The translations under genes were made by a program, and so were the position numbers. Of a DNA stretch of 36,732 bases, positions 1 to 36,732 are shown piece by piece. The stretch spans positions 1 through 36,732 of the forward strand of contig JAFSCW010000021.1 in assembly GCA_017436605.1 (NCBI GenBank), in the 5' to 3' direction. The notes beneath the pieces were generated by a model. The model did no database searches. It had not been told where the DNA came from and worked only from the letters and a program-made list of their open reading frames with translations. The stretch's first letter is position 1, and every line of letters starts with the position of its first letter. The stretch comes from Clostridia bacterium (GTDB lineage Bacteria > Bacillota > Clostridia > Christensenellales > Aristaeellaceae).

Positions 1-7
1 ATATACA

Positions 8-38
8 CAGGGATTGCCTGGGGCAATCTCTGTTTTTT
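8..38 (+). terminator. Rho-independent terminator of a gene upstream of the window
   Basis: An 11-bp stem (8-18 with 22-32, one G-U pair) closes a 3-nt loop and is followed by six T residues. It ends a transcript entering from the left, so the first gene here has its own promoter. Confidence 0.85.
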
Positions 39-71
39 GTTTTGGAGTCGTTCAGAATACGCGGCAGAAGA

Positions 72-100
72 TTGATTTTTGTGCATGAATATGGTAAAAT
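72..100 (+). promoter_or_regulatory. Sigma-A-type promoter for the first gene
   Basis: TTGATT at 72-77 and TAAAAT at 95-100 are separated by 17 bp, 55 bp upstream of the chosen ATG. Confidence 0.55.
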
Positions 101-154
101 CTGTTTTATTGTGGTAAATTGCTACAATGCACGATAAACTCCGGAGGAAACAGA

Positions 155-1666
155 ATGGATATACCGATAAGACCGATTCTGCAGCCGATGCAGGAATTTG
201 GCCCATGTCTTCGCGCGATACTCGCTGAGCGGGATATATCGGCTTCCGAGCTTTCGCGCGTGATGGCCTACAAAAGCCGGAATTCCGTTTTCCGCATCCT
301 CGACGGCGAGGGCGGCCATGCGGCGAGGCAGGCGTTTCTGGAAAGGCTGATCGATGAGGATCCGCTTTTGCTTTCGCCGGAAGAACGCGAACGGCTTGAG
401 CAGGCGCTGGAAATCAGCCGCGTCGGACAGACGGGCTTTGTGAATAACCGCGCGCTGATGGAACTGATGCTTGACGCCGAAATGGAAGAGCACGATCCGC
501 CGGTCAGAATCATTTCTGTGGACGGCAACACGCTTCAGCCGGAAAGCGTGGCGGCGTATCTGAAGACGGTTGAGGAGCTTGAGGTTACGATCATCGGCTG
601 CTGCGACAGGGAAATTTTCAGCAAGCTCGGCGAGCTGATCCGCTTTTGCAAGGGGAAAACCAAGCTCGGCATCCGGCACTACATCTATACGGATGAAAGA
701 ACAATGATCCGCAGCATATCTGCGATTCATCCGGTTCTTTATTTTTCCTGCTATGAGGCCTTTGCCGTCGAGCCGGGCGTCTTCTCCCAGGAGAAGGAGG
801 CGATGTACCGCGCCAACAGCATTTTCCTTCACGCCAGAGAGAAAAGCGGAGAATGGTATGATCAGATGCTGCTGCTGGTCGATCGCAGGATTTTCTGCAG
901 GATGAACAGGCGTCCTTCCGGCGCATACCTGGCCTTCAAGATGCTGCTGGAAAAGGACAGCGAGAAGATGCGCCCGTTCAAGACGCAGCTTTCGGCTGAA
1001 GGTCAGGTCAGCGACTATCTGCAGTATGTGAAGGATTGTCTGCATCTGGAACAGGGAAGAAGCATCTATATGATCAAGCTGGACATCCCGATCAGCTTCG
1101 TGCATCCCGACGTTCTGGTCAGCTGCGCGCTGGATGGATTTGCGGCGGAGAGCATGGGCAGCGGAGAAGAGCTTGGCGCGCTGGTCGAGCAGATGGCTGT
1201 CGTGCAGCTGCAGCGCTGGGAGAATTACTTCGGCAAGCACAAGCCCACGCACGTTATTCTTTCCCGCAGGGAGATGGAACGATTTGCAAAGACGGGCAGA
1301 CAGACGGATCATTTCTTTATACTGCGTCCCTATACGCCGTCGGAACGCGGAGCGATTCTGCGCAACATCCGCGCGCATGCGCAGAGCAATCCGTATTTCC
1401 ACGTATGCTTTTTCAAAGGGGCGTTTGATACGCCGCCTGTCAGCGAGATTGCGCTGTATGAGGGCGCGGGCATGCTGCTGACCAAGCCCTATACCCACTA
1501 CAACCTCGCGCAGGATCATGCGGAGGCGCTGATTCCGGATGCGACGTTCTGCCGCCAGTATAAGGAATTCTTCATGCAGGATCTTCTGGCCAACCATGTG
1601 CTCACGCAGGAAGAGACGCTTGCCGAGCTGGACAGGCTGATTCAGCTGGCGGAGTACTCGGAATGA
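155..1666 (+). CDS. Unclassified protein with N-terminal HTH-like segment
   Basis: This encodes 503 residues from ATG 155, chosen because CGGAGGAAA lies 7-14 bases upstream. An in-frame TTG at 119 has no ribosome binding site. Residues about 15-60 (LRAILAERDISASELSRVMA and following) read like an XRE-type helix-turn-helix. The remaining 440 residues match no family I recognise. They are soluble, with no signal peptide or membrane segment, and contain several cysteines. The gene is monocistronic, with its own promoter and a terminator on either side. By analogy with other long HTH-plus-sensor proteins it may be a regulator that reads an intracellular signal. That is inference from the N-terminus only, and no target can be named. 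Confidence 0.7.
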   Translation: MDIPIRPILQPMQEFGPCLRAILAERDISASELSRVMAYKSRNSVFRILDGEGGHAARQAFLERLIDEDPLLLSPEERERLEQALEISRVGQTGFVNNRALMELMLDAEMEEHDPPVRIISVDGNTLQPESVAAYLKTVEELEVTIIGCCDREIFSKLGELIRFCKGKTKLGIRHYIYTDERTMIRSISAIHPVLYFSCYEAFAVEPGVFSQEKEAMYRANSIFLHAREKSGEWYDQMLLLVDRRIFCRMNRRPSGAYLAFKMLLEKDSEKMRPFKTQLSAEGQVSDYLQYVKDCLHLEQGRSIYMIKLDIPISFVHPDVLVSCALDGFAAESMGSGEELGALVEQMAVVQLQRWENYFGKHKPTHVILSRREMERFAKTGRQTDHFFILRPYTPSERGAILRNIRAHAQSNPYFHVCFFKGAFDTPPVSEIALYEGAGMLLTKPYTHYNLAQDHAEALIPDATFCRQYKEFFMQDLLANHVLTQEETLAELDRLIQLAEYSE

Positions 1667-1713
1667 ACCGAACGGAATCAGGCAAAACAGAATAAACGGA
1701 AATAAAAAGAAAG

Positions 1714-1749
1714 AACGCCGATGCAGCTGAATGTGCATCGGCGTTTTTT
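1714..1749. terminator. Bidirectional terminator between convergent genes
   Basis: A perfect 12-bp stem (1714-1725 with 1734-1745) has an 8-nt loop. The plus strand follows it with T residues, and the minus strand follows it with a T-rich TTCTTTCTTTTT tract. It serves the gene ending at 1666 and the minus-strand operon ending at 1763. Confidence 0.9.
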
Positions 1750-1762
1750 GCATATCGTTCAA

Positions 1763-4036
1763 TCAGTCCGTCGGGATGCCATGCAGGAAGCGGAAGGCAT
1801 ACATCTTCATGCGCTGCATGGGACGAAGCAGGGCGAGCACGCTGAGATAGGTCTTTTCCGCCTTTCTGGCAGCGGCGGGCTTGGCCTGCCTGCCGCCATA
1901 GCGGACCGTACACAGCGTTTTGCCCAGCGCGATCAGCGTCACCTGATGATGCAGCGCTTCCTGCGCGCGCAGGAGGAATGTGGCGGGCGGCTCGCCAGGG
2001 GCGGGCGTCAGGCCGAGCGGCGCAAGCGCCTGCCTGACAGCGCCATACCAGACCAGCACGGCGTCGCCGGGGCTGACGGCGGCCGCGAGGCGCGCGGGAG
2101 AGACATACCACATCCGCACCGCGCAGACGAGAAGGAGGAACACGAGCGCCAGAACAAGCAGGAGGGCGGGATCCTCGGGCGGAGCAGGCGGAGCGGGCGG
2201 AGGCGTCGTATGCGGCGTGGGCAGGGGCGTAGGCTCCGGTGTGATGACGGGCGTTGGGGTGATTGCGGGGTTGTGATGCTCAGGCGTCGGACTGGGGCTT
2301 GGCGTGGGCGACGGGGTGGGCGATGCGCTCGCCGCAGGCCCGCCAGACTCCGGCGGAGCGGACGGATCCTCGGGGGTTTCCGGCGAGGGACCGGGCTGTT
2401 CTGTCTGTCCGCCTGCGGCCTGCCCGCTGCCGGGCGTCGCATCGAACGGGAGCCAGCCGAAGCCGGGGAAGTAGATTTCCGCCCAGGCATGCGCGTGCTG
2501 CTGGGTGACGCGCGCGACGCCGTCCGCATCCGGCTCGGCGGCATAGCCCTCGACATAGCGGGAAGGAAGCCCGACGCAGCGGGCGAGCACGCACATGCTT
2601 GTGGCAAAGGAGGTGCAGTAGCCCTGCTGCTCCTCGAAGAGGAACCAGGAGACGAAGTCGCGTGTGAGCGGCGGTTCCCGCTGGGCAAGCGTATAGGGGA
2701 AGGCGCTTTGCAGATAGGTCTGGATCGCTGCGGCGCGGTCGAAGTCGTTGGCCGCATGCGCCGTGATCTGGCGGGCGAGCTCATAAACGCGGGCTTCCAC
2801 AGAGTCGGGCAGCTGCAGGTAGGTGCTGCGGACGGCGTCCGCATAATCGTCCTGCGCGGAAGAGGACGCGAGCACGGCGCTGCGCACGCCCGCGGTATCC
2901 GAGGCGATCAGCTTGCCGGAGAAGGCATAGACGTCGCCGCGGGCGAGGGAGCGCGTGGCGAATACCTCGCTGGAGGGGGAATAATACGGCACGACGCCGC
3001 TTCCCCGGATGGAGGAGAAGCGCTGGGTCAGAAAGAGGGTGCTTGCGGCGTCTGCGAGCATGGAGACGGTCAGGGTCTCGGCGCGGGGAAGCATGGCCGC
3101 AGCTTCCCGGCCGGGGCGGGTCTGGTCGAACAGATCGCGCCGGAGCGCGGAGAAACGGGGACTGACGAACAGATAACGCCGGCCGCTGGTCGTATCCGCC
3201 CAGGAAAGGCCCGTGTATTCGTTGCGGATAGCCGCGCGCAGGAGCGTTCTTTGCGGGGTCTCGACCTGCATGACCGGGTCGTTTGATGGATCGACGGGGC
3301 CGCCGAGGCGCTCGGCGCCCAGCGGCTGCCAGCCGGTCTGCGCCATGGAGAAGGCCGTGCGCGGTTCGGTAAAGAAAAGATAATCGTCGATTGCCGTGCG
3401 TACGCGCGCGGCGAAGGCTTCCAGCTGCGGCAGGGTTGCGCCGGAATGGGGCGCGAGCAGGAGCGTCAGGGCGAGCGTCAGCGCGGCCATAGGGACGATC
3501 CGCCTGCCCGTCACGCCGGGCGCGCGGGCGGCGAGCAAAAGCGCGAGCAGAAGCGGCGTCAGCGACAGGGCGCTGACATGCGCGCCGAGGAAGGAGACGG
3601 CCAGCAGCATGCCGACTGTCATGAAGGCAAGCGGAAAAAAGGCCTGCTCGCTGCGGGCGAGGGACGCGCCAAGGCCCGTCATCAGCAGGGTGATGAACAC
3701 GGTGACAAGGCGTCCATAGGCGCTGATGGCCAGCGGCTGGCCGGCCAGAAGGAGCGTCACCGCGCTGCTGAGCGCGCTCAGATACGCGCGGCAGATGTAT
3801 GCCAGCGCCGCAATGGCGGCGAGCAGAAGCGGATAGGCGAGCATGCGAAGGCGCGGAATGCAGTCCAGCAGGCCAAAGACAAGCGCGGCGCAGGAAGCGG
3901 CGGCGGCGCACAGAGGCAGCGGCGAGGGAATTCCCAGCGTCAGCAGGAGGGGATAGGCGCAGCCGACTCCGGCCAGCAGCGTGATCAGGCCCTGCAAAAG
4001 CCAGCGCTTCGGCGGGGAAAACAGCGGAGTTTTCAT
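1763..4036 (-). CDS. Transglutaminase-like membrane protein (TgpA/DUF3488 type)
   Basis: This 757-residue protein has hydrophobic segments across residues about 12-195. An extracellular transglutaminase-core domain follows, then a Pro/Thr/Ser-rich linker (about 545-620), one more membrane helix (about 624-642) and a C-terminal cytoplasmic tail resembling DUF4129. The catalytic triad is visible: Cys474 in QGYCTSF, His516 in HAHAWAE and Asp532 in FDATP. It is the last gene of a moxR-DUF58-transglutaminase operon, 38 bp after the DUF58 gene. These trios are common in bacteria and are thought to act at the cell envelope, but the substrate is unknown. No clear Shine-Dalgarno precedes the ATG, so translation may depend on the upstream gene. 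Confidence 0.9.
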   Translation of the reverse strand: MKTPLFSPPKRWLLQGLITLLAGVGCAYPLLLTLGIPSPLPLCAAAASCAALVFGLLDCIPRLRMLAYPLLLAAIAALAYICRAYLSALSSAVTLLLAGQPLAISAYGRLVTVFITLLMTGLGASLARSEQAFFPLAFMTVGMLLAVSFLGAHVSALSLTPLLLALLLAARAPGVTGRRIVPMAALTLALTLLLAPHSGATLPQLEAFAARVRTAIDDYLFFTEPRTAFSMAQTGWQPLGAERLGGPVDPSNDPVMQVETPQRTLLRAAIRNEYTGLSWADTTSGRRYLFVSPRFSALRRDLFDQTRPGREAAAMLPRAETLTVSMLADAASTLFLTQRFSSIRGSGVVPYYSPSSEVFATRSLARGDVYAFSGKLIASDTAGVRSAVLASSSAQDDYADAVRSTYLQLPDSVEARVYELARQITAHAANDFDRAAAIQTYLQSAFPYTLAQREPPLTRDFVSWFLFEEQQGYCTSFATSMCVLARCVGLPSRYVEGYAAEPDADGVARVTQQHAHAWAEIYFPGFGWLPFDATPGSGQAAGGQTEQPGPSPETPEDPSAPPESGGPAASASPTPSPTPSPSPTPEHHNPAITPTPVITPEPTPLPTPHTTPPPAPPAPPEDPALLLVLALVFLLLVCAVRMWYVSPARLAAAVSPGDAVLVWYGAVRQALAPLGLTPAPGEPPATFLLRAQEALHHQVTLIALGKTLCTVRYGGRQAKPAAARKAEKTYLSVLALLRPMQRMKMYAFRFLHGIPTD

Positions 4037-4074
4037 GGCGGGTGAACAAGCATCCTTTCGGGATATCTTTCGGG

Positions 4075-5217
4075 CTATACGCGCACGTGGGAGGTTTCCA
4101 CGCCGCTGGAAAAAAGCAGATGCATGAGCTGCTGCTCCTCGGTCGTCATCTCTCCTGCGGTCACGAGCGTCAGCCGCGTATGCGGGCCCGTCCGGGAGAG
4201 CGCGATGGCGGCCTCCGCCGCCCCCGGCGTGAGATGCGTCGTGAGGATTACGGTTGATCCTGTACGGCGCATGCGCCTGGCGGAGAGCAGAAGCACGCGC
4301 GCGAAGTCGGGCGTTTTGACAAAGCGCTCCTGCGCCAGCGCCTGCAGCATAGGGGCGAGCTGCTCTGGCCGGCTTCCGCTCAGCTCCTGCGGCGCATCGC
4401 CGGAGAGCGGCAGCCGCGTGATCCGGCTCTGATCGAGCAGGCTTTTGAGCACGCCTGCGCAGGTTTCCGTCAGCGCGTCGATGACCGCGGCGCGCCTGCT
4501 GTCGGGCGTCTGCGGGGCAGCGCAGTCCATGATGACCAGCGCGTCCGGGCGCTGGGGCGTTTCATAGGTATGGACCATCAGCTGCTGGCGGCGCATGGAG
4601 AGCTTCCAATGGACGCGTCCCAGCTCGTCGCCCTCCTGCCAAAGGCGCGTGTCCTCGGGCGTGGTTCTGTCGGCCTGCGCGCGCTGGGAAGCGCCGGTTT
4701 CGCCTTCTCCCGGGGAATACTGCACGGGGCGGGTCTTACGCGGAACGGGCAGAACCGTCAGCGCGGCAGGGAGCTGGCGCAGACGGCGGCGCAGGGAAAA
4801 CAGGCCGAAGCAATCGGAGAAGACGATGCTCTCCGCGCCGACGGGATAAACGCCCACATGCGGGCAGGGAAAGTCGTTGTCGCTTTCGGTCGCGCCCAGA
4901 AGGCGCGCGGGCAGAAGGAACTCGCTCCTTTTTCCGCTGGGCAGGAGCACAGACAGCTGGAGCGGCGCGATGGGCAGCGGGGCGAACATGCGCGCGCGGA
5001 TCGTATAGCGGCACAGGCCGCCGCGCGAAACCGTGGGGACGTCGATGCGCTGGCTGATGCGGCAGGACAGCGCTGCGAGCACGACGCTGATCAGCGAGAG
5101 CGCGAGGGCGATGATCGCCGCCGCGCCAAGCAGAAAGGCGCCCGGGCTGGAAACGGACAGCGCTGTGAGCGAGAGCGCGAGGCCGAACAGCAGCACATAA
5201 AAGCCGCGGGCCGTCAT
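4075..5217 (-). CDS. DUF58 domain protein
   Basis: This 380-residue protein has two N-terminal hydrophobic segments (about 5-20 and 27-50). The DUF58 core follows, with the family signature around residues 184-212 (GDELGRVHWKLSMRRQQLMV). The later part resembles a von Willebrand A-like fold (VIMDC). The start at 5217 gives a 4-bp ATGA overlap with the stop of the MoxR gene, so the two are translationally coupled. DUF58 proteins accompany MoxR AAA+ ATPases and transglutaminase-like membrane proteins. Their molecular role is not settled; an envelope-associated, ATPase-remodelled complex is the usual proposal. The reading frame stays open upstream through the MoxR gene, but that part is the wrong frame of moxR. 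Confidence 0.9.
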   Translation of the reverse strand: MTARGFYVLLFGLALSLTALSVSSPGAFLLGAAAIIALALSLISVVLAALSCRISQRIDVPTVSRGGLCRYTIRARMFAPLPIAPLQLSVLLPSGKRSEFLLPARLLGATESDNDFPCPHVGVYPVGAESIVFSDCFGLFSLRRRLRQLPAALTVLPVPRKTRPVQYSPGEGETGASQRAQADRTTPEDTRLWQEGDELGRVHWKLSMRRQQLMVHTYETPQRPDALVIMDCAAPQTPDSRRAAVIDALTETCAGVLKSLLDQSRITRLPLSGDAPQELSGSRPEQLAPMLQALAQERFVKTPDFARVLLLSARRMRRTGSTVILTTHLTPGAAEAAIALSRTGPHTRLTLVTAGEMTTEEQQLMHLLFSSGVETSHVRV

Positions 5218-6158
5218 TTGAGGCGGACCGGGATGCGCACCCCGGCGATGAGATCGGCAAGCACCTGCTGCTCCGTCATGCCGCGCATGCGCGCATCGGC
5301 GGAGAGCACAAAGCGATGGCACAGGACGGGCCCTGCCATGCGCTGCACGTCCTCGGGGATGATGTAATCCCGCCCGCACAGAACGGCGTTGCCCTGGCTG
5401 GCGCGGATGAGCGCGATGGCGGCGCGCGTGCTCGCGCCCAGGGTCAGATAGGGGGAATTGCGCGTGGCGGCGCAGAGGTTGGCGATATAGGCGCGGACCT
5501 CGGGCGAGGCGTATACGCCTTTGACCTGCTGCTGCATGGACAGGACGTCCTCCGCCGTGCAGACGGCGCCGATGGTCTGCATGGGGCTGACCGCGCCGCA
5601 GTAGCGCGCCAGAATGTCCATCTCGTCCTCCGGGGTCGGATAGCCGATGGAAATGCGCATGAAGAAGCGGTCCATCTGCGCCTCCGGCAGCGGATAGGTA
5701 CCCACGAAATCGACGGGATTCTGCGTCGCCAGCACGAGGAAGGGACGCGGCAGCGGATAGGTCACGCCGTCGACGGTCGCCTGCTTTTCCTCCATGACCT
5801 CCAGCAGCGCGCTCTGCGTCTTGGGGGAGGTGCGGTTGATTTCGTCCGCCAGCACGATCTGGGAAAAGACCGCGCCGGGACGATACTGCATCTCGCCCGT
5901 GAGGCTGGGCATGGTGAAGCCGGTGATGTCGCTGGGGGTTACGTCCGGGGTGAACTGGATGCGCTTGAACGAACAGGAAAGCGAGCGGGCCAGCGCGGAG
6001 CACAGCGTGGTCTTGCCCACGCCGGGCACATCCTCGATGAGCACGTGGCCCTCGCAAAGAAGCGCAGTCAGCAGAAGCTCCACGACGTCGTCCTTGCCGA
6101 CGACGACCTTGGCGATATTCTGTTTGAGTGCGGATAACAGGGCGTTGGAATGCTGCAT
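5214..6158 (-). CDS. MoxR-family AAA+ ATPase
   Basis: This is a 314-residue cytoplasmic AAA+ ATPase, complete for the family. Walker A is DVPGVGKTT (43-51) and Walker B is IVLADE (101-106), followed by the typical INRTSPKTQSALLEVMEE stretch. The start at 6158 is chosen over an in-frame ATG at 6176 because AAAGGAG lies just upstream of 6158, whereas 6176 has no ribosome binding site. It is the first gene of the moxR-DUF58-transglutaminase operon. MoxR ATPases act as chaperone-like remodellers, usually of VWA-type or envelope partners encoded beside them. The DUF58 protein is the obvious partner here by inference. Confidence 0.93.
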   Translation of the reverse strand: MQHSNALLSALKQNIAKVVVGKDDVVELLLTALLCEGHVLIEDVPGVGKTTLCSALARSLSCSFKRIQFTPDVTPSDITGFTMPSLTGEMQYRPGAVFSQIVLADEINRTSPKTQSALLEVMEEKQATVDGVTYPLPRPFLVLATQNPVDFVGTYPLPEAQMDRFFMRISIGYPTPEDEMDILARYCGAVSPMQTIGAVCTAEDVLSMQQQVKGVYASPEVRAYIANLCAATRNSPYLTLGASTRAAIALIRASQGNAVLCGRDYIIPEDVQRMAGPVLCHRFVLSADARMRGMTEQQVLADLIAGVRIPVRLK

Positions 6159-6199
6159 ACTTTTCTCCTTTGACATCAGGATGAACCAAAGACGTTTCT

Positions 6200-6228
6200 A
6201 TTATAATCAAAGCTGCCGTATTTGGCAA
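6200..6228 (-). promoter_or_regulatory. Promoter of the moxR operon
   Basis: On the minus strand, TTGCCA (6228-6223), a 17-bp spacer and a perfect TATAAT (6205-6200) lie about 40 bp upstream of the moxR start. It is back-to-back with the birA promoter. Confidence 0.8.
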
Positions 6229-6243
6229 GGACGCGGCCCGGCC

Positions 6244-6272
6244 TTGCGCGCGCGGCGGATATTTGATACAAT
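6244..6272 (+). promoter_or_regulatory. Promoter of the birA operon
   Basis: TTGCGC (6244-6249), a 17-bp spacer and TACAAT (6267-6272) lie 36 bp before birA. Confidence 0.55.
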
Positions 6273-6308
6273 GATAGACAAATCAAACGGCGCGGACGGA
6301 GGGATTGG

Positions 6309-7271
6309 ATGGAACGGGTTCTCAGGCGCCTGATGACGGGCGAGACCGTATCGGGCGAGATGATTGCGCAGGAGCTGGGCGTGACCCGCGCGGCGGTGCA
6401 TCAGCATATCGGTCAGCTTCGGGATCTGGGGTTTTCCATCGAATCCGCCGCGAGGCAGGGATACCGGCTGACGGCATGCCCGGACAGCCTGCTTGCCCCC
6501 GTCGTGCAGCATGGGCTTTCCGCCCTTTGGGCAGGGCGGCAGGTTGTGTATCTGAAGACCGTCGGCTCCACCAACCGGCATGCGCGCATGCTCGCGGCGC
6601 AGGGCGCGGAGCACGGCACGCTCGTCCTCGCGGACAGCCAGACGGAGGGGCGCGGCCGGCGCGGACGCAGCTGGATTTCGCCGGCGGGCGAGGGCATCTT
6701 CATGTCGCTGATCCTGCGTCCGCAGACGCATCCTTCGCAGATCGCGCGGCTGTCCCTGCTGACGGCGCTGGCTGTCGCGGAAGCCATTGCTGAAGCGACC
6801 GGGCTGGACGCGCGGATCAAATGGCCTAACGACATCGTGATTTCCGGCAGGAAGGTCTGCGGGCTGCTGCTGGAAATGGACGCGGACGAAAGCGCCGTGC
6901 ACAGCGTCGTCGCCGGCGTGGGCGTGAATGTCCATCAGCAGAGCTTTGACGAGGAGATCGTGCATACCGCGTCGTCGCTGGATCTGCTCAGCGGAAGGAC
7001 GAACAGCCGCGCTGCAATTGTCCGCGCATTCCTTGAGGCCTTTGAGCGCGCGATGGCGATGGACGATATGGACATGATGCGCGCGTACTGCGCGCGCTCG
7101 GCGACGCTTGGGCAGCGGGTGCAGGTTATCTCGCTCACGGGGACATATACCGGCACGGCGGAGGGCATCACCGATTCGGGCTCGCTGCTCGTGCGCGCGG
7201 ATGAAACTGGCGAGCTGCGCGAGGTCCTTGCGGCGGACGTCTCGGTCAGGGGGATCATGGGCTATGTCTGA
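6309..7271 (+). CDS. birA: Bifunctional biotin-[acetyl-CoA-carboxylase] ligase / biotin repressor
   Basis: BirA activates biotin with ATP to biotinyl-5'-AMP and transfers it to a lysine of biotin-dependent carboxylases. The 320 residues hold an N-terminal winged helix-turn-helix (about 1-55, with SGEMIAQELGVTRAAVHQHI) and the ligase core with the GRGRRGR adenylate-binding loop (114-120). KWPNDI (171-176) and a C-terminal SH3-like domain follow. With the DNA-binding domain present it is the class II, repressor-capable form. GGAGGG precedes the ATG. Its 3' end overlaps acpS by 8 bp. No biotin genes lie in the window, so any regulatory targets are elsewhere. Confidence 0.95.
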   Translation: MERVLRRLMTGETVSGEMIAQELGVTRAAVHQHIGQLRDLGFSIESAARQGYRLTACPDSLLAPVVQHGLSALWAGRQVVYLKTVGSTNRHARMLAAQGAEHGTLVLADSQTEGRGRRGRSWISPAGEGIFMSLILRPQTHPSQIARLSLLTALAVAEAIAEATGLDARIKWPNDIVISGRKVCGLLLEMDADESAVHSVVAGVGVNVHQQSFDEEIVHTASSLDLLSGRTNSRAAIVRAFLEAFERAMAMDDMDMMRAYCARSATLGQRVQVISLTGTYTGTAEGITDSGSLLVRADETGELREVLAADVSVRGIMGYV

Positions 7272-7646
7272 TCGGATTATCGGAATCGGGACGGATATCT
7301 GCGCGGTTTCAAGGATTGAGCGCGCGATCGAAAAAGAGCATTTTTACGCGCGCGTCTATTCGGAGACGGAGCGCGCATATCTGGACAAGAAGGAAAGCGT
7401 AAAAGCGCAGAGCGCCGCGGCGATGTTCGCGGCGAAGGAGGCTGTGGCCAAGGCGCTGGGCACGGGGTTTATCCGGGGCGTGATGCCCTGGACGATTGAG
7501 GTCACGCACGACGCCGCAGGCGCGCCGGGCGTGCATCTTTCCGGCGACGCACAAGGACGGCTTGAGGAAATCGGCGGCAGGCGCGTCCATCTTTCGCTTT
7601 CGCATGAGGGCGATATGGCGCTGGCCTTTGCCGTGATTGAGGGGGA

Positions 7647-7650
<4 letters not shown>
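7264..7650 (+). CDS. acpS: Holo-[acyl-carrier-protein] synthase
   Basis: AcpS transfers 4'-phosphopantetheine from CoA to the conserved serine of acyl carrier protein. The 128 residues match the usual family length. GIGTDICAVSRIE at the N-terminus carries the metal-binding Asp (D11), and FAAKEAVAKALGTG carries the second ligand Glu (E59). The ATG at 7264 lies inside the end of birA, and the stop overlaps the next gene as ATGA, so the three genes form one coupled operon. The acpS-nnr order is common in Firmicutes. Confidence 0.95.
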
Positions 7651-9140
<1,490 letters not shown>

Positions 9141-9227
9141 GCCGCAGAGCACCCGGAAAAGGCCGCGCGCATAGAATGATTCCGCAGGGGATCGGCTCCG
9201 TGATTTGACGATACGGGTTGTGAGATC

Positions 9228-9572
9228 ATGGAGGTTTTGCGCGGAGATATCTTTTTCGCCAATCTGGATCCGGTCATCGGCAGCGAGCAGGGCGGCGTCC
9301 GCCCGGTGCTCATCGTGCAGAACGACCGGGGGAACCGCTTTTCGCCGACGGTCATTGCCGCAGCGATGACCTCGCGTGTAGGTAAGCATGACCTGCCGAC
9401 GCATGTATGGATCGCGGCGAGGGACAGCGGGCTTTCGAAGGATTCGCTCGTCCTGTGTGAGCAGATCCGCACGCTGGAGAAAAGCCGCCTGCGCGAGCGG
9501 GCGGGACGCATTTCGGGTCTTGCGCTTTCGCGGGTGGAGCTCGCACTGCTTACTGCGCTGGGCATGGGATAA
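9228..9572 (+). CDS. MazF/PemK-family mRNA interferase toxin, no adjacent antitoxin
   Basis: The 114 residues cover the whole MazF/NdoA fold: RGDIFFANLDPVIGSEQGG at the N-terminus, the catalytic-region Arg in GGVRPVLIVQND and the Thr-Ser of AAMTSRVGK. Family members cut single-stranded RNA at short motifs. The 87 bp between nnr and this ATG are too short for an antitoxin, and none follows before 9767. The Shine-Dalgarno is poor (TGTGAGATC before the ATG), so expression is probably low and dependent on readthrough from nnr. In Bacillus the equivalent gene ndoA follows the antitoxin gene ndoAI and alr; both are absent here. Confidence 0.9.
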   Translation: MEVLRGDIFFANLDPVIGSEQGGVRPVLIVQNDRGNRFSPTVIAAAMTSRVGKHDLPTHVWIAARDSGLSKDSLVLCEQIRTLEKSRLRERAGRISGLALSRVELALLTALGMG

Positions 9573-9642
9573 AACCCGGGGAAAATCGGCATAACAGGCA
9601 TAAGCGGGGCGCCGGAAAGCGATGATAAAAGGCGAAAGACCA

Positions 9643-9668
9643 TAACGGAGAATTATAACGGAAAATTA
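9643..9668 (+). repeat. Tandem 13-bp imperfect direct repeat
   Basis: TAACGGAGAATTA (9643-9655) is followed directly by TAACGGAAAATTA (9656-9668), with one difference. It abuts the strong hairpin at 9672. It may be a regulator binding site or a chance duplication. Confidence 0.45.
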
Positions 9669-9671
9669 TAT

Positions 9672-9711
9672 CCGGAAAGAAGCAGGGAGGAGAGTCCCTG
9701 CTTCTTTCCGG
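9672..9711. terminator. 17-bp perfect hairpin between mazF-like gene and yitT
   Basis: CCGGAAAGAAGCAGGGA (9672-9688) pairs perfectly with 9695-9711 around the loop GGAGAG. No T-run follows on the plus strand, so it is not a classical intrinsic terminator. It may act as a terminator, a processing site or an mRNA end-stabiliser. On the minus strand it is followed by an AT-rich tract. Confidence 0.55.
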
Positions 9712-9740
9712 CTGAGAAGATAAAATGGATTGTCATATAA

Positions 9741-9758
9741 CCGGATGATATCCGGAGG
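9741..9758 (+). promoter_or_regulatory. Small inverted repeat overlapping the yitT ribosome binding site
   Basis: CCGGAT-GAT-ATCCGG (9741-9755) runs into the GGAGG used by the start at 9767. If the hairpin forms it would hide that site and favour the second start at 9794, which has its own AAGGAG. Confidence 0.4.
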
Positions 9759-9766
9759 GAATCCGC

Positions 9767-10666
9767 ATGGAAGCGAATGAAGGAGATAAGAACATGAACA
9801 GACTGAAGGAAATTGATTTTGCTACAGAGGGCGCGCAGCTGCTCAGGGATTATGCCCTGCTGGTGCTCGGCGCGCTGATTGCAGGATTCTCGTTTACGGG
9901 CTTTTTCCTGCCGTATGATATTGCGCCCGGCGGCGTATCCGGTATCTCGACGGTGCTGGCGCAGTTTTTGCCGCTGAGCATCGGTACGCTGAGCTTTCTG
10001 ATCAATGTGCCGCTCTTCTTGATGGGCTGGCGCTCGGTCGGCTGGCGCTTCGCGCTGCGTTCGTTCATTGCCATGACGCTGCTTTCGCTGTTCATTGATA
10101 TCCTGCCCGTGGCGGATCTGACCGGAAATATCATGCTCGCCTCGGTTTTCGGCGGCGTGTTGATGGGCATCGGCCTGGGCATGGTCGTCCGCGCGGGCGC
10201 GACGACGGGCGGAACGGACATGGCGGCCAAGATGATCCACAATGTGATCGGCTTTGTTTCGATTCCGGTGCTTCTGTTTGCGATCGACTGCTGCGTTGTG
10301 CTGGTGGCGGCGGCGGTGTTCGGCGTGGAGGCTGCGCTCTGGGCGATGATCGCGCTGTATGTTTCCTCCCAGGCGATGGACATGCTCATCAAGGGCTTCA
10401 ATACGGCGATGCAGTTTGTCATCATTTCCAATCATTCTGGGGAGATCGTCGCGCGCATCCACAGGGAGATCGACCGCGGCTGCACGCGCCTGATGGCGGA
10501 GGGTACGTATTCCGGCAATCCTGTCGGGACGCTGCTTTGCGTGGTATCGAGGATGGAAGCGCCTCGGCTGAAGAAGATCGTCGCCGAGATCGACCCTCTG
10601 GCGTTTGTGACCGTCTGTAACGTGCATGAGGCGCTGGGCGAGGGTTTTACGGGGATTCACGAATAA
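9767..10666 (+). CDS. YitT family membrane protein (DUF161/DUF2179)
   Basis: This 299-residue protein has about five membrane helices (about residues 25-220) containing the family's GGVSGIST and GATTGGTDMAAK segments. A soluble DUF2179 domain follows at the C-terminus, with the typical TRLMAEGTYSG and VVSRMEAPRLKKIV. The function of YitT proteins is not established; a transporter role is only a guess. Two starts are possible. ATG 9767 follows GGAGG, and ATG 9794 (removing nine residues) follows AAGGAG with better spacing. No T-rich terminator separates it from the next gene, but that gene has its own promoter. Confidence 0.9.
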   Translation: MEANEGDKNMNRLKEIDFATEGAQLLRDYALLVLGALIAGFSFTGFFLPYDIAPGGVSGISTVLAQFLPLSIGTLSFLINVPLFLMGWRSVGWRFALRSFIAMTLLSLFIDILPVADLTGNIMLASVFGGVLMGIGLGMVVRAGATTGGTDMAAKMIHNVIGFVSIPVLLFAIDCCVVLVAAAVFGVEAALWAMIALYVSSQAMDMLIKGFNTAMQFVIISNHSGEIVARIHREIDRGCTRLMAEGTYSGNPVGTLLCVVSRMEAPRLKKIVAEIDPLAFVTVCNVHEALGEGFTGIHE

Positions 10667-10676
10667 AACATAAACT

Positions 10677-10707
10677 GTTTGCAAATCTGCAAACGGGATG
10701 CTATAAT
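10677..10707 (+). promoter_or_regulatory. bmp promoter with overlapping operator-like inverted repeat
   Basis: TTGCAA (10679-10684) and a perfect TATAAT (10702-10707) are 17 bp apart. A perfect 7-bp inverted repeat, GTTTGCA-AATC-TGCAAAC (10677-10694), covers the -35 box. A regulator bound there would block the promoter. Confidence 0.75.
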
Positions 10708-10771
10708 AAATCTGACACCTGCGCCTTTTGGCGCAAAGAGATCGAAAGACACAAAACAGGAGGAATGTAAC

Positions 10772-11857
10772 ATGAAGAAGCTGCTTTCCATGGTGCTCGT
10801 TCTGGTTGCCATGCTGGCGATCTTCGCCGTTCCGGCCAACGCTGCCGAGATCGCGCTGGTCACCGACGTGGGCACCATCGACGACGAGTCCTTCAACCAG
10901 GCTTGCTGGCAGGGCGTTGAGGCGTTCGCCACCGCGAACAACCTGTCCTATCAGTACTATCAGCCGGCTGCCGACTCCGACGACGAGCGCCTTGGTTCCA
11001 TCGACCAGGCGATCTCCGACGGCGCGAAGGTCGTCGTTCTCCCGGGCTACCTGTTCGGCGCGACCGTCGCTCAGGCTCAGGAGATGTATCCGGATGTCAA
11101 GTTCGTCGCGGTTGACGTGTCCGAGGGCGACCTGGGCACCGCTGCGCTCGAGAACCTCTACTGCGCTGTCTTCGGCGAGGAGCAGGCGGGCTATGCGGCC
11201 GGCTACGCTGTCGTGAAGGACGGCTACACCAAGCTCGGCTTCCTGGGCGGCAGGGCGGTTCCGGCCGTTCAGCGCTACGGCTACGGCTTCGTGCAGGGCG
11301 CGAACGCTGCTGCTGTCGAGATGGGCAAGGCCATTGAGATCAACTACACCTACGGCGGCCAGTTCTTCGGCGACGCCAACATCACCGCGAAGATGGACGG
11401 CTGGTATGCTGCCGGCACCGAGATCGTCTTCGCCTGCGGCGGCGGCATCTACACCTCCGCTGTCGAGGCTGCGCTGAACAACGGCGGCTATGTCGTCGGC
11501 GTTGACGTTGACCAGAACTACGTCGGCCGCAAGGGCATGGAAGAGAACGGCTGGGCCTACAACCCGTTCGTGACCTCCGCGATGAAGGGCCTGCAGGCCG
11601 CGACCGAGAGCGCGCTGGCCAAGGCGTTCGACGGCACCTGGGCTGAGATCGGCGGCAAGATCGAGACCCTGAACCTCCAGGCTGGCGACTATGTGGGTCT
11701 GCCGACTGCTGAGGCTTCCTGGAACTTCAAGACCTTCACCGTTGACGAGTACAACGCGATGCTCGAGAACATCAAGAACGGCACCCTGGTGGTCTCCACC
11801 GCCATCGACGCCGCTCCGGCGACCGACGCTGCTGTCGTCGTGAACTACATCGACTGA
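10772..11857 (+). CDS. BMP-family (PnrA-like) substrate-binding protein, orphan
   Basis: This 361-residue exported protein starts at ATG 10772, 7 bp after AGGAGG. The signal peptide (MKKLLSMVLVLVAMLAIF) ends at a type I-like ANA-AE site and contains no cysteine, so no lipobox is visible. The mature part has the BMP/Med fold marks: VTDVGTIDDESFNQACWQG, LPGYLFGATVAQAQ, LGFLGGRAVPAVQRYGYGF and IVFACGGGIYTS. Family members bind nucleosides for an ABC importer; the ligand here is not proven. No ABC ATPase or permease gene is adjacent. Codon use is strongly biased to C-ending codons, which suggests high expression. It has its own promoter and terminator. Confidence 0.9.
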   Translation: MKKLLSMVLVLVAMLAIFAVPANAAEIALVTDVGTIDDESFNQACWQGVEAFATANNLSYQYYQPAADSDDERLGSIDQAISDGAKVVVLPGYLFGATVAQAQEMYPDVKFVAVDVSEGDLGTAALENLYCAVFGEEQAGYAAGYAVVKDGYTKLGFLGGRAVPAVQRYGYGFVQGANAAAVEMGKAIEINYTYGGQFFGDANITAKMDGWYAAGTEIVFACGGGIYTSAVEAALNNGGYVVGVDVDQNYVGRKGMEENGWAYNPFVTSAMKGLQAATESALAKAFDGTWAEIGGKIETLNLQAGDYVGLPTAEASWNFKTFTVDEYNAMLENIKNGTLVVSTAIDAAPATDAAVVVNYID

Positions 11858-11873
11858 TCTTCAGCATTCAAAG

Positions 11874-11904
11874 GGACAGGCTTTACGCCTGTCCTTTTCT
11901 TTTT
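11874..11904 (+). terminator. Terminator after the BMP gene
   Basis: GGACAGGC (11874-11881) pairs with GCCTGTCC (11887-11894) around TTTAC, followed by a T-rich tail. Confidence 0.9.
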
Positions 11905-11972
11905 GCCGGGCGCTCAGGGCGCCGGAAGCGGTGCATTTGCCGGATGATGCGGGAAAAAAACGGTTTGAACGG

Positions 11973-12000
11973 TTGAAAATCTTTAGCAATATGGTATAAT
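11973..12000 (+). promoter_or_regulatory. pfp promoter
   Basis: TTGAAA (11973-11978), a 16-bp spacer and a perfect TATAAT (11995-12000) lie 48 bp before the ATG. Confidence 0.75.
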
Positions 12001-12048
12001 ATAGACAAATCCTTATGCACATCTACAGACAAATTGGAGGAGATTATC

Positions 12049-13275
12049 ATGGGACGTAATGCGATCGTCGGCCAGAGTGGCGGCCCGACTTCTGTTATCA
12101 ACGCGAGCCTCGCCGGCGTGCTTCAGGCCTGCCAGAAGCGCGGCTGCGAACATATTTACGGCATGCGCCACGGCATCCAGGGTCTGCTGGAGGGCAAGTA
12201 TATCGATCTGGGCGAGACCTGCGGCTCCACCCTGGAGATCGAACTGCTCAAGCGTACGCCGTCCTCCTATCTGGGCAGCTGCCGCTATAAGCTGCCGACC
12301 TATATCGAAAATCCCGAGGTCTATGCGAAGCTGTTTGAGATCCTCGATAAGCTCGATATCGGCTATTTTTTCTATATTGGCGGCAATGATTCCATGGACA
12401 CCATCATGAAGCTGAGCGACTACGCCAAGGCGATCAACAGCCCGATCCGCTTCATGGGCGTTCCCAAGACCATCGACAACGACCTGATGGGCACCGATCA
12501 TACCCCGGGCTACGGTTCTGCCGCTAAGTATGTCGCCACCGTGATGAAGGAGCTGTGCCGCGATGCTGCGGTCTACGGCACCAAGTATGTTACGATCGTG
12601 GAGATCATGGGCCGCAACGCCGGCTGGCTGACCGCGGCCGCCGCGCTCGCCCGCGGCGAGGACTGCGAGGGCGTCGATCTGATCTGCCTGCCGGAAGTTC
12701 CGTTCCATCTGGATCGCTTCATCCAGAAGATCGAGGCGCTGCAGAAGGATCATCCGTCCATCGTGATCGCGGTTTCCGAAGGCATCAAGACGCCGGATGG
12801 CCGCTATGTCGCCGAGCTGGCCAACGATAACCTCGCCGTTGATTCCTTCGGTCATAAGAGCCTCTCCGGCACCGCCCGCTTCCTGTGCCAGTATGTGCAG
12901 GAGCATCTGCAGACCAAGACCCGCGCGATCGAGCTGTCCACGCTGCAGCGCTGCGCCGCGCACATCACCAGCCGCACCGACATCACCGAGGCGTATCAGG
13001 TCGGCGGCGCTGCCGCTGTCGCCGCGTTCGACGGCAAGACCGGCATGATGGCTTCCCTCAAGCGCGTTTCCAACGATCCGTATCAGTGCGTGACCGAGCT
13101 GGTGGACGTCCATCAGTGCGCCAACCACGAGAAGAAGATCCCGATGGAGTGGATCAACAACTACCGCAACGGCATGACCAACGAGTTCCTCGAGTATGCC
13201 CGTCCGCTGATCCAGGCTGAGCTGACCCCGATTTACATCGAGGGCCTCCCGCGCCATATCTACATCAAGGACTGA
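12049..13275 (+). CDS. pfp: Pyrophosphate-dependent 6-phosphofructokinase
   Basis: The enzyme converts fructose-6-phosphate to fructose-1,6-bisphosphate in glycolysis. The 408 residues hold the phosphate-donor loop GGNDSMDT (111-118), PKTIDND (139-145) and MGRNAGW (187-193). Lys140 in PKTIDND, where ATP enzymes have Gly, and the Asp in GGNDS point to pyrophosphate as donor, which makes the step reversible and saves ATP. The ATG at 12049 follows GGAGGAG; an in-frame TTG at 12034 lacks a site. The gene stands alone between a strong promoter and a strong terminator. Its codon use is that of a highly expressed gene. Confidence 0.93.
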   Translation: MGRNAIVGQSGGPTSVINASLAGVLQACQKRGCEHIYGMRHGIQGLLEGKYIDLGETCGSTLEIELLKRTPSSYLGSCRYKLPTYIENPEVYAKLFEILDKLDIGYFFYIGGNDSMDTIMKLSDYAKAINSPIRFMGVPKTIDNDLMGTDHTPGYGSAAKYVATVMKELCRDAAVYGTKYVTIVEIMGRNAGWLTAAAALARGEDCEGVDLICLPEVPFHLDRFIQKIEALQKDHPSIVIAVSEGIKTPDGRYVAELANDNLAVDSFGHKSLSGTARFLCQYVQEHLQTKTRAIELSTLQRCAAHITSRTDITEAYQVGGAAAVAAFDGKTGMMASLKRVSNDPYQCVTELVDVHQCANHEKKIPMEWINNYRNGMTNEFLEYARPLIQAELTPIYIEGLPRHIYIKD

Positions 13276-13289
13276 TCCCAATCACGACT

Positions 13290-13320
13290 GAGACCGCAGA
13301 AATCGCTGCGGTCTCTTTTT
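13290..13320 (+). terminator. pfp terminator
   Basis: A perfect 10-bp stem, GAGACCGCAG (13290-13299) with 13306-13315, has a 6-nt loop and a T5 tail. Confidence 0.92.
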
Positions 13321-13383
13321 GTGTATACCGGCGCTGGGATGACGGAAGTCAGCGGGCGGCAGAGGATGAAAGCAAAGGCATAT

Positions 13384-13408
13384 AAAATGCCGCCGGTTTT
13401 CCGGCGGC
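13384..13408 (-). terminator. Terminator of the YcxB-like gene
   Basis: GCCGCCGG (13389-13396) pairs with CCGGCGGC (13401-13408). On the minus strand it is followed by ATTTTAT, downstream of the gene ending at 13435. Confidence 0.75.
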
Positions 13409-13434
13409 GTTGTTTTCCGATGAGTATGGCAAGA

Positions 13435-13977
13435 TCAGGGCTTTTTGCCGTGCAGCTTGTCCTTGCCGGCGCGCGCAAGCAGGAAATCCCACAGCTGCGC
13501 GGCGGAAAGGGCGGATTGACCATCCGGGAGAAGGAAGGCGCGGGCGGGCGTGACATAGAGATAGAATGCATTTGCCGTGCGCCAGACGCCGTGGATAGAG
13601 TCCCAGGAGAAGCGCCCCTCCGGTTCGCTGACCATGTCGTTGATGACGCGAAGCTCCAATTCGGTCAGGTTGAGCGTGTACGCGGGGCGCAGCTTTTTGA
13701 GGCCGAGGCGCTTGCACTGATCATGCACCTGCACGAGGAAGGAAAGCACATAGGCGGCCGGCAGCGCGACGCCGATGATCAGCAGTACGGTGCCGATCAT
13801 GGCCGCCTGCTCAGCGCGGTTTTCGAGCATGAAGCAGATCTGGGCGAAGAAGAGAAAAATGGCGCAAAAGAGCGCAGGGGCTTTCCATTTTTTGCGCAGG
13901 CGGAACGTATCAAACAGCGCGAAGCTGCGGAATATGGCGGAATTGATCCGGACATGGACGGTGACGGTCTGGGACAT
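13435..13977 (-). CDS. YcxB-like small membrane protein
   Basis: This 180-residue protein starts at 13977, where AAGGAGG lies 9 bp upstream; longer in-frame versions lack a site. A short N-terminal cytoplasmic stretch leads into two membrane helices (about 32-50 and 59-82). A soluble domain (about 100-160) contains WDSIHGVWRTANAFYLYVTP and matches the YcxB-like pattern by eye. The function of this family is unknown. It is a single gene with its own terminator, transcribed away from the TRAP transporter genes. Confidence 0.8.
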   Translation of the reverse strand: MSQTVTVHVRINSAIFRSFALFDTFRLRKKWKAPALFCAIFLFFAQICFMLENRAEQAAMIGTVLLIIGVALPAAYVLSFLVQVHDQCKRLGLKKLRPAYTLNLTELELRVINDMVSEPEGRFSWDSIHGVWRTANAFYLYVTPARAFLLPDGQSALSAAQLWDFLLARAGKDKLHGKKP

Positions 13978-14293
13978 GACAGGCGGCCTCCTTGATCTGA
14001 CGATGAAAATGCGATGACGGCAATGCGCGGCACATGGAGATTTATCAAAGGGAAAAATCACAAAGCGCACATCGTCGCGGCTCTCTATTTTTATCATAAG
14101 ATAAGAAGAAATGCAACATACAGAAAGAAAAAATTGTCGAGCCTGCGGCACATATATTGTAAACTGGATAAATATTTATAAAGATCCTTGGATGATACTA
14201 GACAATGGGATAAAAAATGTGTTATCATATTGTCAACAAATCAGCGGGCGGATTGTGCCGTTCTGCTGAAATTTAGGCTAGGAGGAATTCCCT
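13978..14293. other. Intergenic region with divergent promoters, no gene
   Basis: These 316 bp separate the YcxB-like gene and dctP. The part from about 14040 is AT-rich. I see a weak minus-strand promoter candidate near 14090-14117 (TTGCAT, 17 bp, TAAAAA) and the dctP promoter described separately. No coding sequence or RNA gene is evident. Confidence 0.5.
14199..14228 (+). promoter_or_regulatory. Probable dctP promoter
   Basis: TAGACA (14199-14204), an 18-bp spacer and TATCAT (14223-14228) lie 65 bp before dctP. Both boxes are imperfect. Confidence 0.4.
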
Positions 14294-15280
14294 ATGAAGA
14301 AGCTTCTCGCTCTCGTGCTGGCTCTGGTTATGGTCGCGGCTTGCGCCGTCGCTATGGCCGAGCCGATCACCCTGACCTACGCTGAGGTCAACCCGATCGA
14401 CACCATCGTCGGTCAGACTGCTACTGCCTTCAAGACCAAGGTTGAAGAACTCTCCGGCGGCGAAGTCATCATCGACGTTCAGGCTTCCGGCGTTCTGGGC
14501 TCTGAGGCTCAGCTCCTCGACGGCATCCTGATGGGCGGAGACACCGTCGACTTCGTCCGTCTGTCCGCTTTCGCGCTGTCCAACTACGGCGTCAAGAAGG
14601 CCACCCTGCTGAACGTTCCGTACACCTTCGCTGACCGCGATCACTTCTGGGCGTTCGCCAACAGCGATCTGGCTAAGGAATTCCTCGAGGAGCCGAAGAA
14701 CATCGGTCTCCCGGTTTGGGGCCTGTGCTACGCCGAGGAAGGCTTCCGTCACTTCTTCACCAACTTCCCGGTCAACGGCATCGCTGACCTGGCTGGCAAG
14801 AAGATCCGCGTTTCCGAGGACCCGATCATGGTCGGCATGGTCAAGGGCCTGGGCGCGAACCCGACCGTCGTTACCTTCACCGAGCTCTACTCTGCTCTGC
14901 AGACCGGCGTTGTCGACGGCGCTGAGCAGCCGACCGCGAACTACAAGGCCAACGCTTTCCCGGAAGTTGCCCCGCACTTCATCCTGGACGGCCACACCCT
15001 GGGCGCCGTGCAGATCGCTGTGACCGCTACCGGCTGGGCGAAGCTGAACGAGCAGCAGCAGGCCTGGATCATGGAAGCTGCGCAGTATGCTTCTGACTTC
15101 AACGCCGCTCTGTCCGCTGAGGCTGAGGCGAAGGTTCTCGAAGAGCTGAAGGCCGATGGCGTCACCGTCGTCGAAGTGACCGACAAGACCCCGTGGATGG
15201 AAGCCTGCGCCGACATCATCAAGGAAAGCACCAAGGGTCTGGAAGATACCTATCAGCAGATCCTGGACATGAAGCCCTGA
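14294..15280 (+). CDS. dctP: TRAP transporter solute-binding protein, DctP family
   Basis: This 328-residue exported protein captures the substrate for the TRAP permease encoded just downstream. It starts at ATG 14294 after AGGAGG. The signal peptide (MKKLLALVLALVMVAACAVA) offers either a weak lipobox (VAAC) or a type I site before EPIT. The mature protein has the DctP hallmarks: SGVLGSEAQLLDGILMGGD, the carboxylate-binding Arg region KKIRVSEDPIMVGMVKGLGA and TELYSALQTGVVDGAEQP. The ligand is most likely a carboxylate by family precedent, and its identity cannot be read from sequence. Strongly biased codon use and a hairpin after the gene fit high expression relative to dctQM. Confidence 0.95.
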   Translation: MKKLLALVLALVMVAACAVAMAEPITLTYAEVNPIDTIVGQTATAFKTKVEELSGGEVIIDVQASGVLGSEAQLLDGILMGGDTVDFVRLSAFALSNYGVKKATLLNVPYTFADRDHFWAFANSDLAKEFLEEPKNIGLPVWGLCYAEEGFRHFFTNFPVNGIADLAGKKIRVSEDPIMVGMVKGLGANPTVVTFTELYSALQTGVVDGAEQPTANYKANAFPEVAPHFILDGHTLGAVQIAVTATGWAKLNEQQQAWIMEAAQYASDFNAALSAEAEAKVLEELKADGVTVVEVTDKTPWMEACADIIKESTKGLEDTYQQILDMKP

Positions 15281-15323
15281 TTAAAAAAGCGACATCCCGG
15301 TAAACTCGTGAAGTAACAAATGG

Positions 15324-15348
15324 GGGTGCGGGGGAGAACCCCGCACCC
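15324..15348 (+). terminator. Intercistronic hairpin after dctP
   Basis: A perfect 10-bp GC-rich stem (GGGTGCGGGG 15324-15333 with 15339-15348) has the loop GAGAA and no T-run. It probably attenuates or stabilises, so that the binding protein is made in excess over the membrane subunits. Confidence 0.65.
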
Positions 15349-15395
15349 TCTGCTTATGAAATTAAGAGATCTTAATGCGAAAGGACTTGAACGTC

Positions 15396-15920
15396 ATGCC
15401 TAAGATTTTCGATGCGTTCGAGAAGATCAGGCCCGTGTACAACTGGACTTACAAGGTGGTTATGTTCATCTGTAAGATCCTGCTGATCGTGGACATTCTC
15501 GTAACGTCGATGGCTGTTGCAGGCCGCTATATTGAGTTCATTCCGGATCCGGCATGGTCCGAGCAGGTTGTTCTGACCTGCATGGTCTACATGGCCGTGC
15601 TCTCCGCTACCCTGGCGATTCACACCAATTCCCACATCCGTATGACCGTTTTCGACCAGTATCTGCCGTCCAAGGTCGTCAAGACCCTCGACGTCGTGGC
15701 TGATATCGCGGTTATGGTTCTCGGCCTGATCCTGCTGGTGAAGGGCATCGAGGTCTGCAACTCCCCGCTCGCCAAGTTCGGCAAGTACGAGTCTCTCCCG
15801 TGGCTGAGCCGCGTGTGGATGTATATCCCGATCCCGCTGGCCGGCGGCTCCATGATGATCTTCGAGATCGAGCAGCTGTTCGATCACATCAAGGCTTTCT
15901 TTGTGAAGGAGGTGCAGTAA
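15396..15920 (+). CDS. dctQ: TRAP transporter small permease, DctQ family
   Basis: The 174 residues have four membrane helices, roughly at 20-45, 60-80, 95-120 and 140-160. They include the WSEQVVLTCMVYMAVLSATLA stretch, interrupted by HTNSHIRMTVFDQYLP, typical of DctQ. It forms the membrane complex with DctM. The start at 15396 is preferred because AAAGGA lies 10 bp upstream; an in-frame ATG at 15375 has no good site. Its stop codon is directly followed by the dctM ATG, so the two are coupled. Confidence 0.92.
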   Translation: MPKIFDAFEKIRPVYNWTYKVVMFICKILLIVDILVTSMAVAGRYIEFIPDPAWSEQVVLTCMVYMAVLSATLAIHTNSHIRMTVFDQYLPSKVVKTLDVVADIAVMVLGLILLVKGIEVCNSPLAKFGKYESLPWLSRVWMYIPIPLAGGSMMIFEIEQLFDHIKAFFVKEVQ

Positions 15921-17252
15921 ATGAATCCTGAGGTCTTTTCTACGCTGGTTCTTCTGGGCAGCTTCCTCGTCATGATTTTCCTGCGCTTCCCGATCGCATA
16001 CGCCGTTGGTCTCTCCACGGCGATCTGCCTGGCGCAGCAGGGCCTGAACCTGACCACGCTCCCGCAGCAGATGGTTAAGGGCATCTGGTCCTTCTCCCTG
16101 ATGGCTGTTCCGTTCTTCATCACCATGGGCGTGTTCATGGGCACCGGCGGTATTTCCGACAAGCTGATCGCGCTGGCGAATGCGCTGGTCGGCTGGATGC
16201 GCGGCGGCCTGGCGATGGTTAACATCGTTGCGTCCTATTTCTTCGGCGGCATCTCCGGCTCCGCTTCTGCGGATACCGCTTCCCTCGGCTCCATCCTCAT
16301 CCCGATGATGGTCGATCAGGGCTATGACGACGACTTCTCTATCGCCGTCACCATCACCTCTTCCTGTGAGGGCCTGCTCGTTCCGCCGAGCCACAACATG
16401 GTCATCTACGCCACCACCGCGGGCGGCATCTCCGTCGGCAGCCTGTTCCTGGCGGGCTATCTGCCGGGCGCTCTGCTCGCCGGCTCCCTGATGATCGGTT
16501 CCTACATCTTCTCCGTCAAGCGCAACTATCCGAAGGGCGATCCGTTCTCCCTGAAGAACTTCCTCAACCAGCTGAAGGTCTCCATCTGGGCGCTGGCTGC
16601 GGTCGTCATCGTTGTCTTCGGCGTTGTCGGCGGCGTGTTCACGGCGACCGAGTCTGCGGCTATCGCGGTTCTCTACTCCCTGTTCGTGTCCGTGTTCGTT
16701 TATAAGGGACTGGACTGGAAGGGCGTCTGGAAGTCTCTGGATCAGTGTGTTGAGACCCTGGCCATCGTTATGATCCTGATCTCCACTTCTTCCGCTTTCG
16801 GCTACTGCCTGACCACCCTGCATGTGCCGAACATGGCTGCGAACCTGATCACCTCCATCTCTTCCAACCCGATCGTCATCGCGATCCTGATCAACGTCAT
16901 CCTGCTGATCCTGGGCATGATCATGGACATGGCTCCGATCATCCTGATCGCGACCCCGATCCTGCTGCCGGTTGCGACCTCCATTGGTATCGACCCGATT
17001 CAGTTCGGCATCATGGTGATCCTCAACTGCGGCATCGGCCTGCTGACCCCGCCGGTCGGTTCCGTTCTGTTCATCGGCTGCGCCGTCGGCAAGCGTCCGA
17101 TGGACAAGGTCGTCAAGGAGACCCTGCCGTTCTATCTGTGCATGATCATCGCGCTGCTGCTGATCACCTTCATCCCGAGCATCTCCCTGTTCGTGCCGAA
17201 GGTTCTTGGCGGCTACACCACGACTGCTGTGGGCGTTCTGGGCATGCTCTAA
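15921..17252 (+). CDS. dctM: TRAP transporter large permease, DctM family
   Basis: This 443-residue membrane protein has about a dozen helices and is the channel-forming, ion-coupled subunit. Recognisable DctM segments are FLRFPIAYAVGLSTA, MAVPFFITMGVFMGTGGIS, GGISGSASADTASLGSILIP and LTPPVGSVLFIGCAVG. It starts directly after the dctQ stop, using AAGGAGG inside dctQ. It completes a three-gene TRAP system that takes up the DctP ligand with a cation gradient rather than ATP. The length and both halves look complete. Confidence 0.95.
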   Translation: MNPEVFSTLVLLGSFLVMIFLRFPIAYAVGLSTAICLAQQGLNLTTLPQQMVKGIWSFSLMAVPFFITMGVFMGTGGISDKLIALANALVGWMRGGLAMVNIVASYFFGGISGSASADTASLGSILIPMMVDQGYDDDFSIAVTITSSCEGLLVPPSHNMVIYATTAGGISVGSLFLAGYLPGALLAGSLMIGSYIFSVKRNYPKGDPFSLKNFLNQLKVSIWALAAVVIVVFGVVGGVFTATESAAIAVLYSLFVSVFVYKGLDWKGVWKSLDQCVETLAIVMILISTSSAFGYCLTTLHVPNMAANLITSISSNPIVIAILINVILLILGMIMDMAPIILIATPILLPVATSIGIDPIQFGIMVILNCGIGLLTPPVGSVLFIGCAVGKRPMDKVVKETLPFYLCMIIALLLITFIPSISLFVPKVLGGYTTTAVGVLGML

Positions 17253-17283
17253 GCTGCGCTTAGATAACAAACGCATAATAAAA

Positions 17284-17313
17284 GAGCTTCCGAGTTTTTC
17301 GGAAGCTCTTTTT
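17284..17313. terminator. Terminator after dctM, probably bidirectional
   Basis: GAGCTTCCGA (17284-17293) pairs with TCGGAAGCTC (17299-17308), followed by T5 on plus and TTTTATTAT on minus. It can also end the convergent uracil permease transcript. Confidence 0.9.
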
Positions 17314-17353
17314 GTATAGCCGCTTGAAGCAGGAGAGAAGCGAAGAAGGGAGT

Positions 17354-17396
17354 CTGAGGGATGAAATCCCTCAGGCGGGTCTGGGCGGCAGCCCAG
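17354..17396 (-). other. Tandem hairpins just downstream of the uracil permease gene
   Basis: CTGAGGGAT-GAA-ATCCCTCAG (17354-17374, 9-bp stem) and CTGGGC-GGCA-GCCCAG (17381-17396) lie side by side right after the minus-strand stop. No T-run is present. They may form a 3'-end stabiliser or be a fragment of a repeat. Confidence 0.45.
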
Positions 17397-17402
17397 CGTA
17401 CC

Positions 17403-18719
17403 TTACTTGTGCTTCTTCTTGCCGCTGGCGTAATTGCTGGTGAACTTGAAGTTATTGCCCGGCAGGATCGCGTTGACCACGATGCCGACGATCGCGGCGA
17501 CAGCCAGACCGGAGAACTTCAGCGTGATGGCGCCGACCTCGAAGACGATCGCGCCGACGGAGGAGAAGGTGATGCCCAGCGCCAGGGACATGATCAGGGA
17601 GACGACGATGACGTTGCGGCTCTCGGCGAGGTCGACGTGGTTTTCAACCAGGTTGCGCACGCCGATGGCGGAGATCATGCCGTAGAGGATGAGGGACACG
17701 CCGCCGATGGTGCCGGCCGGCATCGCGGCGACGAGCGCGGCGAACTTCGGGCAGAAGGAAGCGAGGATCGCGAAGATGGCAGCGATGCGGACCACGCGCG
17801 GATCATAAACCTTGGTCAGCGCGAGGACGCCGGTGTTCTCGCCGTAGGTGGTATTGGCCGGGGCGCCGAAGAGGGAGGCCATCGCGGTCGCGATACCGTC
17901 GCCCATCAGGGTGCGGTGCAGGCCCGGATCTTCGATGAAGTTCTCGCCGACGGTCGAGGAGATGGCGCAGATGTCGCCGATATGCTCGATCATGGTCGCA
18001 AAGGCGATCGGCATGATCGCGATGATCGCGGAGATCAGCAGGTTGGTGTCACAGTTGCCGATGAGGGAGAAGACGGTGTTCTTGAACTTGACCGGCAGGC
18101 CGATCCAGGCGGCGGAAGCGACGCCGGAGAAATCGACATGGCCCAGCAGGGCGGCGAACACATAGGAGACCAGAACGCCCATCAGGATCGGGATGATCTT
18201 GAACATGCCCTTGCCCCAGATGTTGAAGATGACGACGGTCACGATCGCCAGCAGCGCAACGGCCCAGTTGCCGGTGCAGTTGTTGATCGCGGAGTTCGCC
18301 AGCGTCATGCCGATGCAGATGATGATCGGACCGGTGACGACCGGCGGGAAGAAGCTCATGACCTTTTCAGTACCGAAGCTCTTGACCAGGGCGGCCAGAA
18401 CCAGATACAGGATCGCAGAGCAGGCGACGCCCACGCAGGCATACGGCAGCAGGGCCGCTTCGCCGTTCGGCGCGATGGCGGCATAGCCGGCCAGGAAGGC
18501 AAAAGAACTGCCCAGGAAAGCCGGAACCTTGCCCTTCGCCAGGAAGTGGAACAGCAGCGTGCCCAGACCCGCAAACAGCAGCGTGGCGGAGACGCTCAGG
18601 CCGGTCAGCGCCGGAACGAGAACCGTCGCGCCGAACATGGCGAACATGTGCTGCAGGCCGAGGACGAGCATCTTCGGCAGGCCAAGGGAGCGCGCGTCGC
18701 GGATACCTTGATTTTCCAT
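17403..18719 (-). CDS. uraA: Uracil permease (NCS2 / UraA family)
   Basis: This 438-residue protein imports uracil with a cation. It has about 12-14 membrane segments and the family marks QHMFAMFGATVLVP, LGSSFAFLAGY, the substrate-region TYGENTGVLALTKVYDPRV and IGVRNLVENHVDL. Pairing of TYGEN with uracil-type residues favours uracil over xanthine, but pseudouridine or another pyrimidine cannot be excluded. AAAGGAG precedes the ATG at 18719. It is divergent from the psuK-psuG pair, whose product is uracil, with back-to-back promoters. Confidence 0.92.
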   Translation of the reverse strand: MENQGIRDARSLGLPKMLVLGLQHMFAMFGATVLVPALTGLSVSATLLFAGLGTLLFHFLAKGKVPAFLGSSFAFLAGYAAIAPNGEAALLPYACVGVACSAILYLVLAALVKSFGTEKVMSFFPPVVTGPIIICIGMTLANSAINNCTGNWAVALLAIVTVVIFNIWGKGMFKIIPILMGVLVSYVFAALLGHVDFSGVASAAWIGLPVKFKNTVFSLIGNCDTNLLISAIIAIMPIAFATMIEHIGDICAISSTVGENFIEDPGLHRTLMGDGIATAMASLFGAPANTTYGENTGVLALTKVYDPRVVRIAAIFAILASFCPKFAALVAAMPAGTIGGVSLILYGMISAIGVRNLVENHVDLAESRNVIVVSLIMSLALGITFSSVGAIVFEVGAITLKFSGLAVAAIVGIVVNAILPGNNFKFTSNYASGKKKHK

Positions 18720-18748
18720 AATCAGGACTCCTTTAATATGAAATTTTG

Positions 18749-18767
18749 AAATGCAATTCCTGCATTT
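18749..18767 (-). promoter_or_regulatory. Inverted repeat in the uraA leader
   Basis: AAATGCA-ATTCC-TGCATTT is a perfect 7-bp dyad between the uraA -10 box and its start codon. It may be an operator or an RNA hairpin. Confidence 0.45.
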
Positions 18768-18779
18768 AAACCATCCGAT

Positions 18780-18808
18780 ATTATAGGGGAATTGTGGGCG
18801 AAAAACAA
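18780..18808 (-). promoter_or_regulatory. uraA promoter
   Basis: On the minus strand, TTGTTT (18808-18803), a 17-bp spacer and a perfect TATAAT (18785-18780). Confidence 0.75.
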
Positions 18809-18826
18809 GCCCTCAGCTGCATGCCC

Positions 18827-18855
18827 TTGTGTTTTCTGTAAAAACCGGTTATAAT
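18827..18855 (+). promoter_or_regulatory. psuK-psuG promoter
   Basis: TTGTGT (18827-18832), a 17-bp spacer and a perfect TATAAT (18850-18855). Its -35 box lies 18 bp from the divergent uraA -35 box. Together they form an imperfect dyad (18800-18809 with 18826-18836). Confidence 0.7.
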
Positions 18856-18900
18856 ATATGGCAGAATTGCTGTGCGAATTACCAAGGAGGAAGGACGAAA

Positions 18901-19824
18901 ATGGGCTACATTGCCGGTATTGGCGGCGCCAATATGGATATCCACGGAAAGAGCGACCACAGAATCGTCATGCGCGATTCGAACCCGGGCACGCTGCATA
19001 TGTCCATGGGCGGCGTATGCCGAAACATCTGCGAGAACCTTGCGCTTCTGGGAACGCCCGTGAAGCTGGTTACTGTCCTTGGCGATGATGCATATGGCCG
19101 CAGCCTCATGGAAGGCTGCCAGCAGGCCGGCATCGACATGAGCGCGGCGCGGATTCTGCCCGGCGAACGCTCCTCGAGCTATATCTCCTTCAACGATGAG
19201 AAGGGCGATATGCTGCTGGCCATGAGCGACATGCACATCATTAAAAAAATGGACGCCGAATTCGTCGACGCCTTCGAGCCCATCCTCAGCGGCGCGGATA
19301 TTGTCGTTTGCGACGGCAACCTGTCGATGGAGGCGATTGAGCGGCTGACGGAAATCTGCCTCGCGCCCCTGTATCTGGATCCGGTATCCACCGCCTGGGC
19401 GAAGGAGCTTGCGCCGTTTGTCGGCAGCTTTGATACGATCAAGCCCAATCGCATGGAGCTGGGCGCGCTTGCCGGCTGCGATGTCGATACGTTCAGCGGC
19501 GTAATCCGTGCCTGCGATATCCTGATCAAAAAGGGCGTGCGCCGGGTGTTTGTGTCCCTGGGTGAGGAAGGGCTGCTTTATCGCGGACGAGAGGGAACGA
19601 TTCACCGGATTGCAAGGCCGTATCATCGAATGATCAACGCGACCGGCGCGGGCGACGCCTCGATGGCCGGCATCGTCTGGGCGAGCCGTCAGGGCATGAC
19701 CGCAGATGAAATCGTGCTGACGGCGATGGCCTGCGGCATGATCGCCATTTCTTCACCGGATACCATCAGCAGGGATATGAGCCCGGCTGCGATTGAAAAC
19801 ATGATAAAGGAGAATATTCTATGA
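18901..19824 (+). CDS. psuK: PfkB-family kinase, pseudouridine kinase
   Basis: This 307-residue sugar kinase of the PfkB/ribokinase family starts at ATG 18901 after AAGGAGG. The N-terminal GIGGANMDIHGKS and SMGGVCRNICENLALLG bind the nucleoside, and NATGAGDASMAG (about 246-257) is PfkB signature 2 with the catalytic Asp. Pseudouridine kinase is assigned mainly because the next gene, coupled by an ATGA overlap, is a clear pseudouridine-5'-phosphate glycosidase. Together they convert pseudouridine to uracil and ribose-5-phosphate. On sequence alone another nucleoside could be the substrate. Confidence 0.88.
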   Translation: MGYIAGIGGANMDIHGKSDHRIVMRDSNPGTLHMSMGGVCRNICENLALLGTPVKLVTVLGDDAYGRSLMEGCQQAGIDMSAARILPGERSSSYISFNDEKGDMLLAMSDMHIIKKMDAEFVDAFEPILSGADIVVCDGNLSMEAIERLTEICLAPLYLDPVSTAWAKELAPFVGSFDTIKPNRMELGALAGCDVDTFSGVIRACDILIKKGVRRVFVSLGEEGLLYRGREGTIHRIARPYHRMINATGAGDASMAGIVWASRQGMTADEIVLTAMACGMIAISSPDTISRDMSPAAIENMIKENIL

Positions 19825-20747
19825 ACGCTGAGCTGCTGAAGAAGTACATGGATATCACCCCCGAAATTGAGGAGGCTGTCCGCACGGGCAAGCCCGTCGT
19901 CGCGCTGGAGAGCACCATTCTCAGCCACGGCATGCCGTATCCGGAGAATGTGGCGTTCGCCAAGGAAATTGAGAAGATCATCCGCGCAGAGGGCGCGATT
20001 CCCGCGACGATGGCCGTCATCGACGGCAGGCTCAAGGCGGGTCTGACGGAGGAAGAGCTGCTGCGCATGTGCGAGGGCAAGAACGTCCTCAAGGCCAGCA
20101 GGCGCGATCTGCCGATCGTCGTGGCCAATAAGCTGACCGCGGCGACGACGGTTGCGACGACGATGATCCTTGCCAGCCTTGCCGGTATCCGCTTCTTTGC
20201 GACGGGCGGTATCGGCGGCGTGCATCGCGGCGGCGAGGACTCCATGGACGTTTCCGCCGATCTTCAGGAGCTGGCGCATACGCCGGTCGCCGTCATCTGC
20301 GCGGGCGCGAAGATGATCCTGGATATCGGCCGCACGCTTGAGTATCTGGAGACGATGGGCGTTCCGGTGCTGGGCATGGATACCGACGATTTCCCGGCAT
20401 TCTACTGCCGCAAGAGCGGCTTCGGCGTGGATTTCAACGCGAAGGCCCCGGCGGACGTCGCTGCGATTGCCAAGGTCAAGTGGGACATGGGCCTGCAGGG
20501 CGGCATGCTGATCGGCAATCCCGTGCCGCAGGAATACGCGATGGACTTTGACGCCATGTCGGAAACGATCGACAAAGCGCTTGCCGCCGCGGAGGCGGCG
20601 GGCGTCAAGGGCAAGAACATCACGCCCTTCCTGCTGGCGCATATCGTCGAGCTGACCGGCGGCGACAGCCTCAAGACCAACATGCAGCTGGCCTACAACA
20701 ACGCGCGCGCTGCGGCCCGCATCGCTGTGGAATACGCGAAGCTGTAA
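19821..20747 (+). CDS. psuG: Pseudouridine-5'-phosphate glycosidase
   Basis: PsuG cleaves the C-C glycosidic bond of pseudouridine-5'-phosphate to uracil and ribose-5-phosphate. The 308 residues span the family's usual length, with VALESTILSHGMPYPENV, FFATGGIGGVHRGGEDSMDVS and DDFPAFYCRKSGF as diagnostic segments. The start overlaps psuK (ATGA at 19821-19824), and AAAGGAG precedes it. No PsuT-type nucleoside transporter is adjacent; the divergent uracil permease takes that position. Confidence 0.96.
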   Translation: MNAELLKKYMDITPEIEEAVRTGKPVVALESTILSHGMPYPENVAFAKEIEKIIRAEGAIPATMAVIDGRLKAGLTEEELLRMCEGKNVLKASRRDLPIVVANKLTAATTVATTMILASLAGIRFFATGGIGGVHRGGEDSMDVSADLQELAHTPVAVICAGAKMILDIGRTLEYLETMGVPVLGMDTDDFPAFYCRKSGFGVDFNAKAPADVAAIAKVKWDMGLQGGMLIGNPVPQEYAMDFDAMSETIDKALAAAEAAGVKGKNITPFLLAHIVELTGGDSLKTNMQLAYNNARAAARIAVEYAKL

Positions 20748-20770
20748 TTGCTCTGTATTTTAGTGCAATC

Positions 20771-20815
20771 AAAAGCGGTTCCTTTCCCCGAGGAGGAGAG
20801 GAACCGCTTTTTTTC
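20771..20815. terminator. Terminator between psuG and metA
   Basis: AAAAGCGGTTCCT (20771-20783) pairs with AGGAACCGCTTTT (20799-20811) and T residues follow. The complementary strand also ends in TTTT, so it can stop the convergent metA operon as well. Confidence 0.92.
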
Positions 20816-20829
20816 ATGTATTCTGGTCA

Positions 20830-21771
20830 TTATCTGTCCAGCGTAAACTTCTCGCGCGCGATATCGTCGATGATATAGGGCGTGCGCTGGTAGACGTAGT
20901 AGTTGAGCCAGTTGGTGTAGATGAGGTTGGCGTGGCTGCGCCAGGTGACGCGCGGAGGCTGCGTGTCGTCGTCGCCGGGGAAGTAGTTTTTCGGCACGTC
21001 GATGGGCAGACCTGCGTTCTTGTCGCGCTCGTATTCGAGCTTCAGCGTCTCCGCGTCGTATTCGCTGTGTCCGGTGATGAAGATCTGGCGTCCCTTGTCG
21101 GTTGCGATCGCGTAGATGCCCGCTTCCTCGGAGGAGGCGAGGATCTTCAGTTCCGCTACGCGCTCGATATCCGCGCGGTCGATCGTCGTATGGCGCGAAT
21201 GGGGAACGCAGAACGTGTCGTCGAATCCGCGCAGGAGCATGGAGCTGCGGCGCTCGACCCTGTGCTCGAAGACGCCGAAGAGCTTTTTGTCCAGCGGAAT
21301 CTTCCTGACGCCGAAATGATAATAAAGACCCGCCTGCGCGCCCCAGCAGATATGGAACGTGCTGGTGACGTGCGTCTTGGACCATTCCATGATCCGGCAG
21401 AGCTCCTCCCAGTAATCCACCTGCTCGAATTCCATCTGCTCGACAGGCGCGCCCGTGATGACCATGCCGTCAAAATGCTGATGCTTGACGTCGTCGAAGG
21501 TTTTGTAGAAGGAGAGCATGTGCTCGCGGGAGGTGTTCCGGCTTTCCCGGCTGGTCGTCATGATCAGCTCCAGCTCGATCTGCAGCGGGGAATTGCCCAG
21601 CAGGCGCGCCAGCTGCGTCTCGGTGACGATCTTGGTCGGCATCAGGTTGAGCAGCAGAATACGCAGCGGGCGGATATCCTGCGTGACGGCGCGGCGTTCG
21701 GTGATGGTGAAGATGTTCTCGCTTTCGAGCGTCGCGCGGGCGGGCAGGGATTCGGGGATCTTGATCGGCAT
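20830..21771 (-). CDS. metA: Homoserine O-acetyltransferase (MetA family)
   Basis: MetA acylates L-homoserine in methionine synthesis. The 313 residues carry the catalytic Cys142 in HICWGAQAG and the His/Glu of [12 protein letters not shown]. Residue 111 is Glu (GAPVEQMEF). In studied MetA enzymes Glu at 111 selects acetyl-CoA and Gly selects succinyl-CoA, so O-acetylhomoserine is the expected product, usually followed by direct sulfhydrylation. AAGGAGG precedes the ATG. It is the last gene of a run beginning with an ABC transporter, 28 bp after the ATPase gene, which suggests the transporter serves sulfur or methionine supply. Confidence 0.95.
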
Positions 21772-21799
21772 AGAAATCCTCCTTGTGCGTGATGGGGGA

Positions 21800-22366
21800 T
21801 CAGAGGCGAATGATGTTCATGCCGCGGGCGTCCTGCTCGTCGTGCGTGACGAGGATGAGCAGCTTGTCCTTGGCGGCTTCGTGCAGCAGCGTCAGCATGG
21901 CGGCGTGCGTGCCGTCGTCCAGCGCGCGGAAGGGCTCGTCCATCAGCAGAATGTCCGCGTCGAAGGCGAGCGCACGGGCAAGCGCGGCGCGCCGCTTCAT
22001 GCCGCCGGAAAGGGAAGCGGGGTAGGCGTCGCCCTCTTGGCCGAGCCCGACGCGCTCCAGCCATGTCTGCGCCGTCTGCGCGCTGCCGCAGACGAGGGCG
22101 ACATTCTCGCGCACGGTCTTCCACGGAAGAAGGCGATCCTCCTGAAAACACAGGACGATGCGCGCATCGCTGCTGATGCGCACAGCGCCGCTTTGGGGCG
22201 TTTCCAGCCCGGCGATCAGGCGCAGGAGCGTCGTCTTGCCCCGGCCGGATGGGCCGAGCAGGGCGTATTTTCCGGGGCCGGAGAAGGAGAGCGAAAGCCC
22301 GGAGAAGATGCGCTTTTCGCCGTAGGCCATCGAGACGCGCTCCAGTTCGATATGCGTTTCAGTCAT
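21800..22366 (-). CDS. ABC transporter ATP-binding protein (SsuB/TauB type), compact
   Basis: The 188 residues contain Walker [10 protein letters not shown] (38-46), the Q-loop Gln75, signature LSGGM (119-123), Walker B ILLMDE (139-144) and the H-loop His175. It ends 13 residues after the H-loop, whereas SsuB/TauB-type proteins are commonly near 240-260 residues. All catalytic motifs are present, so it is probably functional but lacks the usual C-terminal part. The start overlaps the permease stop by 8 bp, with GGAGGTG upstream. Confidence 0.9.
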
Positions 22367-23129
22367 GACGCACCTCCGTCAGATGGCGCGCAGCCCTTTT
22401 CAGCAGCGCTTCCAGCAGCACGCTCACGACGATGATCGTCAGCGTCCAGGCCAGCAGGCTGTCCGTTTCCAGATAGATTTTCGATTCGTAGATCCTGCTG
22501 CCGACGGCCAGCTTTGGCACGCCGATAACCTCCGCCGCGACGACGGCCTTCCAGCAAAGGCCGATTGCCGACAGGCAGCTCTGCAGGAAGGCGGGAAGCA
22601 CAGCGGGAACGTAGACGTTCAGCAGCGTCCTGCGGCGTCCGAAGCGATAGAGCATGGCCATTTCAAGCAGCTTCGGATCGATCGCGCGGACGGCCTGCGT
22701 CAGCGCGGAAAAGACGACCGGCAGCGTCATCAGAAAGCCGGTGAGAATGGGCACGCGCGGGCTGGAAAGCCACACGAGCGCCAGCACGATGAACGAAGTC
22801 ACGGGCGTCGCGCGGACGGCGGAAAGCAGCGGGGATAGCAGCAGATCGGCGATCTTCCAGCGCAGGCACAGCGCGCCCAGCAGCACGGCGAAGGCGATGC
22901 CGAGCGCATAGGAAAGCAGCGTGCGAAGAAGCGTCGCAAAAAGCGACTGATAAAACGCCGCCTGCGGCAGCAGGCTGAATAGCTTGGCGATTACCGCGCC
23001 CGGCCCGGGCAGGAGCAGCGGCTGATCGATGATCCGCGCGAGAACAGCCCAGAGCGCGACATAGAAAACCAAAACGCCCGCGCGCGAAAGCAGGCCTTCG
23101 GCGCGCGGGCTGAAACGTTTAGCGGGCAT
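22359..23129 (-). CDS. ABC transporter permease (SsuC/TauC type)
   Basis: This 256-residue inner-membrane permease has about six helices. The cytoplasmic coupling loop lies around MAMLYRFGRRRTLLNVYVPAV, and LLLPGPGAV near the N-terminus is typical for nitrate/sulfonate/taurine importers. It overlaps the binding-protein gene by 11 bp upstream and the ATPase gene downstream. No strong Shine-Dalgarno is visible, which fits coupled translation. The substrate is unknown. Confidence 0.92.
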   Translation of the reverse strand: MPAKRFSPRAEGLLSRAGVLVFYVALWAVLARIIDQPLLLPGPGAVIAKLFSLLPQAAFYQSLFATLLRTLLSYALGIAFAVLLGALCLRWKIADLLLSPLLSAVRATPVTSFIVLALVWLSSPRVPILTGFLMTLPVVFSALTQAVRAIDPKLLEMAMLYRFGRRRTLLNVYVPAVLPAFLQSCLSAIGLCWKAVVAAEVIGVPKLAVGSRIYESKIYLETDSLLAWTLTIIVVSVLLEALLKRAARHLTEVRHD

Positions 23130-24075
23130 AGTAGAAATCGTCGCCCGGCAGCGCGCCGCCGATGGAGGCGGGATTGGCGTTGTAGAGCACGGTATAGAGC
23201 GGGCTGATCTGCTTGCGCATCTCAGCGCCCTCGATGAAGACGATGTGGCAATTCGGGATCGCGCGCTGGGCGACGGCGGCCTTGGGCATTACGCCGTGCT
23301 TTTCGACCAGCTGGCTGGCGGCCTCGGGATCGCTGTTCACCATCTCCACGGACTTGCTGTAGGCGTCCATGAACGCTTCGACCTTCTCCGGGTTTTCCTC
23401 GGCGAAGGCGCGGCGGACGATCACGCAGCCCATGGAGAGCACCATATCGCTGCCGGCCTTTTCAGCGGCGGCTTCGAAGGCGGCGGTCACGTCGATCACG
23501 GCCTTGAGCGCGTCGTTCTGCATCAGGGCGCTGGTGACGTGCGGCTCGGGCAGGATGCCGATTTCAGCCTTGCCCGCGGCCATGAGGGTGGCCAGCTCGC
23601 TGTGCTCGGCGACGTATTCGATCTCGACCTTGTCGGTCAGGCCGTTCTGCTCGAGGATATAGCGGACCACATACTCCGGCACGCTCGCCTGTCCGGTCGC
23701 GTAGACCTTGCGGCCTGCGAGGTCGTCGAAGGAATCAATCGAATGATCGGAGGAGACGACGTGCAGAACGCCCAGCGTATTGAGCGCCAGCAGCTGGACG
23801 CTGCCCTTGGTCTTCTGGTAGAGGGTCGCGGCGAGGTTCGTCGGGCAGGCGGCGATGTCTGCGCTGCCGCTGGCGATCGCGGCGACGATCTCATCGGCGG
23901 CGCCAACGAGGGTGAACGCATAGGCGGGGTCTTCCATCACGCCGGAAAGACCGATGCCGGTCGGGCCCTTGAGCGCGAAGACGCGGACGGGCTCGTCGGC
24001 GGCACCGCAGGCGGCCGTTGCCAGCACAAGCGCAAGCGCCAGTGCAGCGGCAAGAAGCGTTTTCAAAGATTTCAT
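23119..24075 (-). CDS. ABC transporter substrate-binding lipoprotein (SsuA/NMT1-like)
   Basis: This 318-residue protein starts at 24075, with GGAGG 10 bp upstream. A signal peptide of about 23 residues ends in ATAACGAAD, a plausible though weak lipobox. The mature part resembles the NMT1/SsuA class, with ASGSADIAACPTNLAATLY, LLALNTLGVLHVVSSD and IEYVAEHSELATLMAAGKAEI. Members bind sulfonates, taurine, nitrate or thiamine precursors. Being in one unit with metA favours an organosulfur compound, but this is inference. No desulfonating monooxygenase is present in the window. Confidence 0.88.
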   Translation of the reverse strand: MKSLKTLLAAALALALVLATAACGAADEPVRVFALKGPTGIGLSGVMEDPAYAFTLVGAADEIVAAIASGSADIAACPTNLAATLYQKTKGSVQLLALNTLGVLHVVSSDHSIDSFDDLAGRKVYATGQASVPEYVVRYILEQNGLTDKVEIEYVAEHSELATLMAAGKAEIGILPEPHVTSALMQNDALKAVIDVTAAFEAAAEKAGSDMVLSMGCVIVRRAFAEENPEKVEAFMDAYSKSVEMVNSDPEAASQLVEKHGVMPKAAVAQRAIPNCHIVFIEGAEMRKQISPLYTVLYNANPASIGGALPGDDFYYAR

Positions 24076-24133
24076 CGAAAGGATGCCTCCCTGTTTTGGT
24101 GATGTGGATGGGATCGCAGAAAACCGGTTTTGT

Positions 24134-24167
24134 CCGGCAAGCAGCTGGATATGCAGCGATTTGCCGG
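24134..24167 (-). promoter_or_regulatory. Structured leader hairpin of the ABC-metA operon
   Basis: CCGGCAA (24134-24140) pairs with TTGCCGG (24161-24167). Inside, GCTG pairs with CAGC around a 6-nt loop, leaving a symmetric 3x3 internal loop. A further CCGG at 24124-24127 could compete for pairing. It lies between the promoter and the binding-protein start. It does not match the SAM-I riboswitch or T-box patterns I know. Confidence 0.5.
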
Positions 24168-24185
24168 CAGGTTTAAAGCCCAACC

Positions 24186-24214
24186 AGTATACCATAATCG
24201 GCGCGGATTTACAA
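24186..24214 (-). promoter_or_regulatory. Promoter of the ABC-metA operon
   Basis: On the minus strand, TTGTAA (24214-24209), a 17-bp spacer and TATACT (24191-24186). The predicted leader is about 100 nt long. Confidence 0.7.
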
Positions 24215-24242
24215 CTTTGTTACAGGGACGTAGCGCGCATTA

Positions 24243-24251
24243 TGTTATAAT
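24243..24251 (+). promoter_or_regulatory. Extended -10 promoter of the two-component genes
   Basis: TGTTATAAT combines a TG extension with a perfect TATAAT (24246-24251), 22 bp before the ATG. No good -35 box is present. Confidence 0.6.
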
Positions 24252-24273
24252 AAAAACATACGGAGGGATGGTT

Positions 24274-24942
24274 ATGACCGATATCATGATTGTGGAAGAC
24301 GAAGCGGCGATCCGGCAGGTGATCGCGATGCATCTGCAGCTCGTTGGCCATGGCGTGCGCGAGGCGGAGGACGCGGCAAATGCCCGCAGCCTGATCGCCG
24401 AAAAGAAGCCGGATCTTGCGCTGCTGGACATCATGCTGCCCGGCGAGGATGGCTTTTCTCTGGGCGAATACCTGATCGGAAGGGACGTGCCTGTGCTGTT
24501 CCTGACGGCGAAGACCGCCGTAACGGATCGCGTACGCGGGCTGTCGATGGGCGCGCAGGATTATATCCTCAAGCCCTTTGAACCGGCGGAGCTGCTGGCC
24601 CGGGTGGAGAATATCCTCCGGCGCACGCGGAAGGAGGATACCACGCTGATCTGCGGCGGGCTCATGATCGATTTCGCTGCGCGGCGGGTGATGCGCTCGG
24701 GCGAAGAGATCCCGCTGACCACGCTGGAATTTGACCTGCTGGCGATGCTCGCGCGCAGGCGCAATGTCGCCATGAGCCGGGAGGAGCTGCTTGCCGGCGT
24801 ATGGGGCTATGACTATGCGGGCGAGACGCGTACCGTGGACGTCCATGTTCAGCGCCTTCGCGGGAAGATCGGCGCGCAGCATATCGAGACGGTGTATAAA
24901 TACGGATACAGGTTCAACGGTCATCCGGAGGGGAACACATGA
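24274..24942 (+). CDS. OmpR/PhoB-family response regulator
   Basis: This 222-residue DNA-binding regulator has an N-terminal receiver with the acidic pocket around VEDE (7-10), phospho-acceptor Asp52 (LLDIMLPGEDG), the switch Thr78 and Lys100 (DYILKPF). A winged-helix output domain ends in RTVDVHVQRLRGKIG and TVYKYGYRF. GGAGGG lies 8 bp before the ATG. It overlaps the kinase gene by ATGA, so they form one two-component system. Likely targets are its own promoter and the two secreted-protein genes that follow, by inference from order. Confidence 0.95.
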   Translation: MTDIMIVEDEAAIRQVIAMHLQLVGHGVREAEDAANARSLIAEKKPDLALLDIMLPGEDGFSLGEYLIGRDVPVLFLTAKTAVTDRVRGLSMGAQDYILKPFEPAELLARVENILRRTRKEDTTLICGGLMIDFAARRVMRSGEEIPLTTLEFDLLAMLARRRNVAMSREELLAGVWGYDYAGETRTVDVHVQRLRGKIGAQHIETVYKYGYRFNGHPEGNT

Positions 24943-26117
24943 GGACAAAGATTGCCGCCGCCATGACAGCGCTGGCGCTGCTGCTGTTTCCGCTGGGCGC
25001 GCTGTTGATCGTCCATCAGGGCTTTCAGCTCATGATGGAGCAGGAACGCGCGCGCGCCCTTTCCGAGGAAGCGGCCATTGCCCGCGCGGTGGCGCTGGAA
25101 TTATCGGATGATTCGCGCGAGGAACTGTTTCTGACGGCGTCCGGGCTGCAGCGGCGCTATGGCTCCTCTTCGCTGAGCGTTGCGCTTGCCTATCGGGGCG
25201 AGATGATGGCCGGCGCGGCGCGGCCGCAGGCGGCGGGCGCGCAGGAGCTGCTGGCCACGCAGAGCCGCGCGACGCTGCTGGATGGCGCCGCGCAGCAGCT
25301 CCATATCGCGCACAGGCTCTCGGAGGATCTGACACTGCTGGTGACCTCCGATGTCTCGGGGGTGTATACGTTCCGCCGGGATCTGGCGCTCTGGTCGGGC
25401 GGGCTGAGCCTTGTGGGCGTGCTGCTGAGCGGCCTGCTCTCCGTGGTCGTGTCCGGCTGGCTCGCTCGTCCGTTCAAGCTGCTGGCGCAGCAGAGGCAGG
25501 AGCTGATCGACGCGCTTGCCCATGAAATGCGCACGCCGCTGACGGCGATTCTTTGCGGCGTGCGCCTGCTGGAGCGGGCGAATCTGGACGAGGAGAGCCG
25601 CGCGTCGCTGCTTGCCTCCATGGGCAGGGAGACGCAGCGCCTGACGGACATGGACGAGCGCCTGCTGCTTCTCACGCGCCTTGAGCACGATGCGCCGGAA
25701 TGGACGGCGTTTTCCTCGAGGGAGATGGCCCGGGAGGCGCTTGCCGTGTTTGATGGCGTCGAGCTTTCCGGCGGGGATGCGCAGTTCCGCGCCGAGCGCG
25801 AGCTGACCATTCTGCTTCTGCGCAATCTGGTCGTCAATGCCCTGCGCGCAGGCGGCAGCGAGCCCGTGCGCGTGGTGCTTTTGCCGGATGGCTTCTCCGT
25901 CACGGACTGCGGATGCGGGATGACGAAGGAACAGGTCGCCCGTGCGTTTGAACCGTTTTATAAGGCGGATAAATCCCGCACGCGCGCGGCTGGCGGCGCG
26001 GGGCTTGGGCTTTCCCTGTGCAGGAAAATCGCGCAGCTGCACGGCGGCGGCCTTGCGATCCAATCCGAGCCCGGCCGGGGGACGTGCGTTGTTTACCACT
26101 TTGATACAACCCGGTGA
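24939..26117 (+). CDS. Sensor histidine kinase
   Basis: This 392-residue membrane kinase has a first membrane helix at about 5-27. An extracellular sensor region of about 120 residues follows (with a QRRYGSSSLSVALAYRGEMM stretch), then a second helix at about 152-174. The DHp domain has the phospho-accepting His195 in ALAHEMRTPLTAI. A compact ATPase domain follows with N-box LLRNLVVNALRAG, G1 DCGCGM and G2 GAGLGLSLC. The sensor region has no domain I can name, so the signal is unknown. Confidence 0.95.
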   Translation: MRTKIAAAMTALALLLFPLGALLIVHQGFQLMMEQERARALSEEAAIARAVALELSDDSREELFLTASGLQRRYGSSSLSVALAYRGEMMAGAARPQAAGAQELLATQSRATLLDGAAQQLHIAHRLSEDLTLLVTSDVSGVYTFRRDLALWSGGLSLVGVLLSGLLSVVVSGWLARPFKLLAQQRQELIDALAHEMRTPLTAILCGVRLLERANLDEESRASLLASMGRETQRLTDMDERLLLLTRLEHDAPEWTAFSSREMAREALAVFDGVELSGGDAQFRAERELTILLLRNLVVNALRAGGSEPVRVVLLPDGFSVTDCGCGMTKEQVARAFEPFYKADKSRTRAAGGAGLGLSLCRKIAQLHGGGLAIQSEPGRGTCVVYHFDTTR

Positions 26118-26137
26118 AGACTCTGAAATCGCCTGAT

Positions 26138-26146
26138 TGCTACAAT
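26138..26146 (+). promoter_or_regulatory. Possible extended -10 promoter for the paralog pair
   Basis: TGCTACAAT (26138-26146) lies 21 bp after the kinase stop. No -35 box is clear, so it may depend on an activator such as the neighbouring response regulator. Confidence 0.35.
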
Positions 26147-26185
26147 ACAGATACTCCGATACAGAACCTCTGATTCGATACCCCT

Positions 26186-26246
26186 GCGAGGGCCGAAGGA
26201 GGAGCGGAGGGCGACCGGAAAGCCCTTCGCGTCAGACGGAGAATAC
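26186..26246 (+). repeat. Degenerate palindromic element related to the one at 29270
   Basis: An imperfect stem (GCGAGGGC 26186-26193 with GCCCTTCGC 26222-26230, one bulge) contains GGGCGACCGGA (26209-26219). CGGAGAATAC follows at 26237-26246. The same two blocks occur in the same order at 29319-29342. Confidence 0.45.
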
Positions 26247-26272
26247 GGAAATCAGGAAAGGATGACCAGAAC

Positions 26273-27649
26273 ATGAAGACATGGAAAAAGGGTTTTGCGG
26301 CGCTTGCCTGCTGCCTGCTGCTTCCGGCGGCCGCGCTCGCTGTGACGGAGGGCGTCGTGGAAGCTGCGCCTTCGGTGGAGATGGAAAGCGTCGTCGGCGG
26401 GCAGGAGGCGATGGTCTCCTATCTGCCGGACGAGAGCTACTACGCGGGCTATGGCGATTGGTACCCCGCGTGGGAGAACGCGCAGGAATGGGTGGAGAGC
26501 AGGTTCGACGGCGAATGCTATCACGACGTCGAGCAGCGCCCACGCATGACGGCGGGCGAAGCCGCGCGCGCGATGAAGCTGCTGGAGGATTACAGGGCGG
26601 GCAGAATCGCTTACGAAGGCGAGAGCGTCCTCAACAAGATGGAGGATGTGATCGTCGGCGTGTATGCGCTGGATCCCGCAGATTATGCGGGCGAGGCGGC
26701 GTTTGTAATCCTGCCCGGTCCGTGCATGACGGACGAGCAGCTCCTCGCCGTTATCGCTGCGTATGATCAGCTGGGGCTTGTGTTCGATCCGTATGCACTC
26801 AGCGCAAAGAATTGCGCACGCGGCGGCGGTATCGAGACCAATCGCTTCCTCGTCGAGGAGGAACGCGCGCGCTATCAGACGTTGGCGCGGCTCATTGAGC
26901 ATGGCCTGCTGGATGCGGCCGCTGCGGACGAGACGCAGGCGATCCAGCCGAAGCTCGACAGCCGCTACTTCTGCGGCCTGCCCGATTTCACCATCCGCCC
27001 GTACCGCGCCGCGACGGACGAGGAATTCGTGGCGATGCTCGTCCAATTGGGTTATCATGACATGACCGGCGAGATCGACTACAACGCGGTAGAAAAGGAA
27101 AGCAGGGCGATTCTGCACGACAGGCTCGATACGGCGCTTTCGATGGAACTGAGCTACATCTATAATGAGGGCAGTTATGTGCCTGCGCTCTATGACAAAA
27201 ACGGAAAACAAGGGTATGACTGGAACGAGCCCGGACGCAGAAGCTACGGCGCAAGCTTTACCTACCATACGCCGGACGGCGTTCTCGTCTATGTGAATAC
27301 GGCGTTCGATGGGGAAACAAAGCAGCTCGTGAGCGCGAGCGCGATGCACAGCCGGGATGACAGCGACCAGCATATGACCGAAACAGCGCCCGCGCAGGAG
27401 CTGATCATGGCAGAGCTTGCCACGGTGGAAGAGCGGCTGGGCCTTTCCGGACTAAATTGGAATATTCTCTACGAGGACGAAACCTGGACGAACTGGGGCG
27501 AGTGCATTCCGGCGCGCGCGCAGGTCGCCGAAGGGGAATGGCTGACCGTCTTTATCGGCAAAGACGACGGCAGGGAGCATGGCATGGAGATCAGCAGCGG
27601 AACGCTGGTCGAGAGAATTGCCGGAGATGAGGGACCGGTCAATGGATAA
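26273..27649 (+). CDS. Secreted protein of unknown family, paralog A
   Basis: This 458-residue protein has a signal peptide (MKTWKKGFAALACCLLLPAA, likely cut near ALA-VTEG). I do not recognise the family. The mature protein opens with VTEGVVEAAP and carries VLNK (119-122), DPAD (134-137), LPGPC with Cys151, AYDQLGLVFDP and AKNCARGG with Cys181. The next gene encodes a paralog with the same blocks in the same order. A later segment (VNTAFDGETKQLVSAS) has the strand-turn pattern of PepSY-like domains, which is only a suggestion. It follows a two-component system and overlaps the next gene by 8 bp. It is probably extracellular or surface-associated. Confidence 0.75.
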   Translation: MKTWKKGFAALACCLLLPAAALAVTEGVVEAAPSVEMESVVGGQEAMVSYLPDESYYAGYGDWYPAWENAQEWVESRFDGECYHDVEQRPRMTAGEAARAMKLLEDYRAGRIAYEGESVLNKMEDVIVGVYALDPADYAGEAAFVILPGPCMTDEQLLAVIAAYDQLGLVFDPYALSAKNCARGGGIETNRFLVEEERARYQTLARLIEHGLLDAAAADETQAIQPKLDSRYFCGLPDFTIRPYRAATDEEFVAMLVQLGYHDMTGEIDYNAVEKESRAILHDRLDTALSMELSYIYNEGSYVPALYDKNGKQGYDWNEPGRRSYGASFTYHTPDGVLVYVNTAFDGETKQLVSASAMHSRDDSDQHMTETAPAQELIMAELATVEERLGLSGLNWNILYEDETWTNWGECIPARAQVAEGEWLTVFIGKDDGREHGMEISSGTLVERIAGDEGPVNG

Positions 27650-29216
27650 TCAGAAAATACGCAGATTCGCGTGTATGCTCGCGGCAGTTCTCTTTCTTCC
27701 TGTGCATGGCTTTGCTGTGACCGAGGGCGTGGTGGAGGCTGCGCCGGAAGTAAAGATTGAGATTGAACGGCTTTCTTCCGACCAATATTGGCCGGACGAG
27801 GAACTCTATGCAGGACCCGAATATATTCCTCCTTGGGCGGACGTTTCAGCATATACACAGCTCCGGATTGAAATGGATAGCTATGCACCGCTGATGCGGC
27901 GTCCGGAGTTGACGCAGGGAGAGATTCGGCGCGCTGAAAAGCTGATGGAGGCGTATCAGTCCGGTGAACGTATGGGAGACGGAGCTGCTGTCCTGAACAA
28001 ACAGGAACACGTGGTTGTTGGCGTTTATCCTATTGATCCGGCAGATCATGGCGGCGAATGCGTATATCTCGTTCTGCCGGGTACCTGTCTCAGGGATGAA
28101 GAAATCCTTTCGGTGATCGACGCATACGCTATGCTTGGACTTCAATTTGATCCACATGCGCTGCATGCACGAAACTGCATGCGTGGAGGCTGGATGGATA
28201 CAAGCAGAATGTACGCGGACGAGGAGCTTGAACGCATGAAAGCGCTGCGCGCTGGAATTCAGCGCGGTGAAGCAGGAGAAGCGGTTGATGGTAGTGTGAG
28301 TTTGTCGCTGTATCCTGCTTATTTCGGGGGGAAGAAATCATTTGAGATTCTCCCATATAGAAAGCTGTCGGATGGCGAACTGACTGCGCTTTTGCTGAAA
28401 CAGGGTGAACGGGATTTTTCGGGTGAAATTGATCTGGCTGCGTTGGAGATGCGGGCCAGAAGAGCGCTTTTCGCTTGGCTTGGCTGCGACCAGGAAGTGC
28501 CGCTGCTGCATACGCAGGCAGATTTTCCTTATCTGCCTGTATCACTGGATGAAAAGGGCTTGGCGAGCTATAACGGCCAAGAGCGCATGGGCGTGCAGTT
28601 TACCTTCGGCAAGGAAAATGCTGTACAGCAATGGAGCTATACCGCGAATGTGCTGTTCGATGCGGAAACGGAAGAAATACTGTCCATGCGCAAGGAGTAT
28701 GTGTGGAATGATGCGCTGACACAGGAAAATCGCTCTGATCCCGAACTGACGGATGACCGATCGGGACTGGTATTTTTGCAGGCAGGCGCAGATAGGATGA
28801 CAGGCTGCGAAGGCGTCAGCATGATGCTCGCGCCCGGAACGGATGATGCGCATATTGTTGGATATGGAATGACGGACAACGGATGGCGGATTGCGCTTAC
28901 AGTTGAGCGTTCCTCCGGGAATATGGTTGCGCATGAATATGTGCGTGCAGAGAATGCGGTCAGTTGGGATGAACTGGATAGCTGGCAGCAGGCCGCTGTT
29001 GATGCGCATGAGCAGGCTTATGGTGTTAAGGCACAGAATATCCATCTGTGGAAGATTCGGATGGAGCAGGAGCGTGTCGTTGTTGAATTCAGCTATCAGG
29101 TCTTCGGGGAAACAACAGAAACCAGGCAGGCGATGGCGGAGTTTGATCGCGAGACGGGTGAACTTCTGGCAACGAACTACACAGAAGGAACGAGAGAGAC
29201 AGTACTCGGACGATAA
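27642..29216 (+). CDS. Secreted protein of unknown family, paralog B
   Basis: The protein has 524 residues from ATG 27642, which lies inside the end of paralog A. GAGGG lies upstream, so translation is probably coupled. The signal peptide is about 25 residues (ending GFA-VTEG). Shared blocks with A are VTEGVVEAAP, AVLNK, VVGVYPIDPAD, LPGTC (Cys149), AYAMLGLQFDP and ARNCMRGG (Cys179). The cysteine spacing of 30 residues is identical in both. B is about 65 residues longer, with a C-terminal region (VVVEFSYQVFGETTETRQ, then FDRETGELLATNY) that again looks PepSY-like. Its DNA is more AT-rich, with more A/T-ending codons, than its neighbours. Function unknown. Confidence 0.75.
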   Translation: MDNQKIRRFACMLAAVLFLPVHGFAVTEGVVEAAPEVKIEIERLSSDQYWPDEELYAGPEYIPPWADVSAYTQLRIEMDSYAPLMRRPELTQGEIRRAEKLMEAYQSGERMGDGAAVLNKQEHVVVGVYPIDPADHGGECVYLVLPGTCLRDEEILSVIDAYAMLGLQFDPHALHARNCMRGGWMDTSRMYADEELERMKALRAGIQRGEAGEAVDGSVSLSLYPAYFGGKKSFEILPYRKLSDGELTALLLKQGERDFSGEIDLAALEMRARRALFAWLGCDQEVPLLHTQADFPYLPVSLDEKGLASYNGQERMGVQFTFGKENAVQQWSYTANVLFDAETEEILSMRKEYVWNDALTQENRSDPELTDDRSGLVFLQAGADRMTGCEGVSMMLAPGTDDAHIVGYGMTDNGWRIALTVERSSGNMVAHEYVRAENAVSWDELDSWQQAAVDAHEQAYGVKAQNIHLWKIRMEQERVVVEFSYQVFGETTETRQAMAEFDRETGELLATNYTEGTRETVLGR

Positions 29217-29269
29217 TGCACATGAAGAAGACGGGGTTTTGCAGATTGCAGAAGATGCTTAGAGGCTAA

Positions 29270-29342
29270 GGCTCCCTCCGGGAGGGGGCTGTCAGCGAAG
29301 CTGACAGAGGGAGCCGGCGGGCGACCGGACTGCGGAGAATAC
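29270..29342 (+). repeat. Palindromic interspersed repeat, nested hairpins
   Basis: The outer stem GGCTCCCTC (29270-29278) pairs with GAGGGAGCC (29307-29315). The inner stem TGTCAGC-GAA-GCTGACA spans 29290-29306. A conserved-looking tail GGGCGACCGGA (29319-29329) and CGGAGAATAC (29333-29342) follows. It resembles short palindromic elements I associate with gut Clostridia. It carries no coding capacity. Confidence 0.7.
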
Positions 29343-29382
29343 CGTACGTCATCCCTTTGCCAAAGATGCAAAATACGCCACC

Positions 29383-29427
29383 AAAAAACAAGCGCCGCTG
29401 CCGGACAGTTCATCCGGCAGCGGTGCT
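29383..29427 (-). terminator. Terminator of the beta-glucoside operon
   Basis: AGCGCCGCTGCCGGA (29391-29405) pairs with 29413-29427 (15 bp, one G-T mismatch pair) and is followed on the minus strand by T6. It lies directly after the GH1 gene. The plus strand has only a weak T-rich tail. Confidence 0.88.
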
Positions 29428-29439
29428 TATTATTATCGC

Positions 29440-30801
29440 TTAGAGGTTCTCTCCGTTCTGTTCCATGACGGTCTTGTACCAGTAGAAGCTGTCCTTGACG
29501 ATCCGCTCCTGCGTCTGATAGTCGACGTAAATCATGCCGAAACGATCGGTATAGCCGAAGGCCCATTCGTAATTGTCCATCAGCGACCAGGCGAGATAGC
29601 CGATGGCGTCCACGCCGTCCTCAGCGGCGCGCTTGTAGGCGCGCAGATAGCGGTGCATGTAGTCCTGCCGCTGCGGGTCGTGTACCTTGCCGTCCAGGCT
29701 CACGACGTCGTGGCTGGACATGCCGTTTTCGCTGATCATGAAGGGAAGCTTGTAGCGCTCGTAGAGGAACTTCGGGCCCCAGTACAGCGCGTCCGGCGTG
29801 ATGGGCCACTGGATGGCCGTCTTCGGATGGCCGACGGGCTGGGGGACCATCTCGTAGCCCTGCGCATTGTCCGCAGCGCGGACGACGTCGCCGTTGTAGA
29901 TGTTCTGGCAGTAGAAGTCCAGCGGCTGGTGGATCGTCTCCAGATCCTTTTCCCAGCCCTGAGGCAGATACTGGCCGAGGAGCCTGAGCCCCTGCTCGGG
30001 GTAGCTGCCCAGAATCGGCGGATCGCTCCACCAGCTGACGTTGAAGGCCCAGCCCTCGGGATTGTCGCCGACCTGGAAATAGGCTCTGCGGGCGGCTTCG
30101 ATATCGGCTGGATCTTCGCTCGCCGGGATGCGCGCATCGCCGCAGGGGGCATAACCCACCCGACAGCCGGGCGCATATTTGCGCAGCGCCTTGACGGCGA
30201 GGCCGTGCGCCATGAGGACGTGATGGCTCATGACGACCGTTGAGGAGAGCGGAAGCCGGTAGCCCGGGGCGTGTTCGCCCTTGCCGTAGCCCAGGCCGAT
30301 GAAGCACTGCGGCTCATTGAAGGTGATGAAATCCTTGACGCGGTCGCCGAAGCGCTCGGCGCACAGCGCGGCATAGGCCTCGAACCACTTCGGGCTCTCC
30401 GGGTTTTCCCATGCGCCCCTGGCCTGCAGTGCGGCAGGATAGTCCCAGTGGAACAGGGTCACGATCGGGCGGATACCGGCGGCGATCAGCTCGTCGATGA
30501 GGTCGCTGTAAAACTGCACGCCCTTTTCGTTGACCTCGCCCACGCCCTGCGGAATCAGGCGCGGCCAGGAGATCGAGAACCGGTAGTTCTTCACGCCCAT
30601 TTCCTTCATGAGCGCGACGTCTTCGCGGAAGCGATGGTAATGGTCGCAGGCGACGTCGCCGGTATGTCCCTCGAGGATCTTGCCAGGCTCATGCGAGAAG
30701 CGATCCCATACGCTCGGGCCCTTGCCGTCTTCGTACGCCGCGCCCTCGATCTGATAGGAGGCGGTCGCCGCGCCCCAGATAAAGTCCTTGCGGAAGCTCA
30801 C
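29440..30801 (-). CDS. GH1 family beta-glucosidase
   Basis: This 453-residue retaining glycosidase hydrolyses beta-glucosides such as cellobiose. The acid/base Glu163 lies in TFNEPQ and the nucleophile Glu358 in ISENGMS. The N-terminal FIWGAATASYQIEGA and LMDNYEWAFGY are classic GH1 blocks. With no signal peptide it acts in the cytoplasm on imported sugar. The start is GTG at 30801, overlapping the permease stop as GTGA, with GGGAGGTG upstream. It closes the binding-protein/permease operon. Phospho-beta-glucosidase activity is less likely because the transporter is ABC, not PTS. Confidence 0.94.
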   Translation of the reverse strand: MSFRKDFIWGAATASYQIEGAAYEDGKGPSVWDRFSHEPGKILEGHTGDVACDHYHRFREDVALMKEMGVKNYRFSISWPRLIPQGVGEVNEKGVQFYSDLIDELIAAGIRPIVTLFHWDYPAALQARGAWENPESPKWFEAYAALCAERFGDRVKDFITFNEPQCFIGLGYGKGEHAPGYRLPLSSTVVMSHHVLMAHGLAVKALRKYAPGCRVGYAPCGDARIPASEDPADIEAARRAYFQVGDNPEGWAFNVSWWSDPPILGSYPEQGLRLLGQYLPQGWEKDLETIHQPLDFYCQNIYNGDVVRAADNAQGYEMVPQPVGHPKTAIQWPITPDALYWGPKFLYERYKLPFMISENGMSSHDVVSLDGKVHDPQRQDYMHRYLRAYKRAAEDGVDAIGYLAWSLMDNYEWAFGYTDRFGMIYVDYQTQERIVKDSFYWYKTVMEQNGENL

Positions 30802-31661
30802 TCTTTGACACCTCCCAGCGCAACGCCCGCGATGATGTACTTCGACAGGGCGAAGTAGACGATGAACAGCGGCAGCACCGTCAGCGCCAGGGCGAGGTAG
30901 ACCGTGCCATAATCCGTGCGGAAGCGGTCGCTCTTGAGCAGGGAAACGAGCATCGGCATCGTGTACTTGTCCTGCGAGTTGATGAGCATCGTCGGCTCAA
31001 ACAGGCGATTCCAGCTGCCAACGAAGCAGAAGATTGCCTGCGTGGCCAGCGCCGGCTTCATCAGCGGCAGACAGATGGTGTTGTACGTGGCGAATTCGCT
31101 GCTGCCGTCGATGCGCGCGGCTTCGACAATCTCCAACGGCAGGCCCGCAATCATGTACTGGCGCATGAAGAACACCAGGGACGGCGAGGCGATTGCCGGG
31201 ATGATCAGCGGGATGAAGGTGTTGACGAGGTTCAGCTTGTACATGAAGGTGAAGAAACCGACAGCGGATACCTGCGTCGGGATCATCAGGACGACCATGA
31301 TGAACGTGAACGCCAGCTGACGCCCCTTGAAGCGGTAGACCACCAGGCCGTAGGCCGCGAGGGTAGAGAAGTACAGCGCGAGCACGGTCGAGCAGGTGGC
31401 GATGAACATGGAGTTCCACATGCCCTGCAGGATGTCGAAGTTCTGGCGCTCATTGAGCGTCTGCCAGTTCGTGAGCAGCATGTCGCCCGGAATCAGGCTC
31501 ATGCCCTGCTGGATGGAATAGTTGTCGCGCGTCGCGTTGACAAACATGACCGCGAACGGGAAGATTGAAAGCACGCACAGCGCGATACAGACGATATAGA
31601 TGACCGTCTTTTCAGCAGCGAGGGCCTTCGAATAGCTCTTTGGCTCAGTCCTCTTGCTCAT
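30798..31661 (-). CDS. Sugar ABC transporter permease (MalG-like)
   Basis: This 287-residue membrane protein has about six helices. The EAA-type coupling loop is IVEAARIDGSSEFATYNTICLP. It pairs with the permease encoded just upstream, whose stop overlaps this start (ATGA, 31658-31661). It belongs to the carbohydrate-uptake family 1 importers. The ATPase is not encoded nearby, so a shared MsmX-type ATPase is expected. The likely substrate is a beta-glucoside oligosaccharide, from the GH1 and GH94 neighbours. Confidence 0.93.
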   Translation of the reverse strand: MSKRTEPKSYSKALAAEKTVIYIVCIALCVLSIFPFAVMFVNATRDNYSIQQGMSLIPGDMLLTNWQTLNERQNFDILQGMWNSMFIATCSTVLALYFSTLAAYGLVVYRFKGRQLAFTFIMVVLMIPTQVSAVGFFTFMYKLNLVNTFIPLIIPAIASPSLVFFMRQYMIAGLPLEIVEAARIDGSSEFATYNTICLPLMKPALATQAIFCFVGSWNRLFEPTMLINSQDKYTMPMLVSLLKSDRFRTDYGTVYLALALTVLPLFIVYFALSKYIIAGVALGGVKE

Positions 31662-32677
31662 GCCTTCGCCCCCTTTCTGGCTTTCCTTTGCGCCTTGCGG
31701 GCACGGGCTTCATCCCTGTCGCTCATGATGAAGAACAGGATGATGCTCAGCACGCCGGTGAACAGGAACAGCAGAACGGAAACCGCAGCGCCGCGGCCGT
31801 AGTCCTTCGTGCCGGTGTAGACAAGCTCCATGATGTACATGGTGACGGTCATGGTCATGTCCTTGGCCGGGGAGCCCTGCTGCTGCATCATCTGCGGGAT
31901 GTCGTACATCTGCATGCCGCCGATGAGCGAGGTGACCAGGGTGTAGAGCATGATGGGCTTGAGCAGCGGCATCGTGATTTTGGTGAAGATCTGGTTCGGC
32001 GTTGCACCGTCGACCTCGGCCGCTTCGAACAGGTTCGGACTGATGCCCAGCATGCCCGCGACGAGGACGATCATCGTGTTGCCGTACCACATCCAGAAGT
32101 TGATGAACGCGATGATCAGACGCGTGTGCCAGCCCTTCTCCAGGAAGGGGATGGCGACGGTGGCTGCCGTGCCGGTGTTGAGGTAGGTAGCCTTGTCGAT
32201 CACACCAACCTGCGCGAGCAGGGAGTTGACCGGGCCCTGCGGATAGGCGAAGAGGGAATAGAACAAAACGGAAATGCTGGCTGCCGTGATGATGTTGGGC
32301 ATGTAGACCATGACCTTGATGGCACCCTGGCCGCGGATCTTAAGGCGGGTATCCGTGAACCATTTTGCCAGCAGCAGCGCGAGCAGAATCTGCGGAATGA
32401 AGTTGATGACCCACATGATGATCGTGTTCTGGAAGGCCGCAATCGTGCTGCCCTTGGTGAGCACGTTTTGGAAATTCTTGAGGCCGTAGAACGTCGGGCC
32501 GACGACCTTGTTCGTGCCCGTGATCATGTAGCGCTGGAAGGCCAGATAGACAGTGTTAAGAAGGGGATAGGCCTGGAAAACCAGATAGACGATAAAGAAT
32601 GGTGCGATGAAATAATAGCCGTACCGGGAGGTGTCGACTCCCTTGGCGTGCCGTTTTTTCGGCGTCTTCTGCGTCAT
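31658..32677 (-). CDS. Sugar ABC transporter permease (MalF-like)
   Basis: The protein has 339 residues from ATG 32677, where GGGAG has good spacing. An in-frame GTG at 32686 adds three residues but sits too close to that site. After a basic N-terminus come six or so helices, with the coupling loop FEAAEVDGATPNQIFTKITMPLL. The C-terminus is very Lys/Arg-rich. It is the first permease gene after the binding-protein gene, from which it is separated by 194 bp holding a strong hairpin. Confidence 0.93.
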   Translation of the reverse strand: MTQKTPKKRHAKGVDTSRYGYYFIAPFFIVYLVFQAYPLLNTVYLAFQRYMITGTNKVVGPTFYGLKNFQNVLTKGSTIAAFQNTIIMWVINFIPQILLALLLAKWFTDTRLKIRGQGAIKVMVYMPNIITAASISVLFYSLFAYPQGPVNSLLAQVGVIDKATYLNTGTAATVAIPFLEKGWHTRLIIAFINFWMWYGNTMIVLVAGMLGISPNLFEAAEVDGATPNQIFTKITMPLLKPIMLYTLVTSLIGGMQMYDIPQMMQQQGSPAKDMTMTVTMYIMELVYTGTKDYGRGAAVSVLLFLFTGVLSIILFFIMSDRDEARARKAQRKARKGAKA

Positions 32678-32798
32678 ACGTTTCACGCTCCCTTGAGAAT
32701 GCGGTGTCCGCGCATGCGCACGATCGCCCGCTGAATTGCTGGATTCTGAATTGCTGAAGAAAAGGAACAGAACGGATAAGGAAAGAGGGAAGAGGAAA

Positions 32799-32828
32799 GG
32801 GGGTTCCTTGAACCCTCAAGGAACCCCC
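32799..32828 (-). terminator. Intercistronic hairpin after the sugar-binding protein gene
   Basis: A perfect 13-bp stem (32799-32811 with 32816-32828) has a 4-nt loop and is followed on the minus strand by a pyrimidine-rich stretch with only short T-runs. It probably causes partial termination or protects the binding-protein mRNA. Confidence 0.7.
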
Positions 32829-32871
32829 TCAGGGATTCAGAATTTACATCTGATGGCAAAGTGATCAGAAA

Positions 32872-34218
32872 TTACTCAGCCATGAGCTCCGGATACATAT
32901 CGACGACAGCATCCTTGAAGTCCTGGATAGCGGTCTCGTAATCCTTTTCGCCGGTGGCGTAGGCGTTGACCTGCTCGTCCATCTCGATGTTGATGTTCTG
33001 GTCGTAGGCGCTCATCGCAGAGATGTCGATCAGCGGAGTCACGGCCTGGAACAGGCTGTAGTGATCCTGGCCGCCCAGGAAGTCGAACGCGAAGCCGGCG
33101 TCGATGATGTTCTGGACAGCTTCGGTGTTGTTGACATAGTCCTTGGACTTGAGGCAGTAATCCTGCATGGAAGCGGTCTCAACGGTGAAGTACTCCATGA
33201 TGTCCTTAACCAGCGGCAGGTTCTTCGCGGTAGAGGAAGCGGTCAGCCAGGTGCCGCCCCAGTAGTACGGCTGCGGGCCGTTGACAGCAGCCCAGTCGCC
33301 ATAGGTGCCTTCGCCCGGCTTGGAGCCGCCGGAGTTGCCGACCATGGTCCACTGGATGCCCCAGGTGGAGAAGAAGTAGCCAAGGATAGAGTCGTTGCCG
33401 ACGCCGGCGTTCCAGGCCTCAGACCACGGATTCGCCATGGCGGTGAGGTTCTCTTCGCGCAGGGTCTTGGCAAAGTCGAAATACCACTTGACCTGATCGT
33501 CGATCACGAGGTTGTAGGCGTCGTCAACCCACGGGGTGGAGCGGACGGTACGGACAACCTGCCAGACGTCGCCGTTGGACGGGATCAGCTTGGTCGCGCC
33601 GGCGGACTTTTCAGCCACTTCGCGGGCGGTGGCCAGGAAGGTATCCCAATCCTTAACCTTCTCCTGCATTTCTTCCGGAGTCTTCACACCGAGATACTTC
33701 TCGGCCAGGCTGCGGCGATAGAGGAACAGACCCGGGGCGGCCTGCCAGGAAGTGCCCTTGACAACGCCGTTGGAGTCGGTCGCGATGGTGACGGTGTACG
33801 GATACTGCTTGGCCATCTGGTCAGCGGTGATGCCGACCTGCTCGAGCGGCAGGGTGTAGTCGGAATCGACATACTTGAGCGCGTAGTCAGCCTCGATCAG
33901 GAACAGGTCGATCTGCTCGCCGGCAGCCAGCGCCGCGTCCAGCTTCTGCTGGTAAACGCCGTTGTCGTTCGGGTTGATGACGTACTCGATGACGTCGCCG
34001 TTCGGGAGGGTCATGGTGCCATCCTCAGCCACGGTACCGCCGACGGCCGGGATGTAGTAGTTCTTGAGCATGCCCTGGAATTCGTCGTTCCAGGAGTAGA
34101 TGACGAACTTTTCGCCGGTGGCCGGGACGTCAAAGTCCGTGGTGTACGCTTCCGCATACGCGGGCATGAGCGAGCACACCATCATGAGGGCCATGATCAG
34201 AGCAACGAGTTTCTTCAT
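32872..34218 (-). CDS. Extracellular sugar-binding protein, family 1
   Basis: This 448-residue exported protein starts at 34218 after GGAGG. The signal peptide (MKKLVALIMALMMVCSLMPA) ends in an AYA-EA type I site; its cysteine is not in a lipobox context. The mature part has the family 1 layout: an N-terminal VIYSWNDEFQGMLKNYY, DLFLIEADYALKYVDSDYTL, and many Trp and Tyr residues for stacking on sugar. It captures the sugar for the two downstream permeases. Codon use points to high expression. Ligand inferred as cellobiose or a longer beta-glucoside. Confidence 0.92.
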   Translation of the reverse strand: MKKLVALIMALMMVCSLMPAYAEAYTTDFDVPATGEKFVIYSWNDEFQGMLKNYYIPAVGGTVAEDGTMTLPNGDVIEYVINPNDNGVYQQKLDAALAAGEQIDLFLIEADYALKYVDSDYTLPLEQVGITADQMAKQYPYTVTIATDSNGVVKGTSWQAAPGLFLYRRSLAEKYLGVKTPEEMQEKVKDWDTFLATAREVAEKSAGATKLIPSNGDVWQVVRTVRSTPWVDDAYNLVIDDQVKWYFDFAKTLREENLTAMANPWSEAWNAGVGNDSILGYFFSTWGIQWTMVGNSGGSKPGEGTYGDWAAVNGPQPYYWGGTWLTASSTAKNLPLVKDIMEYFTVETASMQDYCLKSKDYVNNTEAVQNIIDAGFAFDFLGGQDHYSLFQAVTPLIDISAMSAYDQNINIEMDEQVNAYATGEKDYETAIQDFKDAVVDMYPELMAE

Positions 34219-34245
34219 GAGTGTTACCTCCTTTTTATTGATTAC

Positions 34246-34267
34246 CCCTTCTATAGACGAAGAAGGG
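34246..34267 (-). other. Small inverted repeat between lacI and the binding-protein gene
   Basis: CCCTTCT (34246-34252) pairs with AGAAGGG (34261-34267). It may be a weak terminator or processing site. No strong promoter is visible in this 64-bp gap, so the binding-protein gene may be read from the lacI promoter. Confidence 0.4.
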
Positions 34268-34282
34268 AAATCTGCGGATGAA

Positions 34283-35305
34283 TCAGACAGTTCCGCCGGG
34301 GCGGACGACCGTCTCGCCGGGGATGAGCCGGCAGGGGATGGAGATGATCTCCTGGAAGGTGGTGCGGGGCAGCTCGATGAGATGGACGAGCTTCCTCGCC
34401 GCCGCGGCGCCGATGCTGCGCGTATCCTGCGCGACGGTGGTCAGCTGCGGCCGGCACAGCTGCAGCAGCGGGACGCCGTCGAATCCTGCGACGGAGATGT
34501 CCTCCGGCATGCGCAGCCCGGCCGCCTGAATGGCCTCGATGCCGCCGAGGGCGGCGTAGTCGTCGGGCATGATGATGCAGGTCGGACGATCCGCAAGCGA
34601 GAGCAGCTGCTCGGTCGCCTGCCGCGTAGCCGCGGGGTTGTGGTATTTGCTGGGCACGAGGTATTCGTCCGGCACGGAAAGCCCGGCCTCCTGCATCGCG
34701 CGCAGGAAGCTCGTCCGCCGGATGTCGGTGACGGCAGAGTGTTCGCCGTAGATGTAGGCGATGCGCGTATGCCCCAGCGATAGGATATGCTGGGCAAGCT
34801 CCGCCATGCCCTTTCTGTTTTCGGATTCCACGCAGCTGTGGTTGTGGAAGTGGTGGTCAACCGTCACCACGGGCAGTGGCCCGGAAATGAGTTCGAGCAC
34901 CTCCGGGTCGTCGAAGTGGCAGTTGACGATGCCCACGCCGTCGACGTTGCGGTAGAGGCAGTGCTCCAGATAGGTCATCCGGTTCTGGCCGGTGTGGTGG
35001 GTGATGAAGGTGATGTCGTATCCCCTCCGCTCGGCTTCCGCCTTGAAGGATTCAAGCACCGGAGCGAAGTAGTGATGCGTAAAGCCGCTGTCGCTGTCGT
35101 CGGAAAAGAGGACGCCGAGGTTGAACGTGCGCCCGATTTTGAGTCCTCTGGCGATTGCGCTGGGCCGGTAGCCCATTTTGGCGGCCGTGCTGCGGACGAG
35201 ATCGCGCGTTTCGTGGCTGACGTCCGGGTAGTTGTTGAGCGCTTTGCTGACGGTGGAGACCGACAGGCCGCAGGCGGCGGACAGTTCCTTGATTGTCACA
35301 GCCAT
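34283..35305 (-). CDS. LacI-family transcriptional regulator
   Basis: This 340-residue regulator starts at 35305, chosen because GGAGGG lies 9 bp upstream; an in-frame ATG at 35314 abuts that site. The N-terminal helix-turn-helix and hinge helix are MAVTIKELSAACGLSVSTVS and following residues. The periplasmic-binding-like effector domain starts near residue 60 and ends with the ISVAGFDGVPL and TTVAQDTRSIGAAAARKLV blocks. It precedes the sugar transporter genes on the same strand and diverges from the GH94 gene. Its target is probably the AARACGWTTTCG sites in the intergenic region, including one over its own promoter. Confidence 0.94.
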   Translation of the reverse strand: MAVTIKELSAACGLSVSTVSKALNNYPDVSHETRDLVRSTAAKMGYRPSAIARGLKIGRTFNLGVLFSDDSDSGFTHHYFAPVLESFKAEAERRGYDITFITHHTGQNRMTYLEHCLYRNVDGVGIVNCHFDDPEVLELISGPLPVVTVDHHFHNHSCVESENRKGMAELAQHILSLGHTRIAYIYGEHSAVTDIRRTSFLRAMQEAGLSVPDEYLVPSKYHNPAATRQATEQLLSLADRPTCIIMPDDYAALGGIEAIQAAGLRMPEDISVAGFDGVPLLQLCRPQLTTVAQDTRSIGAAAARKLVHLIELPRTTFQEIISIPCRLIPGETVVRPGGTV

Positions 35306-35344
35306 CGGAACCATCCCTCCTACATCGAAAACGAAACAGAAACT

Positions 35345-35356
35345 AAAACGATTTCG
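35345..35356 (-). promoter_or_regulatory. LacI-type operator candidate 1 (lacI promoter)
   Basis: AAAACGATTTCG lies just downstream of the lacI -10 box and differs at one position from candidate 3. Occupancy would block lacI transcription, giving autoregulation. A further half-like CGTTTTCGA sits on the minus strand near 35323-35332. Confidence 0.6.
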
Positions 35357-35363
35357 TGAATTT

Positions 35364-35392
35364 ATTATACTTCCATTGTCGGTAAAAATCAA
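35364..35392 (-). promoter_or_regulatory. lacI promoter
   Basis: On the minus strand, TTGATT (35392-35387), a 17-bp spacer and a perfect TATAAT (35369-35364). Confidence 0.78.
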
Positions 35393-35503
35393 GCATGATT
35401 TTGAAGAAACTGTCCATTTTTTACAAAAACATAGATGACTAGTATGTTAGTTGGTGGAAAAGGGGGATGATGAGCTGAAATGAATGCGATGAGAAAAGAG
35501 GCG

Positions 35504-35519
35504 AAGACGTTTTCGAAAA
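35504..35519 (+). promoter_or_regulatory. LacI-type operator candidate 2
   Basis: AAGACGTTTTCG (35504-35515) matches candidate 3 at 11 of 12 positions and runs into the 10-bp palindrome TTTTCGAAAA (35510-35519). It lies upstream of the GH94 promoter. Confidence 0.55.
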
Positions 35520-35557
35520 TGCGCAAAAAAGAAAAGGGGCGAAATCGAAAAATAACC

Positions 35558-35586
35558 TTGCAATCCTGTAATAAATAAGGTATAGT
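35558..35586 (+). promoter_or_regulatory. GH94 gene promoter
   Basis: TTGCAA (35558-35563), a 17-bp spacer and TATAGT (35581-35586). The whole 390-bp gap 35306-35695 holds only the two divergent promoters and the operator candidates; no gene is seen. Confidence 0.7.
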
Positions 35587-35619
35587 TAGAAAAAAGAGAT
35601 CGACAATTTGTTCGCAATC

Positions 35620-35632
35620 TAAAACGTTTTCG
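35620..35632 (+). promoter_or_regulatory. LacI-type operator candidate 3 (GH94 promoter)
   Basis: AAAACGTTTTCG (35621-35632) contains the perfect palindrome AAAACGTTTT (35621-35630). It begins about 35 bp downstream of the -10 box, where a bound repressor would block elongation. Confidence 0.65.
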
Positions 35633-35695
35633 ATTTGGCGAGAAATGAACAGGGAATACATGCCTGTTATTCCGGCTGAAGGAGGCAGAGAAACC

Positions 35696-36732
35696 ATGAA
35701 ATACGGTTATTTCGACGATCAGGCGCGGGAGTACGTCATCACCCGTCCGGACACGCCATCTCCGTGGATCAACTACCTGGGCAGCGAGGAATTCTTTACC
35801 CTCATGTCCAATACCAGCGGCGGATACAGCTTCTATAAGGATGCGCGCATGCTGCGCATCACCCGCTACCGCTACAACAATGTGCCCACCGACGCAGGCG
35901 GACAGTATTTTTACATCAAGGATGGCGACACCGTCTTCACGCCGGGCTGGATGCCGGTGAAGACGCCGCTGGACTATTACGAGTGCCGCCATGGACTGGG
36001 CTATACGCGCATCACGGCGGAGAAGCACGGCCTTGCCGTCTGCCAGACGTCGATGGTGCCCCGCGGCGTGAACGCACTGGTGACGCAGGTCGAGCTGCAC
36101 AACCGCACGGATTACTATAAGGAAGTCTCGCTTCATAGCTTCGTGGAGTTCTGCCTGTGGAATGCGCAGGACGACACCACCAACTTTCAGCGCAATTTCT
36201 CCACGGGCGAGGTGGAGATCGAGGGCAGCGCGATCTACCACAAGACCGAATACCGCGAGCGCCGCAACCATTTTGCGGTCTATGCGGTCAATGCGCCGCT
36301 GGACGGCTTTGAAACCGACAGGGACACGTTCCTTGGCGCGTATAACGGCTTCGATCATCCCGAGGTGGTCTTCTCCGGCAGGAGCCGCAACTCTGTCGCC
36401 AGCGGCTGGGCGCCCATCGGCAGCCATCATCTGCATGGCACGCTGGCCCCGGGCGAGCGCGTGTGCTTCGTGTTCGTGCTGGGCTACTGCGAGAATCCGC
36501 AGGAGGAGAAGTTCATCGAGCCGGGCGTCATCAACAAGCGTCCGGCGTATGACCTGCTCGAGCGCTTTGACAGCGAAGCCAAGTTCTGCGCCGCTTTTGC
36601 GGAGCTGCGCGCGTATTGGGACGAGCTGCTCTCCATCTGGCAGGTGCAAAGCGGCGAGGATCGCTTCGATCGCATGATCAACATCTGGAACCAGTATCAG
36701 TGCATGGTCACCTTCAACATGTCCCGCTCCGC
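35696..36732 (+). CDS. GH94 cellobiose phosphorylase-like, 3' end outside window
   Basis: Only the first 345 codons are present; the frame is still open at the window end. The ATG follows AAGGAGG. The N-terminus (MKYGYFDDQAREYVITRPDT, then PWINYLGSEEFFTLMSNTSG and RITRYRYNNVPTD) is characteristic of GH94 cellobiose phosphorylases, and the visible part is the beta-sandwich domain plus linker. The enzyme splits cellobiose with phosphate to glucose-1-phosphate and glucose, saving one ATP over hydrolysis. The catalytic Asp would lie beyond the window, so activity and exact specificity (cellobiose versus cellodextrin or laminaribiose) cannot be checked. It is divergent from lacI. Confidence 0.93.
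   Translation, partial: MKYGYFDDQAREYVITRPDTPSPWINYLGSEEFFTLMSNTSGGYSFYKDARMLRITRYRYNNVPTDAGGQYFYIKDGDTVFTPGWMPVKTPLDYYECRHGLGYTRITAEKHGLAVCQTSMVPRGVNALVTQVELHNRTDYYKEVSLHSFVEFCLWNAQDDTTNFQRNFSTGEVEIEGSAIYHKTEYRERRNHFAVYAVNAPLDGFETDRDTFLGAYNGFDHPEVVFSGRSRNSVASGWAPIGSHHLHGTLAPGERVCFVFVLGYCENPQEEKFIEPGVINKRPAYDLLERFDSEAKFCAAFAELRAYWDELLSIWQVQSGEDRFDRMINIWNQYQCMVTFNMSRS

Follow-up and report, generated by a model that had tools for sequence, protein, structure and literature searches.

We describe, from gut Clostridia, a family of secreted proteins, S, whose genes nearly always accompany that of one particular membrane sensor kinase; S is probably both controlled by this kinase and feeding back on it. 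The window, i.e., the whole 36.7-kb stretch of DNA that was analyzed, corresponds to one contig of a draft genome of 2.65 Mb and contains a response regulator gene, a sensor kinase gene, and two genes of the family, S1 and S2. As judged from gene order at homologous loci, regulator, kinase, and S (usually a single S) are a conserved and nearly obligate unit. We consider it reasonably probable that S is a regulator-induced secreted accessory protein that would act on its own kinase. This model is favored because kinase and S are paired almost without exception (at 45 of 47 loci and jointly in 41 of 308 genomes), because S divergence tracks that of the kinase sensor beyond kinase core and regulator, because conserved operators precede both the regulator gene (33 of 34) and S (45 of 52), and because the S module is reused on other signaling proteins. 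The PepSY-like C-terminus of S also argues for it, since DbfQ, a PepSY protein encoded beside a two-component system (TCS), binds the sensor of its kinase (PMC12714742).

A secreted family linked to one sensor kinase

The response regulator (positions 24274–24942; all features lie on the forward strand unless stated otherwise) is of the OmpR/PhoB type (Pfam Response_reg, E = 3e-25; Trans_reg_C, E = 3e-24) and is followed by the sensor histidine kinase (24939–26117; HisKA and HATPase_c). Both score above the Pfam cut-offs for the domains of OmpR/PhoB-type TCS and thus belong to this class. Hydrophobicity and an alignment of 21 homologs indicate that the kinase has two hydrophobic segments and an extracytoplasmic sensor of approximately 120 aa; the kinase of the window lacks a HAMP domain and gave no Pfam PAS match. 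The earlier note had called the sensor region unclassified, in keeping with Pfam matches that begin only at residue 185. The sensor domain (kinase residues 28–149; 25020–25385) is almost confined to S-linked kinases in the bacterial family searched.

Downstream of the kinase, S1 (26273–27649) encodes a secreted protein of 458 aa with orthologs at 15 further loci of our first survey, and S2 (27642–29216) encodes a second secreted relative of 524 aa that retains every residue invariant across the family alignment. The mechanical start of the S2 reading frame lies at 27579; its plausible start (MDNQKIRR...) is at 27642 and overlaps the S1 stop. Both reading frames were confirmed, and their products share 37% identity over 368 aa (BLASTP 227 bits, E = 8e-73), far beyond chance, which bears out the earlier description of the two as overlapping secreted paralogs. 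Each has a signal-peptide-like N-terminus, and no other membrane segments or LPxTG motif were found in either. All the motifs previously listed as common to the two proteins are present in their alignment in the same order, and the two cysteines 30 residues apart were likewise confirmed (151/181 in S1, 149/179 in S2). The conserved disulfide that had been suggested from this spacing is unsupported because C151 occurs in only about one quarter of the family rows; C181 is nearly invariant. We rejected a C151–C181 bond as a family feature on this basis. A terminator-like hairpin (29390–29428) marks the end of the operon, convergent with a GH1 gene.

The two genes of the window differ in history. 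S2 forms a long branch outside the well-supported S1 clade, and its GC3, which looks foreign, is 0.52, compared to 0.75–0.87 in neighboring genes; we therefore rejected a recent tandem duplication of S1 as its origin. Within the genus, S2 was found only in the genome of the window, and the other loci of that genus carry one S each. One of these same-genus genomes is a Clostridia MAG with sheep rectum as its source. S2 appears to be a further S, divergent in origin, that has joined the same transcript; horizontal acquisition would be a guess, given an unsure placement in the tree. The proposed layout of a regulator, a kinase, and two secreted paralogs thus stands in part: regulator–kinase–S recurs from locus to locus, but the pair as a unit does not, S2 being lineage-specific.

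In the first survey, which covered 100 related genomes, S was present in 15–16 besides that of the window, with a single strong match per genome. Among 308 genomes of the bacterial family, the S profile (A1) matched 47 before filtering and 42 once signal-peptide-only matches and one M56 protein had been dropped. The N-terminal-only matches at L115–L118 were signal peptides on unrelated proteins, and the weak matches at L133–L136 were FtsK, surface-layer, and similar proteins. Outside the window, the kinase lies upstream of S on the same strand at 45 of 47 loci. The two exceptions are L094, at a contig edge, and L091, an orphan second S copy; this copy without a kinase was counted against the accessory model. 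The sensor profile (A7) matched 44 of the 308 genomes. Sensor and S occurred together in 41 of them, S alone in one, where it lies at a contig edge, and the kinase alone in three; in two of these three the kinase runs off the contig, and in the third it is split by frame breaks and there is no S. This co-occurrence is highly significant (Fisher p = 3e-46), with genomes counted as independent and their shared phylogeny ignored.

Gene maps show that the flanking genes change completely between loci while regulator–kinase–S stays, and genomes with several such systems contain multiple kinases as well as multiple S loci. In genus g27, S occurs in tandem (L097, L105, L112) or fused, with two or three S domains per protein (L101, L103, L108, L111). 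One extra secreted partner, X (approximately 280 aa), has a peptidoglycan-binding domain. The earlier proposal that the secreted family is tied to a TCS is upheld by the upstream kinases and by the co-occurrence across 308 genomes, and the same 45 loci strongly contradict the converse, that homologs never occur beside a TCS.

Domain make-up of S and reuse of its module

The family was regarded as unrecognized from the outset, and searches against Pfam, NCBIfam, and PDB sequences likewise gave no family. S1 and S2 had no match in Pfam or NCBIfam, and neither they nor the family profile found a sequence relative in the PDB; these searches also gave no enzyme or solute-binding family match. Pfam PepSY (PF03413) matched none of 17 S members at E-values up to 1, with sub-threshold matches only in a distant relative and one X protein. 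Pfam YycH and YycI gave no match in S or X members, and the YycI model gave none in the whole genome of the window while giving a match in the B. subtilis control. Peptidase_M56 (Pfam) is absent from S1 and S2 and is found only in the distant relatives L036 and L114. A known family of known function was thus not matched by sequence, the nearest likeness being a moderate one to PepSY-type folds. Neither the libraries nor the literature searched contained the S family, its repeat unit, the sharing of its module among three signaling classes, or the regulon defined by its operator.

The mature N-terminus of S1, VTEGVVEAAP (26342–26371), is conserved, with a mean majority fraction of 0.81 compared to 0.44 in the next 52 residues. 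It is followed by two related units, which we term LTDEEL units (unit 1, S1 residues 86–172, 26528–26788; unit 2, residues 187–268, 26831–27076), that align with one another in hhalign (probability 97.4, E = 1.2e-11) and share the pattern R.LT..E..R...L...G ... F..LP.R.LTDEELL.LI. They are joined by FDP..L..RNCxRGG, which holds the single nearly invariant cysteine, C181.

The C-terminal region of S1 (27059–27646) comprises two alpha-beta4 repeats in an AF2 model of moderate confidence, built from three sequences (mean pLDDT 65.8). The best structural matches of this model were 4exr, YpmB, YpeB, and UipA (Z 6.3–7.1), with neither YycH nor YycI among the matches listed, and the best Foldseek match was YpmB (E = 1.8e-3). 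At best, the C-terminus of S is therefore moderately supported as a PepSY-like fold without a PepSY sequence match; the moderate likeness (Z about 7, pLDDT 66) was counted against the accessory model. A full-length AF2 model of S1, also from three sequences, had a mean pLDDT of 42 and was unusable except for the C-terminus, and we did not count as evidence the Foldseek matches of that model, among them RseB/MucB and TolB, which had E-values of 0.008 or higher.

The second LTDEEL unit and the PepSY-like part together form a module that is present on other signaling proteins. At L036 and L114, it forms the extracytoplasmic C-terminus of Peptidase_M56 (BlaR1-type) proteins, each of which adjoins a Penicillinase_R (BlaI-type) repressor. 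The sensor of classical BlaR1 is a penicillin-binding domain. The likeness of S to BlaR1/MecR1-type M56 receptors with BlaI lies in this shared C-terminal module; unlike these receptors, S is a separate soluble protein in the window. At L053, the module ends a one-pass protein whose gene lies directly 3' of an ECF-like sigma factor gene, and which by position and topology is likely an anti-sigma factor. At L052, in another bacterial family, it is part of an exported protein behind a regulator–kinase pair. Exported proteins that stand alone also contain it; two of these come from a distant genome left out of profile building.

In single hhalign comparisons, S aligned with the M56 C-termini (probability 96.6, E = 4.9e-10), the distant-genome pair (probability 94, E = 1.5e-7), the sigma-linked protein (probability 90, E = 1.5e-6), and, more weakly, the L052 protein (probability 65, E = 6e-5); negative controls gave probabilities of 2% and 0.1%. 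We see only a slim chance for a broader reading, in which LTDEEL-PepSY would be an undescribed extracytoplasmic domain common to three unrelated classes of transmembrane signaling (TCS, BlaR1-type proteases, and ECF sigma/anti-sigma pairs), and in which the TCS version, free, induced by the regulator, and matched to one dedicated kinase, might serve as a diffusible autoinducer for neighboring cells.

Predicted operators and promoters of the locus

Operator O1, TTTACAACTTTGTTACA (24208–24224), is a direct repeat with an 11-bp register before the regulator gene and is conserved across homologous loci. TTTACA-N5-GTTACA was present upstream of the regulator gene with two or fewer mismatches at 33 of 34 loci, 27 of them exact; shuffled upstream sequences mostly had 4–6 mismatches. 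In the genome of the window, O1 is the only site with one or fewer mismatches, and a widened search returned the same single site. Its reverse complement, TGTAACAAAGTTGTAAA, fits the 17-bp WalR motif of S. aureus, TGTHH-N6-WGTNDD (PMC10746227). A likely -10 box of the operon promoter, TATAAT (24246–24251), has similar boxes at the same place in homologous upstream regions. On the reverse strand, a promoter-like site, TTGTAA-17-TATACT (24186–24214), faces a divergent operon for an NMT1-type ABC transporter. Its -35 box lies inside O1, and its -10 box has a match at those loci of the same genus where the divergent transporter is retained.

A second operator, O2, TTTACCACTTTGATACAACCCGGTGAAGACTCTGAAATC (26092–26131), consists of phased half-sites at the 3' end of the kinase gene, before S1; it differs from the core by two mismatches (shuffle p = 0.01). 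Of 52 regions upstream of S, 45 contained an equivalent site, with the consensus TTTACA-N5-GTTACA-...-TGAaGAC-...-G.aACa, then a -10 box at a fixed distance. For S1, the likely -10 box, TACAAT (26141–26146), begins 49 nt downstream of where O2 starts, the same spacing as the family consensus shows. O2 is partly coding and includes the kinase stop codon in the window; its conserved bases continue past the coding part into non-coding sequence, and groups differ in the reading frames across O2-type sites. Within the window, O1 and O2 are the only sites on either strand with two or fewer mismatches.

Most genomes of genus g27 have 30–45 operator sites each, compared to 4–12 for the reversed pattern; G506 is the exception, with five. 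At the exact sites of two g27 genomes, ten large downstream genes all encode leucine-rich-repeat proteins, seven of which have a BspA-type repeat, and ten smaller genes have no family in common. The envelope or surface role initially suggested for the system fits with this use of the same operator before BspA-type leucine-rich-repeat genes in a related genus.

Proposed feedback, alternatives, and relation to known systems

In the accessory model, the kinase would sense a stimulus at the cell exterior via its own unclassified extracytoplasmic domain. Its regulator would bind the direct repeats before its own operon, probably also controlling the divergent ABC transporter, and the second site at the 3' end of the kinase gene, driving S. 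S would in consequence be made while the system is active, be exported, and work on the extracytoplasmic sensor of the kinase, to which it would bind most likely by its conserved N-terminus and/or its LTDEEL units. Such a feedback loop would be closed outside the membrane, and our guess, by analogy, is that it damps the system. Correlated divergence is consistent with a contact of this kind. Across 43 loci, distances of S and sensor gave a partial correlation of r = 0.60 with kinase core and regulator accounted for (permutation p = 0.001), and of 0.44–0.57 under other transforms and in a non-redundant subset; the partial correlation of S was 0.07–0.24 with the kinase core and approximately zero with the regulator. 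Part of this signal may reflect two fast-evolving extracytoplasmic proteins of one shared history, and the alignments were drawn for the most part from draft genomes within a single bacterial family.

The main rival to this model, to which we give a modest chance, is that S is an output rather than a regulator, i.e., a secreted surface or cell-wall protein controlled by the regulator. S has its own regulator-type operator, genes for secreted leucine-rich-repeat proteins in genus g27 have this operator in front of them, and the multiplied and fused S proteins of that genus are of a kind often seen with surface proteins. An output, however, would not be expected to come as one dedicated S per kinase, with the two absent together, or to diverge in step with the sensor domain specifically; moreover, an effector role is implausible where the module makes up the extracytoplasmic region of receptors of the M56/BlaR1 type or of a likely anti-sigma protein.

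We regard it as unlikely that S instead serves as a co-sensor that presents an external ligand (a metal, a peptide, or a wall fragment) to the kinase in the manner of a solute-binding protein. A PepSY-like fold (its structural matches include UipA, a metal-binding PepSY protein), the peptidoglycan-binding domain of partner X, and the lone nearly invariant cysteine with its CxRGG motif would suit such a role, but no ligand-binding site was found in S, and the family searches above gave no enzyme or solute-binding match. Mere vertical inheritance of a neutral neighborhood is very improbable as the source of the linkage. Every strong S homolog does come from one bacterial family, as expected under that explanation; yet the flanks are exchanged completely with regulator–kinase–S kept, kinase and S are absent jointly, and the distant L052 protein, from another family, also follows a regulator–kinase pair.

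Exported TCS accessory proteins are a known kind, and S would join this class through its predicted export, the operators before it, and its TCS linkage, all read from sequence. Genes for PepSY-type proteins beside TCS are reported to be widespread, and DbfQ of Vibrio cholerae, an exported 135-aa protein with a single Pfam PepSY domain, binds the sensor domain of DbfS (PMC12714742). S resembles DbfQ of the DbfQ–DbfR–DbfS system in its predicted export and in being encoded with a TCS; unlike DbfQ, it has approximately 450 aa, no Pfam PepSY match, two LTDEEL units, and a gene downstream of its TCS, and its sensor binding is predicted. In S. aureus, the SaePQ complex, made from an autoinduced promoter with SaeR direct repeats (GTTAA-N6-GTTAA) in an 11-bp register, turns the kinase SaeS down; SaeP is a lipoprotein of 146 aa with a membrane partner, SaeQ (PMC5083920). 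The operators of the S family are likewise direct repeats in an 11-bp register before the accessory gene, with no sequence relation shown between SaeP and S.

The order regulator–kinase–accessory is shared with WalRK of Firmicutes, which is followed by the genes for YycH and YycI, proteins that form a complex with WalK (PMC5013275). Both YycH (453 aa) and YycI (262 aa) are membrane-tethered (PMC5013275, PMC10746227) and similar in size to S and X, respectively; S differs in having no predicted membrane tether, and its kinase in that Pfam gave no PAS match for it and that the kinase of the window has no HAMP. The periplasmic CpxP of Gram-negative bacteria is strongly induced by CpxR and exerts a negative loop onto the sensor of its kinase (PMC4817254). 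S would be analogous in its extracytoplasmic location, predicted induction by the regulator, and proposed feedback on the sensor, and no sequence or fold relation to CpxP was found. By sequence, S belongs to none of the DbfQ, SaeP, CpxP, and YycHI families.

To our knowledge, the stimulus of most sensor kinases has yet to be established. Exported accessory proteins offer one answer to this problem and have been studied mostly in Gram-negative bacteria and staphylococci. Here, in a largely uncultivated gut lineage, a putative accessory protein, the sensor of its kinase, and their operators are all readable from sequence. The approximately 45 natural kinase–accessory pairs are a ready set for interface mapping, and the LTDEEL module, which appears to have been exchanged among three signaling classes, may qualify as a new domain family in annotation. 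The predicted operator would further define a regulon, which comprises BspA-type surface proteins in one genus and, in the genome of the window, apparently nothing beyond its own locus.

Architecture and integrity of the S-linked kinases

Alignment of the histidine kinases encoded with S, the secreted-protein family, showed that the HAMP linker is missing in the window kinase (24939-26117, + strand) and its closest relatives, whereas it is kept in more distant S-linked kinases. The alignment gap falls after the second membrane segment (24939-26117 and loci L021-L026, compared with L027-L035). Judged from this alignment, the linker has been lost in the window kinase and its closest relatives.

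At locus L139 (genome G575), a kinase of the S-linked type is interrupted by frame breaks, and this genome is without S. The picture is as if the kinase had decayed along with S, although the frame breaks may be due to a sequencing error. Two loci in genus g10 (L091 and L094) encode close S relatives adjoining MazG-like and GH1 genes, with no kinase in the neighbourhood of the S copy at L091.

The S family and the exported protein X

One nearly invariant cysteine of the S family lies in the NCxRGG motif (S1 residue 181, 26813-26815); no conserved partner for it was found in the family. A second exported protein of approximately 270-310 amino acids, X, is encoded after S at many other loci (L035, L084-L089, L092, L093, L095, L096, L098, L099, L102, L104, L106, L109, and L113), unlike the window locus, from which it is absent. 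X matched no Pfam family; at L099, a peptidoglycan-binding domain forms part of the same polypeptide as X.

DNA around the window operon

The 11-mer GGGCGACCGGA occurs twice, in the gap before S1 (26209-26219) and downstream of S2 (29319-29329); the GC-rich elements enclosing both copies may constitute a repeat. An NMT1-type ABC transporter and a homoserine O-succinyltransferase gene (20830-24075) are divergent from the regulator gene, and in most same-genus loci these divergent genes and the regulator gene have a common control region.

Operator-linked genes and the S module elsewhere

In genus g27 (L175-L191; genomes G486 and G487), ten of the genes behind the S-system operator encode large proteins with leucine-rich repeats, which in most cases are of the BspA type. 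Several others encode membrane proteins of approximately 190 amino acids that are paralogs of one another. The S module (second LTDEEL unit and PepSY-like C-terminal part) is also carried by two M56/BlaR1-type receptors (L036:5455-8276 and L114:2990-5813), in place of a recognised sensor domain, with BlaI-type repressors adjoining. It further forms the end of a one-pass protein encoded after an ECF-like sigma factor (L053:4018-5714); this one-pass protein is likely an anti-sigma factor.
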